Source of the DNA: CBDFMG01 sp965221205 [NCBI: bacterium]
GTDB lineage: Bacteria; SM23-31
Assembly: GCA_965221205.1 (NCBI GenBank)
Contig: OZ244870.1
Span: forward strand, 3,162,001-3,226,000
Length of the DNA: 64,000 nucleotides
Direction of reading: 5' to 3'
The notes under the pieces were generated by a model. That model had not been told where the DNA came from and made no database searches. It saw only the letters and a list, made by a program, of their open reading frames with translations. The position numbers and the translations under genes were made by a program. This document shows, piece by piece, positions 1-64,000 of this stretch. Within the stretch, counting starts at the first letter, position 1; each line of letters opens with the position of its first letter.

Positions 1-813
1 CCTGACGCTGACATTAAGATTTATGTCGAGTATATGAAAAATCAGCTTCGCGAACTGTTTGCCAACTATGGCAAGATCGACATTTTACTAGGGGATAATT
101 CACACTATTTGGGTGACGACGGCGCGTTTCTTGGTAAGGAATACCCTAAAATTATGGATATGATACGTTCGATCCAGCCCAACGTAATCATTAACCACCA
201 GGATTTGGCACGAGAGATTATCCACAGACCGAAAGATTATTTGATCTCCGAAGAATCTTACCCCGAACTCAATGATCTTCGGACGTATCATAACTTCCAG
301 GTGGATGCGACAATGAATGGTTCATGGATGTACCACAAAGACACACCTGATTGGATAACTGCGGAAATGATAATTCATAATCTCGCCCATGTAGCCAGTA
401 TGGGTGGAAATTACACGCTGAATGTCGGACCGACACCCGAAGGTATATTTCCCAAGGAATCAGTTGATGTCCTCCTTGAGGCCGGTGACTGGCTCAAAAA
501 ATATGGTGAAAGCATCTATGGGACAAGGGGTACACAGTGGGAACAGCCGGAATGGGGAAGGATAACACACCGGATACTTGCCGACGGCACAACCCGTTTG
601 TACCTGCACGTGTTCGACTGGCCCGAGGATGGGAGACTGGTATTAGACACTGTACGGAGACGCCCGACACAGGCGTACGCTCTTCGGAGCATCCCCCGGG
701 AAAACTATAAAGTTGGTATTGAAGGAAATGCTTATATTGTTGTTACACTGAACGGACGGGCGTGGGATCCGGTCAATTCTGTTGTAGTGCTCGATGTTGA
801 CAAAGCCCGATAA
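1..813 (+). CDS. alpha-L-fucosidase, GH29 family (5' end outside window)
   Basis: The reading frame is open from base 1, so this is the C-terminal part of a longer gene; the first ATG at 34 is internal. The protein resembles GH29 retaining exo-alpha-L-fucosidases, which release terminal fucose from glycans. The segment NYGKIDILLGDNS matches the family block that carries the nucleophile Asp (usually ...IDxLWFD...), and GGNYTLNVGPTPEGIFP matches the conserved block that closes the (beta/alpha)8 barrel. A short beta-sandwich-like tail follows up to residue 259. The catalytic block is present, but the N-terminus, including any signal peptide, cannot be seen. It fits the polysaccharide-degrading character of the window (see the GH3 gene at 37924). 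Family assignment is by motif recognition only. Confidence 0.88.
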   Translation, partial: PDADIKIYVEYMKNQLRELFANYGKIDILLGDNSHYLGDDGAFLGKEYPKIMDMIRSIQPNVIINHQDLAREIIHRPKDYLISEESYPELNDLRTYHNFQVDATMNGSWMYHKDTPDWITAEMIIHNLAHVASMGGNYTLNVGPTPEGIFPKESVDVLLEAGDWLKKYGESIYGTRGTQWEQPEWGRITHRILADGTTRLYLHVFDWPEDGRLVLDTVRRRPTQAYALRSIPRENYKVGIEGNAYIVVTLNGRAWDPVNSVVVLDVDKAR

Positions 814-940
814 CTAACTGCATGTGAAACAATATAAAAGATCTCGTTTTGCTTTTCCGATGTATGATATACATGGTGTTCCCTTTGTCTAAATAGATAC
901 TATTTTATTTTTGTGTTAACAGTTTATGCAATTACTTAAA

Positions 941-1075
941 GAGAGATTGCCACGTCGCTTCGCTTCTCGCAATCACGATAAGAATCTATACAATATAACA
1001 TCACAACATGTCATTTCGACCGAAATTTCGATTTGAATTTAATATTGAGATGAAGTGGAGATATCTTCCCATTTT
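941..1075. repeat. degenerate REP-like intergenic repeat
   Basis: The 814-1093 spacer contains GATTGC (945-950) facing GCAATC (969-974) around a CGCTTCGCTTC core, followed by a TGTCATTTCGACCGAA stretch (1009-1024) and GAAGTGGAGATATCTT (1053-1068). Both halves resemble short intergenic repeats common in environmental genomes. A related hairpin lies at 15524-15568. Multi-copy status cannot be shown from this window. Confidence 0.3.
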
Positions 1076-1093
1076 TTATTTGCAATATCAAAG

Positions 1094-2884
1094 TTAAATT
1101 TTAATCTGATAATTATAAAGCTTGTGATACCTCCCCTCTTTCTTAAGGAGTGAATCGTGATTGCCGCATTCGACAATCGAGCCGTCTTCAACGACCAGAA
1201 TCTGATCTGCCTGCTTTATCGTACTCAAGCGGTGAGCTATTACGATTGTAGTTCTCCCCTTCATCAGGTGTGCAAGACTCTCCTGAATAAAGAGTTCGCT
1301 TTCCGTGTCAAGGTTTGATGTCGCTTCATCGAGAATCAAAACACGGGGATCGGCGAGAATAGCCCGCGCTATCGCTACACGCTGCCGTTGTCCGCCCGAT
1401 AATTTTACTCCCCGCTCACCGATCAATGTGTCGAGACCGTCATCAAATCGATCGGTAAACTCTTTAACGTGTGCGGATTTAACTGCATCGAGAAGCTTCT
1501 CTTCGGAAGCATCCGGCCTGCCGAAAAGTATATTTTCCCTAATAGTACCTTCAAACAAAAACTCATCCTGCAGCACTACCCCTAACCTGCTTCGGTAATT
1601 ATCAATGTTGATGGTGGCAAGATTATGGCCATCTATTTTCACGGTGCCTTCCAAAGGAGTCAGGAATGACGCTGCAAGTCCGGCAAGTGTGGTTTTCCCT
1701 GAACCGGACGATCCCACGAGCGCTGACACTGTCCCTGACAAAGCTGAAAAAGTTATGTTTTTAAGAACCATATTGTTTTCTTCATAGGCAAAGGAGACAT
1801 TTTCAAAAATAATATTCCCTTCAATATCGTCAAGCAGGACATTCCGCGCCGGATCATCACTTTCTTTGTCGAGCTGCAGAATTTCTTCCATTCTGTCAAG
1901 GCCTGCAAACGCTTCGGTAATCTGCGTTCCAATATTACCCATCTGCACAATCGGCGCAATAAGAAACCCGAGGTAGAGCGTAAACGCAACAAAATCTCCA
2001 ACGGTCATCTCTTCATTTATTATCATGTTACCGCCAAATCCCATGATAATAATACCTGTCATGCCCATTAAAAGAACAGCCAAGCTGGATACAAAGCTCG
2101 TTGTTGTGAGAGTTTTCTTTACATTCTGAAAAATCCGGTCAACCCCCTGCTCAAACACCTTTTGCTCACGCACTTCGGCATTGAACCCTTTAATAACCCT
2201 GATACCGCCAAGTGATTCGGTCAGCCGTCCGGTTACATCGGCATTAATTTTTCTCCGTTCTCGGAAAATCGGCCTGATATAAGCAAACGTTTTCATCGAA
2301 ATCATTCCAAAAATGAGCAGTGGCGCTATTACAAAAACCGTCATCATAGCATTGATGTTGAGCAGAATTAGCAACGAAATAATTGCAGTAATAATCCCTC
2401 CCAAAAGCTGTACCAGCCCGGTGCCAACAAGGTTTCTCACACCTTCAACATCAGTCATAATGCGGGAGACAAGCTCACCAGATTTGCTGTTATCAAAAAA
2501 TTTGATCGGTAAGCGAACAATCTGTTTTTGTGCCTGAACCCTCAGCTGTGATATAAGATGCTGTGCTTCAACACTCAACAACCGCGTTAAAAAAAAAGAT
2601 GTGCTCGCCTGAAAAAATATGGCGACACCGACTGCGAGGAGCAGTAGATTCAAAAGTTCGGTATCTTTCCGGACCAACACATCATCTATAAGGAATTTTG
2701 TTGAACCAGGCAGAACAAGTCCAGCGAACCTGTTGATGAAAATTAAAAACAGACCAAGCATTAAAATCTTTCTCCGCGGCCACATTATGGTCAAAAATGC
2801 ATGTTTGACGCTCGTAAGCGACATCTTTTTCTTTGTTGATTTTTTAGCTTCAGTCATAATAAATTCAATCCATATTTGAACCAT
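1094..2884 (-). CDS. ABC exporter, fused permease/ATPase (MsbA-like)
   Basis: A 596-residue half-transporter. Residues about 35-330 form the six-helix exporter transmembrane domain, with the coupling sequence FDNSKSGELVSRI at 130-142. The ATPase domain starts near 358: Walker A GSSGSGKTT (391-399), Q-loop VVLQDEFLF, signature LSGGQRQR (495-502), Walker B RVLILDEAT and H-loop IAHRLST. It should act as a homodimer in the inner membrane, exporting a lipid, peptide or drug; the substrate cannot be told from sequence. The start is uncertain: ATG at 2884 or ATG at 2857 (MTEAKKS), neither with a clear ribosome-binding site. It stands alone, with a decayed region upstream. Confidence 0.9.
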   Translation of the reverse strand: MVQIWIEFIMTEAKKSTKKKMSLTSVKHAFLTIMWPRRKILMLGLFLIFINRFAGLVLPGSTKFLIDDVLVRKDTELLNLLLLAVGVAIFFQASTSFFLTRLLSVEAQHLISQLRVQAQKQIVRLPIKFFDNSKSGELVSRIMTDVEGVRNLVGTGLVQLLGGIITAIISLLILLNINAMMTVFVIAPLLIFGMISMKTFAYIRPIFRERRKINADVTGRLTESLGGIRVIKGFNAEVREQKVFEQGVDRIFQNVKKTLTTTSFVSSLAVLLMGMTGIIIMGFGGNMIINEEMTVGDFVAFTLYLGFLIAPIVQMGNIGTQITEAFAGLDRMEEILQLDKESDDPARNVLLDDIEGNIIFENVSFAYEENNMVLKNITFSALSGTVSALVGSSGSGKTTLAGLAASFLTPLEGTVKIDGHNLATINIDNYRSRLGVVLQDEFLFEGTIRENILFGRPDASEEKLLDAVKSAHVKEFTDRFDDGLDTLIGERGVKLSGGQRQRVAIARAILADPRVLILDEATSNLDTESELFIQESLAHLMKGRTTIVIAHRLSTIKQADQILVVEDGSIVECGNHDSLLKKEGRYHKLYNYQIKI

Positions 2885-3206
2885 TCATAGTACACTTTAA
2901 CTGTTTCTATGATTATCAATTTTGTCGTAGGTGCTTCCATAAATAAAATTTTTAATCGCATCTCGGACATAAATTCATAGGAAAATCCTAATTCGAGATG
3001 ACTTGCTTCGCAAAGCGAAGTATTCTCCCCGTCCTTCTAACACCCCGGACCCGTTTCGCCGTCAGGACACGATCGTGACTCAAACCGTCTCCAATCGTCA
3101 AATGCTTCCACGAAGCCATCAATATACGGACCGCTCTAACTCTGCAATGTTCATCAATTTCGCTCAACAGCCAGATGCTTGATCTTCAGCACTGTCGCGA
3201 GGTTCT
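2885..3206. other. spacer without a recognisable gene
   Basis: No coding stretch is convincing here. A small hairpin with the arms CTTCGC and GCGAAG around AAA sits near 3007-3021. The sequence from about 3030 becomes GC-richer, marking entry into the decayed region to its right. Confidence 0.4.
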
Positions 3207-4056
3207 CTAAATCGTCAGGTAGACCCGATTCAGTAACAAGCAATGAACGGACAGACCAGCTTCGCCACCTGGGGCATTCTCAATAGCCTTGCAAACTGCC
3301 CTATACTTGACGCACTGATAAATCTCTCGGCGCAAATCATGCCAGATCGAATCTTCCGATTTGACCTCGATAACCACAATTTTTCTCTCGGTGTAATACA
3401 CTACGTCAACTCGATCACCCGATAGTATTTCAACTTCCGTCTCGGCCCTAACATTATCGAGTTCTTCCTCGACCAGATACGGATTGTCTCTGACCTATAA
3501 TCGTAGAGCTTTGTGATTTTCGCCTTCACTCCCGCGTCTTCGATGCAACCCATCCTTTTCTACGCCTTTGGCGCCAACCGGACCGGGCTCGTCGTTCAGG
3601 TCAATAACGTAACCGTTCCCGTAAATATCTCCATAAAGGTCGTTCCAGTACGGGTAGTCATAAACTTCCGAGACCGCTTGGTCACCAGATGTTGTTCCAA
3701 TTCTCCGGGTATCTCTCACGAGGACCGTCTTCATGGAGCCAATGTTCGTAAGAGAAACACCTGACAAGATATCCGCGGACACCGGCTCCTAGTCGTTTTG
3801 TATCTTGTCGAACAAGCAGCACGTTAAGCAATGGCGCTTTGGGATTGAAGTCGAGGATTTCGTCCTGCATGGCGCCTGCCACAACTCCTGTCCTCGTCGG
3901 ACGGCCAATGTTGCCAAAGTGACATTGCGTCTCCAATCTATTCTGCACATTGCCGTAGGTGAGTTTCGTCTCTTCGTGTGCTGCTGAAATCAACCAACGA
4001 GCCAGAGGCTTGGTGGCGATTCGGCTTCTCAGGTTGTCGTTCGTCGGTTCGATCAT
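3207..4056 (-). pseudogene. frameshifted nuclease-like gene (PD-(D/E)XK type suspected)
   Basis: Three overlapping minus-strand pieces in different frames read as one broken protein of roughly 280 residues. The N-terminal piece (4056 to about 3790) begins MIEPTNDNLRSRIATKPLAR and contains NIGRPTRTGVVAGAMQDEILD and LNVLLVRQDTKRLGAGVRGY. The middle piece (about 3782-3495) contains YPYWNDLYGDIYG. The last piece (about 3400-3270) contains IVVIEVKSED followed by REIYQCVKYRAV. The I-x-V-I-E-V-K segment looks like the ExK half of a PD-(D/E)XK nuclease site. At least two frameshifts make it non-functional. The function of the intact family is not known to me; the nuclease reading is inference. Confidence 0.5.
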
Positions 4057-4059
4057 GTT

Positions 4060-4322
4060 TTGGAATCCTGCAATATTAGGCCCACATCAATCGCGACATT
4101 GGCGACTCGATGATGAATGGTGATGGCATAACTTCCGACCGATTGCCACTTCTCGCCCTTCATGATCGCGTGCGAGGCGTGGGCGTGCCGCAGATCGTAA
4201 AGCCGCGCATCCGCGACGATGCCCGCCTTGTCGCACACCTTGATCCAGAAGTAGTAGAGCGCGTTTTTGGTCATCGGTATCCCGCTTTGCATCCGGTCTT
4301 TTCGAGACATTATATTTACCAC
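4060..4322 (-). pseudogene. tyrosine recombinase/phage integrase remnant
   Basis: The minus-strand translation contains ALYYFWIKVCDKAGIVADAR followed by LYDLRHAHASHAIMKGE. That is the C-terminal catalytic domain of a tyrosine recombinase, where LRH(A/T)HASH carries the conserved Arg and His residues. The following LLGHxxxxTTxRYAH segment with the nucleophile Tyr is lost: the frame reads VGSYAITIHHRVANVAID instead, so there are further frameshifts. The N-terminal half is not seen. It probably mobilised part of the decayed region 3207-5889. Confidence 0.65.
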
Positions 4323-4420
4323 TCAGAACCACGCCACCACGTACCGACAAGGGAGTGGCCGCTAAATCGAGTGAACGTGCCATAGGCATGAATTCCCGTT
4401 TAACAGTACGCTTTACTCTA

Positions 4421-4973
4421 GACTGAATTCAATTTGCAGCCCGACAAAAGGTATCCATTCTTGTAGGTCAGCTAACATGTTTGCCCGGGAAACAATCCAT
4501 ACAGGTGTGTCGGATATTCCGACATAGAGAATCTTCCCAGCTCTCACCATGTCATCGAGCGCACGCATCACCTCTTCGACCGGTGTCATGTAATCCCATG
4601 CATGGAACCAGTACAGATCGACATAGTCGGTTTGAGTCGTTTCAGGCTCGCTTCGAGAGACTGTATCAGATTTTTTCTGTGGTTACCGGAAGCGTTCGGA
4701 TCGCCGTCGCGCATACTCAACGAATACTTTGTTGCAAGGACAAAATGCTCCCGTTCGGGAGTAATAAATTCTCCTGCAAATTTTTCACTGGTACCGTTGG
4801 TGTATCTATTAGCGGTATCGAGAAAATTTCCGTCGGATTCAGCATGACAGATCGAATATCTCTCGACTCTCATTTTTCGATGCTCCCCATCCCCATTCTT
4901 CTCCGAAGGCCTTGGTTCCAAAACATATTTCAGAGACACGAAGACCCCTTTTCTCAAATAATTTATAGTTCAT
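4421..4973 (-). pseudogene. aldo/keto reductase, frameshifted and truncated
   Basis: From an ATG at 4973 the minus strand reads MNYKLFEKRGLRVSEICFGT, the typical start of an aldo/keto reductase, followed by FGEEWGWGASKNESREIFDL. After a frameshift near 4850-4880 it continues with GNFLDTANRYTNGTSEKF (catalytic Asp and Tyr), ATKYSLSMRDGDPNASGNH and QSLEASLKRLK. After another shift near 4610 it reads FHAWDYMTPVEEVMRALDDM and VGISDTPVWIVSRAN, ending near 4421. The C-terminal half of the barrel, with the NADPH site, is missing. At least two frameshifts plus truncation mean it is not functional. Confidence 0.75.
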
Positions 4974-5181
4974 ATCAACCTCGTATACAAAAATACAGGT
5001 AATGTAAATGGCTATAAATTTGCAGGACGGAAGTACCTGCATAGACATACAAAATCTGAGGAAACTGCAATAGCTCTGATTGAATTGGATATGTAATTTC
5101 CAGTACAATCTGAAATTCTTTATAACCGCTGCAATATAAAGAATATATATAAATAATGTACCACTTTTTCATCTATATACA

Positions 5182-5889
5182 TTACCTCTGACGCTGCTTT
5201 TTGTCCCGAAAAAATCCTCCCGTTTGACCATCATCCGGTAGTAGAGCGAGCCATACCGCAGTATCGGCGACTTCTTCAACAGAAGGCTCAGCATTCTGAC
5301 TGCCCATGTCTGTCCGAACCCAACCCGGATCAACGGCGTTAATCAATATTTTATGTTCCATGACCTCGGCTGCTAAGTTAGCCGTAACCGCATTCAGGGC
5401 AGTTTTTGAAACCTGGTAAGCTGGATGTCCTGCTCCCATTTCATTCAAAGCACCGTAACCGCTTGACAAATTCACGATTCGGCCAAACTTATATCATTTC
5501 ATGATCGGAATAATGACCTGACATAAAAAACAAAGTACCATATAAATTTGTTTCCAATGTTTTCGTAAACATTTCTTTAGTGACAGTCAGACCGGTGATT
5601 CCACGGTCAATCAGAATTCCCGCATTATTGATTAAAATATCGAGACGTCCAAAATCTGTGTGTAATGATTCTGCAAAACCATGAAACGAATCGAATGCTG
5701 TCACATCGAGCTGTCTGTACTCGACCATTGATTCTTTTCTTTCTTAAGAAATTCACATGCCTGTAAACCTTTTTTATAACTCAGAGCAGTGAGAATTACA
5801 GTGATGTCCCGTTGAGCAAGCTGCCTGCAAGTCTCTAAATCGATTCCCTTATTACCACCTTTAACAGGAGTAATTTTATTATTGATCAC
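5182..5889 (-). pseudogene. short-chain dehydrogenase/reductase, frameshifted
   Basis: Three minus-strand pieces together cover a full SDR. Piece 1 (5889-5701) has [16 protein letters not shown], a cofactor-binding TGxxxGIG motif in which the last Gly is now Asp. Piece 2 (5728-5489) has [12 protein letters not shown] and RLDILINNAGIL (NNAG). Piece 3 (5475-5182) has NLSSGYGAL and the catalytic YQVSK, and ends GQTGGFFRDKKQRQR like carbonyl-reductase-type SDRs. Frameshifts lie near 5725 and 5490. It sits beside the broken aldo/keto reductase, so both redox genes decayed together. Confidence 0.78.
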
Positions 5890-5974
5890 AATTTTGAACT
5901 CAATTCATTAGCAATTGTTTCATAATTGGAATCTTTGAGTCAATAACATACTGCATCTAATCTTATCGCAACAC

Positions 5975-6006
5975 AAAAAAATACCGACCCTGTAGGAGCC
6001 GGTATT
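5975..6006 (-). terminator. Rho-independent terminator of the 6042-6557 gene
   Basis: Read on the minus strand, AATACCG pairs with CGGTATT around a loop that itself contains a short CCT/AGG stem, followed by a T-run. It lies about 35 bp beyond the stop codon of the TlpA-like gene. Confidence 0.7.
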
Positions 6007-6041
6007 ACTATTTCCAAAAATCAATTACTCAATATTAATTC

Positions 6042-6557
6042 TTATTCATCAAGCAATGAAATAATCTTTTCTTCTAGATCCACTGTGTTGAATTTTCCGA
6101 GAATCAAATGCTGCCTTGTACCATTCCGATCATACAATAAGGTTGTGGGAAGAACACCTTTCAGGCCGCCATCAATACTCTGCATGAAATCCTGATCTAC
6201 AACATCTTCTCCCTGAATTAGATTCGTAAAATCTGCGTTTTCTTTTTCCAGATATGGAATAACATGTGACTCGATCTGGTCTTCAAAATCGTATGATATG
6301 GTAATGACATCAAGCCCGCTCTCTTTATATTTATTATAGAGCATGACCATATCGGGAAACTCTTCAACACACGGTTCACACCAGGTTGCCCAGAAATTGA
6401 CGAGGACGACGTTTCCTTTTTTATCGGCAATTGACTTGTTAACAATTTCAGCATCTGCGACAGCTACATTAATGCCATTATCAACTGTAGATATCTGCGT
6501 TCCACATCCAACCACCACCAATAAACATAATAACATAACTAATTTCGTAGTATGCAT
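6042..6557 (-). CDS. TlpA-like thioredoxin-fold lipoprotein
   Basis: A 171-residue exported thiol-disulfide protein. From the chosen ATG (6557) it reads MHTTKLVMLLCLLVVVGCG, a lipoprotein signal peptide with lipobox VVGC. The thioredoxin domain has the redox motif ATWCEPCVEEFP (WCxxC) and the later cis-Pro segment GVLPTTLLYDRNG. Such proteins reduce or isomerise cysteines in the periplasm, often for cytochrome c maturation. An in-frame ATG at 6584 is rejected as the start because it lies inside the terminator of the upstream gene, while 6557 has an AGGGA ribosome-binding site. The neighbouring 6618 gene is also thioredoxin-fold, but a terminator separates the two. Confidence 0.87.
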   Translation of the reverse strand: MHTTKLVMLLCLLVVVGCGTQISTVDNGINVAVADAEIVNKSIADKKGNVVLVNFWATWCEPCVEEFPDMVMLYNKYKESGLDVITISYDFEDQIESHVIPYLEKENADFTNLIQGEDVVDQDFMQSIDGGLKGVLPTTLLYDRNGTRQHLILGKFNTVDLEEKIISLLDE

Positions 6558-6570
6558 ACAGATTTCCCTA

Positions 6571-6600
6571 AAAAAAGAGCCCACAATAAGTGCGGGCTCT
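6571..6600 (-). terminator. Rho-independent terminator of the 6618-7223 gene
   Basis: On the minus strand AGAGCCC..AC pairs with GT..GGGCTCT (7 bp, one mismatch, 2 bp; loop CTTAT), followed by six Ts. It lies 17 bp after the stop codon of the redoxin gene and just before the ribosome-binding site of the next gene. Confidence 0.85.
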
Positions 6601-6617
6601 TTATATAAATTTCAACT

Positions 6618-7223
6618 TTACTGAGAATCAACTCGTTTAATCGAACATCCGTTTGACATCGTTTCAGTAACAGCAATTTTATTTCCGCCAACATAAGCGT
6701 GTACTGCATTTGCAAGGGTTCTTTCATTGACTTTGCCGGCATTACGGTGATTATCATCAATTCTACCTTTATAGAGCAATGTACCGTCTTTTCCGATAAA
6801 GTATGCGTGTGGTGTATAAAGTGCTTCGAAACGATCGGCGATAACGTTATCCCAGTCTTTCAGAATACGGAAGTTATAGTCATTTTTCTCAGCATGTTTT
6901 TTCATTATAGCAATCGATTCCGTATAATTGGAATTGATGCCGATCAATTCCACGCCTTGTGCTCTGAACTCGGATGCCAATTCGACATACCGTTCGTCAC
7001 AGGCCCTGCTCACCGGGCATTCTTCGGAGACAAAAATAAATACAACGCCCTTCACATCATCCTGTACAAGGGTCTTTTCAAGATTAAAATCTTTGCCATC
7101 ATGATCATTCAATTTTATATCGGAAACTTTTTTACCGATTTCATATTTCAATCCATCATCGGCAAGTGCTACGATGGCACAGGCAAGAACTGAAATAAGG
7201 ATAATATTCATTACCTTTTTCAT
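6618..7223 (-). CDS. exported redoxin/AhpC-TSA-like protein
   Basis: A 201-residue protein with an N-terminal signal peptide (MKKVMNIILISVLACAIVALA, probable cleavage after ALA). A peroxiredoxin-like thioredoxin fold follows: FIFVSEECPVSRACDERY holds the reactive Cys, and YTPHAYFIGKDGTLLYKGRI is the cis-Pro and strand region. This resembles the TlpA/redoxin family with a CPVS motif in place of CxxC, often exported in FCB bacteria. Exact activity (peroxidase or thiol reductase) is not determined. It is monocistronic: its own terminator follows at 6571-6600. Confidence 0.82.
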   Translation of the reverse strand: MKKVMNIILISVLACAIVALADDGLKYEIGKKVSDIKLNDHDGKDFNLEKTLVQDDVKGVVFIFVSEECPVSRACDERYVELASEFRAQGVELIGINSNYTESIAIMKKHAEKNDYNFRILKDWDNVIADRFEALYTPHAYFIGKDGTLLYKGRIDDNHRNAGKVNERTLANAVHAYVGGNKIAVTETMSNGCSIKRVDSQ

Positions 7224-7580
7224 GTCACTCCTCCACTATTGGTTTGGATATGTGATATTTGAAGACATTTGAATTCAATTTTAGAATTTACTGTACAACA
7301 ATATACAATTTGCTTCAATAATAATTCAAGGATTTTTAATTTTTAATGTAAGATTAGCGTTCAGTATAGAAAATAGCACGGTACAATTGGTAAATTCTTC
7401 TCTGATAGATATCTACGGGGATATTTTACACGGATAAACGCAAACGATATTTAAATAGTTCCCCAAATTTTTCACATCTATACCTCAGCGAAGAAATATC
7501 ATAAACAAGGTATAAATTTAAATGTTTATTCAATGGTAATGCACGAAGCATGAATTGTAGCAATCCATAAGTTTCTGTAA
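7224..7580. other. spacer without a recognisable gene
   Basis: AT-rich sequence between the redoxin start and the ClC stop codon. It must hold the promoter of the redoxin gene, but no convincing -35/-10 pair stands out, and I see no terminator for the ClC gene. Confidence 0.4.
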
Positions 7581-9488
7581 TTAACCAAGGCCCTTAATAT
7601 CCCGCCGGATATCAAGCATAGACCGTTTAATTTCTTTATCGTATGAGGATACTATATCACTACCGCGGAGAATGTCGACAATCTTCTTTGAATTTTCGGC
7701 ATCGACAACTATCAGATCCCGCACATTATTTTCATGCTGAAGACGTATTGCGGTGAAAAGTGAATCATTGTAGGTGACGGTAATCGGATTTTGCAGAAAA
7801 TCATGTGCGGTAACAAATGGTGCAATTTCTCTGTCCCTATACATCATTCTGACTTCGCGCACATCGATCATACCGATAAGTTCGTCTTTATCGTTCAGTA
7901 CAGGAAAAATATTAGAATCCGTTGTTGCAAGAAAATCGAGCAGTTCCATGAGAGTTGTATTCTGGTGCACTTTCGGCATTACCCATTCCAATGGAGTATT
8001 AACAGCATCTTTCACACGCAACTGGCGGAGAATTTCTTCCATAAAATTTCCAAAATGTGCTGGAGAATCAAGACGTGTTGGGCATTGACTTTCGTAAAGG
8101 GATGCCTTTCTGTTGAGGAAGAACGATATAACATTTACCCACATAGCAGGCACGAGCAGGAAGTAGTTTCCTGTCATTTCACTGACCATTATAACCATGG
8201 ATATAGGTGTATTCGCTGCAGCAGAAAAGAACCCTGCCATACCGACTATCACAAATGCTCCCGGCGCAATTCCAAACTGGTCAAAATAGAGTAGAAACAC
8301 CATCCCAACTGCTCCACCGAGTGCACCACCGATAACAACTGACGGACCAAAAACACCCCCGGACCCTCCGGAACCAATCGAGAACGAAGTTGTGAACATT
8401 TTTGCTGCCGCAATAATGAGCAAGAGCTGAAGCGTCATCGGACCATCAGGTATATCAAAGCCTTGTTGGAGAATTCCGTAACCAGTTCCGACAGCCTGCG
8501 GTATGAAATACCCGACAACACCGACCAACAGACCACCTATCATCGGCTTGATGTGGGGCGGACCGGGCATTGCGATAAACTTATCACGAGTATAGTAAAA
8601 AAGTTTGATAAACAGTTTTGCAGCAAATGCAACGACTATTGCCAGAATTGTATAAGGTATAAATTGGAGTGCATTTTCAAACCGGAATCCGGGTGTTTCA
8701 AAAAGAGGCTGCCATCCGAATTGTGTATTGAACACACCGTATGCGATTGACGAAGCTATCGTCGTCGGTACCAGAACCTCATATTCGAATTCTGTTTCTC
8801 TGTACAACACTTCACTCGCAAATAGTGCTCCTGCCAGAGGCGCATGAAAAATTGCACCGATTCCGGCTCCCATACCAGCAATCATGAGGATGCGGCGGTC
8901 CTGCAGTGAAAGACCAAGCCATTGTCCGAGGAGCGACCCAAATCCCGATCCGATCTGTGCTATCGGCCCTTCTCTTCCACCCGAACCTCCTGAACCAATT
9001 ATAAGGGCGGATGAAATTATCTTAACGAGCGGTGTCCGTGCGCGAACAATACCCTGTTTCAGATGAAAGGTTTCAATCGCTGCATCGGTACCGTGTCCTT
9101 CTGCTTCCGGTGCTAACCAGTATACAAGAAGGCCGCTCAAAAGTCCCCCAATTGCCGGAATAATAAAAAATAAAAAGGGATTAAACACCGTATCCGATTC
9201 GCCAATTAGAGACGGTTCACCTGCCGGCCCCATTGGGCGGTAACCCGTGAGATAATCCATAAAAAAATACTGGCTTATATTCAAGAGCCAATAGAATACG
9301 ATGGCACCGAGACCAGCGATCAGGCCCACTAAACCCGCCAGACCGAGCAGTTTACTGAGCGGACCTGCTCCTCGAAAAGGTGTTAACAGGAGAATTTCTT
9401 TCAGTTTCATGAGGATACCATTATTAACAATCGAATCGGGGGAATACCATAGCTTCCCAAAAAAGTCAAAATATACAAAATAGTTCAT
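7581..9488 (-). CDS. ClC-family chloride channel/transporter with CBS pair
   Basis: A 635-residue ClC protein. The membrane core spans about residues 40-465. The anion-site motifs are present: GHGTDAAIE in place of GSGIP, GSGGSGGREGP with the gating glutamate, and GSGGSGGVFGP (GxFxP). In the segment APLAGALFASEVLY the residue aligned with the proton glutamate E203 of E. coli ClC is Val, as in animal ClC channels, so proton coupling may be absent. Residues about 490-620 form two CBS domains (FPVLNDKDELIGMIDVREV; DLIVVDAENSKKIVDILRG), usually adenine-nucleotide sensors. The start is either ATG 9488 or ATG 9410 (MKLKEILLL); the second fits the family better, though neither has a clear ribosome-binding site. 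Confidence 0.9.
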   Translation of the reverse strand: MNYFVYFDFFGKLWYSPDSIVNNGILMKLKEILLLTPFRGAGPLSKLLGLAGLVGLIAGLGAIVFYWLLNISQYFFMDYLTGYRPMGPAGEPSLIGESDTVFNPFLFFIIPAIGGLLSGLLVYWLAPEAEGHGTDAAIETFHLKQGIVRARTPLVKIISSALIIGSGGSGGREGPIAQIGSGFGSLLGQWLGLSLQDRRILMIAGMGAGIGAIFHAPLAGALFASEVLYRETEFEYEVLVPTTIASSIAYGVFNTQFGWQPLFETPGFRFENALQFIPYTILAIVVAFAAKLFIKLFYYTRDKFIAMPGPPHIKPMIGGLLVGVVGYFIPQAVGTGYGILQQGFDIPDGPMTLQLLLIIAAAKMFTTSFSIGSGGSGGVFGPSVVIGGALGGAVGMVFLLYFDQFGIAPGAFVIVGMAGFFSAAANTPISMVIMVSEMTGNYFLLVPAMWVNVISFFLNRKASLYESQCPTRLDSPAHFGNFMEEILRQLRVKDAVNTPLEWVMPKVHQNTTLMELLDFLATTDSNIFPVLNDKDELIGMIDVREVRMMYRDREIAPFVTAHDFLQNPITVTYNDSLFTAIRLQHENNVRDLIVVDAENSKKIVDILRGSDIVSSYDKEIKRSMLDIRRDIKGLG

Positions 9489-9651
9489 TCAAACTCTACA
9501 CAAATTCGTGAATGCTCTCCCCTATTCGTCAAAAACTAATATATTCCTCAAGAAACTTTTTGTAAGTACGGTACGTCTAATACTCTAAACAGTTACTTTG
9601 TGAAGATAAGAACAAATCTCCATTGAAACTGCAACCCTAAATGAGTAATCC

Positions 9652-10218
9652 ATGTTTTTAACAATGAATCCTCATTACTCAGTGCTAACACTTCTTTTCA
9701 TAGTAACTTTGGGAAATACAACCTTATTAGCCGATTTTTTAAACGAGGCGCATTCTCAAGATATGCATAATCGGGACCAATCGATCGATTCAACTGAAAT
9801 TATAATGAGCAAAAATAATTCCTCTTTTGATAGTAATGCTGCACAATTCTATTGTGCTCTGCAATAAAGTAAAAATTCTCAGATAGTGCAGTGTTTTTAT
9901 TCTAAAAAATTGAATCCTAACAAAAGTAACATTACAGAGTTGAACACTGCTATTACGCAATCGAACAAAGTATCTCAAATTCATTGGAAAGAGTTTACGG
10001 AGACAAGAAATAGTGATATTGCACAAGACAGGATACTCCTACCTGAAATATTTATGCAAATTGCTGGTGATTTAGGAGAAACCACTGCATGGGGGATTTT
10101 GACTGCGCAAGCTTTTGAAAGTGGTAATAGTGCTAATTTTATAGATTCTTCCTTTTGCGCTTGTTTTAACGCTTCAAAGAAATATGGTCTCTTAGACGGT
10201 GTAAAACTTTGGCATTAA
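9652..10218 (+). pseudogene. hypothetical exported protein interrupted by one stop codon
   Basis: One reading frame runs from ATG 9652 to a stop at 10218, interrupted only by an in-frame TAA at 9865-9867. The N-terminus (MFLTMNPHYSVLTLLFIVTL) looks like a signal peptide, with probable cleavage after LLA. The second half contains LLPEIFMQIAGDLGETTAWG and ends LDGVKLWH. I recognise no family. It may be one gene with a nonsense mutation or two small genes (9652-9867 and 9886-10218); no ribosome-binding site is seen before 9886. Confidence 0.35.
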
Positions 10219-10339
10219 CAGACATGTATAGAAACTTCTCACCGATTTAAAACGTCTAAGTATTCAGTAAGATTTCAGAATTATAAATCTGAATTGTTTG
10301 CGGGACAGTACTGCAGGAAACAATTGGTGAGCAATATCG

Positions 10340-10594
10340 ATGATTAAAACGTGGACATCGATACATACCGTACTACCTCCTCTGTCATTATCAAAAGAGA
10401 AATCGATTCTTATTCGAACAATTTTGTGTAACCATTACTCTTTTTTGTACATTCTCCTCAAATGGAATGACAGGAGAAAACTCGACTTTGCCGCCGCTAT
10501 TGCAGTAACGGCATTATCCACATACGGGAGTTTTAATTTCCTAAGAAAGTGGGTATTGGGTGAGAATATTCGTGTCAGTGTCGAGCCGAAATAA
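10340..10594 (+). CDS. small hypothetical protein, doubtful
   Basis: An 84-residue open frame without recognised motifs. The C-terminal part (LDFAAAIAVTALSTYGSFNF) is a possible membrane segment. There is no clear ribosome-binding site, and the base composition does not look strongly coding. It may be a remnant of the same decayed stretch as 9652-10218. Confidence 0.22.
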   Translation: MIKTWTSIHTVLPPLSLSKEKSILIRTILCNHYSFLYILLKWNDRRKLDFAAAIAVTALSTYGSFNFLRKWVLGENIRVSVEPK

Positions 10595-10666
10595 AGCATC
10601 ATTATAATGTGAACGTACACAATTTTTCTAAGAATGTAAAAATAGTGGAATAAAACTTATCTGATA

Positions 10667-11329
10667 ATGGTACAATTAATTGAACTGATCGCTTTGACAA
10701 CATACGGATGCGTAAGCGGGCTCATTACTTCGATAATACTTATACCTTTATACGTGAGTTCAGAAAAAGAATCGGACATAGATTTAATCCGTCGTGCAAA
10801 AAAGGAGGACACAACAGCATTCGATGATCTTGTAGTACGATACCAACAACAAATTTATTACAGTATTATCAGAATCGTACTCAATAAGGAAGATGCGAAC
10901 GATGTTGTGCAGGACACTTTTACTAAAGCATATAGCAATCTTGAGCGGTTTGATGAACGGTACCGATTTTACGCATGGATACACCGGATAGCAGTCAATA
11001 CAGCACTCAATCTTGTACAGAGGAAAAAGAACCTTGAGGATTATGGAAAACATCGTGATGAAGACGATCAGTATAATCCTCCAGATACAAGGAATACGGA
11101 ACATATATATGAGCATAAAGAATTTCAGGAGCATGTGCAGAATGCACTTGATCAGTTATCTCCCGATATGCGGTCGGTTTTTGTGCTCAGAGTTTATGAT
11201 GAATTATCATACAAGGAAATTGCCAATGTGATGGACATTTCACTCGGGACGGTAATGTCTCGTTTAAACCGAGCCAGGAATTCCTTAAAGAAATATCTTG
11301 AAACATCAAAAGTAATTCATAAATCGTAA
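10667..11329 (+). CDS. ECF-type RNA polymerase sigma factor
   Basis: A 220-residue sigma-70 family protein. Region 2 covers about residues 50-115 (AFDDLVVRYQQQIYYSIIRI, then NDVVQDTFTKAYSNLERF and FYAWIHRIAVNTA). Region 4 covers about 160-215 (LDQLSPDMRSVFVLRVYDEL, then SYKEIANVMDISLGTVMSRL). It directs polymerase to a small regulon, probably including the downstream genes. The first 32 residues are unusually hydrophobic (LIELIALTTYGCVSGLITSI) and would be a membrane helix if translated from ATG 10667. A GTG at 10754 (VSSEKESD) would give a normal ECF start, but neither has a good ribosome-binding site. It is followed after 30 bp by its anti-sigma gene. Confidence 0.9.
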   Translation: MVQLIELIALTTYGCVSGLITSIILIPLYVSSEKESDIDLIRRAKKEDTTAFDDLVVRYQQQIYYSIIRIVLNKEDANDVVQDTFTKAYSNLERFDERYRFYAWIHRIAVNTALNLVQRKKNLEDYGKHRDEDDQYNPPDTRNTEHIYEHKEFQEHVQNALDQLSPDMRSVFVLRVYDELSYKEIANVMDISLGTVMSRLNRARNSLKKYLETSKVIHKS

Positions 11330-11359
11330 TTTTTTACCTTAGTTAGCAGGGCATCCGAA

Positions 11360-12496
11360 ATGGATAAGAAAAACCTTTGTGAGCAATACAAAAACAAATT
11401 GTCAAAATATCTTGACCATGAGTTTCCGGAGGAAGAGCACCGCCTGCTAAAACAGCATATTCGGAGTTGCATCGGCTGTGCTATGGAACTCGAGCAGCTG
11501 CGCAATATTGATCATTTCGGTAAGGCGGAAGTGTTTCAGGATCCTGGAAAAGGTTTTTGGATTAAGCAACGCGGAAGTATCGCTGCAGAAATCGGAGGGA
11601 CAGTGAGCCGCACTGTCAGCAATCAACATAGAATCAGGTTTCTGCATAGCACACTTTTTAAATCGACAAAAGCACGAATTGCGATTAGTGTCTGTACTGC
11701 TGCTGCACTCACCTTATTCATAACTCAAGAGATTTATGATGTTGCAATCTATCCGGATACACCTCAACTTTTAGAACAGCAGTTCTCCGAAAACGCAGGC
11801 AAACCTGAAGACATTTCTGATAAATCTGGTCAAATAGCGCAAGATGTAGAAGAGACTGCATCGACGGAAGTTGTGCACAATCCGGAAGGTGATTCTGAGA
11901 ATACTACACGACAGCCGCATATTGTTTTTCACGATGCTGATGAGCATGATAACAAAACACATATCGCGGCAGACAAGCCTAATTCCGGCACAGAAGTAAA
12001 TCTGAAAGCATTCGACAATCTGGCTGTTTCATCCGGTATGCGAAGTACTTCGGATGCGTCACGTGCCACAACCACTCCGCCATCACGTGATATTACGATC
12101 TCAGCCCTCCAGAAGGTGCCTCTTGCTTCAGGTTATTCCGGGGGCGGCGCTATGATGACACAAGAATCAGTAAAATTACCCCATGAGGATGCGATAAGCG
12201 ATGATGATTTTGAGATATACCTAAAATATCAAAACGCTATTCGACAAATCTCAGATCTTTCCACACAAAAAAGCAAGTGGTTCGTTTATCTCCAGACAAT
12301 TCAAAATGTTGAATTGATTGATCTTGTTGTGTATGAAATTTATGAGCTCTATCTCTCTATAGTCGACCAATCATCACCACATGAACTGAAAATCGAAACT
12401 ATCGATTTTTTGATTCACTACCGGGATGCTTTAGAAGGATTCCTTGGCACTACGCAGTATAAGGAACGGTTGACCCATTTCTCAAATTTATTTTAA
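11360..12496 (+). CDS. membrane anti-sigma factor with zinc-finger domain
   Basis: A 378-residue protein. The N-terminus has the anti-sigma zinc-binding motif HxxxCxxC (HIRSCIGC, residues about 34-41) preceded by SKYLDHEFPEEEHRLLKQH. One transmembrane helix follows near residues 110-127 (ARIAISVCTAAALTLFITQ). The rest is a predicted periplasmic domain: a disordered acidic part, then a helical part (YLKYQNAIRQISDLSTQKSK). It should hold the upstream ECF sigma factor at the membrane until a signal arrives. Gene order sigma, anti-sigma, TonB receptor suggests cell-surface signalling, although the receptor lacks a recognisable FecR-type partner. Confidence 0.8.
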   Translation: MDKKNLCEQYKNKLSKYLDHEFPEEEHRLLKQHIRSCIGCAMELEQLRNIDHFGKAEVFQDPGKGFWIKQRGSIAAEIGGTVSRTVSNQHRIRFLHSTLFKSTKARIAISVCTAAALTLFITQEIYDVAIYPDTPQLLEQQFSENAGKPEDISDKSGQIAQDVEETASTEVVHNPEGDSENTTRQPHIVFHDADEHDNKTHIAADKPNSGTEVNLKAFDNLAVSSGMRSTSDASRATTTPPSRDITISALQKVPLASGYSGGGAMMTQESVKLPHEDAISDDDFEIYLKYQNAIRQISDLSTQKSKWFVYLQTIQNVELIDLVVYEIYELYLSIVDQSSPHELKIETIDFLIHYRDALEGFLGTTQYKERLTHFSNLF

Positions 12497-12880
12497 ATCA
12501 ACCTTTGCACCATCCTCATAATACCTGATTGAGTAAAAATATTTCACGTTTCTCAGGCGTCTGTTTCAATTTTTCAAAAATTCCTGCCCGTTTCGAAACT
12601 TCTATTACAGGTTTCTTATTTGTACCAGAATACCCCCGCTATCACAATTTACACAAAGTATCCTTATCCAAGAAAAAAGAAAAACATTGACTTCCGTGCT
12701 TATATACAATACATTTAAAGCTGAACCCCATTATTTTTATTTGAGGAAGGCTCATCTGTATATTCATAGTTACTCCTTTTGAGGAGTTTCGCTAATACAT
12801 TATTAACAAAGTGTGTGATGGGAATTCATTCATATGAATATGAAAACAAAAACCACCTGCGTTCATGAGAGGAGATTGAC
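12497..12880. other. spacer with possible promoter of the TonB receptor gene
   Basis: No gene is seen. TTGACT at 12687-12692 is followed 17 bp later by TACATT (12710-12715), a possible sigma-70 promoter. A long leader then runs to a good ribosome-binding site (AGGAG, 12869-12873) before the ATG at 12881. Confidence 0.35.
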
Positions 12881-15484
12881 ATGCCCAAATCAATCATGAT
12901 TTTTGCAGTGATGCTTTCTTTTTTATGTTTATCATCATTCATATATGCTCAATCAGCAGTTCTCGAAGGATTTGTTGCTGATAGTGAAAACGGCGATCCA
13001 CTTGTGGGAGCAAACATTGTTCTTACGACAGAGGGTGATTTGCGGACGCAGGGTACTTCAACGAACAATGACGGCGAATTTTTACTCAGGGGAATTTCTC
13101 CGGAAATCTATACTGTGATTATTTCGTATCTTGGGTACGAAAGTGTTGTGTTTGAAAATGAGTCGTTTTCCGCAGGAGAAAGTAAACATATTGAGGTTGC
13201 AATGGTTCCCGGGGTGTTCGAGGCAGAACAAATAATCGTAACTGCCTCACTCCGGCATGAAAAAATGCTTGATGCGCCGGCATCTGTCAGTGTTATTGAA
13301 CGTATACAGATTCAAAACCGGCAGACAATGACACCGATCGACCATCTTATCGGATTACCCGGTGTCGATATCGTAAAGTCAGGGTTGAACCAGGCAAACG
13401 TTGTTGTACGCGGTTTCAATAATGTGTTTTCCGGCACACTCCTCTCAATTGTTGACAATCGGATCGCGCGAGTCCCTTCTCTCAGGTATAACGCATATAA
13501 TTTTATTCCAACATCAAATGAAGACATTGAACGCATGGAGATTGTACGCGGCCCCGGATCGGCTCTGTATGGCCCGAACAGTGCAAACGGTGTCCTCCAT
13601 ATGATTACGAGATCACCATTCGGTTCCGAAGGAACTTCCCTCAGTGTATCGGGTGGTGAGCGGAGCCTGTTCATGGCATCATTTCGCCATGCAGGAAGTA
13701 ATGAAAACAAAGTCGGATATAAACTTTCTGCAAACTATTCACGGGGTGAGGATTTTAAATATGTCGATCCTGCTGAGATTGTTGCCCGTAATTTCAATGT
13801 CGAGAAACTTGGTGTTGACGGACGGCTCGATTTTCGGGCCAGTAATGACATGACCTTTATTCTCAACGGCGGTCTGAACCGTGCTACAAGCATTGAACTG
13901 ACCGGCGTAGGAGCTGCACAGGCAGATGACTGGACTTACAGTTATGTTCAGGGGAAAATGCTCTATAAACGGCTCTTTATGCAGGCTTTTGTTAATATGA
14001 GCGATGCCGGCGATTCAAAAATCCTTCGACAAGGAAACTCCTTAATTGACAAATCAAAACTGTATGTGTACCAGTTGCAGCACGGCACATCGTTCGGCGG
14101 TATACAAACATTTACCTACGGATTTGACGGATTGTGGACACGTCCCGATACGGAAATGTCTATTAACGGCATGAATGAAGATGATGATGAAATTAATGAA
14201 TACGGTGTTTATCTTCAATCTGAAACACAACTGAGCGAAGAATTGAAAGTGGTGCTTGCGGGAAGACTCGATGACCACAGCAGGCTGAAAGATCCGTTTT
14301 TCTCTCCAAGAGCCGGCCTTGTCATCGCACCAAATCCGACAAATACGTTCCGGTTTACCTTTAACCGTTCGTTCAGCACACCAACAGCCAATAATCTGTT
14401 CCTTGATCTTAATGCAAGTCCAGAGAGAGCTCCAAATCTGGCAATTGGAGATCTGGGACAACCGTTCAATGTACAGTTACGGGGTGTTCCGGAAACTGGA
14501 TTTACCTTTGGTAGAGATTCAAACGGCCTCGGCGGTCTTTATATGCAGGCTATCCTCCCCGACCAATCGGCACCATTTCTGCCCGCTGACGCGACACTGC
14601 TGTGGCCTGTCATAGTCGGATTACTTGCACAGAATGGAATTGATATATCTGCTCTCCCCGCTCCTGCGTCTGCAAATGTCAGCACGGTACTGAGAAACCT
14701 GAATATGACAACGCTTCAATTTGATGCCGTTACTCCTGATTTTGTAACCGATATCAAACCAATGGAATCGACGAAGAACAATACATTTGAGGTAGGTTAC
14801 AAAGGCATACTCGGCGGTAAACTGCTGGCAAATATCGATGTTTATTACAGCGAGATCAAAGATTTTGTCGGTCCGCTGCGTGTCGAGACGCCAAGTGTTT
14901 TCTATGATCCGGTTACTTTGACTGCCTATCTGAGTAACTTCTTGCCTGCGGCAAACGCGCAGGAGCTCGCAGCTCTAATAGCTCGTATTCCGGTCGGAAC
15001 AATCAAACCGGAACAGGCGGTGCATCCGGGAGACCTGATGCTGACATATCGTAATTTTGGAGATATAGATCTGTACGGTACAGATTTAGGACTAACATAC
15101 TATGTCAATCCTAACTGGAATATTAGCGGCTCATATTCGTATGTGAGTAAAGACTTTTTTGAAGAAGACCCGAGTGATATTGCTCTGAACGCTCCGAAAA
15201 ACAAAGTTGGTTTGATGCTGAATTATGACGATCAAAGTACCGGAATCGATGGACAAATACGGTACCGCTGGGTGGACAGTTTTCCGGTTAATTCGGGTGT
15301 GTATATCGGGAATGTTGATTCATACAGCACCATCGATCTGACTGCGGGAGTGCTTTTGCCGTCAACGACTCGGACCAAACTTTCGATATCCGTCCAGAAT
15401 CTGTTTGACAATAAACATATTGAGATGGTTGGCGCCCCGGAAATCGGCAGGCTCGGACTTGTACGATTGATGTTTATGTTTTAA
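12881..15484 (+). CDS. TonB-dependent outer-membrane receptor
   Basis: An 867-residue receptor. The signal peptide is MPKSIMIFAVMLSFLCLSSF..., cleaved near YAQ. Residues about 25-110 are a CarboxypepD-reg-like domain (LEGFVADSENGDPLVGANIV). The plug domain follows at about 128-245 (ASVSVIERIQIQNRQTMTPI; IERMEIVRGPGSALYGPNS, typical of TonB receptors). A long beta-barrel ends in VRLMFMF with a terminal aromatic residue, the usual barrel signature. It imports a siderophore, vitamin or oligosaccharide using TonB energy; the ligand is unknown, and no SusD-like partner is adjacent, so a SusC role is not supported. The preceding sigma/anti-sigma pair may control it. Confidence 0.92.
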   Translation: MPKSIMIFAVMLSFLCLSSFIYAQSAVLEGFVADSENGDPLVGANIVLTTEGDLRTQGTSTNNDGEFLLRGISPEIYTVIISYLGYESVVFENESFSAGESKHIEVAMVPGVFEAEQIIVTASLRHEKMLDAPASVSVIERIQIQNRQTMTPIDHLIGLPGVDIVKSGLNQANVVVRGFNNVFSGTLLSIVDNRIARVPSLRYNAYNFIPTSNEDIERMEIVRGPGSALYGPNSANGVLHMITRSPFGSEGTSLSVSGGERSLFMASFRHAGSNENKVGYKLSANYSRGEDFKYVDPAEIVARNFNVEKLGVDGRLDFRASNDMTFILNGGLNRATSIELTGVGAAQADDWTYSYVQGKMLYKRLFMQAFVNMSDAGDSKILRQGNSLIDKSKLYVYQLQHGTSFGGIQTFTYGFDGLWTRPDTEMSINGMNEDDDEINEYGVYLQSETQLSEELKVVLAGRLDDHSRLKDPFFSPRAGLVIAPNPTNTFRFTFNRSFSTPTANNLFLDLNASPERAPNLAIGDLGQPFNVQLRGVPETGFTFGRDSNGLGGLYMQAILPDQSAPFLPADATLLWPVIVGLLAQNGIDISALPAPASANVSTVLRNLNMTTLQFDAVTPDFVTDIKPMESTKNNTFEVGYKGILGGKLLANIDVYYSEIKDFVGPLRVETPSVFYDPVTLTAYLSNFLPAANAQELAALIARIPVGTIKPEQAVHPGDLMLTYRNFGDIDLYGTDLGLTYYVNPNWNISGSYSYVSKDFFEEDPSDIALNAPKNKVGLMLNYDDQSTGIDGQIRYRWVDSFPVNSGVYIGNVDSYSTIDLTAGVLLPSTTRTKLSISVQNLFDNKHIEMVGAPEIGRLGLVRLMFMF

Positions 15485-15523
15485 GAGAAAATTTTTCTGA
15501 ATTTTTGTCTAAATCTTATATTC

Positions 15524-15568
15524 AGAGATTGCAACATCCCTTTTTACCGGGACGATGAGGCAATCTCT
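15524..15568. repeat. hairpin between convergent genes, REP-like
   Basis: AGAGATTGC (15524-15532) is perfectly complementary to GCAATCTCT (15560-15568), with partial inner pairing. There is no T-run on either side, so it is not a classical terminator. It shares the GATTGC/GCAATC arms with the element at 945-974. Confidence 0.4.
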
Positions 15569-15658
15569 TCGTTTCACAACAATTCGTAACTGACTCCCAT
15601 CAAACCACCGTACCATATATTACAACAATAATTGCCTGAATTAAATTTTTGTTCTCAA

Positions 15659-16846
15659 CTAAACTACAATCTTTCCGAGGATCCCTGTGGATCGCGCTCC
15701 GGTTACGCCGGGGATGTTAGCATGATTACCTGATATCGTCTCATTGGCAAAAAACGCGAAGGCTGCTGCTTCTTTTGCGTCGGATGGGATGCCGTAAGAA
15801 TCTGATGACTCGATGACACTGCCTGATAGCTGAGTGCGAAACCGCCGCATAAGCTCGCTGTTATGAATACCACCACCACTCACGACAATTCTGTCGAGAT
15901 TATACTGCGGTTGAATGTGAAGCTCATAGTTTTTTATTATCGATTTGATGGTCAACTCTGTTACTGTCGAAATAACCTGCTCTGGACTCAGTTTCAGCTC
16001 TTTGCTCCACCCTATTATTCGGTGAACGTAATATGCGCCGAAGTCCTCACGACCGGACGATTTCGGTGGTGATTTCTTTATTAACGAATGGCGCATCAAT
16101 TTCGACAGCAGCACTGCGTCAGGAAATTCTTTTCGGGCTATCCGGCCGCTGCTGTCAAACAGTTTTCCAAAATAATGACCCATCAGTTGATCGATAATCA
16201 TATTACCCGGACCCGTATCAAAACCGGAAATATCCGCTAAAGAAGCATTTCGAGGAATTATCGTTATGTTCGCAATACCGCCGATATTCAGCACACCTCT
16301 GTTTTCCCGGTTCGACCTGAAGAAGATATAATCGAAATAAGGCATAAGCGGAGCTCCTTCCCCACCGAGCGCAACATCCTTCGAGCGAAAATCTGAAATT
16401 GTCACGATTCCGGTTCGCGCCTGGATAACCGATGACTCCCCAAGCTGGAGTGTTGATCGTACAGTCTTCCCAAACAGAATTTTCGGTTTCGGATTGTGCC
16501 ACACTGTCTGGCCATGGCAGCCGATCAGATCAACCTTATGAGAGTTGAGTTTGTTCTTTTTCAGTAGTTTCAGGACAGCCTGAGCATAGAGCTCGCCGAG
16601 TAGAACATTAAGCTGTGTAATTTCCGATAATTTTATACAGTTTTGGTTTACAGCAGTCTGTATCCGTTCATTGAGTCCAGTCGGATATGCATAGGTATTC
16701 CAATCAAGTACAGAAATTGTCGTTTTTATTCCTGATCCAAAAATCTTTACGAGTGCAACATCAATCCCGTCAAGCGACGTACCTGACATGATGCCGACAC
16801 ACAGTTTTATTTTTTTTGCATGAAGAGTGTTGAGCAGATTTGCCAT
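15659..16846 (-). CDS. anmK: anhydro-N-acetylmuramic acid kinase
   Basis: A 395-residue AnmK. The family signatures are present: GIMSGTSLDGIDVALV near the N-terminus (phosphate-binding loop), GCHGQTVWHNP, LGGEGAPLMPYFD, and GFDTGPGNMIIDQ with the catalytic Asp. AnmK opens and phosphorylates 1,6-anhydro-MurNAc to MurNAc-6-phosphate in cell-wall recycling in the cytoplasm. It lies 24 bp downstream of a BadF-type amino-sugar kinase in the same operon, and a NagZ-like hexosaminidase is 7 kb away on the other strand. No MurQ etherase is seen in the window. Length agrees with the family. Confidence 0.95.
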   Translation of the reverse strand: MANLLNTLHAKKIKLCVGIMSGTSLDGIDVALVKIFGSGIKTTISVLDWNTYAYPTGLNERIQTAVNQNCIKLSEITQLNVLLGELYAQAVLKLLKKNKLNSHKVDLIGCHGQTVWHNPKPKILFGKTVRSTLQLGESSVIQARTGIVTISDFRSKDVALGGEGAPLMPYFDYIFFRSNRENRGVLNIGGIANITIIPRNASLADISGFDTGPGNMIIDQLMGHYFGKLFDSSGRIARKEFPDAVLLSKLMRHSLIKKSPPKSSGREDFGAYYVHRIIGWSKELKLSPEQVISTVTELTIKSIIKNYELHIQPQYNLDRIVVSGGGIHNSELMRRFRTQLSGSVIESSDSYGIPSDAKEAAAFAFFANETISGNHANIPGVTGARSTGILGKIVV

Positions 16847-16870
16847 TGGTTCAGCGAAGTGAAGTACGTG

Positions 16871-17833
16871 TTATAGAATAGGTGTGTTTTGCACATTCTC
16901 TGCTATTGATGCATCGACTTTTACTGCAATGTGCTCAAACGCCAGTAAAACAGCTCCGGCGATTGGTGAAAACCGAGGCTTAACTATCGCGATATTGTCT
17001 ATATCCTCATTCAGAATATGAGAGAGCAGAATATCACTGTTTTCAAACATTCCTCCTGTGCAGCAGACCGGTACCGGACTCCCACTAAAATCAGCACTTT
17101 TCAATAATGTTTTGATGAGAAGACTGAGAGTCGATCCGCACTCCTTTACAATATTTTGTGCAACATAATCACCATTCTTTGCTGCATCGAAAACACGGGG
17201 CGCAAACGCAGCGATTCCGACACGGGTTAGTTTACCCGAATAGAGCACCGTGATGAGATCATCAGGAGAATCCAGGTAGAACTCGCTGCACACCTGTTCT
17301 GTCAACAGAGTACTTTGAATAATTCCGTCGCAACTTCTGAAAACTGCCTGAATCGCCAATCGTGCCATATGGTATGCAGAGCCTTCATCACCGATAAGGT
17401 AACCCCACCCACCACACCGGGATACCGTACCGGAGTTATCCCGGCATATTGCGGCCGATCCTGTTCCCGCATTAATAACAATTCCTGGCCCTCCGGCAAA
17501 TGCACCGTGCAACGCGATGTCGAGATCAGTCACAACCGAGCAATTTCCACGAAATCCTATATCTTCGAGAATAGATACGGCATTGTCTATGACCGGCTGA
17601 CGGCCTGCTCCTGCAAATCCGGCCACAAGATACGCTACGGCATCGAGGTTCGTTCCTGCCTGTTTAACAAGTCCAGACAGAAGAGAATTAAGAACGCTGT
17701 GTGATTGAATTGTGTCTGAAAATTGTAACTGTGTCGGTCCGGTAATAGATGAGGCTGCGACATGACCGGAATAATCGACTGCGACTGCCCGGGTTTGCGA
17801 ACCGCCGCCATCAATTCCGATCAGATATTTCAT
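16871..17833 (-). CDS. BadF/BcrA-type N-acetylhexosamine kinase (NagK/MurK-like)
   Basis: A 320-residue ASKHA-fold kinase. It begins MKYLIGIDGGGSQTRAVAVD (phosphate-1 motif), then has VINAGTGSAAICR (phosphate-2) and GWGYLIGDEGSAYHMARLAI, the signature of BadF/BadG/BcrA/BcrD proteins and of eukaryote-like GlcNAc kinases. GTGG-like residues follow at VCCTGGMFENSDI. In recycling operons such kinases phosphorylate GlcNAc and/or MurNAc (MurK). Pairing with anmK supports that use here. The exact sugar cannot be read from the sequence. Confidence 0.85.
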   Translation of the reverse strand: MKYLIGIDGGGSQTRAVAVDYSGHVAASSITGPTQLQFSDTIQSHSVLNSLLSGLVKQAGTNLDAVAYLVAGFAGAGRQPVIDNAVSILEDIGFRGNCSVVTDLDIALHGAFAGGPGIVINAGTGSAAICRDNSGTVSRCGGWGYLIGDEGSAYHMARLAIQAVFRSCDGIIQSTLLTEQVCSEFYLDSPDDLITVLYSGKLTRVGIAAFAPRVFDAAKNGDYVAQNIVKECGSTLSLLIKTLLKSADFSGSPVPVCCTGGMFENSDILLSHILNEDIDNIAIVKPRFSPIAGAVLLAFEHIAVKVDASIAENVQNTPIL

Positions 17834-17851
17834 GCAAAGCCCCCTGCTGTC

Positions 17852-18205
17852 TTACATAGTGCAGCAATAATCTTTTTTCATATCGTTATGCGGAATATAA
17901 AAAGCGGGTAAATATTTGAATAAGCACCGAACAAACGGCTCAATAAACCGGGCAGGAATACTGTAGGTGTTTTCATCGACTTGTTTAATAAAAATCCGTT
18001 TACCGTTTTCTTCGCCTTCTATGGTGAAGGGGATGCCTGACTTATCAGCGTTCTCAAACGGTTCACCTTCTGTGATTTGAAATAAAAAATCGTCACTCAA
18101 AACTTTTTTTGCACGGTCAGTAAAACCGAAAAACATACATTGTGATTCTCGTGCTTCGTCAACATCCAATTTACAACAATTACAGAAGCTAATATTTTGA
18201 AGCAT
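17852..18205 (-). CDS. small cysteine-containing hypothetical protein
   Basis: A 117-residue protein I do not recognise. The N-terminus is cysteine-rich (SFCNCCKLD), with further Cys at 23, 93 and two adjacent near the C-terminus (YCCTM), so metal binding is possible. There is no signal peptide or membrane helix. It sits between the DUF3467 gene (32 bp upstream) and the BadF-type kinase (18 bp downstream), clearly in the same operon. The composition is normal for the surrounding genes. Confidence 0.65.
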   Translation of the reverse strand: MLQNISFCNCCKLDVDEARESQCMFFGFTDRAKKVLSDDFLFQITEGEPFENADKSGIPFTIEGEENGKRIFIKQVDENTYSIPARFIEPFVRCLFKYLPAFYIPHNDMKKDYCCTM

Positions 18206-18237
18206 AAGTACCTCGCCCTTTTAATCACTCATTAATC

Positions 18238-18558
18238 TTAATCTTTCTTTCCCGATTTGTCTTGTGCAGGTATCTGAAATCCATAATGTGAATCCTTCTG
18301 CTGATTATGGACCTTGATTTCGCCGAATTGTTTTTCATATTTCTCAATGTTGTCCTGCAGAGCACTTCTCAACGATTTGGCGTGCTGCGGTGTCATAATA
18401 ATACGGGCGTATACACGTGTTTTCGGGATACCGGGCAGGACACGTGTAAAGTCGACTACAAACTCAGCACCTGAATGCGAAATGAGCGCTAAATTTGAAT
18501 AAATTCCTTCCGCTTCTTTTTCACCGAGTTCAACATTGATCTGACTTTGTGTTCCCAT
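18238..18558 (-). CDS. DUF3467 domain protein
   Basis: A 106-residue protein. The body INVELGEKEAEGIYSNLALI, followed by SHSGAEFVVDFTRVLPGIPK and RVYARIIMTPQHAKSLRSAL, is the DUF3467 pattern, a small conserved protein of unknown function. The start is set at ATG 18558 (MGTQSQINVE), which has a GGAGAA ribosome-binding site. A longer frame from 18642 adds 28 basic residues without family support. It is the first gene of the minus-strand operon ending with anmK. Confidence 0.82.
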   Translation of the reverse strand: MGTQSQINVELGEKEAEGIYSNLALISHSGAEFVVDFTRVLPGIPKTRVYARIIMTPQHAKSLRSALQDNIEKYEKQFGEIKVHNQQKDSHYGFQIPAQDKSGKKD

Positions 18559-19303
18559 TTTACAAGTTCTCCGTTTCCATATTCGATTATTGGCGACAAT
18601 GTACTTTATTTTTCGAAAAAGTCCAACGGTTTTTCTTGGCATATCAGAACATTATAGAGCATACTCTCCATTTTCTTTTTTCAAACCATCTCAAAAATCT
18701 TATTAATCCAATAATCCAACGGATTCCAGGCGATTACTTCAAGTTGCTTAAAAAAATTTCAAAAATATATATGTAATAATTACTTTATTCAAGACAAACA
18801 AAAAATTGAAGTAATGATACGATTCATAAGGTCTCTTCCGTTGAATGTGAATTACAATATCTATTCTTAGCGAATAATATTGCAACTCATGGTTACATCT
18901 GTAAATGAATTCATCATTTTTTGAATAGATACTTACAAAAACAGTGCAGTCAAACAGACGTAAGTGGGACGATTGTGAGATTCATTTGGTTGAAATCTGA
19001 TGACAATAAACAGTAAAGATAATCAAAGAAAATTTATTTTTTTACTGGCATACAATACTACTATGGCATGCAGTAAATACTTTCATTTCTACTGCGCATT
19101 GTTAGAATAATCAATACTGGAATCGCTCTTGATATTTTACCCGGAACAAAACAATACTATGCGATTTTAGAGATTGAAAATTTGTATTAAATGTAGTATA
19201 CTTGTTTCCTTATATACTGCATACGGATATCAGTTTTGAGTAGAATTCTGATATACTGACGATTAAATCGAAAAAAGATACATAAAGAGTTAAGGTATTC
19301 ATT
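18559..19303. other. 745-bp divergent spacer without a gene
   Basis: AT-rich sequence separating the DUF3467 operon (minus) and the outer-membrane protein gene (plus). It should hold both promoters. I see no RNA gene, riboswitch or repeat in it. Confidence 0.4.
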
Positions 19304-20512
19304 GTGAGGATATCCCATCCGGTTTTTTTCCTGATACTTATCGTGAGTATTTTTTCAACTGCAATTCAAGCTGCATACGGACAGGATTTCAATGCTGACG
19401 AAGAAGAATTGACTCTCACACAATCTTTACTCAACTATGTTGATTATAACCGTGTTGAAGGTGTGTTTCTGGGAACACAATTGGGTGTATCTCACGGGAA
19501 AATTCCAGGAATATCTCTCAATGGTCGTGCAGGTTACGGTTTTAAATCAAAAGATTGGAATTATGCGGTAACACTTTCCCACTCGCTCGATTTCTTGCAG
19601 ACACAAACACTATCTGCAACCGTATTCGATGAAACACGGTCAAATGACTCCTGGATTCTCTCTCATGTTGAAAATATTCTGTCGACCACATTTTTACGAA
19701 AGGATTATCGAGATTATTTCCGGGTCCGGGGTGTCGAAGGAAACTATACAAACAAGCTGAATGAATATTATCGGATTTCTGCAAATGTCGGATACAGAAA
19801 ATATAATTCGATGCACAACACCGAACCCTGGAGCCTGTTTTTTCAGGACGAGAAATATTGGGATAATCCTCTGGTTACCGAACAGGATGAATTGCTCATT
19901 GCCGCATCGATTCATTACAGTACGCTCGGGGAAATTTTTATCGAATCGAATTATTGGCAATTTGAGACAACTCTTGAGCGGGAATTGAACGATTTCACTT
20001 TTACCGGTGTCTATTTTTCCGTACGCCGAATGCAGCTCAGTTTCAGCGACCAGACACTGATTACGGGGCTGCGCGGCGGATTCCGGAATGGAACGCTTGC
20101 CGAGCAGTATCTGTTCGATATCGGTGGATTTGGAACAATGCGTGCATACGAATTTAAGGAATTCACCGGTACCCGGAAGATAGTCTTTGAAGGCAATTAC
20201 CTTTTCAACGGTGATCTGCTCCAACGAATCCCACTGCAGTTCCTGCCGTTTTATTCAAACCTGACAACAGGTGTCTATTTCGATGCTGGTCTTGCCTGGT
20301 TCTCTGACAACGAGAAAAAAATATTGAAAACCGATAAGCCTGAGTACATACAACATGAAACAGGTAGTTCATTCGGCGATATCCGTTCGGGTGTCGGCGT
20401 ATCACTCTATATAATGGACAGCGTATTCGCAATAAATGCAGGAAGGCGTCTCGATACTGGAACGGAACCGTGGAACATAACATTTCGATTCAGGTTGTTT
20501 CAAAATCTTTAA
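19304..20512 (+). CDS. Omp85/BamA-like outer-membrane barrel protein without POTRA
   Basis: A 402-residue exported protein, started at GTG 19304 with an AAGG ribosome-binding site. The signal peptide is MRISHPVFFLILIVSIFSTA..., cleaved near AYGQ. The mature part alternates like a beta-barrel. Its C-terminal half has IGGFGTMRAYEFKEFTGTRK, reminiscent of the Omp85 GGxxxxRGY loop-6 motif with Ala in place of the second Gly, then LTTGVYFDAGLAWFSD, and ends FRFRLFQNL. There is no room for POTRA repeats, so it would be a barrel-only Omp85 relative such as those fused to or paired with other exported proteins. Its substrate is unknown. It is 16 bp upstream of rsmE, an unlikely functional partner. 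Confidence 0.68.
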   Translation: MRISHPVFFLILIVSIFSTAIQAAYGQDFNADEEELTLTQSLLNYVDYNRVEGVFLGTQLGVSHGKIPGISLNGRAGYGFKSKDWNYAVTLSHSLDFLQTQTLSATVFDETRSNDSWILSHVENILSTTFLRKDYRDYFRVRGVEGNYTNKLNEYYRISANVGYRKYNSMHNTEPWSLFFQDEKYWDNPLVTEQDELLIAASIHYSTLGEIFIESNYWQFETTLERELNDFTFTGVYFSVRRMQLSFSDQTLITGLRGGFRNGTLAEQYLFDIGGFGTMRAYEFKEFTGTRKIVFEGNYLFNGDLLQRIPLQFLPFYSNLTTGVYFDAGLAWFSDNEKKILKTDKPEYIQHETGSSFGDIRSGVGVSLYIMDSVFAINAGRRLDTGTEPWNITFRFRLFQNL

Positions 20513-20528
20513 GCATAACAAAGAGTTT

Positions 20529-21287
20529 ATGAATTACAATAACCTTCAATATTTTGTTGTTGAACAGGAGAATGTCAGCAGTGATTCGTTTTCACTGACC
20601 GGTGAAGAATATCATCATGCAGCACATGTGCTGCGGATGTCTGTTGGGACAATTATAGCGGCGGTTGACGGTCAGGGTAATGAATATCTTGGAACAATTC
20701 ATGCTATTGTCAGAGACAGGGAAATCAATTGTAACATTATCAAAACCCGCAGAAAGCCGAATGAACCGATCAACTCGATTGTCCTTATACAGGCTTTAAT
20801 CAAAGGCGACCGGTTCGATTATATAATTGAAAAATGTGTCGAACTCGGTGCGTCACAGATCATTCCGGTCGTAACAAAACGGTGTGTTGTGACCGGAAGC
20901 AGTAATAAAATCAAACGATGGCAAACCATTGCAAGATCAGCAATGAAACAATCCGGCCGGTCTTTATTGCCGGCAATTTCCGAAATCATGGAGGTAAACG
21001 ATGCGTTTGAGCATGCTGCTCAGGAAACGAGAATGAAGCATGCTGAAAGATTGCTGCTCCACAAAAATGGTAAACGCACACTGGCTGATTATTGCCAGGA
21101 TGAATCAGATTATTCTGGAGCAAAAACGTATGTGCTCGCTGTTGGTCCTGAGGGAGATTTTACAACTGACGAGCTTTTAAAAGCACAGAATACCTCTTTT
21201 CAATCGGTCTCACTGGGACCAAGACGGCTCCGTTCAGACACTGCAGGCATCGCCGCCCTGTCCTTTCTCATGCTCAATGAACAATAA
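20529..21287 (+). CDS. rsmE: 16S rRNA (uracil-1498-N3)-methyltransferase RsmE
   Basis: A 252-residue SPOUT methyltransferase. The N-terminal PUA-like part has SLTGEEYHHAAHVLRMSVG. The SPOUT domain has ALIKGDRFDYIIEKCVELG, ARSAMKQSGRSLLP, AVGPEGDFTTDEL and SLGPRRLRSDTAGIAAL; the last two form the knotted SAM site. It methylates U1498 of 16S rRNA. Length and motifs match the family. It is followed by HIT and rarA on the same strand. Confidence 0.95.
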   Translation: MNYNNLQYFVVEQENVSSDSFSLTGEEYHHAAHVLRMSVGTIIAAVDGQGNEYLGTIHAIVRDREINCNIIKTRRKPNEPINSIVLIQALIKGDRFDYIIEKCVELGASQIIPVVTKRCVVTGSSNKIKRWQTIARSAMKQSGRSLLPAISEIMEVNDAFEHAAQETRMKHAERLLLHKNGKRTLADYCQDESDYSGAKTYVLAVGPEGDFTTDELLKAQNTSFQSVSLGPRRLRSDTAGIAALSFLMLNEQ

Positions 21288-21407
21288 GCGGGATACATCG
21301 AGAAAAATCTCTTTGAATTTCAGAGAGCATATTCCTACATTATACCCCATTAAAACCTTACTATTCAAATCCAGCACCACATTATTTGAATCGCGGAGAA
21401 TACAAAT

Positions 21408-21752
21408 ATGAGTGACTGCCTCTTTTGTAAGATCGTATCCGGTGATATTCCGGGTGATATTGTGTACCGGGATAACGAGATTATAGCCTTTAACGATAAC
21501 AATCCGCAGGCACCTGTCCATATTCTTGTTATCCCCCGAGAACATATTGCCACCCACAATGACCTGACTGAAAATGATACACAGCTTATCGGTTCTCTCC
21601 TTGTCAAGATAAAATCAATGGCTCAAAACATCCAGGAGTTAAATAAAGGATACCGAATTGTCACTAATTGCGGCAGTGAAAGCGGTCAATCTGTCTTTCA
21701 TGTCCATTTTCACCTGCTTGGCGGGCGCCCAATGCAATGGCCTCCTGGTTAA
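21408..21752 (+). CDS. HIT-family (HinT-like) nucleotide hydrolase
   Basis: A 114-residue histidine-triad protein, beginning SDCLFCKIVSGDIP and carrying the triad HVHFHLLGGRPMQWPPG near the C-terminus, nearly identical in pattern to HinT phosphoramidases that hydrolyse AMP-lysine-type substrates. A ribosome-binding site (GGAGAA) precedes ATG 21408. It lies between rsmE and rarA. Confidence 0.93.
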   Translation: MSDCLFCKIVSGDIPGDIVYRDNEIIAFNDNNPQAPVHILVIPREHIATHNDLTENDTQLIGSLLVKIKSMAQNIQELNKGYRIVTNCGSESGQSVFHVHFHLLGGRPMQWPPG

Positions 21753-21782
21753 CGTATCGCATATTTTCAAATCGAAACATGT

Positions 21783-23138
21783 ATGGATTTATTTGAAACA
21801 CAACATGACAACAAACAATCAGTGAATCTATCGGCTCCCTTAGCCGAGCGGATGAGACCGGCTGTTATAGAGGATTTTTTCGGACAGGAACATCTTGTCG
21901 GACCAGATAGTGTTCTCGCTCGACAAATTGAAAACCGATCAATCGGTTCAATGATTTTCTGGGGGCCTCCCGGCTGTGGAAAAACGACACTTGCCAGAAT
22001 TGTTGCCGCGGAGTCGGATGCGGACTTCTACCAGATAAGCGCTGTGACAGCCGGCGTCAAAGATGTCAAAGGGATTATTGAAAAAGCCGGGTACAACCTG
22101 AAAATTCAGAAGAATACAATCCTCTTTATCGACGAAATCCACCGATTCAACAAAGCGCAGCAGGATGTGCTGCTGCAAAGTGTGGAAGAAGGCAAGCTGC
22201 TCCTCATTGGCGCAACAACAGAGAATCCTTCTTTCGAGGTTATTTCACCATTACTGTCGCGATGCAGAGTATTTACCTTGAAACCCCTGAGCGATGACAA
22301 TCTACTCTCGCTGCTTAAGAGGGCATTGACCTGTGATGAAACCATCAAAAATCTCAATCCGGATATTTCGAATGAAGTGCGACTCTCCCTTGTTTCTCTT
22401 TCGAGCTCTGACGCAAGAATTATGCTGAATGCATTAGAAGCAGCTATTCTGCTCGTTTCTCCCAATGCAGACGGTATTAGAACGGTGCAGAAACGGGACA
22501 TCGAGCATGTTCTCCAGAGAAAGACGCTTCTATATGACAAACAGGGAGAATACCACTACGACATTATTTCAGCATTTATAAAATCGATCCGGGGGAGCGA
22601 TCCGGATGCTGCCGCATACTGGCTCGTCCGGATGCTTGACGGCGGTGAAGATCCGAAATTTATCGCACGACGAATGGTTATCCTTGCTTCCGAAGATGTT
22701 GGGAATGCTGACCCTGCAGCCCTGCCGCTCGCAACCGCAACATTTTCAGCAATTGATTATATCGGCATGCCGGAAGCGCAGATAATCTTAATGCAAACAG
22801 CAACCTATCTGGCTGCAGCAGATAAAAGTAATACGGTAATCCGTACACTCTCGGCAGCAAAAAAAGCGCTCAAAGAATACCCGAATGCGTCGGTCCCACT
22901 CCATCTGAGAAACGCTCCAACTGCGTTCATGACATCGGAAGGCTATGGAAAAGGGTATAAGTATCCGCACGACTATCCGGGAAATTTTGTTGAGCAGCAC
23001 TACCTGCCGGAAGAACTGAGAGGATCACGCTATTTTAAACCGGGGGAGAGTGGCTATGAGAAGCAAATAAAAAACAGGCTGTCTCAGATTGATAAAAAAA
23101 GAAGCATCAATCCTGAAGATAAAGCTAAAGAAATATAA
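21783..23138 (+). CDS. rarA: replication-associated recombination protein A (RarA/MgsA)
   Basis: A 451-residue clamp-loader-like AAA+ ATPase. It has the RarA N-terminus LAERMRPAVIEDFFGQEHLV, Walker A FWGPPGCGKTTLAR, Walker B ILFIDEIHRFNKAQQD, sensor 1 GATTENPSFEV, and the C-terminal tetramerisation domain with SEDVGNADPAALPLATA and PNASVPLHLRNAPT. It acts at stalled replication forks with SSB. Length matches the family. It is convergent with the FmdB-like gene (24 bp apart). Confidence 0.95.
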   Translation: MDLFETQHDNKQSVNLSAPLAERMRPAVIEDFFGQEHLVGPDSVLARQIENRSIGSMIFWGPPGCGKTTLARIVAAESDADFYQISAVTAGVKDVKGIIEKAGYNLKIQKNTILFIDEIHRFNKAQQDVLLQSVEEGKLLLIGATTENPSFEVISPLLSRCRVFTLKPLSDDNLLSLLKRALTCDETIKNLNPDISNEVRLSLVSLSSSDARIMLNALEAAILLVSPNADGIRTVQKRDIEHVLQRKTLLYDKQGEYHYDIISAFIKSIRGSDPDAAAYWLVRMLDGGEDPKFIARRMVILASEDVGNADPAALPLATATFSAIDYIGMPEAQIILMQTATYLAAADKSNTVIRTLSAAKKALKEYPNASVPLHLRNAPTAFMTSEGYGKGYKYPHDYPGNFVEQHYLPEELRGSRYFKPGESGYEKQIKNRLSQIDKKRSINPEDKAKEI

Positions 23139-23162
23139 CAGTGCAATACGGTATAAATCGAA

Positions 23163-23474
23163 TCAGGATTTTTTCGGAGAATCAGATTCTGACTTTGAGG
23201 AATCGGACTTTTTATCTTTTGACGAGTCGTTTTTGTTGGTATCGGTATTTTTGGGAGTAGGCTCTATCGGCTTTTTCCCGTTACCATTCGAGCCGTTTTT
23301 ATAATCAGTTATATAAAATCCGGAGCCTTTAAAAATCAATCCGACACCACCGTTTATAATTCGTTCGACACGGGCATTACAGACCGGGCAACCCTTGACC
23401 GGAACGTCCTTAATGCTCTGGAACTTTTCAAATTCGTGTCCACAGCTCGTGCATCTGTAATCGTATGTCGGCAT
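23163..23474 (-). CDS. FmdB-family zinc-ribbon regulatory protein
   Basis: A 103-residue protein starting MPTYDYRCTSCGHEFEKFQS with a second pair CPVCNARVERII, i.e. the CxxC...CxxC zinc ribbon of FmdB-type proteins. GLIFKGSGFYITDYK is the typical end of that domain. The remaining 45 residues are Ser/Lys/Asp-rich and disordered (DSSKDKKSDSSKSESDSPKK), as usual in the family. Function is poorly defined (putative transcription regulator). Confidence 0.9.
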   Translation of the reverse strand: MPTYDYRCTSCGHEFEKFQSIKDVPVKGCPVCNARVERIINGGVGLIFKGSGFYITDYKNGSNGNGKKPIEPTPKNTDTNKNDSSKDKKSDSSKSESDSPKKS

Positions 23475-23592
23475 ATCGTTTGTATAGTTTTATTGGCAAA
23501 AAGTGATGAAACTGCAAATATAACTATTTTTCTCTCAATTTTCAACTACAATATAATTTCATTAGTTCCTTAAAAGCAAAAAATCGCAAACC

Positions 23593-25161
23593 ATGGATAA
23601 AATCCGGCTGCTCCCTTCCCCCAATTCCCTTACGATTGAGCAAAAAATCGGACAAATATGTTTGTTCGGATTTCACGGTAAACAGGTGACTCAGGAACTG
23701 AGAAATTTTTTTCGCAATCACCACATTGGAAATGTAATCCTGTTTTCCAAAAATTTTAATGATGCGCATGGTCTTCGCGACCTGTGCCGATCTTTCTATG
23801 AAATTATTGATGTGCCGCCTTTTATTGCCATCGACCAGGAAGGCGGAGTCGTAACACGTATCAACAAAGGCGCAACCGTTCTTCCCGGGAATATGGCTGT
23901 TGCCGCAACCGGCAAACCGAAAAACGGAAGAATGTACGGTTCGATTATCGGACGGGAACTGCGTGCACTTGGAGTAAACCTCAATCTCGCTCCGGTCCTC
24001 GATGTTACGGTCCCTGATAATCCCGGTATTGGTGTTAGATCGTTCGGTGATTCAGCAGAAATTGTTTCTCAATTCGGATCCGAACTTATCCACGGATTGC
24101 AGTCTGAATCGGTTTTTGCCTGCGCAAAACATTTCCCCGGTATCGGATCGGCTCTCTTTGATACCCACATCGAAATGCCGATAATTGACAAATCCCTGCA
24201 TGAACTTGAATCGAGCGATCTTATACCTTTCAAAACCGCAATCGTAAATGGAGTCGACTGCGTCATGACCTCTCATGCTGGATTTACCGCATTCGACTTG
24301 GATACTCCACCGCTTCCGGCAACATTTAATCCTGCTGTTTATACCGGTTATCTGCGAGAACAACTCGGTTTTAAGGGCGTTATCATAACCGACGATCTCG
24401 AAATGGGCGGTGCGACAAACAGTATGGAATTTGAAGACTCCGTAATTGCCGCTGTCCATGCCGGTGCCGATCTTCTTGCGGTATGCAGTAACAAAGAGAG
24501 GCAGGAGAAAACAATTTCGGCGCTCTTGAACGCTGTACGGGACGGTGCCATATCGGAAAAAAGAATCGATGAAAGTATTGCGAGAATATTTTCACTCAAA
24601 CAAAGATTCTTAGAAAAGTATCACCTCTTTTTCAAGGAAGGTATTGACGATATTATTGAAGAAAACAAACATATCGCTCACGATATTGTAACACAATCGA
24701 TTTCCGTTTTTGATGAGCAGAATAATATTCCACTCCGGCAGGATGAAGATGCCGTCATTTCTGCTGTAATTCCCCGCCTGACAGAAGCTGCGCAGGTCGA
24801 AGAACTCAAATCGTCAGTAAGAGAATCGGAAGAAGCGATAATGAAAGAGCTTGGAAAATACCGTAAAAAAGTTCAAATCCACCGGTATTCCCTTCCGCCG
24901 GGCAATGATGAAGTTCTTGATATCGCAAATCAAACTGCCGGCGCCGGCTGTACGCTCATGTTCAGTTATAATGCACATCTGGATGAACTGCAATCTGCAT
25001 TTGTCACACAGCTAGCACAAAGTTCGAAACTATTGATTCTCATTATGCTCAGGAATCCGCATGACCGATTTATTGTCTCCGGCACATCGGCAATTGCAGT
25101 GTATGCGCCGACGGTTCCCGGCATAACTGCAGCACTACGCCGTCTTTTTCGTAATACCTAA
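23593..25161 (+). CDS. nagZ: GH3 beta-N-acetylhexosaminidase (NagZ-like)
   Basis: A 522-residue GH3 enzyme. The catalytic barrel (about 1-345) shows FIAIDQEGGVVTRI, ALGVNLNLAPVLDV, CAKHFPGIGSALFDTHIEMP (the loop with the Asp/His general acid-base dyad of NagZ enzymes) and GVIITDDLEMGGA with the nucleophile Asp. A further domain of about 170 residues follows, as in longer NagZ forms of several phyla. It cleaves GlcNAc from muropeptides. No signal peptide is seen, so it is probably cytoplasmic, in line with recycling together with AnmK and the BadF-type kinase at 15659-17833. Confidence 0.9.
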   Translation: MDKIRLLPSPNSLTIEQKIGQICLFGFHGKQVTQELRNFFRNHHIGNVILFSKNFNDAHGLRDLCRSFYEIIDVPPFIAIDQEGGVVTRINKGATVLPGNMAVAATGKPKNGRMYGSIIGRELRALGVNLNLAPVLDVTVPDNPGIGVRSFGDSAEIVSQFGSELIHGLQSESVFACAKHFPGIGSALFDTHIEMPIIDKSLHELESSDLIPFKTAIVNGVDCVMTSHAGFTAFDLDTPPLPATFNPAVYTGYLREQLGFKGVIITDDLEMGGATNSMEFEDSVIAAVHAGADLLAVCSNKERQEKTISALLNAVRDGAISEKRIDESIARIFSLKQRFLEKYHLFFKEGIDDIIEENKHIAHDIVTQSISVFDEQNNIPLRQDEDAVISAVIPRLTEAAQVEELKSSVRESEEAIMKELGKYRKKVQIHRYSLPPGNDEVLDIANQTAGAGCTLMFSYNAHLDELQSAFVTQLAQSSKLLILIMLRNPHDRFIVSGTSAIAVYAPTVPGITAALRRLFRNT

Positions 25162-25241
25162 AGACACGTTTTTACCTGTATCCTGGATAATAAATGCGGA
25201 GAACTCGAGTATGAAATGCGCACACGTGCCCAATAATCCGC

Positions 25242-25268
25242 TTGACTTTATTGCATATTTTCTCTAAT
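25242..25268 (+). promoter_or_regulatory. probable promoter of tRNA-Ser
   Basis: TTGACT (25242-25247) followed by TCTAAT (25263-25268, 15-bp spacing), about 28 bp upstream of the mature tRNA 5' end. The -35 is strong, but the spacing is shorter than ideal. Confidence 0.45.
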
Positions 25269-25295
25269 TTTACAGTCTCTGTTTTGGCAGGCGCA

Positions 25296-25505
<210 letters not shown>

Positions 25506-25506
25506 T

Positions 25507-25947
25507 ATGGAAATGCTTAAACGAATTAGCGGCTTATTCTTATTTGTAATAGCGGCTGTGGTTGCAGTCCACACAATAGTTGAACCGCTCTATCACACCT
25601 CCAGAGAAGCACAGATGACAGCCCCGCTTTGGGCCGTCTTAGATCCGTTCATGGTGTTGGCGGTCGTGTTAGGCGTGATATTCGGGTGCATCCGTAAGAG
25701 AGCGGTTGACAGCGAAGAAGGCAGCGGGGCGATTACGCGCGAGTTCCTTGCCGCCAATACGCTGTTCTACGGATTCCTGTCCGTGGGCATCCTGTTACTC
25801 TGGAACTGGTTCAACGAGCTCAGTCCCGCATTCACCGCAGCAGGAGAGGATACAACCGCTCTCGTGTGGATACTCATCGATACTGCGCTGCCGCTGCTTT
25901 CGGGCACAATGGGGATATTCCTGCTGCGGGGCTGCTGCAGCAAATAG
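25507..25947 (+). CDS. small multi-pass membrane protein, family unknown
   Basis: A 146-residue protein from ATG 25507, chosen because GGAGGG lies 8-10 bp upstream; an upstream in-frame TTG at 25489 overlaps that site. Four membrane segments are visible: ISGLFLFVIAAVVAVHTIV, WAVLDPFMVLAVVLGVIFG, LAANTLFYGFLSVGILLLW and ALVWILIDTALPLLSGTMG; it ends LLRGCCSK. I do not recognise the family. Its first 37 residues recur, nearly identical, in a truncated copy at 28728. Both copies sit next to the island repeat, so the gene travels with it. Confidence 0.7.
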   Translation: MEMLKRISGLFLFVIAAVVAVHTIVEPLYHTSREAQMTAPLWAVLDPFMVLAVVLGVIFGCIRKRAVDSEEGSGAITREFLAANTLFYGFLSVGILLLWNWFNELSPAFTAAGEDTTALVWILIDTALPLLSGTMGIFLLRGCCSK

Positions 25948-26548
25948 ATGAGCGGACACTCAGAACAAGACGAGAAAGACGCCGCCGTGGAGATCACAAA
26001 CCCACGTCATTCCGGCAGTTGACCGATTCGTTCCTGAAATATAAAGCGGACGACGAACACCGACTTCTTTCTCTACGCCACAGCCATTAATTCTGTAAGG
26101 CAGCAAGCTCTTTATTTCGCCTTACAAGAGTTCTCGGCGACGACGGCCAATCGGCCGAAGATGCCTCTGAGAACGGCTTACACGAAGCAGCGGCACGGCA
26201 GGACGCTCAGCGCGAGAGAGATGATCGTTCTCGCGGATGGAAATGGTTCTACAATGACAACAGCGATTGCATACAGTTCCACGTTCCCGAACCCTCAAGC
26301 TCATTAGTCGTGAAGCCTGCGAACTGGTTTCGAGAACGCAAGGGGATTTATAGAAGTTGCGTGACCGCTATCGCTCGAACAGGACGCCATCCAGTTCCGG
26401 ATCAAACGCCTGCTGGAGCGCGCGCAGGCGCCGGGATGAAGAAAGGCACGCAAACGTTATGCGAGCCGAAAGTCCCTGCCCGCTTGACAGCTGCCTTTGT
26501 TCGACGAACTCGATGAGTGGACCGGTTCGCCGGAGCTGGAGATATGAA
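25948..26548 (+). pseudogene. decayed gene upstream of the ATPase
   Basis: Coding-like stretches in different frames follow the membrane gene: GWKWFYNDNSDCIQFHVP and LVVKPANWFRERKGIYRS (up to about 26365), then in another frame LEQDAIQFRIKRLLERAQAP (about 26371-26435), then LPLFDELDEWTGSPELEI ending at TGA 26546-26548, three bases before the ATPase ATG. This looks like one gene with several frameshifts, once translated directly ahead of the ATPase. The family is not recognised, so a role in the same system is only a guess. Confidence 0.45.
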
Positions 26549-26551
26549 GAT

Positions 26552-28099
26552 ATGAACGATTTAACCACACACGACACTCTTAAACTCGAAGTGGCGAATT
26601 TTGGGCCAATCGTCGAAGCCACGGTAGATCTGCGCCCGCTGACGGTGTTCGTAGGGCCCAGCAACACCGGAAAGTCTTACATGGCGATCCTTATCTATGC
26701 GCTGCATCGGTATTTCAGTAATGGAGACGGCCTAAGCCGTCTCCACAGATACCCGTCTCGCCGACTGCCTGAAAGTAAAGAACACACGCTGCCAAAAAAC
26801 GCAATTGACGATCTTTTCGCATGGGCGGAACAGGAATTCGAGATTTCAAAACAGAATTCGATATCCGGTATCAGGGAAATGGTTAAGGGAAAAAAACGTT
26901 TGAGTCTGCCCGGCTCCGTAATCAAATTGATTCAGTTCTTGTTCGATACACAGGGCGACCCGCTCAGTTTTGAGCTTTGCAGGTGTTTCGGATCCCACAT
27001 AGGTCAACTGATCCGGAAAGAGAGCAGGTCGGGGAGCCGGATCGTTGTTCGACGGCGGCTTTCGAACGATTCGGTTCGATTCGAAATTGAATTAACGCTC
27101 AAATCCCGAGAACAACGATTGAGATCAGCGGTTCCCGACAATCTCGAAATAGAAACTGACAGTAGCAAGATGACTCACTACGAGTTCCGCTATTTACTTG
27201 AGCGCTTATTCCTGCTCGAAAAACTTCGAAATGATGAAGCTGAGACACGAGACTTGCTTCAAACCCTGTTCGATCTTGCCCTGCCTCACCTTGTCGGTGC
27301 GCTGCATCATCCTGCCTTCTATCTTCCCGCTGGCCGAACCGGAGTGATGCATGCGCACAGTGTGGTCGTAAGTGCCTTGATTGAAAGCGCGGCAATGACT
27401 GGTCTGCGTCCGGCCGCACGCACGCCCATGCTCTCAGGTGTGCTGGCGGATTTTCTTGAACAATTGATCATGCTTGATAACCCCCAGCGCCGGCGTGGAA
27501 AATTCAGCTATGATTATGGCGCGCGGCGAATCGAAGACGCCATTCTTCGTGGATCCGTGCTGGTGGAAAAAGCGGAGACCGGCAGACATCCGCACTTCTT
27601 CTATCAGCCAGAGGGATCGGAAGTCAGTCTGCCATTGATGAACGTCTCGTCGATGGTTGCGGAACTCGCACCGGTCGTTCTTTATCTGCGCTACAGGGCC
27701 AAACCCCACAATGTGCTGATCGTTGAGGAACCGGAATCGCATTTGCACCCGGCCATGCAGGTCGAATTCACTCGTCAACTTGCGGCGCTCGTCCGGTCAG
27801 GCATACGGGTGATCGTCACCACGCACAGCGAATGGGTGCTTGAGGAACTTGCCAACATCGTGCAGCGACCCGAGCCTTCCGAGAAGGGGCGGAAGGAAGT
27901 CTCCGTCAGCGATATCGCACTTCGCCCGGAACAGGTGGGGGCGTGGCTGTTCAAACCCAAAACTCGCCCCAAAGGATCGGTGGTGGAGGAAATTCGTCTC
28001 GACAATTCCGGTCTTTACCCATCCGGCTTCGATGAGGTAGCGGCAGCGCTCCACAACGACTGGGCCGAGATTTCGAGCCGGGTCGGAGAGACCGAATGA
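26552..28099 (+). CDS. OLD-like AAA ATPase, putative defence effector/sensor
   Basis: A 515-residue ABC/SMC-type ATPase. From ATG 26552 (GGAG 10 bp upstream) it reads MNDLTTHDTLKLEVANFGPI, then Walker A FVGPSNTGKSYMA near residue 35. The C-terminal lobe has NVLIVEEPESHLHPAMQVEF (Walker B and D-loop) and IRVIVTTHSEWVLEELANIV (H-switch). The insert between the lobes is a long helical region (about 60-300). This is the 'predicted ATP-binding protein involved in recombination/OLD' type found in Septu, Gabija, retron and related defence systems. No TOPRIM domain follows; instead the stop overlaps the ATG of a small nuclease-like gene (ATGA at 28096), implying translational coupling. Confidence 0.82.
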   Translation: MNDLTTHDTLKLEVANFGPIVEATVDLRPLTVFVGPSNTGKSYMAILIYALHRYFSNGDGLSRLHRYPSRRLPESKEHTLPKNAIDDLFAWAEQEFEISKQNSISGIREMVKGKKRLSLPGSVIKLIQFLFDTQGDPLSFELCRCFGSHIGQLIRKESRSGSRIVVRRRLSNDSVRFEIELTLKSREQRLRSAVPDNLEIETDSSKMTHYEFRYLLERLFLLEKLRNDEAETRDLLQTLFDLALPHLVGALHHPAFYLPAGRTGVMHAHSVVVSALIESAAMTGLRPAARTPMLSGVLADFLEQLIMLDNPQRRRGKFSYDYGARRIEDAILRGSVLVEKAETGRHPHFFYQPEGSEVSLPLMNVSSMVAELAPVVLYLRYRAKPHNVLIVEEPESHLHPAMQVEFTRQLAALVRSGIRVIVTTHSEWVLEELANIVQRPEPSEKGRKEVSVSDIALRPEQVGAWLFKPKTRPKGSVVEEIRLDNSGLYPSGFDEVAAALHNDWAEISSRVGETE

Positions 28100-28575
28100 C
28101 GGGGTTGGTTGAGGCCGTTACCGCTAAGGTTAATGAGAGTTGCATAGTATCCAAAATGAAAAAAACTGGTTGTAAGGTTTCGCTCAAGAATGCACCCGAG
28201 CCGCGCCTGATCGTGGATTTCGACAAACCGGGATCACCGCTGGGGAAAAGTGAGACGCGCTGCGATTATCTCTTTGTCGCAAATGGTGAAAGATGCGCCG
28301 GTTGGATAGCCCCACTGGAACTGAAAAAAGGCAGCTTGGATGCTAACGAAGTAGCCAAACAGCTTCAGGCGGGGGCAAAGTTCGCGGAAGATGCCACGAA
28401 AGAGTTTTTTTCCCGGAAACAAAACGTGACGTTTCGCCCCATCGTCGCTCTTGCCGGCAGCACACGTAAGAGTCAAAGAGAAAGGCTAAAAAAAAATAAA
28501 GTGGAATTTTATGGCCATGTTGAGGTCATTCGGCGCATGAAGTGCGGCGCTTCACTGAAAAATGTGCTCCGCTGA
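28096..28575 (+). CDS. small PD-(D/E)XK nuclease-like partner of the ATPase
   Basis: A 159-residue protein whose start overlaps the ATPase stop by 4 bp. The central part reads RCDYLFVANGERCAGW followed by IAPLELKKGSLDANEVAKQL. An Asp, then E-L-K-K on the next strand, then a helix with a conserved-looking Gln matches the D...ExK...Q layout of PD-(D/E)XK nucleases. FRPIVALAGSTRKSQRERLK and IRRMKCGASLKNVLR complete a compact alpha/beta fold. I know of no name for this family. The genetic coupling suggests that ATPase and nuclease form one complex, a plausible two-gene antiphage system. The nuclease call is inference from motif layout. Confidence 0.62.
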   Translation: MTGLVEAVTAKVNESCIVSKMKKTGCKVSLKNAPEPRLIVDFDKPGSPLGKSETRCDYLFVANGERCAGWIAPLELKKGSLDANEVAKQLQAGAKFAEDATKEFFSRKQNVTFRPIVALAGSTRKSQRERLKKNKVEFYGHVEVIRRMKCGASLKNVLR

Positions 28576-28660
28576 TGACTGCAGCGGCAAAGAAAAAACT
28601 CATCGAGGTCGCCCTCCCGCTCGACGCGATCAACGCGGCGTCAGCTCGGGAGAAGTCGGT

Positions 28661-28838
28661 CCGCCATATAATCAACGACTTAGTTACCTATCACATGTAT
28701 AATCTTAAATTGAGGAGGGATGGAAATATGGAGATGTTTAAGCGAATTAGCGGCTTATTTCTTATTGTGATAGCGGCTGCGGTTGCAGTCCACACAATAG
28801 TTGAACCGCTCTATCACACCTCCAGCGAAGCACAGATG
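28661..28838 (+). repeat. island repeat, internal copy B
   Basis: CCGCCATATAATCAACGACT at 28661 matches the tRNA 3' end plus the start of copy A, so this copy keeps a few tRNA bases. It lacks the roughly 70-bp middle of A and C but carries the TTGAGGAGGGATGGAAATATG part and the first 37 codons of the membrane gene, breaking off at 28838. Confidence 0.75.
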
Positions 28839-28865
28839 TACAGTTCGCTTAAGGGATGGGCATAA
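28728..28865 (+). pseudogene. truncated second copy of the island membrane protein
   Basis: From ATG 28728 the frame reads MEMFKRISGLFLIVIAAAVA and VHTIVEPLYHTSSEAQM, matching residues 1-37 of the 25507 gene with few changes. It then diverges abruptly into YSSLKGWA and stops at 28865, three bases before the hsdM start. Only the first membrane segment remains. The break marks the junction with the restriction-modification module. Confidence 0.7.
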
Positions 28866-28867
28866 AG

Positions 28868-31013
28868 ATGGGCAACAGCGACCTGAACTGGATTGCGAAC
28901 TACATTTGGGGCATCGCCGACGGCGTTCTGCGCGATCTTTACGTCCGCGGCAAGTACCGCGACGTCATTCTTCCAATGACCGTGCTGCGCCGGCTTGATG
29001 CGGTGCTGGAAGACAGCAAGCAGGCCGTCCTTGACATGAAGGCCTCGCTCGACGCGGCGGGGCTGGTCGAACAGGACCCGGCGCTGCGGCAGGCAGCGGG
29101 ACAGGCGTTTTACAATACCTCGAAGTTCACCCTGCGTGACCTGAGAGCCCGCGCTAATCGACAGCAGCTTACGGCTGATTTTGAGGCCTACCTGGATGGG
29201 TTCTCGCCCAACGTGCAGGACATTCTCGACAACTTCGAGTTCCGCAACCAGGTCTCGCGGCTCTCCAAGGCCGACGCCATAGGCACGCTGATCGAGAAGC
29301 TCACCAGCCCTGACATCAACCTGAGCCCTGCCCCGGTGCAAAACGCCGACGGCTCCGTCCGGCATCCCGGCCTCGACAACCACGGCATGGGCTCGATCTT
29401 CGAGGAACTGGTGCGACGCTTCAACGAGGAGAACAACGAGGAAGCAGGCGAATACTGGACCCCGCGCGACGCCGTGGCACTCATGGCGAAGCTCGTCTTC
29501 CTGCCCGTCGCCGACGAGATAAAATCCGGCACCTATCTCCTCTACGACGGTGCCTGCGGCACCGGCGGCATGCTGACCGTGGCCGAGGAGACCCTTCGGC
29601 AGCTCGCAACCGAGCACGACAAGGACGTCGCCACCCACCTCTATGGCCAGGAGATCAACGCCGAGACTTATGCCATCTGCAAGGCCGACCTCCTGCTCAA
29701 GGGCGAGGGCGAAACCGCCGACAACATCGTGGGCGGCCCGGAACACTCCACACTTTCGAACGACGCCTTCCCGTCGCGCGAGTTCGACTTCATGCTCTCC
29801 AACCCGCCCTACGGCAAGAACTGGAAGACCGACCTGGAGCGCATGGGCGGCAAGAAGGACATGCGCGATCCGCGGTTCATGATCGAGCATGCGGGTGATC
29901 CAGAGTACTCCCTGGTTACCCGCTCGAGCGATGGCCAGATGCTCTTCCTCGCCAACAAGCTCTCCAAGATGAAGCAGGGCACGAAGCTCGGCAGCCGCAT
30001 CGCTGAGGTCCACAACGGCAGCTCCCTCTTCACCGGCGACGCCGGGCAGGGCGAGAGCAACATCCGCCGCTGGATCATCGAGAACGACTGGCTGGAGGCG
30101 ATCGTCGCCCTCCCCGCTCAACATGTTCTACAACACCGGCATCGCCACTTACGTGTGGGTGCTCACCAACCGCAAGCCCGAGCATCGCAAGGGCAAGGTA
30201 CAGTTGATCGACGCCACGCAGTGGTTCCGGCCTCTGCGCAAGAACCTGGGCAAGAAGAATTGCGAGTTCGGAGAGCAGGACATAACCCGCATTTGCGACA
30301 CGTTCCTCGCCTTCGAGGAGAGTGAGCAAAGCAAGATCTTCAACAACACCGCCTTTGGCTACTGGAAGGTGACCGTCGAGCGGCCGCTGCGCATCGCTGT
30401 CGATCTGTCGCCTGAACAACGCGCCCGCTTCCGCGCCGCATGCCGGGAAGCGCAGGAAGAGCCGATTGCAAACGTCGTCGACCGGGTGGCAGAAGCATTA
30501 GGCGCCGGACCTCATCTCGACTTCAATCGCTTCATGGCTGCCGTCAAAACGGACATCTCCGAGCATGGCGTCAACTTGACGGCCAAGCGAAACAAGCTGC
30601 TTCAGACATCGCTGGCGGCGCGGGACAAGACAGCCGAACCCGCCATCAAGAAGATCCACAATCTGGGCAGGATGGAGCCAGACCCAATCCGTGGGCTGGT
30701 CGAATCCACAGTAAAAGGCAAGTGCCGCGTGGTTGAGTACGAATCTGACAGCGAACTGCGGGACTCTGAACAGGTGCCGCTCCTAGAAGAAGGCGGCATA
30801 GAGGCATTCCTTCACCGCGAGGTTCTGCCCTACGCGGCGGACGCCTGGTATGTCCCAGACAGTGTCAAGATCGGCTACGAAATCAGCTTTACGCGGTACT
30901 TCTACAAGCCGAAGCCGATGCGCTCGCTGGAGGAGATACGAGCGGACATCCTAGCGCTGGAGATGGAGACGGAGGAACTGCTTAGCGAAATCATCGGGAA
31001 TGTCAACGGATAA
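28868..31013 (+). pseudogene. hsdM: type I restriction-modification DNA methyltransferase subunit, one frameshift
   Basis: A HsdM of about 715 residues in two frames. The first part, from ATG 28868, reads MGNSDLNWIANYIWGIADGV, then has the SAM motif YDGACGTGGML and the catalytic NPPY in LSNPPYGKNW. At about 30112-30120 the frame breaks: EAIVALP continues only in the +1 frame as NMFYNTGIATYVWVLTNRKP. One extra base (near 30116) explains it. The second part runs to 31013 with a C-terminal extension (RAFR-like DLSPEQRARFRAACREAQEE). An N6-adenine methyltransferase is expected if intact. The frameshift is either real inactivation or an assembly error; hsdS and hsdR are also shifted. ATG 28856 is a less likely start. 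Confidence 0.88.
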
Positions 31014-31016
31014 CAT

Positions 31017-31766
31017 ATGACGGGATTGAACAAGAACAAGCTACGTGAATATCTGAAATTAGCTATCTCGTTGCAGCGTGCAATGGAGACAATGCTACAG
31101 GCTGAAGGATTAGACAACATTTGGAAACACGGCGGATACGAGCAGTTTACACGCAAGTACATGCAAGTCATCAACCTCATGAGCAAGGAAATTCAACTGC
31201 CAAAAATCTTAGATTCTTACGACATTGAGAAGATGCCCGGACCTAACGATACGTTACCCTCCCAGCAGAAAGCGATCTTTGAGAGCGTTTATGCGAATTT
31301 GTCGATCTTACGAGCTTTTCTTGAAACAAAGATTGATATAGTTAATGACGAAATCCTTGTACTTCGTGATTTTCTCCAGTCTCGGCTGCGGAGTGCCATC
31401 TTTAGGGTGCCTAAGCACGAAAGAAACATTCAAGACACTATTGAGCAATTACTGATTGGCCGCGGAATGCAGAAAGGCCAGGACTATGATCGAGAAGTTG
31501 GGCGGGTAAAAATCTCAACGAAAGAGGTAGTGCCGGACTTCATCTTGCTTAAACTTTCACTTGCCGTGGAGATTAAGTTTGTCAAAAACGCTGAGCGTGC
31601 CAAGAAGATCGTAGATGAGATCAGTTCCGACATCGCTTCATACGCAAAGGTATACCGCCAACTACTTTTCGTGGTTTACGATCTTGGGCATATTCGAGAC
31701 GAGATTGAGTTCCGCCACGACCTCGAGAGAACGCCAAACGTCTCTGTTATTGTTATCAAGCACTAA
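31017..31766 (+). CDS. PD-(D/E)XK nuclease, DpnII/MboI-like, inside the hsd operon
   Basis: A 249-residue protein, intact. The N-terminal half is helical (LREYLKLAISLQRAMETMLQ). The C-terminal domain has VVPDFILLKLSLAVEIKFVK, a good PD-(x)10-ExK nuclease site, then EISSDIASYAKVYRQLLFVV, YDLGHIRDEIEF and SVIVIKH at the end, a pattern I associate with the REase_DpnII-MboI domain family. It starts 3 bp after hsdM and precedes hsdS. By eye it is less GC-rich than the hsd genes on both sides, suggesting separate acquisition. It may be an accessory restriction enzyme or a guard of the module; no direct evidence decides. Confidence 0.75.
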   Translation: MTGLNKNKLREYLKLAISLQRAMETMLQAEGLDNIWKHGGYEQFTRKYMQVINLMSKEIQLPKILDSYDIEKMPGPNDTLPSQQKAIFESVYANLSILRAFLETKIDIVNDEILVLRDFLQSRLRSAIFRVPKHERNIQDTIEQLLIGRGMQKGQDYDREVGRVKISTKEVVPDFILLKLSLAVEIKFVKNAERAKKIVDEISSDIASYAKVYRQLLFVVYDLGHIRDEIEFRHDLERTPNVSVIVIKH

Positions 31767-31823
31767 TGCACTGATGTGAATTTTCTTATGAAAGGAGTAA
31801 TGAGTTGCTGGTGAGAGTACTGG

Positions 31824-33319
31824 ATGATTGCGACTCCGGGTCAGGTATATGGTTTCGAGCAGCTAATGTTTGCTGATCTCAAACCCTACTACGCCTACAA
31901 ACCCTCCGGCGTCCTGTGGCTCGGCGATGTGCCGGAGCATTGGGAGATTCGCCGCGTACGAACGATTGCATCCGTAGTCAATGGGGGAACGCCGTCTTCC
32001 ATGATACGTTCTTACTGGGACGGCGGTATCGTCTGGCTTACGCCGCAGGACTTGGGGGCATTGGGCGACCGACGCGTCCAGACGAGTGGCCGGAGAATAA
32101 CGCGGGAAGGTTACGAAGCCTGCGGTGCCACGTTGGCGCCAGCCGATAGTGTTGCCATTTCTACGAGAGCACCTATCGGATACGTCGGGGTTCTCGGGAC
32201 CGCCGCGTGTACTAACCAAGGCTGTAGATTACTGGTTCCTAACGACTCTATTCAATCAGACTATCTCTACTATGGCATCAAGGTCGTTCGGCCGGAGCTG
32301 GAGTCGTTTGGCCAAGGAACTACTTTTGCCGAACTGTCCCGAGATAGACTTGCGGGGTTTCCCGTGACCCTGCCACCCCTCCCCGAACAAGCCACCATCG
32401 TTCGCTTTCTCGACCACGCCGACCGGCGCATCCGGCGCTACATCCGCGCCAAGCAGAAGCTGATTGCGCTGCTGGAGGAGCAGAAGCAGGCCCTCATCCA
32501 TCAGGCCGTCACGGGCCAGATCGACATCCGAACCGGCCGCCCATATCCGGCCTACAAGGACTCCGGGGTCGAGTGGCTGGGGGACGTGCCGGAGCATTGG
32601 AATACGCGGCCACTCAAGCGTTGGGTCACGATAAACGCTGAAGTACTGCCTGAGACGACCGCCCCTGACCGAGTCTTCCGTTACGTAGACATAGGTTCGG
32701 TTGGGACAGGGACTCTGACACAGGAAACACAATGGCTTCGCTTCGCTGGTGCTCCATCAAGAGCCCGTCGAGTGGTCCACAACGGTGACACACTCGTTTC
32801 GACTGTCAGAACCTACCTAAAGGCGATCTACTTCGTTGATGGAGAAACAGACGAATTAGTATGTTCGACGGGGTTCGCCGTCCTCACACCCCGTGTCGGC
32901 ACGGTTCCACAGTTTGTGAGCTACCTGGCTCGAAGCAATGCATTCACACAGATCAAGTCACGGCGAACTCCGTAGGGATAGCATATCCGGCGGTTGCTGA
33001 GAGTCGTCTCGGCTCATTTCATGTCGCAGTTCCACCCTTTCCCGAACAAACCGCCATCGTCCGATTCCTTGATGAAGCAGCTGCCGATATCGACGACACC
33101 ATTAACCGCACCCGCCGCCAAATCGTGTTGTGGCGCGAATACCGGACACGCCTGATCGCCGATGTGGTCACCGGCAAGCTCGACGTGCGCGAGGCTGCCG
33201 CCGGACTTCCCGAGGTCGATCCCCTCGCTGCCGACGACTACGTTGACGACAGGTTCGACGCAAACGCTGCGTCGGAGATCGACGAACTCGACACGAGACT
33301 CGAAGAGGCGGAGGCATGA
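31824..33319 (+). pseudogene. hsdS: type I restriction specificity subunit, one frameshift
   Basis: A HsdS of about 495 residues. Two target-recognition domains each follow a repeated motif: PSGVLWLGDVPEHWEIRRV near residue 30 and KDSGVEWLGDVPEHWNTRPL near 245. The conserved helices follow at PPLPEQATIVRFLDHADRRI and PPFPEQTAIVRFLDEAAADI. The frame is lost at about 32945-32951, where a CACACA tract stands where CACA would keep the frame (NAFT...DQVTANSVGIAYPA). The remaining part to 33319 is in the new frame and overlaps hsdR by ATGA. The start may be ATG 31824 or ATG 31869 (MFADLKPY). It gives DNA sequence specificity to the complex if intact. Confidence 0.85.
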
Positions 33320-36300
33320 CCACGGACACCTCCGAGCAAGGCCTCGAACGCCTCATCTGCACGGCGCTGGCCGGTCATCCCTGCGATCCACACCCACGGC
33401 GGACACGATAGGCGAGCCGCCCGCCGGCTATGGCGGCGTGGGCTGGAGCGGCGGCAACTACCACGACTACGACCGTGAGTACTGCGTTGATCTGGTCCAG
33501 CTTGCGGCCTTCCTGCACACTACCCAGCCCGAGGCAGCCGAATCGCTGGGGCTGTCCGAGAACGGTCCAACACGGCGCAAGTTCCTGGCCCGGCTGCAGG
33601 GCGAGATATCCAAGCGCAGCACCATCGACGTTCTACGCCACGGCATCAAGCACGGGGCGCATGATCTGGACCTGTTCTACGGCACGCCGTCCGCCGGGAA
33701 CGAGAAGGCAAAAGAACGCTTCGAGCAGAACAGCTTCACCGTCACCCGGCAGCTTCGCTACAGCCGTGACGAGGCACAGCGGGCGCTGGACATCGGACTC
33801 TTCATAAACGGCCTGCCGGTCTTCACCTTCGAACTGAAGAACAGCCTCACCAAACAGACAGTGAGCGATGCGGTCTGGCAGTACAAGAAGGACCTCAACC
33901 CGCGCGAGAAGCTCTTCTTGTTCGGCCGCTGCGTAACCCACTTCGCGGTGGACGAGAGCGAGGTGCGCTTCTGCACCCAACTCAAGGGGAAGGGGTCGTG
34001 GTTCCTGCCGTTCAACCACGGCTGGAACGACGGCGCGGGCAATCCGCCTAACCCGGACGGGATCAAAACCGATTACCTGTGGCGCGACGTGCTGACCCGC
34101 GCGAGCCTGACCAACATCCTGGAGAACTACGCCCAGGTGGTGGAGTCGAAAGACGAGAAGACGGGCAGGAAGAAAAAGACCCAGATCTGGCCCCGCTACC
34201 ACCAGCTCGACGTGGTACGCCGGCTGCTGGCCGATGCCGAAGCGCACGGAGCGGGCAAACGCTATCTGGTCCAGCACTCAGCAGGCAGCGGCAAGAGCAA
34301 TTCCATCGCCTGGCTGGCCCATCAACTGATCGGGCTGGTGAAGGATGACGCCCCGGTCTTCGACTCTATCATCGTGGTCACCGACCGGCGCATCCTCGAT
34401 AAGCAAATCCGCGACACGATCAAGCAGTACGCACAGGTCGGCGCGACGGTGGGGCACGCGGAGCGTTCGGGCGATCTGCGCCGGTTCATCGAAACCGGCA
34501 AGAAGATTATCATCTCGACCGTGCAGAAGTTCCCCTTCATCCTCGACGAGATCGGCAACGAGCAGCGCGGGCGGCGCTTTGCCATCATTATCGATGAGGC
34601 TCACTCGAGCCAGGGCGGCCGCACCAGCGCGGCCATGGGCCAGGCGCTCTCCAAGGCCGGTGAAGCGGGTGAAGAGGAAACCTACGAGGATCAGATCAAC
34701 CGCCAGATGGAGTCGCGCAAGCTACTCCCCAACGCCAGCTACTTCGCGTTCACCGCAACGCCCAAGAACAAGACGCTGGAGATCTTCGGCGACCCGGATC
34801 CGCAGCCCGACGGCACGGTCAGGCATCACGCCTTTCACAGCTACAGCATGAAGCAGGCGATTCAGGAGGGGTTCATCCTGGACGTGCTCGAGCACTACAC
34901 GCCGGTTGAAAGCTACTACAAACTCGCCAAGACGGTGGAGGGCGACCCGGAGTTTGATGTCAAGAAAGCCCAGAAAAAGCTCCGGCGCTTCGTCGAGGGC
35001 CACGACCACGCAATCCGACTCAAAGCCGAGATCATGGTGGACCACTTCCACGACCAGGTGCTGGCCCAGGGCAAGATCGGTGGTGAAGCGCGGGCGATGG
35101 TGGTCACCAACGGCATCGAGCGCGCAATCCAGTATTTTCACGCCATCCGCGGCTACCTCAAGGAACGCAAGAGCCGGTACCAGGCCATCGTCGCCTTCTC
35201 CGGCGAGCACGAGTTCGGCGGGGCGAAGGTCAGCGAGGCGTCGCTGAACGGTTTTCCGTCCGGCAAGATCGACGAGAGGATCCAGGAGGATCCCTACCGC
35301 TTCCTGATCTGTGCGGACAAGTTCCAGACCGGATACGACGAGCCACTGCTGCACACGATGTACGTGGACAAGATCCTTTCGGGCATCAAGGCGGTGCAGA
35401 CCTTGTCGCGCCTCAACCGGGCGCATCCCAAGAAGCACGATGTCTTCGTGCTGGATTTTCTGAACGACGCCGATACCATCCGCGACTCTTTTGCCGACTT
35501 CTATCGCGCGACGATTCTGGCCGATGAGACCGACCCCAACAAACTGCATGACCTGCAGGCGGATCTGGATGGCGCTCAGGTCTATTCCGCCAAGCAGATC
35601 GACGACCTTGTGGAGCGCTATCTCAGCGAGGCAGAACGCGAGCAGCTCGATCCCATCCTCGACGCCTGCGTGGCGGTCTATTTGAGCGTTCTGGACGAAG
35701 ACGGGCAGGTGGAGTTCAAGGGCAAGGCCAAGGGGTTCGTACGAACCTACGGCTTCTTATCCTCCGTCCTTCCCTACACCAACGCCGCCTGGGAGAAGCG
35801 CTCGATATTTTTGAATTTCCTGGTCTCGAAACTGCCGGCACCTCAAGAGGAGGATCTGTCCAAAGGTATTCTCGATGCCATTGACATGGACAGCTACCGG
35901 GTCGAGAAGCGGGCGATGCAGAAGATCATCCTGTCCGACGAGGACGCCGAGATCGAGCCTGTGCCGACCAGCGGCGGAGGTCACCGCCCTGAACCAGAGC
36001 TGGATCGGCTCTCGAACATCCTCAAGGTCTTCAACGAACACTTCGGCGACATTCCCTGGGAAGACGCCGACCGCGTGCGGCAGCTCATCACCGAAACCAT
36101 TCCTTCCCGGGTGGCGGTAGACACTGCGTTCAAGAACGCTCGGCAGAACTCGGATAAGGAGAACGCACGCATAGAACACGACAAAGCCCTGCAACGAGTC
36201 ATGATATCTTTGATGAAGGACGACACCGAGCTGTTCAAGCAATTCATGGACAACGAGGGCTTCAAGCGGTGGATGACCGATACAGTGTTCGGGCTTGCTT

Positions 36301-36323
36301 ACGAGCCGCCAAGTGCGCCCTGA
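33316..36323 (+). pseudogene. hsdR: type I restriction endonuclease subunit, frameshift near the N-terminus
   Basis: HsdR of about 1000 residues. ATG 33316 overlaps the hsdS stop and gives MTTDTSEQGLERLICTALAG, the normal HsdR start, but this frame ends at 33408. The rest is in another frame, beginning PTADTIGEPPAGYGGVGWSG. A 2-base CA excess at 33388-33395 explains the break. The body is intact: nuclease motif PVFTFELKNSLTKQT, helicase Walker A QHSAGSGKSNSIAW, DEAH box IIDEAHSSQGG, motif III AFTATPKNKTLEIFG, and DRRILDKQIRDTIKQ. Helicase and coupling domains run to the end at 36323. Function requires correction of this shift. Confidence 0.88.
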
Positions 36324-36355
36324 CTCACGCTCGAAGCTGGATGAGACGATCGACA

Positions 36356-36473
36356 CCATATAATCAACGACTTATTTACCTGTCATGTCTAATCTCAGGG
36401 GTGTTGTGGGGCTGTTTGGGCTTGAGTTGGACATGATGGAAATCTTGATTCAAAAATTGAGGAGGGTTGGAAA
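36356..36473 (+). repeat. island-flanking direct repeat, copy C (right)
   Basis: Begins CCATATAATCAACGACTTA, 33 bp after the hsdR stop, and matches copy A for about 118 bp. After GGAGGGTTGGAAAAATA it leaves the match, and no membrane-protein gene follows. The five bases before it (CGACA) do not match the tRNA end. The rest of the spacer, to the LacI gene at 36734, holds nothing I recognise. Confidence 0.85.
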
Positions 36474-36733
36474 AATACCTAAACTGTGGTACCATGGATT
36501 CTGGACAGTCAAACACGGTTCAATTTCTGCTGCTCCACCTTGCCGCCTAAGGCGTGATTCATTCTGCCACCATCAAGTGTGAAAAAAATATTTTATATAT
36601 TGTACAGCACCTTTCATATATGGTTCCAAAGCTCACAGAAAAATCAACGGTTTTCCAGCCTGAAAAAATCCTTGACATCTCACTCAGTAATTGCGATATT
36701 GCGTGTACGTTCACATCATCATTATCCATCCCC

Positions 36734-37753
36734 ATGACAACCATTTCTGAAATAGCATACCGGGCACGGGTCTCGATCGGTACCGTTGACCGCGTAATCC
36801 ACAACCGGGGCCGGGTAGCAAGAAAGACTGAAGAAAAAATCAAGAAGATCATCAAAGAGCTTGATTTTAAACCCAATATCTATGCCAGCAATCTCAAACT
36901 CAAAAAAACCTTTACCTTCGGAGTTCTGCTGCCCTTTCCGTATCAGGACAGCAAATACTGGGAACTCCCTGTGCTCGGAATTAACAAAGCACAATATGAA
37001 CTCGCCGGACATAAGGTCATTGTCAAGTTTTTCCATTATGACAAATATTCCGAATCGTCACTGAGAGAGGCATGTAAAGAGGTTCTCCAAACTACATTGC
37101 ATGGTCTGCTCATAGCTCCCGTATTATTACATTACTTTGAATCATTTGTTAAGGATATTCCTGACACGCTCCCGTATATCTTTATAGATTCTACCGTTCC
37201 GAGCGCGCACCACTTATCATTTATCGGTCAAGACTCCTTTCAAAGTGGATATTTATCTGCTCGCTTAATGCATCTGCTTCTCGGTGATGAAGGGCATGTT
37301 GCCGTAATAAAATTGCTGCCGCATGACTACCATATCGATACCCGCGCTACGGGTTTTTTAGACTATCTGCACAAAAACACACAAATTAAATCCTCAATTT
37401 ATGAAATCGCCGAATCTGAAAATGGTAATTTTGCAAAAAACATTTTTAAAAAAAAGAACGATCTGAACGGTTTATTCGTGACCTATGCTTCTACGCATCC
37501 TTTTGCAGCCTATATAGATTCTCATTTTTCTCAGAAGAATGTTAAAATTATTGGTTACGATTTGATAGCTGAAAATATTAAATATTTAAAAAAAGGTACT
37601 ATCGATTTTCTAATTAATCAAATGCCGCAATCTCAGGGATATGAAGGAATATATTGCTTATACAAACATATTATTCTGGATGAACCGGTTGAGAAAAGAA
37701 TCGAAATGCGTATCGATATAGTGACAAGTGAAAATGTGGATTACTATCAGTAA
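36734..37753 (+). CDS. LacI-family transcriptional regulator
   Basis: A 339-residue regulator from ATG 36734 (MTTISEIAYRARVSIGTVDR). The helix-turn-helix is TISEIAYRARVSIGTVDRVI, followed by the hinge segment KIIKELDFKPN. The sensor domain is the periplasmic-binding fold (FGVLLPFPYQDSKYWELPVL; YIFIDSTVPSAHHLSFIGQD; NGLFVTYASTHPFAAYI). An in-frame extension to 36554 has no family support. It precedes the xylan/xylose genes on the same strand and probably senses a pentose or oligosaccharide to control them. Confidence 0.88.
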   Translation: MTTISEIAYRARVSIGTVDRVIHNRGRVARKTEEKIKKIIKELDFKPNIYASNLKLKKTFTFGVLLPFPYQDSKYWELPVLGINKAQYELAGHKVIVKFFHYDKYSESSLREACKEVLQTTLHGLLIAPVLLHYFESFVKDIPDTLPYIFIDSTVPSAHHLSFIGQDSFQSGYLSARLMHLLLGDEGHVAVIKLLPHDYHIDTRATGFLDYLHKNTQIKSSIYEIAESENGNFAKNIFKKKNDLNGLFVTYASTHPFAAYIDSHFSQKNVKIIGYDLIAENIKYLKKGTIDFLINQMPQSQGYEGIYCLYKHIILDEPVEKRIEMRIDIVTSENVDYYQ

Positions 37754-37881
37754 TCGATTGTCTGAGCGACATTTTTCGTCTTATCTGAAATTATTGCTAT
37801 CACTCTATCACTGTTCAACTGATTGCCCGTATTCAAATTCTGCGAGATGATTTTTGTATAAAACAATCAAAAATTTTATAG

Positions 37882-37907
37882 TAATGTTCAATGAATAGCA
37901 AACATTA
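37882..37907. promoter_or_regulatory. possible operator upstream of the GH3 gene
   Basis: TAATGTT (37882-37888) and AACATTA (37901-37907) form an inverted repeat with a 12-bp spacer, 16 bp before the GH3 start. It could be a regulator site for the LacI protein encoded upstream. The spacing is longer than classical LacI operators. Confidence 0.25.
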
Positions 37908-37923
37908 AACCGGGAGAAACTAT

Positions 37924-40191
37924 ATGAATATTTTTATGCGCACATATGTCACAACACTGGTTTTAGCCGTTTGTATCGGTATATCCCAGAGTATTGCACA
38001 GAATCTTCCTGTTTACAAAAATCCTGACTATTCTATCGATGAGAGGATTAATGACCTTTTACCGAGATTGACTATTGAAGAAAAAGCAATTCAATTAGCT
38101 TCATTTTTCCCGAATGGAAATGTAAGGCTCGGCATTCCTCATATACAGGCCGGTGAAGCACTGCATGGTGTCGCTATTAAGCATGCAACAAGTTTTCCAC
38201 AGGCAATCGCTCTGGGAAGCACGTGGGAACCTGATCTGATCGAGCGTATGGCTCATATCATAGCGAAGGAAGCACGTGCTTTGGGTGTTCATCATGTTTA
38301 CTCTCCGATGCTTGGGGTGGTACGTGATCCACGCTGGGGCAGAACTGAAGAAAGTTATGGAGAAGATCCGTATCATGTTTCCCGGATAAGTGTTGCATTT
38401 ATAAAAGGGTTGCAGGGAACAGGTGATGAGCAGTTCGACGAAAATCATATCATCGCAACTGCAAAACATTTTGTTGCAGACGGCGAACCGATTGCAGGTC
38501 TGAACGGTTCGGCATTCGACGTTTCCGAGCGGCTTCTTCATGAGATTTTCCTTCCACCTTTCAAGGCAGCCGTTGAGGAAGCTGGTGTGGGGAGTTTCAT
38601 GCCTGCTCACCATAGTTTGAACGGTATCCCCTGCCATTCGAACAAATACCTTCTCGTAGATATCCTGAGAGGAACGTATGGCTTTAACGGTCTGATTGTT
38701 TGCGACAATAACGACATTCTCAATCTAAAACGATTTATGAGGATAGCAGAAACAAACGTGGATGCTGCCCGGCTTTCTCTGGAGGCCGGTGTCGATACTG
38801 AGTTAGCATGGGAACAACCGTGGGATACAGGGCGGGCATATGGCGCTCCCCTGCTTGAAGGAATAAACAGCGGCGCGATTTCTATAGAGCTGCTCGATGC
38901 AGCTGTTGAAAATGTACTGCGTGCAAAATTCAGACTCGGATTATTCGATTCAGGAGAAGAGGTGCATGCCTGGCAGGACTTTCAATTGTCACAGGACAAA
39001 GGGCCGGAGGATTATGAAGCCATCAGTTATGCGGAATCGATCCGGGGGGATGATCCTGATAACGACTATTTCAACCGACTCGACCGTCTTGCAAATGTAC
39101 GGGAAAACTACGAAGAAATTCTCAATGATGAATCGCACAATGAAATGGCTGTTGTAGTCGCCCGGAAGTCAATTGTGCTCCTCAAAAATGAAGACAACCT
39201 TCTGCCTCTCAACAAAGAAGATTTAAATCGGATAGCACTCATTGGGCCAAATGCCGATATTGAAGTTCTGGGAGGATATTCAACACCCAAAACAAGATAT
39301 TATATAACGGTTCGTGAAGGTCTGGAGCAATATCTCGACGACGACGTTGAAGTGTTATATGCTGAGGGAGCAAGCCTTGTTGACCTGGAAAAAGAAAATA
39401 TTAATGAAGCGGTCGAAATCGCTCAACAATCAGATGTGGCTATTGTTGTCATTGGCGGAAATGAGCTGACAACGAAGGAAAATGAAGATCGTGATGATTT
39501 GGGGCTTGTTGGTAAACAGCAGGAGTTAGTCGAAGCTGTCTATGCAACAGGAACGCCGGTTGTTGTTTTTCTTTTGCATGGCCGGCCGCTTGCTATCGAA
39601 TGGATCGCTGAGCACATTCCGGCAATACTTGACGGGTGGTATCTGGGTCAGGAGACGGGTACTGCCGCTGCAGAAGCTCTCTTTGGTGAAATAAATCCGG
39701 GTGGTAAACTTCCGATTACCATACCAAAAAACATCGGGCAGATACCAGCCTACTACAATATCATACCACCGGGACGTCCCGGCCGATATTTTCAATCGAA
39801 AGCCGAACCGCTTTATCCTTTTGGACACGGTTTAAGCTATACAACGTTTAAATATGCAAATCTTTCTGTAGAATCGACTTCATCTGCAACAGCATCCGTT
39901 CGTGTCGATGTTACTAATACCGGAACAAGAACGGGTGATGAAGTCGTGCAGTTATATATCAAGGACGAGTATGCATCAGTTGTCAGACCGCTTAAAGAGT
40001 TGAAACGGTTTCAGCGCATAACTTTAAGTTCCGGTGAAACAAAAACAGTACAATTTCACCTCGAAAAAGATGCTTTCGCATTCTATGATTCTGCAGCACA
40101 GGACTGGATTGTCGAACCGGGAGCATTTGAGATTATGCTCGGAAGTTCATCACAGGATATCAGACTTTCAACTGAATTAGTATTAGAGTAA
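37924..40191 (+). CDS. exported GH3 beta-xylosidase/beta-glucosidase
   Basis: A 755-residue GH3 enzyme with a signal peptide (MNIFMRTYVTTLVLAVCIGI..., cleaved near IAQ). The N-terminal barrel shows QAGEALHGVAIKHATSFPQA, YSPMLGVVRDPRWGRTEESY, IATAKHFVADGEP and FNGLIVCDNND, the last with the nucleophile Asp. The second domain includes ALIGPNADIEVLGGYS and VVIGGNELTTKENEDRDDLG. A fibronectin-III-like C-terminus follows (VTNTGTRTGDEVVQLYIKDE). EALHGV...ATSFPQAI resembles beta-xylosidases. It releases pentoses or glucose outside the cytoplasm. GGGAGA before ATG 37924 is its ribosome-binding site. The downstream symporter and xylulokinase support xyloside use. Confidence 0.9.
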   Translation: MNIFMRTYVTTLVLAVCIGISQSIAQNLPVYKNPDYSIDERINDLLPRLTIEEKAIQLASFFPNGNVRLGIPHIQAGEALHGVAIKHATSFPQAIALGSTWEPDLIERMAHIIAKEARALGVHHVYSPMLGVVRDPRWGRTEESYGEDPYHVSRISVAFIKGLQGTGDEQFDENHIIATAKHFVADGEPIAGLNGSAFDVSERLLHEIFLPPFKAAVEEAGVGSFMPAHHSLNGIPCHSNKYLLVDILRGTYGFNGLIVCDNNDILNLKRFMRIAETNVDAARLSLEAGVDTELAWEQPWDTGRAYGAPLLEGINSGAISIELLDAAVENVLRAKFRLGLFDSGEEVHAWQDFQLSQDKGPEDYEAISYAESIRGDDPDNDYFNRLDRLANVRENYEEILNDESHNEMAVVVARKSIVLLKNEDNLLPLNKEDLNRIALIGPNADIEVLGGYSTPKTRYYITVREGLEQYLDDDVEVLYAEGASLVDLEKENINEAVEIAQQSDVAIVVIGGNELTTKENEDRDDLGLVGKQQELVEAVYATGTPVVVFLLHGRPLAIEWIAEHIPAILDGWYLGQETGTAAAEALFGEINPGGKLPITIPKNIGQIPAYYNIIPPGRPGRYFQSKAEPLYPFGHGLSYTTFKYANLSVESTSSATASVRVDVTNTGTRTGDEVVQLYIKDEYASVVRPLKELKRFQRITLSSGETKTVQFHLEKDAFAFYDSAAQDWIVEPGAFEIMLGSSSQDIRLSTELVLE

Positions 40192-40317
40192 AAATTCAAA
40201 TTTTTCAATAACCTCTACGTAAATATCATAACATTAAAAAAAACCCGGCATCAAGCTGATACTTATTGCTGTAGAAACGGATACAGAATTCATAAGCGCA
40301 TATGAAAGAGTGATATT

Positions 40318-41919
40318 ATGGAGTTATCCTATACCGATTGGATAACAATTGCAGTTTATTTTGCCATAGTTTTTTATATAGGATTTTATTTTGCGCGGCA
40401 GAAGCGGGACTCACACCAGTATTTCTTAGCAGGGCATAAAACAAAGTGGTTTGCTCTCGGTACATCGGTCTTTGCTACGAACATATCCAGCGAGCACTTT
40501 ATCGGACTGGCCGGCAGTGGTGCTGCTATGGGACTTGCGGTTGGTGCATACGAATGGGGTGCTGCATTTTGTCTCTTCGTTTTAGGTTGGGTGTTCATCC
40601 CTTATTACTTGAAGAGCAAGGTCTTCACGATGCCCGAATTTCTGGAGCGGCGATTTAATCCAGAATGCCGTTGGTACCTTACATCCGTTTCTGTAGTAGC
40701 ATATATATTTACAAAGATATCCGTATCACTGTTTGCGGGTGCTATTTTGCTCAAAGCGGTGGCCGGCTGGGATTATTTAACATCTGCTACACTGCTTGTA
40801 ATTGCAACCGGTGTTTATACCATTGCAGGCGGTTTAGCGGCAGTGATTTATACCGATCTCGTTCAGGCTTTTATCCTGATTGGGGGATCGGTCATTTTGA
40901 CATTGGTTGGTCTCGATCAGATCGGGGGTTTTGCCGGATTGCGCGAGGTTTTGCCACCGGATTTTTTTCATATGATTAAACCGGCAGATCACAGTGTCTA
41001 TCCGTGGCCTGGCACAACACTTGGCGTGCTGATTCTCGGTATCTGGTACTGGGGCACCGATCAATTTATTGTACAGAAAGTACTGTCAGCCAAGAACTTA
41101 AATCACGCACGTGCCGGAACTAATTTTACCGCACTGTTGAAAATCCTCCCCATATTTATCCTCATATTGCCAGGACTTATTGCACGGGCATTGTGGCCGG
41201 CCGAGGTAGGTGCTGCTCCCGATCAAGCATATCCGCTCATGGTAACACGGCTTATGCCAGCTGGAATTGCGGGATTAATGATTGCCGCACTTCTTGCGGC
41301 ATTGATGTCATCTTTGAGTTCTGTATTCAACTCCTGCTCGACTCTCATTACTATGGATATTTATCGAAAATTCAGACCTGATGCAACTGAAAACCGGCTT
41401 GTTTTTGTCGGCAAGCTATTTACAGGAATTATCGTACTCATAAGCATTGTCTGGATTCCAATTATACCGTTTTTAAGTGATCAGATTTATCAGTATCTCC
41501 AGTCGATTCAGGCATATATCAGTCCACCAATCACTGCAGTGTTTCTTGTCGGAGTATTGTGGAAGGGTGCTACCGGCCGTGCAGCTTTTGTCACCCTGCT
41601 GACCGGCGGTGTTCTGGGTGCATTCCGTTTTGTACTTGATGTTTTAATCAAAGCTGGTGGTTTCAATCCGGGTATTTTTTCAGGATTTGCCAATATGGCG
41701 TTTCTGAATTACTGTGTTGTAATGTTTTTCTTTTGTGTTTTTTTAATGATTGTTGTTAGCAACTACACACCAGGACCGTCCGAATCTCAAATTAGAGACA
41801 AGACCTTTGACAAATCGACTATCAATACTGGCATTGAACCTGTTTGGAAGTGGGTCCATGCTGCAATGACGATTGTCATTGGACTTACCATTATTGGATT
41901 CTGGATCCATTTTGCCTAA
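40318..41919 (+). CDS. sodium:solute symporter (SGLT-like sugar transporter)
   Basis: A 533-residue SSS-family protein with about 14 membrane helices. The SGLT-type segments are present: FYFARQKRDSHQYFLAGHKT near residue 25, WFALGTSVFATNISSEHFIG, ILGIWYWGTDQFIVQKVLSA near 240, and LLAALMSSLSSVFNSCSTLI (the sodium-site helix) near 330. It should couple Na+ entry to uptake of a sugar, here probably xylose. It lies between the GH3 enzyme and the xylose-isomerase-like protein. Confidence 0.9.
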   Translation: MELSYTDWITIAVYFAIVFYIGFYFARQKRDSHQYFLAGHKTKWFALGTSVFATNISSEHFIGLAGSGAAMGLAVGAYEWGAAFCLFVLGWVFIPYYLKSKVFTMPEFLERRFNPECRWYLTSVSVVAYIFTKISVSLFAGAILLKAVAGWDYLTSATLLVIATGVYTIAGGLAAVIYTDLVQAFILIGGSVILTLVGLDQIGGFAGLREVLPPDFFHMIKPADHSVYPWPGTTLGVLILGIWYWGTDQFIVQKVLSAKNLNHARAGTNFTALLKILPIFILILPGLIARALWPAEVGAAPDQAYPLMVTRLMPAGIAGLMIAALLAALMSSLSSVFNSCSTLITMDIYRKFRPDATENRLVFVGKLFTGIIVLISIVWIPIIPFLSDQIYQYLQSIQAYISPPITAVFLVGVLWKGATGRAAFVTLLTGGVLGAFRFVLDVLIKAGGFNPGIFSGFANMAFLNYCVVMFFFCVFLMIVVSNYTPGPSESQIRDKTFDKSTINTGIEPVWKWVHAAMTIVIGLTIIGFWIHFA

Positions 41920-41987
41920 GAAGAATTTTCTATGTTAAGAAATTGTGGTGATTATACTCAGATTATTGATGAATAAGGAGAGATGAT

Positions 41988-43094
41988 ATGATATATCAAT
42001 TGAAAGATTTAAGCTATCAAAAATCCGCACTTGAACCGGATTTAATGTTGAAGAATTTGAAAAAAGAATTGAAATTAAACATTTCAGTCGGAATCTGGTA
42101 CTTCACGCCGTCAGGCGGCAGGTTTCATGAGCGGTATATTGACAATGCAACGATTGAAGAGAAAATCGACATGGCTGCCGGGATGGCTGAACTGGGAGTT
42201 ACCGGTATTGAAGCCCACTATCCTGCAGAAGTAAATGAAAAAAATACTCATCTTTATAAGCAATTAGAAAAAGAAACGGGAATTCGTCTTGTCGCTGTTC
42301 CGTTCTCCCATTTCTTTGATAAAATATTTGAATTCGGCAGCCTTTCTAATCCAAACAAAGAGTCACGTAAAAAAGCAATTGAAATCGCAATCGGCGGTTT
42401 GAAGCTCATACAGGATATGGGTGCGGATATGGCAATTTCGTGGCCGGGAATGGATGGATACCGATATTTGCATGGCAAACCCTATATGTATATGTGGGAC
42501 CAGTTTGAATCCGCAATGGCAGAAGCGATGGATGCCGTACCCGGTGTTCGAGTTGCTATAGAACCTAAAGGATACGAACCGGCAATTAACAATATCTACC
42601 GTACAACCGCAGAAGGGATTCTTGCTGCACAGAGAATCGAGCGCAAGTTGCAGAACCCAGAAAACAGGAAACTTGTCGATAGCGGGACAGCGCTTGCCAC
42701 GCTCAATCCGGAAGTCGGTCATGTGAAAATGAGCTATGAAATGCTTCCGGCAGCATTTTCTCTTATTGCAATGGATGGACGTCTTGCGCATACTCACTGG
42801 AACAGTCAGCCTGACGGCAACTATGATCAGGATAACAATATCGGCCTGGTCAATTTCCCCGAAGCAGAGGCGCTTCTCTACTCTCTATGGGCAATCGGTT
42901 ATAACGGCTATTATGGAATAGATGTCAACCCTGAAAACATGCCAGTTCATAAGGCAATTGAAATCAATGTACAGGCGCTCTTGAAATTGAGGGAAAGGAT
43001 CGCTCGACTGCCACATGAAGATATTATGGAGTGTCACCTCTTGCCTGAAAAAAACCGGGGCACACTGGAACAAATTCTCATTGCAAACTGGTAA
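41988..43094 (+). CDS. xylose-isomerase-like TIM-barrel sugar isomerase
   Basis: A 368-residue protein of the xylose isomerase/AP-endonuclease-2 superfamily with a strong ribosome-binding site (AAGGAGAG). Metal-site blocks can be recognised: VRVAIEPKGYEPAIN (Glu of the E-x-K-P block), LNPEVGHVKM (in place of NxExNHA) and HTHWNSQPDGNYDQDNNIG (late Asp pair). It is shorter than and distinct from classical XylA (about 390-440 residues). Its position immediately before xylulokinase makes D-xylose to D-xylulose conversion likely. L-rhamnose- or other aldose isomerisation remains possible. Confidence 0.72.
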   Translation: MIYQLKDLSYQKSALEPDLMLKNLKKELKLNISVGIWYFTPSGGRFHERYIDNATIEEKIDMAAGMAELGVTGIEAHYPAEVNEKNTHLYKQLEKETGIRLVAVPFSHFFDKIFEFGSLSNPNKESRKKAIEIAIGGLKLIQDMGADMAISWPGMDGYRYLHGKPYMYMWDQFESAMAEAMDAVPGVRVAIEPKGYEPAINNIYRTTAEGILAAQRIERKLQNPENRKLVDSGTALATLNPEVGHVKMSYEMLPAAFSLIAMDGRLAHTHWNSQPDGNYDQDNNIGLVNFPEAEALLYSLWAIGYNGYYGIDVNPENMPVHKAIEINVQALLKLRERIARLPHEDIMECHLLPEKNRGTLEQILIANW

Positions 43095-43273
43095 TTAATG
43101 CTAGGTGTTCGTTTGTCACAAATTTTTATACCACTTTAAAATATCGAATAGTGTCTCAAATGTATAAATGTTTGATGCGCAGTAGTGAAAGATAAACAGA
43201 AATATCATTTTTAATCTTCGGAATGCTACAAAACAAACATTGACTGCTTAATTTCATAAAATCCTTTTTAATA

Positions 43274-44854
43274 ATGAAACTATTTGCCGGATTAGATGTA
43301 TCGACACAGAGCTGCAAACTTGTCATCATTAACCACGAATCTTGTGAAGCTGTTTATACCGACACGGTAATTTACGACCGAGATTTACAACACTACACAA
43401 CAATAGATGGTGTAGAAACCGGATTACCGGAAAGTGTATCAGAATCAAATCCCGAAATGTGGCTTGAGGCGGTTAATGCACTGTTCAAAAAGCTGGCAGA
43501 GTCAGAAATCTCTCAGATTGAGATAAAAAGTATTTCGGTATCAGGTCAGCAGCACGGCTTGGTTGGATTAGATGTACACGGCAACCTGACTCGCTCAAGG
43601 AGTAAACTTTGGAACGATTTTTCTACTCAGGAAGAATGTGAGCTGCTCACTGAAAAAGTAGGCGGCCCAGAATCCATGATACAGGAAATCGGCAATACCC
43701 AGCGGACCGGTTATACCGCTTCTAAAATATTTCATATGGTCCGGCATGAGTATGAAACCTATGCCGGGACAACCACATTTTTTCTCGTCCATAACTATAT
43801 GAACTGGTATCTAACCGGGGGAAAAGATGGTGGGGTACGGGTAATGGAACCGGGCGATACATCCGGCATGGCTCTGTGGAATCCGGCAACCGGGCAGTGG
43901 TCGAAAAAAGTCATCGATGCGATTGATACCGGATTGCAAGATAAACTTCCTCCGGTTATGCCATCGGACAAGAGCATTGGAACTATATCACACCACCTGG
44001 TGGACCGGTATGGATTTTCACCGGAATGTACAATCGATGCCGGAAGTGGTGATAATATGTATGGTGCGGTTGGCACCGGGAATATCAGTCCAGGCATTAT
44101 TACAATCAGCCTCGGAACAAGCGGGACCGCATACGCATTTATGGAAGATCCATTTGTGGACCCCTCGGGTGAAATTGCAGCATTTTGCGACAGTACAGGA
44201 CACTATCTCCCTCTCCTTTGTGTTTCAAATCTGGCAAATGGGTATAATGCTCTTTTGGGAAAATATTCTCTGTCGCATGAACAGTTTATTGATATTTTTC
44301 AACAAACAAAAGCCGGCAACGGCGGCAGAATTCTGATACCGTGGTTTACCGGAGAAAGAACACCCGATCTACCGCAGGCATCTCCCCTGTTTTTCGGATT
44401 CGGTTTGAACGATTTTACACGTGAAATCCTGTGCCGGGCAGTTCTGGAAGGGCATGTTCTTAATTTATACGATGGTTTCACACGGTTGCCGGTTACACCA
44501 AAGGAAATCCGTCTTACCGGTGGACTTTCACAATCTGAAGTCTGGTGTCAGACGATTGCTGACGTATTCGAAACAGAAGTGCTTCCAGTTACGGGAGAAG
44601 GAGCTGCACTGGGTGCCGCAATACATGCGGCCTGGGTCTGGCACAAAGAGGCAGAAATATCACACACACTTCATGAATTCGTCGAAGCATATGTACCTTT
44701 AGATGAGACACTCCGCAAAAGACCACTGCATAAGAATGCAGCCATCTACCATACGCAAAAACATCTATTTTCCGCAATCAGTCGGCGTATACGCGGACTG
44801 GATGGCGAAAATCCGTTTAATCTCCGCTCAACTTTTCACAATCTAATTGTCTGA
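43274..44854 (+). CDS. xylB: xylulokinase, FGGY family
   Basis: A 526-residue FGGY carbohydrate kinase. It begins LFAGLDVSTQSCKLVII (phosphate-1), then ISVSGQQHGLVGLD (substrate loop typical of xylulokinases), TQRTGYTASKIFHM, IDAGSGDNMYGAVGTG, IITISLGTSGTAYAF (phosphate-2) and KEIRLTGGLSQSEVWCQTIA (adenosine motif). It phosphorylates D-xylulose, feeding the pentose-phosphate route, and completes the xylose path together with the 41988 isomerase. Confidence 0.93.
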   Translation: MKLFAGLDVSTQSCKLVIINHESCEAVYTDTVIYDRDLQHYTTIDGVETGLPESVSESNPEMWLEAVNALFKKLAESEISQIEIKSISVSGQQHGLVGLDVHGNLTRSRSKLWNDFSTQEECELLTEKVGGPESMIQEIGNTQRTGYTASKIFHMVRHEYETYAGTTTFFLVHNYMNWYLTGGKDGGVRVMEPGDTSGMALWNPATGQWSKKVIDAIDTGLQDKLPPVMPSDKSIGTISHHLVDRYGFSPECTIDAGSGDNMYGAVGTGNISPGIITISLGTSGTAYAFMEDPFVDPSGEIAAFCDSTGHYLPLLCVSNLANGYNALLGKYSLSHEQFIDIFQQTKAGNGGRILIPWFTGERTPDLPQASPLFFGFGLNDFTREILCRAVLEGHVLNLYDGFTRLPVTPKEIRLTGGLSQSEVWCQTIADVFETEVLPVTGEGAALGAAIHAAWVWHKEAEISHTLHEFVEAYVPLDETLRKRPLHKNAAIYHTQKHLFSAISRRIRGLDGENPFNLRSTFHNLIV

Positions 44855-44997
44855 GTACTCTTAAATGACTTGTTTACTTCTATTCGATAAATCAAATCCG
44901 TATAAAAAAGGGGGGGGTATTTGAAGTTTATTTTGCTCAAATGGTTACTACATATTCACGCGAACTCATATAACACACAATACAGGAACCATAATCC

Positions 44998-45494
44998 ATG
45001 TTAGAAATGCCGAAGTTTAGACCTGTCCCGATTCGGACAAAAGAAGTCGTGTATTGCAAAGCATTGTGGCGCTGGTTTTATTCAATACGACAGGAGGCAG
45101 TCCTCGAAGAATGGCACTTTCTGCTGCCTGACGAGACCAAAATTCATATTCCAGAGGGATTTTAATTTGACGGAACATCGATTCCCCGGCCGTTCTGGGT
45201 AATACTTTCTCCGGTGGGTCTGCTCCTTATCCCTGGTTTGATTCACGATTATGCTTACAAATATGACAAACTTCTAACGCGCAATGAAGAAGATTTTGAA
45301 GTAAGCTATAATAAAAATGCGGGACGAAGGTTCTTGGAACGGTTTTCCCGGGATGTCGCAATTGATGTTAACAATTTTATAAAATAATTAATCACATTGC
45401 ATGGTTTGCCCTCTTCTTATTTGGATTTATGACCTGGAACAAACACAGAAAGGCCGATTCTCCTCCTCTCCAGGATGAAAACGATGAAAAATGA
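44998..45494 (+). pseudogene. DUF1353-like protein, nonsense codon and frameshift
   Basis: The frame from ATG 44998 reads MLEMPKFRPVPIRTKEVVYC, then IHIPEGF, an in-frame TAA at 45163-45165, then FDGTSIPRPFWVIL and LIPGLIHDYAYKY. GF-x-FDG(A/T)SIPR...HD...Y is the DUF1353 pattern. The frame stops at 45387, but a shifted frame continues IINHIAWFALFLFGFMTWNK with a membrane helix, ending at 45494, so an A-run frameshift near 45381 is also likely. Two lesions mean it is probably not functional. The function of DUF1353 is unknown; it is frequent in phages. Confidence 0.7.
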
Positions 45495-45728
45495 TGTTTA
45501 CATGCAAATGATAATTTCTTTCCATTATTACGACACAATAGTTCTTTTCCTCATTTTTATATTGTCACTCGGGAACAGAAGTATTAATCCTTTAGTTTGA
45601 TTATTTAAAAACATAATATGTGCTCTACATCAGAATCTATAGAAAATACCGTGTGATACAATTTGATATTATTGGTATTTTTTTTACATTACATGTCAAT
45701 CAAGACCGATCACATGCAGGAGGAATAG

Positions 45729-46058
45729 ATGGCGCGGGCTGCCAGGAAGAAAAAGCGTACAGGGAGACAAGCTCAGGTTTCGGGCAAAAAAACTCCGTCG
45801 TTACCATTCACTTCCCATAACTACATATTGTTTTTTGCAGGAATTGCGGTCCTTATACTCGGTTACATCTCAATGAGTATCGGGCCTGTCGATAGTTTCT
45901 GGTCGTTGACACTCGCTCCTGTTTTACTCGCAATAGGATACCTGATTATTATTCCGTTTTCATTTCTTTATAAGCATAAGAAGGGCGGTCGCACAGCTAA
46001 TCGGGAGTCAGCCAAACAGCAGACCAAACCTTTTTCATCCTCCGGTTTGGAACAATAA
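45729..46058 (+). CDS. small two-helix membrane protein (DUF3098-like)
   Basis: A 109-residue protein with an AGGAGG ribosome-binding site. A basic N-terminus (ARAARKKKRTGRQAQ) precedes two membrane helices: YILFFAGIAVLILGYISMSI and LTLAPVLLAIGYLIIIPFSF. The pattern HNY-I-F-F-G...L-G-Y...GPVDSF..SLTLAP is like DUF3098-type proteins of FCB bacteria. It ends 17 bp before the glycosyltransferase. Function is unknown. Confidence 0.7.
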   Translation: MARAARKKKRTGRQAQVSGKKTPSLPFTSHNYILFFAGIAVLILGYISMSIGPVDSFWSLTLAPVLLAIGYLIIIPFSFLYKHKKGGRTANRESAKQQTKPFSSSGLEQ

Positions 46059-46075
46059 CTCCATCCGAGGCAAAC

Positions 46076-47200
46076 GTGCCGTACAAAATCCTTTTCTTAA
46101 ACTGGCAAGATATTAAGCATCCGCTCGGAGGAGGTGCCGAAGTTTATAATCACGAAATCCTGAAGCGGATCGTCAAAAAAGGCCATTCGGTCACACTTCT
46201 ATGCAGCCATTATTCAGATCTTCAGCACGAAGAATCGATTGATGGTATCAGAGTAGTCCGATCAGGAAGCAGAAGCCTTTTTAATTACGCCGTTCTATTT
46301 GCAAGTAAGCGGTTACTCGCTGAGGATTCCTATGATATAGTGATTGATGCAGTCAATAAAATTCCATTCCTTTCGCCTTTATATATAAAAAAAATTCCTG
46401 TCATTTGTCTAGTTCACCATATATTCAAAACCACAATTTTCAAAGAAGTATCTTTGCCAAGTGCACTGTATGTCTATCTGTTCGAGCAATTTATCAAGCC
46501 TGTATACAGAAAAGTCCCGTTTGTCGTTATCTCTGAGAGCACAAAACACGACATGATAAAAAGCGGAATCAGTGAAAATAGAATTTCAATTGTACCCTGC
46601 TGTGTCGACCTTACACATTATACCACCTCCAATCAGCCAAAGAATGATTTACCACTCATCGGCTATCTCGGTAGAATTAAGCGGTACAAAAGTGTTGACC
46701 ATCTGGTCGATGCTTTTGCTCTTGTCAAAAAATCATTTCCAGAAGCACAATTGGTCATTGTCGGTGATGGCGATAATCTCCCGGAATTGAAAGCGCAAGT
46801 CCATAATTACAATCTTGATGAAGCAGTCCGGTTTACCGGTTTTGTCGATGAGGAAACTAAAGTAAAGATTTTACAGCAATGCCATGTGGTTGTGAATCCG
46901 TCGATCAAAGAGGGGTGGGGACTCACGATAATCGAAGCAAACGCGTGCGGCACGACAACTGTTGCTGCCAATGTACCTGGACTGCATGATTCTGTTCTTG
47001 ACGGCAAGACCGGACTTCTCTATCCATACGGAGATCGGGAGAAACTTGCAGAACACCTCTTGAGTGTGCTAACCGACGTCCGACTCAGAGAACGCTTGAC
47101 AAATAATGCACTGGAATGGGCAGCCAAATTCAACTGGGATGATTCTGCCGAAACGTTGCTTGAACTTATATCGGCAACGAAGCATAAAAATAAATCTTAA
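46076..47200 (+). CDS. glycosyltransferase family 4
   Basis: A 374-residue GT-B enzyme starting at GTG 46076. The N-terminal domain has HPLGGGAEVYNHEILKRIVK, the usual nucleotide-sugar acceptor-side glycine loop. The C-terminal domain has PLIGYLGRIKRYKSVDHLVD, LVIVGDGDNLPELKAQV and NPSIKEGWGLTIIEANACGT, the last being the E-x7-E motif of retaining GT4 enzymes. It adds a sugar to a lipid, polysaccharide or secondary metabolite; the acceptor is unknown, as no polysaccharide locus surrounds it. Confidence 0.9.
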   Translation: MPYKILFLNWQDIKHPLGGGAEVYNHEILKRIVKKGHSVTLLCSHYSDLQHEESIDGIRVVRSGSRSLFNYAVLFASKRLLAEDSYDIVIDAVNKIPFLSPLYIKKIPVICLVHHIFKTTIFKEVSLPSALYVYLFEQFIKPVYRKVPFVVISESTKHDMIKSGISENRISIVPCCVDLTHYTTSNQPKNDLPLIGYLGRIKRYKSVDHLVDAFALVKKSFPEAQLVIVGDGDNLPELKAQVHNYNLDEAVRFTGFVDEETKVKILQQCHVVVNPSIKEGWGLTIIEANACGTTTVAANVPGLHDSVLDGKTGLLYPYGDREKLAEHLLSVLTDVRLRERLTNNALEWAAKFNWDDSAETLLELISATKHKNKS

Positions 47201-47229
47201 TTGATCACTCTATAGAATATGAGGACTTT

Positions 47230-48411
47230 ATGAAAACATACCAACAGCTCAATGCACCAGAACGTATACTCATGGGACCGGGACCAACAAATGTGCATCC
47301 ACGTGTCCTTCAGGCTCTCGCTTCGCCGATTATTGGGCATCTTGATCCGAAATTTCTGGAAATTATGGATGAAGTTCAGGAATTGCTTAGGTGGTTATTC
47401 CAGACGAAAAATAGATTTACCCTTCCGGTATCGGGAACTGGAAGTGCCGGAATGGAGACCTGTTTTGCAAATGTATTCGAACGCGGTGAAAAAGTGCTCA
47501 TCGGGGTAAATGGCGTGTTCGGAAAACGAATGACCGAAACTGCACGGAAATATGGCATTATTCCGTTACCGTTTGAGAAAACCTGGGGCGCAATCATCGG
47601 CCATGAAGCGGTCGATGCAGCACTCCGGAGTGAAAAAGATATCGCCGGTGTTGCAGTTGTTCACGGTGAAACATCGACTGGAGTCCGACAGCCTCTTAAA
47701 GAAATCGGAAAACTTTGTAAAAATCACGATGCTGTTTTCCTTGTCGACACAGTCTCCTCACTTGGGGGTGTCCCTTTATATGTTGATGAGTGGAATATCG
47801 ATGTTTGTTATACCGGAACACAGAAGTGTCTCAGCTGTCCGCCCGGATTAGCTCCGGTGACTTTTTCCGATAAAGCTCTTGATAAAATCAACCAGCGTAA
47901 ATCAGAAGTTGAAAGCTGGTATTTCGATATGAGTATGGTCAAGAAGTATTGGTCGGATGAACGGGTGTATCACCATACTGCTCCCATAAACATGGTGTAC
48001 GGCCTGCGAGAAGCACTCATTATGCTGTATGAAGAAGGATTTGAAATGCTTTTTAAGCGCCATTTACGTAACAGTCATGCACTGTTGGCCGGATTACGCG
48101 AACTCGAATTATCACCATTTGTAGAAGAAGAATACCGCCTGCCCCAGTTGAATTCAGTGATAATACCAGAAGAAATTGACGACAAAGCCGTCCGTTCAGC
48201 ATTGTTGCAGGAATTTGACATCGAAATTGGCGCAGGTCTTGGACCTCTTGCAGGGAAGATATGGAGAATCGGATTAATGGGACAGTCTTCGACACAGAAA
48301 AATGTGGTCTATTTTCTGTCAGTGTTGGAGCAGATTCTTAAAAATCTAAATGTTATATCTGATTTGGGCAAGGCAGCGGGAGCAGCGGAATTATATTATC
48401 TTTCAGAATAA
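47230..48411 (+). CDS. class V aminotransferase (alanine/serine-glyoxylate type)
   Basis: A 393-residue PLP enzyme with a GAGGA ribosome-binding site. It begins ERILMGPGPTNVHPRVLQAL, the hallmark of serine-pyruvate/alanine-glyoxylate aminotransferases, then has SGTGSAGMETCFANV, VVHGETSTGVRQPLKEIG, FLVDTVSSLGGVPLYVDEW (PLP-binding Asp) and CYTGTQKCLSCPPGLAP with the Schiff-base Lys. It transfers an amino group from alanine or serine to glyoxylate. Its stop is 18 bp from the end of a convergent pseudogene. Confidence 0.93.
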   Translation: MKTYQQLNAPERILMGPGPTNVHPRVLQALASPIIGHLDPKFLEIMDEVQELLRWLFQTKNRFTLPVSGTGSAGMETCFANVFERGEKVLIGVNGVFGKRMTETARKYGIIPLPFEKTWGAIIGHEAVDAALRSEKDIAGVAVVHGETSTGVRQPLKEIGKLCKNHDAVFLVDTVSSLGGVPLYVDEWNIDVCYTGTQKCLSCPPGLAPVTFSDKALDKINQRKSEVESWYFDMSMVKKYWSDERVYHHTAPINMVYGLREALIMLYEEGFEMLFKRHLRNSHALLAGLRELELSPFVEEEYRLPQLNSVIIPEEIDDKAVRSALLQEFDIEIGAGLGPLAGKIWRIGLMGQSSTQKNVVYFLSVLEQILKNLNVISDLGKAAGAAELYYLSE

Positions 48412-48429
48412 TCGTTCTGAGGAAATCAT

Positions 48430-49140
48430 TCATGTGATTTTAGGATGCCGGTTAAAAAATTCCAAAATAACCAGAGAGGCATCTATTTCCAATGAGGTTT
48501 TCCCGAGAACACGATCGCTTCCACCGTTTCTCGACGGCCATGTGTGACCGCTACCATGAATTGTATAGAGAATCACCTCGGTATTTAATTCCGGATTTTT
48601 GTAGTTATCCTGCTGAATCTGTGTAGCATCAGCAGGATTATTTTTTCCCAACATTGCTGATTCGGGAGTCTGATTGCATCCATTCATCTGTGACCAATAT
48701 GATGCTACAGCAGGCGTGGATATAATTTTCCCTGAAAGCCCTCTCTTTGCCCTACCATCCATAGAAGGAACAGAGGTGTCATCTGTTTCCGTTGAATAGT
48801 ACCACGGGGACCGGATGTTTCAGATCACATTTCGTTGCAGAGCCTTCAACCATATATCCCGCAGCGGAGGTCATCGTTGCAAACTTGCCCGAAAGCTCGC
48901 AAATCAATCTGAATACCATCATACCCCCGTTCGACACACCGGAAACATATATTCTCTTGTTGTCTGATGCAGACATTTTTTCGCACTTTTCGACTAACGT
49001 GTCAACAAATAAAACATCATCAATTGTTCAGTTGTCATTGGAAGTTTCGTTCCGATATCCATCAGCAGTAACACAAGCTGCGCCGGATCAGTACCAGATT
49101 TTGGCGGAATTCGCAGATACTATGTCCATTTTGTTCCATT
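48430..49140 (-). pseudogene. PHB-depolymerase/feruloyl-esterase-like hydrolase, broken
   Basis: Minus-strand pieces: TIDDVLFVDTLVEKCEKM and RIYVSGVSNGGMMVFRLICE (nucleophile elbow GVSNGG) to about 48779, then, after a shift near 48770, PAVASYWSQMNGCNQTPESA and YTIHGSGHTWPSRNGGSD with the catalytic His, ending at 48430. Upstream, between 49140 and 49020, the same frame continues with at least two in-frame stops. The family is the secreted alpha/beta hydrolases of the LpqC/PHB depolymerase type. It is non-functional. Confidence 0.72.
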
Positions 49141-49142
49141 GA

Positions 49143-49479
49143 TAGTTAATGTACTCTCAAAATCGTTTTTGTCATTAAATTGTTGCAACACAATGCTCTC
49201 TATCGCAAAGTAATTTCAGTCGTATTTGAAAATAGTAAAAGTAAAGTTTCTAAAATTTTTTCGCAATATAAATAAATTTACAGGTTTTATACTGATTATT
49301 GTAGAGAACACATAGGCTACTTCATTTACAATAGAATCGTATCTCTAATATGCCCTATGTTGGTGATACTCGGCATTTCAAATCAAACGCAACAATGGTT
49401 AAAACGCTTTAGGACAGAATAACACGGAATGTTATGGCATTGAAAGACTGCCGCATAACAATCCGCCAGCCTTTTTTAG
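49143..49479. other. spacer without a recognisable gene
   Basis: AT-rich sequence between two pseudogenes. I see no gene, RNA or repeat. Confidence 0.4.
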
Positions 49480-50598
49480 TCAACAAATAAAAAATACAAT
49501 AATGAAATTGAATGAATGATGATTAAATATTGGCAAGGTTTTAGACATTGTATTCCCAGAGTTTTTCTGGTCTTTGAGCGGTACTTTGAATTGCCGGAAG
49601 GTATTAAAATTATGTTTGCCTTGTTCGAAGCTGTTCAGTGAACTCAGGATGGAAAAAAGATTTTTCGAAATTGCAGCATTTGGGTAACGGATTGAAAATG
49701 GATAAATATCTTCCGAGGTTTGGATGATCCGTTTATCATACTGTAAAGTATCAACAAAATCCATATTTACTTCTAAAAAAGTGCGGACAAGGTTCACAAA
49801 CCAATCTCCCCCCTTTTTTGTGTTTTCTTTTCCGCAGTTTATTCAGGATCAATCTTGGTTGAAAGAACGAAAGATACTGGTCTAAATCATTGTAAACCTG
49901 TTTTGAATGAGACTCGAGATAATTATAAAACTTCGGTATATCGAATTGTATTGTTGCCATTCGTACTGGAATAATTCTTAAATGCTTCCTTAAAATTGGC
50001 ATCGATTTTTATGTAAGATTTTATTCGACGATAGATAGCATTTTTCAAAAAAGTTGGCATCCTGACTTGCGTTCGGTTCAGGATTTGATACGACTATTCC
50101 CCTTGTCGACACATTAAAGAAATCGATTGTGTTGTGTGAGATTCCCGCTCCAAAATCGATAAGAATGATATCTGCTTTTAACGTATTAATATGCCGTATG
50201 ATCTTCTGTTTTTTTACATAAGAAAGATTTGCATTACCAATGAGGCTTGTTTCTCCGCAAATAAACCGGAGATTATTAAGGGGTGTCTCAATGCAGGATA
50301 TCGGATAGAGTATCAACATTTTTCGTCAGAAAATCGTCGAGTATAATTTTGGAGATTCGGAACCACTAAATCGGCATCGATAAGGACAACTTTATAGCCG
50401 GGAATAGCGAGCCCAATTCCGAGATTCGCTGTCAAAATTGTCTTGCCGGTTCCCCCCCTTTCCTCCTACGATAGACCAAATTGTTTTTTGTAGCTCTACA
50501 GGCTTTTGGTCGTATGACTTGACCAGCTCAGCCTCATGCGGAACACTTCTCATCCGCTTTTTACCAACATTGATGACACATAATCCAAGGGGGTGCAA
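49480..50598 (-). pseudogene. MinD/ParA-family ATPase (FlhG-like), multiply frameshifted
   Basis: Successive minus-strand pieces form one P-loop protein. Piece 1 (50598 to about 50450) has KTIWSIVGGKGG, the deviant Walker A, then, shifted, GLAIPGYKVVLIDADLVV. Piece 2 (50319-49990) has LNNLRFICGETSLIGNANLS, ADIILIDFGAGISHNTIDFF and GIVVSNPEPNASQDANFF. Piece 3 (about 50002-49800) and piece 4 (about 49797-49480; DIYPFSIRYPNAAISKNL) complete the C-terminus. At least four frameshifts. FlhG is the flagellar-number MinD homologue; the nearby flagellin pseudogene suggests that role, but other ParA-type roles are possible. Confidence 0.68.
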
Positions 50599-50653
50599 AC
50601 TTAATATATGGTAATTAGGTTATTTTCGGATCACGTGTTTCAGTATACCTGGA

Positions 50654-51346
50654 ATGGAAGAAAAAGTCACTAGATTGATTGTTGGTACATCATGTCCCGT
50701 TTGTTCTGGGGATCGTCTGTACCGTTTGCGTGATAATCGTTTTACAGGTACTCGATGTTCTTGTAAAGAGAGCCCTAAGCGATTCAAGCACGATCTTGCT
50801 CTACTGCATTATGTTTCTTTGGAGATACCTCTGCCAATAAAGCTGCCAGGGGTCTTGGTTTTGTCTCCACGAAAGTGCGAGGCAAATAGATACTTTATCG
50901 ATAGGAGATTTATTATTTTTTGTGTCAGGAAGTGAGAAGACTTTCCGGCAAGATAGAATGTGATGCACGCTGCTTTGGTGGGAAACGTACGGGAACCAGC
51001 GGTCGCGGGAGTGCCGGTACAATAAAGGTTTTCGGGCATGGTGGAACGTCACGGGAAGCTGTTTACTACGATGTGACTTGCTGCTTGATGAACGAGATCA
51101 GGGACACCGCTGAGCAAGGGAGTGTCTTCTCCACTGCTGCGTTCCGTTCGTATACATCGCTGCAGTTTTTTGGTAAACAGCGTACGGTCGATCATAACAC
51201 ATAGTGCATCACGGGACGTCGTCATAGTAACGGCCTTGAGGGGTTCTGGTCATGTGCACAAGAAAGACGCTTACAGTACCATGATGTTAGCAAAAATCAT
51301 TGCCTGGTATACCGGCAAGGAAATGGAATGCTTTTCATTTGGTTAT
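50654..51346 (+). pseudogene. IS1595-type transposase remnant
   Basis: The first frame (50654) has the zinc-ribbon CPVCSGDRLYRLRDNRF with C-S-C. A second frame (about 50945-51204) has SGKIECDARCFGGKRTGTSG and RGRGSAGTIKVFG, the ISXO2-like DDE domain start, then MNEIRDTAEQGSVFSTAAFR and SYTSLQFFGKQRTVDHNT. A third frame has EGFWSCAQERRLQYHDVSKN. This is the order of IS1595-family transposases with at least three frameshifts. Terminal inverted repeats are not recognisable. It separates the MinD-like and flagellin pseudogenes. Confidence 0.72.
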
Positions 51347-51375
51347 GCAAGGAAAATATATTTCATATGAATCAA

Positions 51376-51424
51376 GAAAAAAAGCCCTTCCAAAGCACTT
51401 CTGCACGAAGTGCTTTGGAAGGGC
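51376..51424 (-). terminator. strong bidirectional-type hairpin, terminator on the minus strand
   Basis: A perfect 18-bp inverted repeat: 51384-51401 and 51407-51424 around the 5-base loop TGCAC. On the minus strand it is followed by a run of seven Ts, an ideal Rho-independent terminator. The gene it served on the minus strand is unclear (see 51425-51604). Confidence 0.75.
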
Positions 51425-51604
51425 GAACCGCACCAACCATGTAATGAGATTGAAAACAAAAAACATTTGCGTTTCATTCTTAAGATTATTTATGTCTCGC
51501 TGGTGGAGAACTTTAATTTCTTTTTCGCAATTCATCAGATATAAATCTTCTGCAATTTTTATTTGAGAATACTCATTATAGAAGCTGTCGGCCAGTATAT
51601 TCAT
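51425..51604 (-). CDS. possible small protein before the 51376 terminator
   Basis: From ATG 51604 a minus-strand frame reads MNILADSFYNEYSQIKIAED and LYLMNCEKEIKVLHQRDINN, with no stop before the terminator hairpin. About 60 residues look plausible, and the frame then runs through the hairpin. It may be a small gene that has lost its stop or a chance frame. No family is recognised. Confidence 0.22.
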
Positions 51605-51980
51605 TGTTTTTATCTTTAGTGTTACTGAGCAAAAAAGTATAACCGGGACACACGACCTCTCATCAGTTTTGATCGCGGAGGTTCCGGTTATTTTCCTCTT
51701 TATATAGTTTTTTTCATTTTTCTAATTTTTAATTTCCGTTTATTCTTGCATTTGTTATTATTTGAACGCAAATGCTATACCAATTTCAATATCCTCCTGC
51801 ATTTTATAAATCTAAGCACAAAGATATTGTGTTTTAGTAACTGCAAGTGTGTTAAATTAGCCAAAGTGTCGATTTCGGGACACTTTTTGAGAATATTCCG
51901 AGTCTGTTCAATCTTTATTGGTCAAGTAGAGATTAAAGAATTTTTGAATCGTTCCAACCGCGAAATGGTCATTTTTTTGA
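51605..51980. other. spacer upstream of the flagellin promoter
   Basis: AT-rich with no convincing gene. The next recognisable element is the sigma-28-type promoter at 51981. Confidence 0.35.
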
Positions 51981-52007
51981 TAAAGTTTCACAAAAGGTTG
52001 TCGATAC
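51981..52007 (+). promoter_or_regulatory. sigma-28 (FliA)-type flagellar promoter
   Basis: TAAAGTTT (51981-51988) is a perfect sigma-28 -35 box, followed after exactly 11 bp by GTCGATAC (52000-52007), matching the -10 consensus GCCGATAA at 6 of 8 positions. It drives the flagellin remnant, leaving a leader of roughly 115 bases that contains the inverted repeat GCCTGC/GCAGGC (52072-52105) and an AAGGAGG ribosome-binding site (52116-52122). Confidence 0.75.
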
Positions 52008-52129
52008 TTTAGAGTAGCAAGATTACACTCACGTAGTTTGTAGTATATTTTTTTAGTTTCAGGAAACAGAAGCCTGCTATTGTCCGGCATGGAGGTCGGG
52101 CAGGCCACCAATAACAAGGAGGTTATGAT

Positions 52130-52737
52130 ATGGCCATTGGAGATTCCACCCGTATCAACACTAATATAGCTGCGTTTAATGCACTCAACGCCCTCAAGAG
52201 TGTCAACCGTAATTTAGAAAAATCCCAGTTAAAACTAGCGACAGGTCTCAGGATTAAGGGGTATCAAATGTCGGAACCGCTAAGAATGTGCTCTCGATTG
52301 CTGAGGAATGGCTCTTGAGTATCTCCTTCATCCTGATCATGATGAAGGAACTGGTAACCCAGACGGCATCCGATACACTCGGTACCGATGAACGGAATGC
52401 TATTAAATCGGAAATTGATGAGCTTTCAAGCGAAGTCGGCGACATCGTCTCGGAAACACAGTTCAACGGAATTGCGTTGGTTAATGGTACCTATACCGGT
52501 ATATCGTTCCAGACCGGTGAAGGCACCTCCGTATACGCTCTCATTTGCGATTACTCAGAATCACACGGCGCAGCAAGCCTGTCGGTCGCTTCAGGGGATG
52601 TCTCAAATAATATCACGAACGCTGCGAGTGCTGCAAGTGCGCTTACGAATGTGAACGGTGCAATCGATGTAGTCGAATGTTATACCGCAAAACGTCCTCG
52701 CATTCTTTACTTAAAAGCGGTAACTGAATTGAGATAA
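52130..52737 (+). pseudogene. flagellin, internally deleted and truncated
   Basis: From ATG 52130 (preceded by AAGGAGG) it reads MAIGDSTRINTNIAAFNALN and SVNRNLEKSQLKLATGLRI, the flagellin D0/D1 start. The next roughly 35 residues of the D1 domain are missing, and the frame shifts near 52255; in the new frame NVGTAKNVLSIAEE, VTQTASDTLGTDERNAIKSE and VSETQFNGIALVNGTY follow. It ends at 52737 after VNGAIDVVECYTAK, without the C-terminal D0 helix needed for filament assembly. It is clearly non-functional. Confidence 0.85.
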
Positions 52738-52770
52738 AAAAAGGAGCATACTGATACCAGTATGCTCCTT
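52736..52770 (-). terminator. Rho-independent terminator of gltX
   Basis: AAGGAGCATACTG (52741-52753) and CAGTATGCTCCTT (52758-52770) are perfectly complementary around the loop ATAC. On the minus strand the stem is followed by seven Ts. It lies 32 bp past the gltX stop and ends the long minus-strand gene run. Confidence 0.9.
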
Positions 52771-52802
52771 GAAACGTTTGTGCTTATTGCAGGCGAAATT
52801 TT

Positions 52803-54275
52803 CTATAATTTATTAAGATAACGGATTGCTTTTTCAAGGCGAACGACGACGGTCTCTTTACCAAGCAGGCACATTATCTCGAATAGTCCGGGACCGATCC
52901 CGAATCCGGTTAGTGCGAGGCGAATAGGATGAATAAGTTTCGCCGCTGATATCTCAAGACTACCAGCAAGATCACGGACCGAAATTTCGATTGCTTTTTC
53001 AGAAAAATCATCAAGATCCATCATTTTTAATCTTACCCGTCCCAAACGTTCCATAACCTCATCATCTTTCCAATATTTTTTAACCACTTTCGGATCAAAC
53101 ACGACCGGGTTTCTGTAAAAATAGCCTCCGAATTCGATTAAATCAGTCAGAAGCTTCATACGCGGTTTAACGAGCTCAAGTACCTGCTTGAAATATTCGC
53201 TCCCTTTTTCAACAACTTTTTCAGAGAGTTGTGTATCTGTTTTAAAATATGGTATCAGACGCTCTGAAAGCTCATCAGTCCCTAGTGAACTGATATATTG
53301 ACCATTCATCCATTCAAGTTTCGTTTCATCAAATACTGCAGATTTTTTGGATGAATTTCGGAGGTCAAACTTATGAACCACTTCTGCAAGCGGGATCACC
53401 TCCCGGTCGTCTCCCGGAGACCAGCCGAGCAGAAGTAGAAAATTTCTGAGTGCTTCCGGAAGGTATCCTCTCTCACGGTAAATCTCAACCGATACTGCGC
53501 CATGCCGCTTGCTGAGGCGTGTTTTATCAGGACCAAGAATCATCGGCATATGAGCAAATTCGGGCACACACCACCCAAACGATTGATAGAGCATAATTTG
53601 CTTTGGTGTATTCGACAAGTGGTCATCACCGCGAATGATATGGGTAATATTCATTGTATGATCATCCATCACAGCAGCAAGTTGGTAGGTCGGAGTTCCA
53701 TCTGTCCGGAGTATAATGAAATCGTCGATATCTTTATTTTGGAAGACGGTCTTACCATGAATAACGTCGTAAAACTCGGTTACTCCTTCTGGAACTGTGT
53801 ACCGAACCGCAAAAGACATCCCATTTTCTACCTTCTCTTGTACTTCTCCGGCTGTCAAATTATAACATGTTCTTTCGTAGGTATAAGGAATCTTGTTTTT
53901 ATATGACTCTTTCCGTCTCACATCGAGTTCTTCCAGTGTGCAAAAGCACTTATAGGCACCACCACTTTTCAGAAGCTCATCAACCGCAGTCCGATGTTGA
54001 CCAATTGCTTGAGACTGTATAAAAAGCTCTTCATCCCACTCTAGTCCCAGCCATTTTATTGAGTTGAGGATTGAATCCAAAAACTCCTGTGATGATCGTT
54101 CCTTGTCAGTATCTTCTATCCGTACCAGAAATTTACCGTTATTACTTCTGGCGAATAACCAGTTGAAGAGTGCAGTCCGTGCACCTCCAATATGAAAATT
54201 ACCTGTCGGACTCGGTGCAAATCGGACACGGTACTCCTGATTTGGAATTTTCTTATTCATACCGTATCGGCTCAT
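52803..54275 (-). CDS. gltX: glutamyl-tRNA synthetase
   Basis: A 490-residue class I synthetase: RFAPSPTGNFHIGGARTALF (HIGH motif), LVRIEDTDKERSS, HIIRGDDHLSNTPKQIMLYQ, and DKTRLSKRHGAVSV, equivalent to KMSKS. It charges tRNA-Glu (and tRNA-Gln in organisms using the transamidation path). The ATG at 54275 overlaps the cca stop (ATGA); an alternative ATG is at 54260. Length is normal. Confidence 0.96.
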   Translation of the reverse strand: MSRYGMNKKIPNQEYRVRFAPSPTGNFHIGGARTALFNWLFARSNNGKFLVRIEDTDKERSSQEFLDSILNSIKWLGLEWDEELFIQSQAIGQHRTAVDELLKSGGAYKCFCTLEELDVRRKESYKNKIPYTYERTCYNLTAGEVQEKVENGMSFAVRYTVPEGVTEFYDVIHGKTVFQNKDIDDFIILRTDGTPTYQLAAVMDDHTMNITHIIRGDDHLSNTPKQIMLYQSFGWCVPEFAHMPMILGPDKTRLSKRHGAVSVEIYRERGYLPEALRNFLLLLGWSPGDDREVIPLAEVVHKFDLRNSSKKSAVFDETKLEWMNGQYISSLGTDELSERLIPYFKTDTQLSEKVVEKGSEYFKQVLELVKPRMKLLTDLIEFGGYFYRNPVVFDPKVVKKYWKDDEVMERLGRVRLKMMDLDDFSEKAIEISVRDLAGSLEISAAKLIHPIRLALTGFGIGPGLFEIMCLLGKETVVVRLEKAIRYLNKL

Positions 54276-55702
54276 GCTTCTTTTGTCTTTGTAGAATTTT
54301 GATCATGCAAAACTTCATCTTTCAGTTTCAGTAAATACCTATAAGCTGCATCGTACTCGTAGGGAATCGTTCCATCAAGAATCGCTTCTTCAATCATTTC
54401 CTTTAATTTTCCAATCATTGGTGATGGCTCCAGACCACAAACTTCCATTATTTCTTCACCTCGAACAGGAGACTGGAATGCTCTCAATGCGTCAAGCTCT
54501 TCCACTTCGCTGATCCGCTGTTCAACAATATCAAAATTTTCAAGATGTCTTTTAGCCCGGTTTGGATTTCCTGATGTAATATCTGCTCTGCACAAGGTCA
54601 ATAAGTCTTCGAGATCGCTGCCGGCATCTACAACAAGGCGTCTAATAGCACTGGCGGTCACCTCTTCATTCGATAGGTTTATCGGCCTCAGATGCAGCTT
54701 GACCAGTTTCTGGACATAAGCAAGTGACATTAATGGTATTTTATGTTTTTTAAAGATTGAATTGACCATATTTGCCCCGAGTGCATCGTGTCCGTGAAAT
54801 GTCCATCCAATGTTTTCGATAAACCGTTTAGTTTTCGGTTTTGCAATATCATGATAAAGTGCTGCAAGACGGAGGTAGAGATTATCCGATACTCTTGCTA
54901 CATTATCGACCACTTTAAGCGTATGAAACCACACATCCTTATGATGATACCCACTACGCTGATCAACTCCAATCAGTAGTTGTAACTCGGGATATAAAAC
55001 CTCAAGCAGTCCGGAAACACGCAATAGATCGAGTCCTATCGACGGCTTACCGGTTTGCATAATTTGAAGAAATTCATGTGTGATACGATCCTGAGATACG
55101 ATCTTGATACGATCCCTGGTTTTTTTGATTGCTTCAATTATGACATCATCAATTGTTAGTTCGAACCGTGATGCAAATCGGAATGCTCTGATCATTCTAA
55201 GCGGATCGTCATTGAATGTCTGCTTCGGGTCGAGCGGTGTCCTCAAAATTTTATTGCCCAGATCTGCAATTCCGTTAAAATAGTCAACAATTGTATCATC
55301 AGGACCGTTTTTTGTTAGCCTCTTTGCAAGCGTGTTGATTGTAAAATCTCTCCTTTGCAGGTCTGTAAAAAGATCGCCATCCGTTACATTCGGCTTTCGT
55401 GAATCGGGTTCATATGATTCCGCACGTGCTTGAACAAATTCAAGCTTAAAATCTTTATATGGGATCATGCAAGTACCGAATTTTTCATAGCTGATTATAT
55501 TTGATACCCCCAATGATTCGGCTAATTTTTGGGCAAAAACTATCCCATTTCTGGTAACGGTAAAGTCAATATCTTTGCCCTTTTGACCCAGTATTTCATC
55601 CCTCAGAAAACCACCCACAACATATACTTCTGTGCCATATTCATCAGCGAGTAATCCAATATAGCAGAGTAGTTCTTCTGTCGAATCGATTCTATATCTC
55701 AT
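54272..55702 (-). CDS. cca: CCA-adding tRNA nucleotidyltransferase/polyA polymerase with HD domain
   Basis: A 476-residue class II nucleotidyltransferase. N-terminus: VYVVGGFLRDEILGQKGKDI followed by DFTV (GG and DxD of the active site), then LQRRDFTINTLA and DPLRMIRAFRFASRFEL. The C-terminal HD domain shows SGYHHKDVWFHTLKVVDNVA and LAALYHDIAKPKTKR. It builds or repairs the CCA end of tRNAs, though a polyA polymerase role cannot be excluded. It is translationally coupled with gltX. Confidence 0.92.
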   Translation of the reverse strand: MRYRIDSTEELLCYIGLLADEYGTEVYVVGGFLRDEILGQKGKDIDFTVTRNGIVFAQKLAESLGVSNIISYEKFGTCMIPYKDFKLEFVQARAESYEPDSRKPNVTDGDLFTDLQRRDFTINTLAKRLTKNGPDDTIVDYFNGIADLGNKILRTPLDPKQTFNDDPLRMIRAFRFASRFELTIDDVIIEAIKKTRDRIKIVSQDRITHEFLQIMQTGKPSIGLDLLRVSGLLEVLYPELQLLIGVDQRSGYHHKDVWFHTLKVVDNVARVSDNLYLRLAALYHDIAKPKTKRFIENIGWTFHGHDALGANMVNSIFKKHKIPLMSLAYVQKLVKLHLRPINLSNEEVTASAIRRLVVDAGSDLEDLLTLCRADITSGNPNRAKRHLENFDIVEQRISEVEELDALRAFQSPVRGEEIMEVCGLEPSPMIGKLKEMIEEAILDGTIPYEYDAAYRYLLKLKDEVLHDQNSTKTKEA

Positions 55703-55915
55703 TGAATTCCATCTGTAAAATTCTCAAAATATTTAATGTAACTATTTTCTCTGTAAAACACAAAACTACTTGAGTCAATTACTACATTTCTTGAAGCTCA
55801 AAAGTTTTCGTTGCAACAAATTTTATTGATTCACTCACTGCTGGGATAATATGGCATGATAATACATTATATGAAGAAATGTTACAAGGAAAGGAAAAAT
55901 ACTTCGACACACAGA

Positions 55916-57268
55916 TTACAAATTCTGTAGTTTCCATTTACCGTTTCTGAAGCGGATAAAATTGAAGAGAAAGCGTGATATCTCATCACAGCCGTGTACA
56001 ATCCAGATACCGGCAAGTGCAAACTGAAACACAAATACTATTACCCATGAAGCGCTGACTTCAAATATGGCAACACCGAGTATAGTTACCCACATAATCC
56101 ATTGCAACTCCCCCGCTCCACGCAGATTTCCAATCAAGACACTGTTGAGGGCTTTCGGGATTTGGACAAACGCAAAAATAATGATAACTGTTAAACCCAG
56201 ATCAAGAATTTCCTGACTATCTGTAAATACCTGAAACAAGTTAACCTGAAATGTATAGATTGCCCACGCAACTACAAGTACAAGGGACAACGTAACTCCT
56301 CCGGCAACAAATCCCGTACGCTCGGCATGATGGTGTTCGTCCGCGCCGACTTTTTTTCCAATTAAAATCATTGAACCCATACCAAGTCCCTGATAGATCA
56401 TGGACATTACACCTTGAATCAGAAGCAGAATCTGATGTGTCGCCAACACGATTACTCCCAGCCGGGCAACATAGGTAGATACCACGAACATTCCGGTCGA
56501 CCAGGTCAACTGCTCAACCGTAGTTGGAAATCCCGAGCGAAACAGTATTTTGACACTCTCCCATTTAACATTGGTCATTTCACGTATCGAAAGATATAAA
56601 TTAATCTTCCTGCTCCTGACAAGTATACCGGTCAATACAAAACCTACAGCAAATGATATTCCTTTTGCAAGAGCAAGTCCCCGCTCTTCCAGGCGTGGTA
56701 GTCCGAATTGACCAAATATGAGCAGTGGTGCGAGGATGACATTAATACTAATTATAACAATATTGATTATGAGAGCAAATTGAGTATCTCCTGTTCCTCT
56801 GATAATACCCAGTGCAATAAAGCAGATGATAGCAATGGGGGCAAAATAAGCAAGAGTTTGGAGATAATTAATCCCAAACGTTTGGCTGTGCGGTTCGCTT
56901 TCTTTAATGATTTTAAATAGGACAGGAGAGCCGAAATACCAGATCAAAGCAATCACAAAAGACAGAAAAATTCCGATCACCATAGCCTGGCCAAAAATGT
57001 GATTTGCCTCAAAGGTTTTTTTTTGACCAAGATGTCTGTTGATAATAAGTGAACTCCCTACAACAAAGGTAAGGACGGCGGTGAATGTTACAAGAACAAA
57101 TTGGAAGGCCAAGCCGACACTGCCAAGAGCCGCAAAACTAATCTGCCCGATAAGAAATGCTTCATAAAGCCATACCAGCGGCTGAATAGACAGGTCTACT
57201 ACCGCCGGCAGAGAGGTCTTTAGATATTCCTTTAATGTCCCTTGTATTTTTTTTTGTATTTCTGTCAT
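55916..57268 (-). CDS. MATE-family efflux transporter
   Basis: A 450-residue protein from ATG 57268 (MTEIQKKIQG); an upstream TTG at 57328 is unlikely. Twelve membrane helices in two halves, with LKTSLPAVVDLSIQPLVWLY at the start and FRSGFPTTVEQLTWSTGMFV opening the second half, the usual MATE pseudo-repeat. It exports cationic drugs or metabolites using Na+ or H+. It lies between ino1 and cca, with 213 bp before cca, so it may end the first transcript. Confidence 0.88.
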   Translation of the reverse strand: MTEIQKKIQGTLKEYLKTSLPAVVDLSIQPLVWLYEAFLIGQISFAALGSVGLAFQFVLVTFTAVLTFVVGSSLIINRHLGQKKTFEANHIFGQAMVIGIFLSFVIALIWYFGSPVLFKIIKESEPHSQTFGINYLQTLAYFAPIAIICFIALGIIRGTGDTQFALIINIVIISINVILAPLLIFGQFGLPRLEERGLALAKGISFAVGFVLTGILVRSRKINLYLSIREMTNVKWESVKILFRSGFPTTVEQLTWSTGMFVVSTYVARLGVIVLATHQILLLIQGVMSMIYQGLGMGSMILIGKKVGADEHHHAERTGFVAGGVTLSLVLVVAWAIYTFQVNLFQVFTDSQEILDLGLTVIIIFAFVQIPKALNSVLIGNLRGAGELQWIMWVTILGVAIFEVSASWVIVFVFQFALAGIWIVHGCDEISRFLFNFIRFRNGKWKLQNL

Positions 57269-57356
57269 TATGAAGCGGTATGAAGCGGTCTGCGGCTGAT
57301 ACCTTATTTTTTGTTTTACTTGCGCCAATTAATTCGACTACAGAGCAGTCGCTCAA

Positions 57357-58673
57357 TTAGTCATAGTATTCGCTCCCAAGATGTGTAATAGGTTCCTCTC
57401 CTTGAATATGCCGGAGTGTATTCTTGAGCTTCATTAATTGAATGAACAAATCGTGTTCCGGATACAGCTCCGGAGCACACATAGGACTTTTGAAATAAAA
57501 AGATAACCACTCCTGAATTCCACCCATTTCATACCGTTTTGCAAGATCGAGCAGCAGGACAATATCCAGGACAATCGGGGCAGCAAGGATACTATCTCTA
57601 CAGAGAAAATTCACTTTAATCTGCATATCGTAGCCAAGCCAACCGAAAATATCGATATTGTCCCATCCCTCTTTATTATCACGCCGGGGCGGATAGTAGT
57701 TAATCCGGACTTTATGCGACATATCACCGTAAAGTTCAGGATACATTTCGGGTTGAAGGATATGCTCGAGAACCGAAAGTTTACTTTCTTCTTTTGTTTT
57801 AAACGAATCGGGGTCATCCAAGACTTCACCGTCTCTATTACCAAGTATATTGGTCGAAAACCACCCGCTCAATCCGAGCATACGGGCTTTCAATCCTGGC
57901 GCTATGATAGTCTTCATCAGTGTCTGGCCAGTCTTATAATCTTTTCCGCAGATCGGTACATTGTTCTTTTTGGCAAGCTCCCGAAGCGCCGGGACATCCA
58001 CCGTTAAATTCGGAGCACCATTCGCATAAGGTATTCCTAACGTGAGCGCCGCATATGCATAGATCATACTCGGTGCAATATCGGGTGAATTCTTTTTCAA
58101 CCCTTCCTCAAATTTTTCAAGTGTTGCATGTGTATCCGACTGCTGCAGAAATACTTCAGTGCTTCCGCACCAGATCATGACAAGGCGATCACATCCGTTT
58201 TCTTCTTTGAATCGATTACAGTCATCTATTAACTGCTGGGCAAGTTCATATTTTGACGGAGCAGATTTGACATGGGAACCGTCAAGTTTCTTAACATACT
58301 TATTATCAAACACAGCTTTCATCGGCTTGATACGTTCAAGCGCAGGTTTGATTTTTTCCAGAAGCCGCTCATCGAGGACACCGGCCTTGAGGGCTGATTC
58401 ATAACAATTATCGGGGAAAATGTCCCATCCTCCAAATGCTAGATCTTTAAGATCCGCAAGCGGTACAAAATCTTTAATGTTTGGAGATTTTGTATTTGTC
58501 CGTTTTCCAAGACGAATCGTTCCCATTTGTGTCAGTGAACCAAAGGGTTTTGAAAACCCTTCAATACAAGCATATACCCCCGCAATAAATGTTGTACTCA
58601 CTGCTCCCAAACCGGGAATGAGGACTCCTAATTTACCTGTGGGCTTTTTATTATTCAAACTATTGCTTGACAT
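57357..58673 (-). CDS. ino1: inositol-3-phosphate synthase
   Basis: A 438-residue myo-inositol-1-phosphate synthase. ATG 58673 with GGAGGTGAGG upstream is preferred over the GTG at 58679. Features: KLGVLIPGLGAVSTTFIAGV (NAD-binding GxGxxxT), LAFGGWDIFPDNCYESALKA, PICGKDYKTGQTLMKT (catalytic Lys region), SWFSTNILGNRDGEVLDDPD and the C-terminal substrate part. It makes inositol-3-phosphate from glucose-6-phosphate. It overlaps panD and follows a CDP-alcohol phosphotransferase, suggesting inositol phospholipid or di-myo-inositol phosphate synthesis. Confidence 0.94.
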   Translation of the reverse strand: MSSNSLNNKKPTGKLGVLIPGLGAVSTTFIAGVYACIEGFSKPFGSLTQMGTIRLGKRTNTKSPNIKDFVPLADLKDLAFGGWDIFPDNCYESALKAGVLDERLLEKIKPALERIKPMKAVFDNKYVKKLDGSHVKSAPSKYELAQQLIDDCNRFKEENGCDRLVMIWCGSTEVFLQQSDTHATLEKFEEGLKKNSPDIAPSMIYAYAALTLGIPYANGAPNLTVDVPALRELAKKNNVPICGKDYKTGQTLMKTIIAPGLKARMLGLSGWFSTNILGNRDGEVLDDPDSFKTKEESKLSVLEHILQPEMYPELYGDMSHKVRINYYPPRRDNKEGWDNIDIFGWLGYDMQIKVNFLCRDSILAAPIVLDIVLLLDLAKRYEMGGIQEWLSFYFKSPMCAPELYPEHDLFIQLMKLKNTLRHIQGEEPITHLGSEYYD

Positions 58674-59037
58674 CCTCACCTCCGGATAGTGTCATCACAT
58701 TATTGTGTTCATCAAGAACTGCAATTTTCGGCACAAGTTTCTTTTCTTCTTCCAAAGTCACACCACAAAATGCAAATATGGTTAATTCATCGCCAACGCT
58801 ACCAAGATGCGCGGTAGCTCCATTCAAACAAAATGTACGTGATTGCCGTGATCCTTCGATAACATAGGTTTCAAATCGGTTACCATTTGCAATATTCGCT
58901 ACTAAAATTTTCTCATACGGAACGAGTCCAACAATATCCATTAAATCTCTGTCAATTGTTAAACTCCCAACATAGTGAAACTCCGCTTCCGTAACACGGG
59001 CTTTATGGATTTTTGATTTAAGCTTATTAACCAGCAT
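58660..59037 (-). CDS. panD: aspartate 1-decarboxylase
   Basis: A 125-residue pyruvoyl enzyme: SKIHKARVTEAEFHYVGSLT with the self-cleavage Gly-Ser, then IDRDLMDIVGLVPYEKILVA, NGNRFETYVIEGSR and NGATAHLGSVGDELTIFAFC. It makes beta-alanine for pantothenate/CoA. Its end overlaps the ino1 start by 14 bp, so the two are translationally coupled despite unrelated pathways. Confidence 0.96.
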   Translation of the reverse strand: MLVNKLKSKIHKARVTEAEFHYVGSLTIDRDLMDIVGLVPYEKILVANIANGNRFETYVIEGSRQSRTFCLNGATAHLGSVGDELTIFAFCGVTLEEEKKLVPKIAVLDEHNNVMTLSGGEDVKQ

Positions 59038-59046
59038 TTCTCTTCC

Positions 59047-59688
59047 TCATTCATCTTCATCCGAGTATAGCAATTCCCGTCCTTGATTGGTTGCTCTGTA
59101 CATTATCGCCATTCGTTGAAATGCTGTATAATTTGAAAGAACCGCAATTAATATCAGTACAATAATTATTGGATAAGGAGAAATATACGGTATACCAGAC
59201 AGTATAGATGCACCGCCAATATAGACTATGCGCTCAGGCCGCTGCATAGTTCCGACCTTCTCAAAGAGCCCAAGTGCTTCACAACGTGCTCTAATATAAC
59301 TTGTCATCAGTGAACCGCCAAGCGCAACAAAAGCAATAATCGATGTCAGAAAATATTCCTGAGAAACAAAATAATAACTTAAGCCAAAAAACATAGTAAA
59401 CTCGGCATAGCGGTCGAGTACAGAATCGTAAAGAGCTCCGAATTTTGTTCCGATGCCGCGTGTTCGGGCAATTTTGCCGTCAATGATATCACAGGTGCCT
59501 GAAAGCCAGACTAGTAATCCCCCGACCAGAAAATGACCTGTTGCTATAAAATAAGCGGATACACACTGGATGAGTAATCCAACCGTTGTAAAGTGGTTCG
59601 GGTGTATTTCTAATCTAATAAAGAAGTTAATCGCAGGATCAATAAGATCGAGATACCAGGACTGAACTCCATTCGCCAAAAATTTCAT
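59047..59688 (-). CDS. CDP-alcohol phosphatidyltransferase, probable inositol-phospholipid enzyme
   Basis: A 213-residue membrane enzyme from ATG 59688 (MKFLANGVQSW); an upstream TTG at 59727 gives 13 more residues. The family motif is complete: DIIDGKIARTRGIGTKFGAL YDSVLDR, i.e. D-x2-DG-x2-AR-x8-G-x3-D-x3-D. About five membrane helices follow. Next to panD and ino1, the likely acceptor is inositol phosphate, giving phosphatidylinositol phosphate or a related lipid; glycerophosphate (PgsA) is the alternative. Confidence 0.88.
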   Translation of the reverse strand: MKFLANGVQSWYLDLIDPAINFFIRLEIHPNHFTTVGLLIQCVSAYFIATGHFLVGGLLVWLSGTCDIIDGKIARTRGIGTKFGALYDSVLDRYAEFTMFFGLSYYFVSQEYFLTSIIAFVALGGSLMTSYIRARCEALGLFEKVGTMQRPERIVYIGGASILSGIPYISPYPIIIVLILIAVLSNYTAFQRMAIMYRATNQGRELLYSDEDE

Positions 59689-59730
59689 TTTATTCTGCCA
59701 ATCGTTCTCTCTGCCGGTTCCACGCAATAA

Positions 59731-60450
59731 TTACTTCTGATCACATCCACGTACAACTATAACAAATTCACCTTTCGGTTTTCGCTGTTTAAATAATTGC
59801 TGTGCACCCTGCAGTGTTGTTCTTATAATTTCTTCATAAATTTTAGTCAGTTCTCTGACAACCACCACTTCTCTGTTTCCAAAGTGGTCACATAGATCTC
59901 GAAGAGTCCGTTGCATGCGGTGAGGAGACTCATAAAACAATAATGTTCTCCATTCTCCGGCCAAATTTTCCAGTCGCTTTTTTCTCCCTTTTTTGACTGG
60001 TAAAAAACCTTCAAATACAAATCGGTCCGTTGGGAGTCCTGAAACCGACAATGCTGCAAGAAATGCCGCCGGGCCTGGAATTGGAACGACAGCAATATTT
60101 TGCTCTATGCAACTGTTTATCAATCTATATCCAGGATCGGCTATTCCCGGAGTACCTGCGTTAGTAATGAGTGCAACAGCGGAACCCGAAACTAAATAAT
60201 TAATGAGTTGTGGAATCCGTCTCTGTGCATTATACTCATAATAACTGACAACTTTTGTTGTAATATTAAAACGCTGTTTAAGAATAGATGCTTTTCGTGT
60301 ATCTTCGGCAGCGATTATATCAACTGATTTGAGAGTGTCAGCTGCACGAGAAGAAAAATCGTCAAGATTGCCTATAGGCGTTGATACAACGTATAAACAG
60401 CCCGCTTTCAAGGAGTCGTTTTGCACACTTCCTTTATCCAGTAGATGCAC
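59731..60450 (-). CDS. rsmI: 16S rRNA (cytidine-1402-2'-O)-methyltransferase
   Basis: A 239-residue tetrapyrrole-methylase-fold enzyme. GCLYVVSTPIGNLDDFSSRA is the RsmI N-terminal signature, followed by IIAAEDTRKASILKQRF, ALITNAGTPGIADPGYRLIN, PIPGPAAFLAALSVSGLPTD and LLFYESPHRMQRTLRDL. It methylates C1402 of 16S rRNA. The start is GTG 60450. Three bases separate it from the extended frame of the next gene. Confidence 0.95.
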   Translation of the reverse strand: MHLLDKGSVQNDSLKAGCLYVVSTPIGNLDDFSSRAADTLKSVDIIAAEDTRKASILKQRFNITTKVVSYYEYNAQRRIPQLINYLVSGSAVALITNAGTPGIADPGYRLINSCIEQNIAVVPIPGPAAFLAALSVSGLPTDRFVFEGFLPVKKGRKKRLENLAGEWRTLLFYESPHRMQRTLRDLCDHFGNREVVVVRELTKIYEEIIRTTLQGAQQLFKQRKPKGEFVIVVRGCDQK

Positions 60451-60556
60451 GGCTCATCACAGCTTTAAATAACTCGGTAGATTCAAAATAATTTTGATGT
60501 ATTACCATTACTTTTTCACATTTCTTTGGCAGAAAAGTGTAGGTTCACCACCTCAA

Positions 60557-61375
60557 TTAGGATTGTACAGACCATTCCCAGCCGTAGTTAAACTCGACTC
60601 CAATTGTGACCGGTGAAACCTTGGCAATGAGGGGTGGTATGCGTTTGAAATGATTTATCTGTACGCGCCTCAGAACATCATTGATAAATTCTTTTTTATA
60701 CCCAATCTCTTCAAGCTGTGATTCACTCTTATTTTTCTCTAACCACAAATAGAAAAATTTATCTATCTCTTCATATGTGAAACCAAAATCATCTTCATCG
60801 GTCTGATCTACAATCAAATCGGCAGACGGCTTTTTTTGCCGGATCGTTTCAGGAATTTCGAGATATTCTGCAAGTTGACGCATCTGCGTTTTGTAGAGAT
60901 CACCAACCGGATTGATTGCGTGACCAAGATCCCCATAAATTGTTCCGTAACCAAGCAGAATCTCAGACTTGTTGCTTGTTCCGATAACAAGCCCCTTTTC
61001 CCGGGTAGATACATCATACAAAACAGCCATACGCTGCCGGGCAAGATAGTTTGCTTTCCGGTTGTCATCGGTAATCTTATACTTTCCAAAATAAGTATCA
61101 GCAACTGAAGTAATATCAACCGTTTCGACCGATATCCCCAGTTGAACGGCAAGATTATTTGCATCCGTTTTACTTGCTTCTGAACTCAGTCTATAAGGCA
61201 AGAGCACACCGGCTACACTATCCTTCCCGACCGCTCTAACCGAAAGTGCTGCAACTATTGATGAATCAAGGCCGCCAGATAAACCGACTACAGCATTTTT
61301 ACTCGAAGTTTTTTGTATACAATCTGCAATAAATTCCGTCAATATCTTCGTTATTGATTTAGTATCGATTTGCAT
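60557..61375 (-). CDS. nadE: NAD+ synthase (ammonia-dependent type)
   Basis: A 272-residue enzyme from ATG 61375 (MQIDTKSITK); an in-frame TTG at 61399 is possible. P-loop NAVVGLSGGLDSSIVAALSV, then GVLLPYRLSSEASKTDANNL, GLVIGTSNKSEILLGYGTIY and INPVGDLYKTQMRQLAEYL, with IRQKKPSADLIVDQTDEDDF. It amidates nicotinic acid adenine dinucleotide to NAD. No glutaminase domain is present. It heads the minus-strand gene run ending at gltX. Confidence 0.95.
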   Translation of the reverse strand: MQIDTKSITKILTEFIADCIQKTSSKNAVVGLSGGLDSSIVAALSVRAVGKDSVAGVLLPYRLSSEASKTDANNLAVQLGISVETVDITSVADTYFGKYKITDDNRKANYLARQRMAVLYDVSTREKGLVIGTSNKSEILLGYGTIYGDLGHAINPVGDLYKTQMRQLAEYLEIPETIRQKKPSADLIVDQTDEDDFGFTYEEIDKFFYLWLEKNKSESQLEEIGYKKEFINDVLRRVQINHFKRIPPLIAKVSPVTIGVEFNYGWEWSVQS

Positions 61376-61827
61376 TATACTACTGCTTTCCGGACTCAAA
61401 TTTTCGGTTCATAAAGTCTATGGTACGTGCGATTGTACGATGTGGAGATGTGCCAATTTTTCATCGGATACGGTTATCCATACTACAACAATATATATAC
61501 ATCAGCGCACATACTAAATTGTACTCTTAAACATTAAAAAATAAACTGCCGCATTCTCAATTAGACACAACTCTTTGATAATATTAGATATACACGGATT
61601 TTTTTTGCAATTTAAAGCTGTTAACTTTAGTAATTTTTTCAATAAAAGTCAAGTTAATAGTCGTGCACACTTTTGATTAAACTGCCATTAACATATCGCC
61701 TGAATTAAATAATTCAATTCCTCGTGCAATATTTTTGTTTTGTATTTGTATAATTATAGTAGTATTTTGAATTTTTTTTCTCAGAATTGGAACATTATTA
61801 AGCTCCATTAAAGGATGAAAGGTCAGC
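61376..61827. other. divergent spacer without a gene
   Basis: AT-rich intergenic sequence between nadE (minus) and the TPR lipoprotein (plus). It should contain both promoters. No RNA or repeat was recognised. Confidence 0.4.
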
Positions 61828-62772
61828 ATGAATAACCGTATTATAGTATTGTGTTTTGTTGCATTTCTCAGTGTACAATGTGCGGGCTCGCTGCAGAAGG
61901 GAGACACATATCTGTCGCAGCAAAATTATGAGGGAGCAATAGAGGAATATAAAAGTCTTGTTTCTTATGATCCGAATAATCACACTGCCTATTTAAAATT
62001 AGGTGATGCTTATCTTGGTATCAATGAATTCAATCTTGCACTTCAAGCGTTTACTGAGGCTCTCAGATTAAAGCCTGACTGGGCTGAAGTTAAGTCGCGT
62101 ATGCCCAAGGTGCGGTTCCAACAAGGTCAGGACCTTGAAAAGAAAGGATTTGAAAAAGAAGCCCTCGCTGTATATGAACGTTTAAAGAAGAGTAATCCCG
62201 ATTTTCTACCTGTATATGAAACACTGGTAGCAATCTATGAAAAGAACGGTGATACATCCAATGCGCTGCAGGCTTACGAAGTATTAGCACAACAGGACAA
62301 CCGTTCTAAACTCAGCAATACAGCAGCGGAAAAAGTCTCTTTCTTAACAACCCGTGCACAAGAATTTCTCGAGAGCGCAAGAAGTGACTATGATGCGGGA
62401 CTATTTTACGAATCGTCTGAAAATTACAAACACTATCTTACAATAAAATCGGAGGATTGGGAAGCCCGGTATTTCCAGCATATCGCAGAAGGAAAGTACC
62501 ATTTCAATCTCGGAACAGCCACTGCTATGTCAGCAGCAATTGAATCTTTTAACAATGCAGTGAACGTAAGACCGGATGATCCCGATTCCTATTATTTTCT
62601 TGCACAAGCATACGAACAGCACGAAAAGCGCGATTATAGTAACTCTATTGCTTACTATTTAAAGGTTTTTGAACTTGTTCCCGGAACAGAATTAGGGAAG
62701 GAAAGTGAGATCAAAATAAATGAGTTAAAGAAAAAACAGGAAGTATTGGAGAGGTTTTTTCAGAAGAAATAA
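61828..62772 (+). CDS. TPR-repeat lipoprotein
   Basis: A 314-residue protein. MNNRIIVLCFVAFLSVQCAG is a lipoprotein signal peptide with Cys at 18 as the lipidation site. Tetratricopeptide repeats follow: NYEGAIEEYKSLVSYDPNNH, TAYLKLGDAYLGINEFNLAL, FEKEALAVYERLKKSNPDFL and further copies to about residue 290. It is probably anchored to the inner face of the outer membrane as an assembly scaffold; the partner is unknown. It is convergent with the HD-GYP gene (18 bp apart). Confidence 0.85.
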   Translation: MNNRIIVLCFVAFLSVQCAGSLQKGDTYLSQQNYEGAIEEYKSLVSYDPNNHTAYLKLGDAYLGINEFNLALQAFTEALRLKPDWAEVKSRMPKVRFQQGQDLEKKGFEKEALAVYERLKKSNPDFLPVYETLVAIYEKNGDTSNALQAYEVLAQQDNRSKLSNTAAEKVSFLTTRAQEFLESARSDYDAGLFYESSENYKHYLTIKSEDWEARYFQHIAEGKYHFNLGTATAMSAAIESFNNAVNVRPDDPDSYYFLAQAYEQHEKRDYSNSIAYYLKVFELVPGTELGKESEIKINELKKKQEVLERFFQKK

Positions 62773-62790
62773 CACTTCACATTAAATTTT

Positions 62791-64000
62791 TCAGATCCGC
62801 TTAGTGTCAAGATCGAGAAAATCGGTGACAACAATTCCGAGATCGTCCGGATCGTGATACCGAACAATTTTCATTCCTTCACTTTCGTATTTTGATGGAT
62901 CTAATTCACATGCCGTACCGAGCTTTTGCTTCTGAGCATTCATAACCAGTAGCACATAAGGTTCGAAGAGGTTATCCCGATTCACTTCTTTCACTATACC
63001 AACCTGCCCTGTATTGAATTCTACAAGACTTCCAACCGGGAATATACCGATAACTTCAATAAATTTGTCAACATATTCTGCTCTGAATCCTGTTTCTGCA
63101 CGTGCTTTGATAAACGACAGTGCATGCGGCGGCGGCATACCCGGTTTGTAAACACGTGCACTGGTCAGCACATCAGACATCCACTACACCGGTCAGCATA
63201 CTTTCACATCAAGCAGTTCAGTCTCTTTTTTGCCGCATGGATAACCGGTTCCATCGATCCGTTCGTGGTGCTCATATGTCATCAGCTGAGCAACTTCAGG
63301 AATATCTCCCTGCTCTTTCAGTATCTCATATCCATACGTCGTGTGTTTCTGTATCTCAAGCCACTCTTCCAGTGTGAGTCTTCCCGGTTTATTCAGGATT
63401 TCATCGGGAACTTTCATCTTCTCGACATCGTGCAACATCCCTCCCAGACCGATCATTTCGACTTTCTCTTTCGAAAATCCGACCTCTTTTGCTAAGGCTA
63501 CGGCAAGAACCGTAACGTTAACGGAATGGGTAAATGTATATTCATCAAAACTTTTCAGTCGTGTCAAACTTAACATTGCGTCCTTATTCCGGAACACACT
63601 TTTTACCATATCATTGACCTGCTCTCTTGCAGGTTCAGCATCGAAACTTTTCCCAATCGCGGCCGCCTGGAGCATATTTTTCACATTATCAACAGCCGCT
63701 TGCTTAATTTCACGTGCTTTTTCCAGTTCCACTTCAAACGAGACAACAGAAGTCGCTCTTTTTCTCTTTAAGCTCATCGTCAAACGATTTGAACAGTTCA
63801 TCTTCTTCCGGTTCGGGTTCCGGCTTTTTCTTTGGGACTATTTTTTGTGCTTTGGCAGTATCAATAATAAGAAACTTGATATGATTACTTTTTAATTCTT
63901 TGAGCTTTTTTGAAGAATCTATCAGTACATTCTGAATAAAATCGACATCTGATGATTTCTTGTCCGATTTGTCGATAATTGCACGTTCAATAAACATCCC
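62791..64000 (-). pseudogene. HD-GYP domain protein, two frameshifts, 5' end outside window
   Basis: The minus strand reads in three frames. From the window edge: IDKSDKKSSDVDFIQNVLID and PEPEPEEDELFKSFDDEL to about 63750. Shifted: VSFEVELEKAREIKQAAVDN, FTHSVNVTVLAVALAKEVGF, LGGMLHDVEKMKVPDEILNK and YEHHERIDGTGYPCGKKETE (the HD and GYP motifs) to about 63190. Shifted again: LTSARVYKPGMPPPHALSFI to 62791, with a PilZ-like tail. HD-GYP enzymes hydrolyse cyclic di-GMP. The break just before the SARVYK motif removes the domain's last helices from the same frame. Assembly error or real loss cannot be told apart. Confidence 0.75.

What the first reader, a model, noticed from the sequence alone, without database searches (positions are those of the whole stretch)
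26552..28575. Candidate undescribed two-gene system: OLD-like ATPase coupled to a small ExK nuclease-like protein
The ATPase has intact Walker A (FVGPSNTGKS), Walker B (LIVEEPESH) and H-switch (TTHSEW), but no TOPRIM. Its stop overlaps the start of a 159-residue protein with a D...ELKKG...Q arrangement typical of PD-(D/E)XK nucleases. ATPase plus small nuclease is the architecture of Septu-like defence, but PtuB is an HNH protein and this one is not. Both genes are intact in an island where the RM genes are damaged, suggesting continued selection.
Basis: partly seen in the sequence, partly recalled or inferred. Interest (0 to 1): 0.72.

Follow-up and report, generated by a model that had tools for sequence, protein, structure and literature searches.

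The report
Divergent ATPase-nuclease pair, common in Poribacteria
Two overlapping genes encode an ATP-using protein and a small enzyme predicted to cut DNA or RNA; the pair is a distant branch of an already described kind of bacterial anti-virus system, and it is unusually common in Poribacteria, a phylum known from marine sponges.

Summary
In detail: a 515-aa OLD-type ABC ATPase without TOPRIM (26552-28099) overlaps by ATGA a 159-aa protein (28096-28575). AlphaFold2 gives the small protein a confident PD-(D/E)XK-like fold (pLDDT 94); D57, E75, K77 and Q89 are kept in 35-38 of 38 family rows. The pairing is real: 44 of 45 near relatives of the ATPase have the nuclease directly downstream, and 114 of 116 strong nuclease hits in Poribacteria have the ATPase just upstream.

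"Undescribed" is not supported. ATPase plus PD-(D/E)XK nuclease is published as PD-T4-4, WonAB and "OLD-ABC ATPase + novel REase"; PADLOC holds candidate PDC-M47. Profile comparison links both proteins to that group (ATPase E 6.6e-50, nuclease E 7.4e-13), but the window pair lies on a separate branch whose nuclease PADLOC barely sees (best E 0.0011).

New here is the distribution: 61 of 84 genomes in the phylum of a Poribacteria MAG, up to six adjacent pairs each, against 1-4 of 84 in three other phyla. In 3 of 45 loci the pair sits between HmaA- and HmaB-like genes.

Most likely function: an ATPase-controlled nuclease that aborts phage infection (inferred from kin, untested).

The parts
26552..28099 (+). 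OLD-type ABC ATPase, 515 aa, no TOPRIM; presumed sensor/regulator
   Evidence: Pfam AAA_15 1.9e-21; PADLOC PD-T4-4_A 9.5e-36, PDC-M47A 9e-28; AF2 pLDDT 79.4, pTM 0.85; structure matches to SMC/Rad50/PtuA heads, Z up to 19.7 over 291 residues, rmsd 4.6
28096..28575 (+). small PD-(D/E)XK-like nuclease, 159 aa; D57, E75, K77, Q89; presumed effector
   Evidence: AF2 pLDDT 94.1, pTM 0.90; structural rows led by Can2 8bao Z 7.6, rmsd 3.5, 126 residues; conserved residues; only PDC-M47B 0.0011 in PADLOC
25296..25389 (+). tRNA-Ser (GCT), probable insertion site of the segment
   Evidence: ARAGORN, Rfam tRNA 58.3 bits
25387..25617 (+). repeat copy 1: tRNA CCA end, leader, first codons of small membrane gene
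   Evidence: direct repeats D1-D4, exact 19-mer
28660..28843 (+). repeat copy 2: truncated copy of leader and membrane gene start, after the pair
   Evidence: 93% over 138 nt to copy 1; exact 19-mer at 28664
36352..36473 (+). repeat copy 3: leader only, after the type I RM genes
   Evidence: 95% over 119 nt to copy 1; exact 19-mer at 36356
25489..25947 (+). small membrane-like protein (152 aa) between tRNA and pair; not part of the conserved pair
   Evidence: no Pfam family at its curated cut-off; no relative among 288 neighbour ORFs

Best explanation
The two genes are one operon encoding an OLD-family ABC ATPase and its dedicated PD-(D/E)XK nuclease, a divergent branch of the published OLD-ABC + PD-(D/E)XK dyads (PD-T4-4, PDC-M47, WonAB). 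Shown here: genes, motifs, predicted folds, strict pairing, kinship to the dyads by profile. Inferred: the ATPase dimerises in the ABC manner and binds the nuclease (in published WonAB modelling, through its C-terminal extension); it controls the nuclease and, on a sign of infection, uses ATP to license it; the nuclease then cuts nucleic acid of the infected cell (tRNA/rRNA or DNA) and the infection aborts. In a few genomes the module is carried inside Hma-like (DUF499 BREX-related) loci, probably as a back-up effector.
For: Pairing: 44 of 45 near relatives have the nuclease directly downstream (43, L089; L093 has none); 114 of 116 strong nuclease places in Poribacteria have an ATPase match within 600 nt upstream, 112 of them within 73 nt. 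ATPase and nuclease distances agree: Mantel r 0.78, p 1e-4, 31 pairs; 0.61, p 1e-4, 26 pairs without Poribacteria. Kinship, with window proteins left out of the known side: ATPase hhalign probability 100, E 6.6e-50, 441 columns; nuclease probability 97.8, E 7.4e-13, 78 columns around the catalytic core. All 33 ATPase rows hit PD-T4-4_A at E<=0.001. Folds. Mechanism by analogy: WonAB needs both proteins, the ATPase motifs and nuclease K71; it aborts infection and stops translation (PMC12137116, section 7 and passages). OLD-ABC + nuclease dyads in BREX and Hma (BR) loci are read as back-up effectors (PMC12839542, passages); here 3 of 45 loci have the pair between HmaA- and HmaB-like genes.
Against: No activity of this branch has been tested. 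Nuclease similarity to known partners is weak one to one (PDC-M47B 0.0011; 16 of 38 rows hit that model at E<=0.01, 1 of 38 hits PD-T4-4_B). Foldseek alone gave no PDB match at E<=0.001, and Z 7.6 is below the tool's caution line of 8. Defence genes were seen beside only a minority of relatives. Presence in 61 of 84 Poribacteria-phylum genomes is higher than I would expect (from general knowledge) of a patchy defence system.
Confidence: 0.72

Rival explanations
1. Same dyad, but the nuclease is a true restriction factor that cuts invading DNA, and the branch depends on a partner's DNA modification (type I RM in the window, Hma elsewhere).
For: The window pair lies beside hsdM-hsdS-hsdR; in L056, L073, L075 it lies between HmaA- and HmaB-like genes, the HmaB frame overlapping the nuclease's end in all three; L071 has a type IIG/DrmMI-like gene 274 nt downstream on the other strand.
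Against: Methylase-like neighbours were seen in only a minority of the 45 loci. In the window the RM genes have a different base composition (GC3 0.62-0.85 against 0.53-0.58) and their own repeat boundary, so they are probably separate arrivals.
Confidence: 0.15
2. The pair is not chiefly anti-phage in its main hosts: in Poribacteria it is a common multi-copy function (for example plasmid conflict, or a structure-specific repair nuclease with an SMC/Rad50-like head).
For: 61 of 84 genomes have nuclease matches, 55 of 84 hold 1-6 adjacent pairs; the ATPase model resembles SMC and Rad50 heads as well as PtuA.
Against: In four other phyla sampled it is rare; frames with stops occur; kin by profile are defence dyads.
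Confidence: 0.1
3. Toxin-antitoxin pair: the ATPase merely neutralises the nuclease.
For: Two overlapping genes; tandem copies in L082.
Against: In WonAB the nuclease is toxic only when the ATPase is present and active (PMC12137116, passages); the ATPase keeps the Walker A lysine, both Walker B glutamates and the H-loop histidine in 33 of 33 rows.
Confidence: 0.03

Closest known systems
PD-T4-4 (E. coli; PADLOC PD-T4-4_A/B)
   Same: ATPase gene then nuclease gene; AAA_15 ATPase, PD-(D/E)XK partner (table in PMC10952713, passages); best named hit of the ATPase; profile kinship
   Different: 22-25% identity of the ATPase to the six relatives in alignment A2; separate branch (SH-aLRT 99); partner 176-210 aa in the eight loci seen against 159, and hardly hit by PD-T4-4_B models
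PDC-M47 (PADLOC candidate)
   Same: ATPase E 9e-28; its B model is the only one that touches P0002, at 0.0011
   Different: Weak nuclease score; no paper found under this name in the open-licence library
WonAB (V. cholerae WASA-1 prophage)
   Same: OLD-ABC ATPase plus PD-(D/E)xK nuclease operon (PMC12137116, section 7 and passages)
   Different: Sequences not compared here; that paper says the related ATPases differ in their inserts and C-terminal extensions
OLD-ABC ATPase + novel REase (in silico family cited in PMC12137116)
   Same: The class to which this pair most naturally belongs
   Different: The original survey (PMC7544218) is not held, so the subgroup was not checked
Septu (PtuAB)
   Same: ABC ATPase of the same fold (PtuA 8eea Z 17.8, rmsd 4.7, 307 residues), small nuclease partner
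   Different: Partner is HNH in Septu, PD-(D/E)XK-like here
PARIS, Gabija, OLD
   Same: OLD-family ATPase
   Different: Those use a TOPRIM nuclease; none found here by Pfam

Membership tests
OLD-ABC + PD-(D/E)XK dyads (PD-T4-4 / PDC-M47 / WonAB group) | OLD-type ABC ATPase with Walker A, Walker B and H-loop, no TOPRIM | tested here: met
OLD-ABC + PD-(D/E)XK dyads (PD-T4-4 / PDC-M47 / WonAB group) | PD-(D/E)XK nuclease encoded directly downstream | tested here: met
   predicted fold; profile kinship; pairing
OLD-ABC + PD-(D/E)XK dyads (PD-T4-4 / PDC-M47 / WonAB group) | anti-phage activity needing both proteins and both active sites | not testable with these tools
   known for WonAB (PMC12137116), untested for this branch
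PD-T4-4 or PDC-M47 in the narrow sense | nuclease recognised by the system's own B model | tested here: inconclusive
   P0002: PDC-M47B 0.0011, no PD-T4-4_B; 16 of 38 and 1 of 38 rows at E<=0.01
PD-T4-4 or PDC-M47 in the narrow sense | ATPase falls inside the PD-T4-4/M47 clade | tested here: not met
   33 branch rows and 17 PD-T4-4/M47-like rows lie on opposite sides of a branch, SH-aLRT 99 (quick tree, groups chosen beforehand by identity; 4 of the 17 were named by PADLOC, the rest assigned by similarity)
WonAB in the narrow sense | direct kinship to WonA and WonB | not tested
   WonA/WonB sequences not fetched
Septu | HNH nuclease PtuB | tested here: not met
   no HNH family in Pfam for P0002; PD-(D/E)XK-like fold
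OLD / Gabija / PARIS | TOPRIM domain in the ATPase or its partner | tested here: not met
   no TOPRIM in either protein by Pfam at E<=1
Hma (DUF499 BREX-related) | HmaA helicase and HmaB methylase in the locus | tested here: not met
   window neighbours are type I RM genes; in 3 of 45 related loci (L056, L073, L075) both are present, HmaC not looked for

The most novel reading that the evidence does not exclude
A separate type of ATPase-nuclease immune module adapted to sponge-symbiont communities: common and multi-copy in Poribacteria, spread over at least eight phyla, sometimes inserted beside tRNA genes and sometimes built into Hma loci, where one phylum keeps several diverged copies so as to sense different phage triggers.
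Probability: 0.3. Interest if true: 0.7.

Novelty: new variant of a known kind. Interest (0 to 1): 0.5.

Why it matters
The defence models tested (PADLOC 2.0.0) only half-see this pair: the ATPase looks like PD-T4-4, the nuclease is nearly missed. A system found in 61 of 84 sampled genomes of the Poribacteria phylum, often repeatedly, is therefore likely under-counted. A dyad kept in up to six adjacent pairs per genome is a ready test of whether OLD-ABC sensors diversify to recognise different phage triggers.

Tried and rejected
Considered and rejected: Septu (no HNH); OLD, Gabija, PARIS (no TOPRIM); chance motif in the small protein (conservation and fold); 'part of the type I RM system' (own repeat boundary, different GC3, no relatives of the window's RM genes among neighbours).

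Led nowhere: P0002 has no match in the plasmid (E<=0.01) or phage (E<=1) records and no relative in viral contigs by peptide patterns. P0001 matches 35 plasmid and 3 phage records, none over 80% of its length, and its single-sequence scan of viral contigs found no relative. PDB sequence search with the nuclease and its profile gave only weak unrelated hits. Foldseek of the nuclease against PDB and viral models gave none at E<=0.001. NCBIfam, PHROGs and Rfam added nothing on the nuclease. The host of the window was not identified: no genome is held, and its MgsA protein is at most 52% identical to those in 20 genomes of several phyla, apart from a 55% partial match. The PD-T4-4_B model in Poribacteria gave 0 of 84 but also rang in none of the 14 control genomes, so it shows no absence. 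The promoter and terminator scan was no better than shuffles. OLD or Gabija chains were not among the 50 structural rows shown for the ATPase; that excludes nothing. The survey of ABC ATPases was not found by search and is not held. Comparison A3 against A1 is not used, because P0002 is in both.

Against a general tRNA-insertion reading: flanking direct repeats were found in 2 (L060, L095) of the 42 related loci with enough flank, and a tRNA in 3 of 45 loci (L060, L067, L070). L095 was not resolved.

Dropped rows: plasmid locus L009 has a DUF3696 ATPase with a 315-aa partner and was not used; of the viral loci L010-L054 none was used further, and many from L027 on have partners of about 280-300 aa, a different kind. 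L006 and L007 were used for their partner proteins only.

In the larger phylum searches at most 9-19 candidates per genome were scored, so I repeated three at n=84, where at most 45 were scored and nearly all were. Each centre genome was chosen because its locus had matched, and it counts in its tally. The family profile holds 7 Poribacteria rows of 38, which favours that phylum. One search used the 116 strongest places (E<=3e-32); weaker, mostly fragmentary places were dropped; the ATPase list was cut by the tool and scored at most 17 candidates per genome. Of the 2 unpaired places one begins 322 nt from its contig's start; the other (G267:C240) is unexplained. Neighbour set A7 held 113 of 138 ORFs selected; only the 25 commonest families are shown of 146 (Pfam) and 94 (PADLOC). 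Of 21 larger near ORFs 14 were scanned and 7 were not (L061, two of L072, L077, L081, L088, L098).
Full report
WHAT IS THERE. The finding's coordinates are right. P0001 is a 515-aa ATPase at 26552-28099 and P0002 a 159-aa protein at 28096-28575, overlapping in ATGA. P0001 matches AAA_15 (1.9e-21) and AAA_21 (9.9e-15) and no TOPRIM; P0002 has no Pfam match at E<=1. PADLOC ranks PD-T4-4_A (9.5e-36) and PDC-M47A (9e-28) first for P0001; P0002 has one weak hit, PDC-M47B 0.0011.

THE PAIR IS CONSERVED. The first 45 (L055-L099) are near relatives, up to 53% identical over nearly the full length. In 44 of 45 a relative of P0002 follows directly: 43 found and L089; L093 has none. In 28 of the 43 the genes overlap by 1 or 4 bases. 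Some copies are broken: the ATPase lies in more than one frame in L062, L067, L080, L088, L097 and L098, and the nuclease is short (under 110 aa) in L067, L072, L080 and the third L082 unit; sequencing error cannot be told from decay. Pairwise distances of the two proteins agree (Mantel r 0.78, p 1e-4, 31 pairs; 0.61, p 1e-4, 26 pairs without Poribacteria). More distant relatives on seven plasmids and in one phage (L001-L008) show the same order, ATPase then a protein of 176-210 aa; a ninth locus, L009, is different.

THE SMALL PROTEIN HAS A PD-(D/E)XK-LIKE FOLD. AlphaFold2 with the 38-row alignment gives pLDDT 94.1 and pTM 0.90. In the second-look structural comparison the leading rows are, as I know these entries, PD-(D/E)XK nucleases: Can2 8bao Z 7.6 (rmsd 3.5, 126 residues), Can1 6sce 6.8 (3.0, 107), Cdn1 8z4i 6.6 (3.0, 106), Card1 6xl1 5.9 (3.9, 124), BsmI 9f38 5.7, Bse634I 3v1z 5.5, EndoMS 5gke 5.2, FokI 2fok 5.0, Hjc 2wiz 4.4; a few unrelated rows (acetyl-CoA carboxylase, 4.9) are mixed in lower down. 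That Z range alone is not decisive by the tool's own note, and Foldseek gave nothing at E<=0.001, but the leading rows agree with one another and with the motif. D57, E75, K77 and Q89 are present in 36, 38, 37 and 35 of 38 rows. The branch also has conserved cysteines: C26 in 38 of 38, C56 and C150 in 36 of 38 each, C16 in 28, and one in 27 of 38 that P0002 lacks; a metal site is possible, not shown.

THE ATPASE. K41, R262, S366, E392, E393 and H425 are invariant in 33 of 33 rows. The model (pLDDT 79.4, pTM 0.85) matches SMC, Rad50 and PtuA/retron ATPase heads: 204 Foldseek matches at E<=0.001, best 2.1e-10; Z 19.7 to an SMC head (291 residues, rmsd 4.6) and 17.8 to PtuA 8eea (307 residues, rmsd 4.7). 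The SMC rows rank a little higher, so the fold alone does not name the OLD family; PADLOC, profile and motif do.

PLACE AMONG KNOWN SYSTEMS. The profiles on the known side leave the window proteins out. ATPase branch against PD-T4-4/M47-like ATPases: probability 100, E 6.6e-50, 441 columns. Nuclease branch against their partners: probability 97.8, E 7.4e-13, 78 columns around the catalytic core. In a tree of 50 ATPases the 33 branch rows and the 17 others lie on opposite sides of a branch with SH-aLRT 99. The groups were set beforehand by identity, several outer rows are long, and only four of the 17 (L001-L004) were named by PADLOC. All 33 ATPase rows hit PD-T4-4_A at E<=0.001, but 16 of 38 nucleases hit the best B model at E<=0.01 and 1 of 38 hits PD-T4-4_B. 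So: same kind, different branch.

LITERATURE. PMC10952713 (passages) lists PD-T4-4 under AAA_15 and under PD-(D/E)XK nuclease. [quoted passage not shown] PMC12839542 (passages) reports 594 taxa with OLD-ABC ATPases paired with HNH, PD-(D/E)XK or PIN nucleases in BREX and BR loci, and equates Hma with DUF499-centred BR systems. PMC8565338 (passages) named Hma. A search for 'PDC-M47' found no paper.

CONTEXT. Among 113 neighbour ORFs the commonest Pfam families are TPR repeats and Gfo/Idh/MocA oxidoreductases, in 5 ORFs each, and no RM family is among the 25 shown of 146. The PADLOC models shown (25 of 94) hit one or two ORFs each. No window RM gene has a relative among 288 neighbour ORFs. L056, L073 and L075 have an HmaA-like helicase just upstream and an HmaB-like methylase whose frame overlaps the nuclease's end; their titles are Rhodobacter, Gammaproteobacteria and Dehalococcoidia MAGs. 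L071 has a type IIG/DrmMI-like and L066 a mad3-like protein nearby. So the module mostly appears alone and is sometimes part of a larger locus.

DISTRIBUTION. With the nuclease profile at E<=1e-6: phylum of the Poribacteria MAG L090, 61 of 84 genomes, up to 7 matches each; phylum of a Latescibacteria MAG, 15 of 64; of a Chloroflexota MAG, 14 of 301. At n=84: Acidobacteria MAG 4 of 84, Pseudomonadales MAG 1 of 84, Brumimicrobium 1 of 84; the larger samples gave 4 of 199, 1 of 398 and 8 of 395. The single hits are the centre genomes themselves. Of the four Acidobacteria hits fetched, three have the ATPase beside the nuclease and one, weak, shows neither protein by tblastn. Of the 116 strongest Poribacteria places 114 have an ATPase match just upstream, and 55 genomes hold 1-6 such pairs. 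Sponge link: 13 of 45 near loci come from 'jk18x' bins, a series that PMC9531527 places in Ircinia sponges (passages), against 1 of 35 distant loci of the same scan (Fisher p 0.002). Counting also p16x, CAR, RHO, COS and APA bins it is 28 of 45 against 2 of 35 (p 1e-7; counts made by hand from titles); that these prefixes mean sponges is my inference, partly from the species sampled in PMC8163846 (passages), where the codes CAR and RHO do not occur. Related rows are not independent. Branch rows come from eight phyla by title. Pseudomonadota (8 rows) need 7 changes on the tree, as many as shuffled labels, but Poribacteria and Binatota are single clades and all labels together are more clustered than shuffles (12 changes against 19.1), so there is both spread and inheritance. 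Sponge-associated MAGs are reported as rich in CRISPR and RM genes (PMC8163846, abstract passage; PMC5099237, listing only).

THE WINDOW LOCUS. A tRNA-Ser(GCT) ends at 25389. An exact 19-mer starting at its CCA recurs at 28664, after the pair, and at 36356, after the RM genes; longer copies are 92-96% alike. GC3 is 0.38-0.46 in five flanking genes, 0.53-0.58 in the pair and 0.62-0.85 in the RM genes. I read this as two separate arrivals beside one tRNA gene; no integrase was found among the eight ORFs scanned there. L060 is similar: the pair lies between partial copies of DNA around a tRNA-Gly and the start of the next gene. This is not general: 2 of 42 loci tested have flanking repeats.

VERDICT. 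The function is inferred from kin.

Noticed in passing
window 25296-36473: tRNA-Ser with attachment-like repeats: exact 19-mer at 25387, 28664, 36356, dividing the region into a pair segment and a type I RM segment of different GC3.
   Followed up: partly
window 28856-36323: Type I RM cassette with hsdM in two frames and an extra DpnII-MboI-like nuclease gene (31017-31766, Pfam 6.3e-12; PADLOC Aga_Helical-REase 3.1e-8) between hsdM and hsdS.
   Followed up: no
window 25489-25947 and 28707-28843: A small membrane-like protein gene of unknown family directly after the tRNA; the first 40 or so codons recur after the pair.
   Followed up: partly
L056, L073, L075: Pair embedded between HmaA-like helicase and HmaB-like methylase genes in MAGs of three groups.
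   Followed up: partly
L082 1-7850: Three ATPase-nuclease units within 8 kb in Thioalkalivibrio sp. HK1, the first cut by the locus end and the third with a short nuclease.
   Followed up: no
Poribacteria-phylum genomes (unnamed handles): 23 of 84 genomes have no match, several of them adjacent in the list, perhaps a different lineage or lifestyle.
   Followed up: no
L060 5148-5284 and 9222-9517: Partial duplicates around a tRNA-Gly and the start of the next gene flank the pair, similar to the window.
   Followed up: partly
L095, about 3 kb either side of the pair: Direct repeats of 211 nt (86%) and 140 nt (91%) between the two flanks.
   Followed up: no
P0002 C16, C26, C56, C150: Cysteines conserved in this branch; possible metal site.
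   Followed up: no
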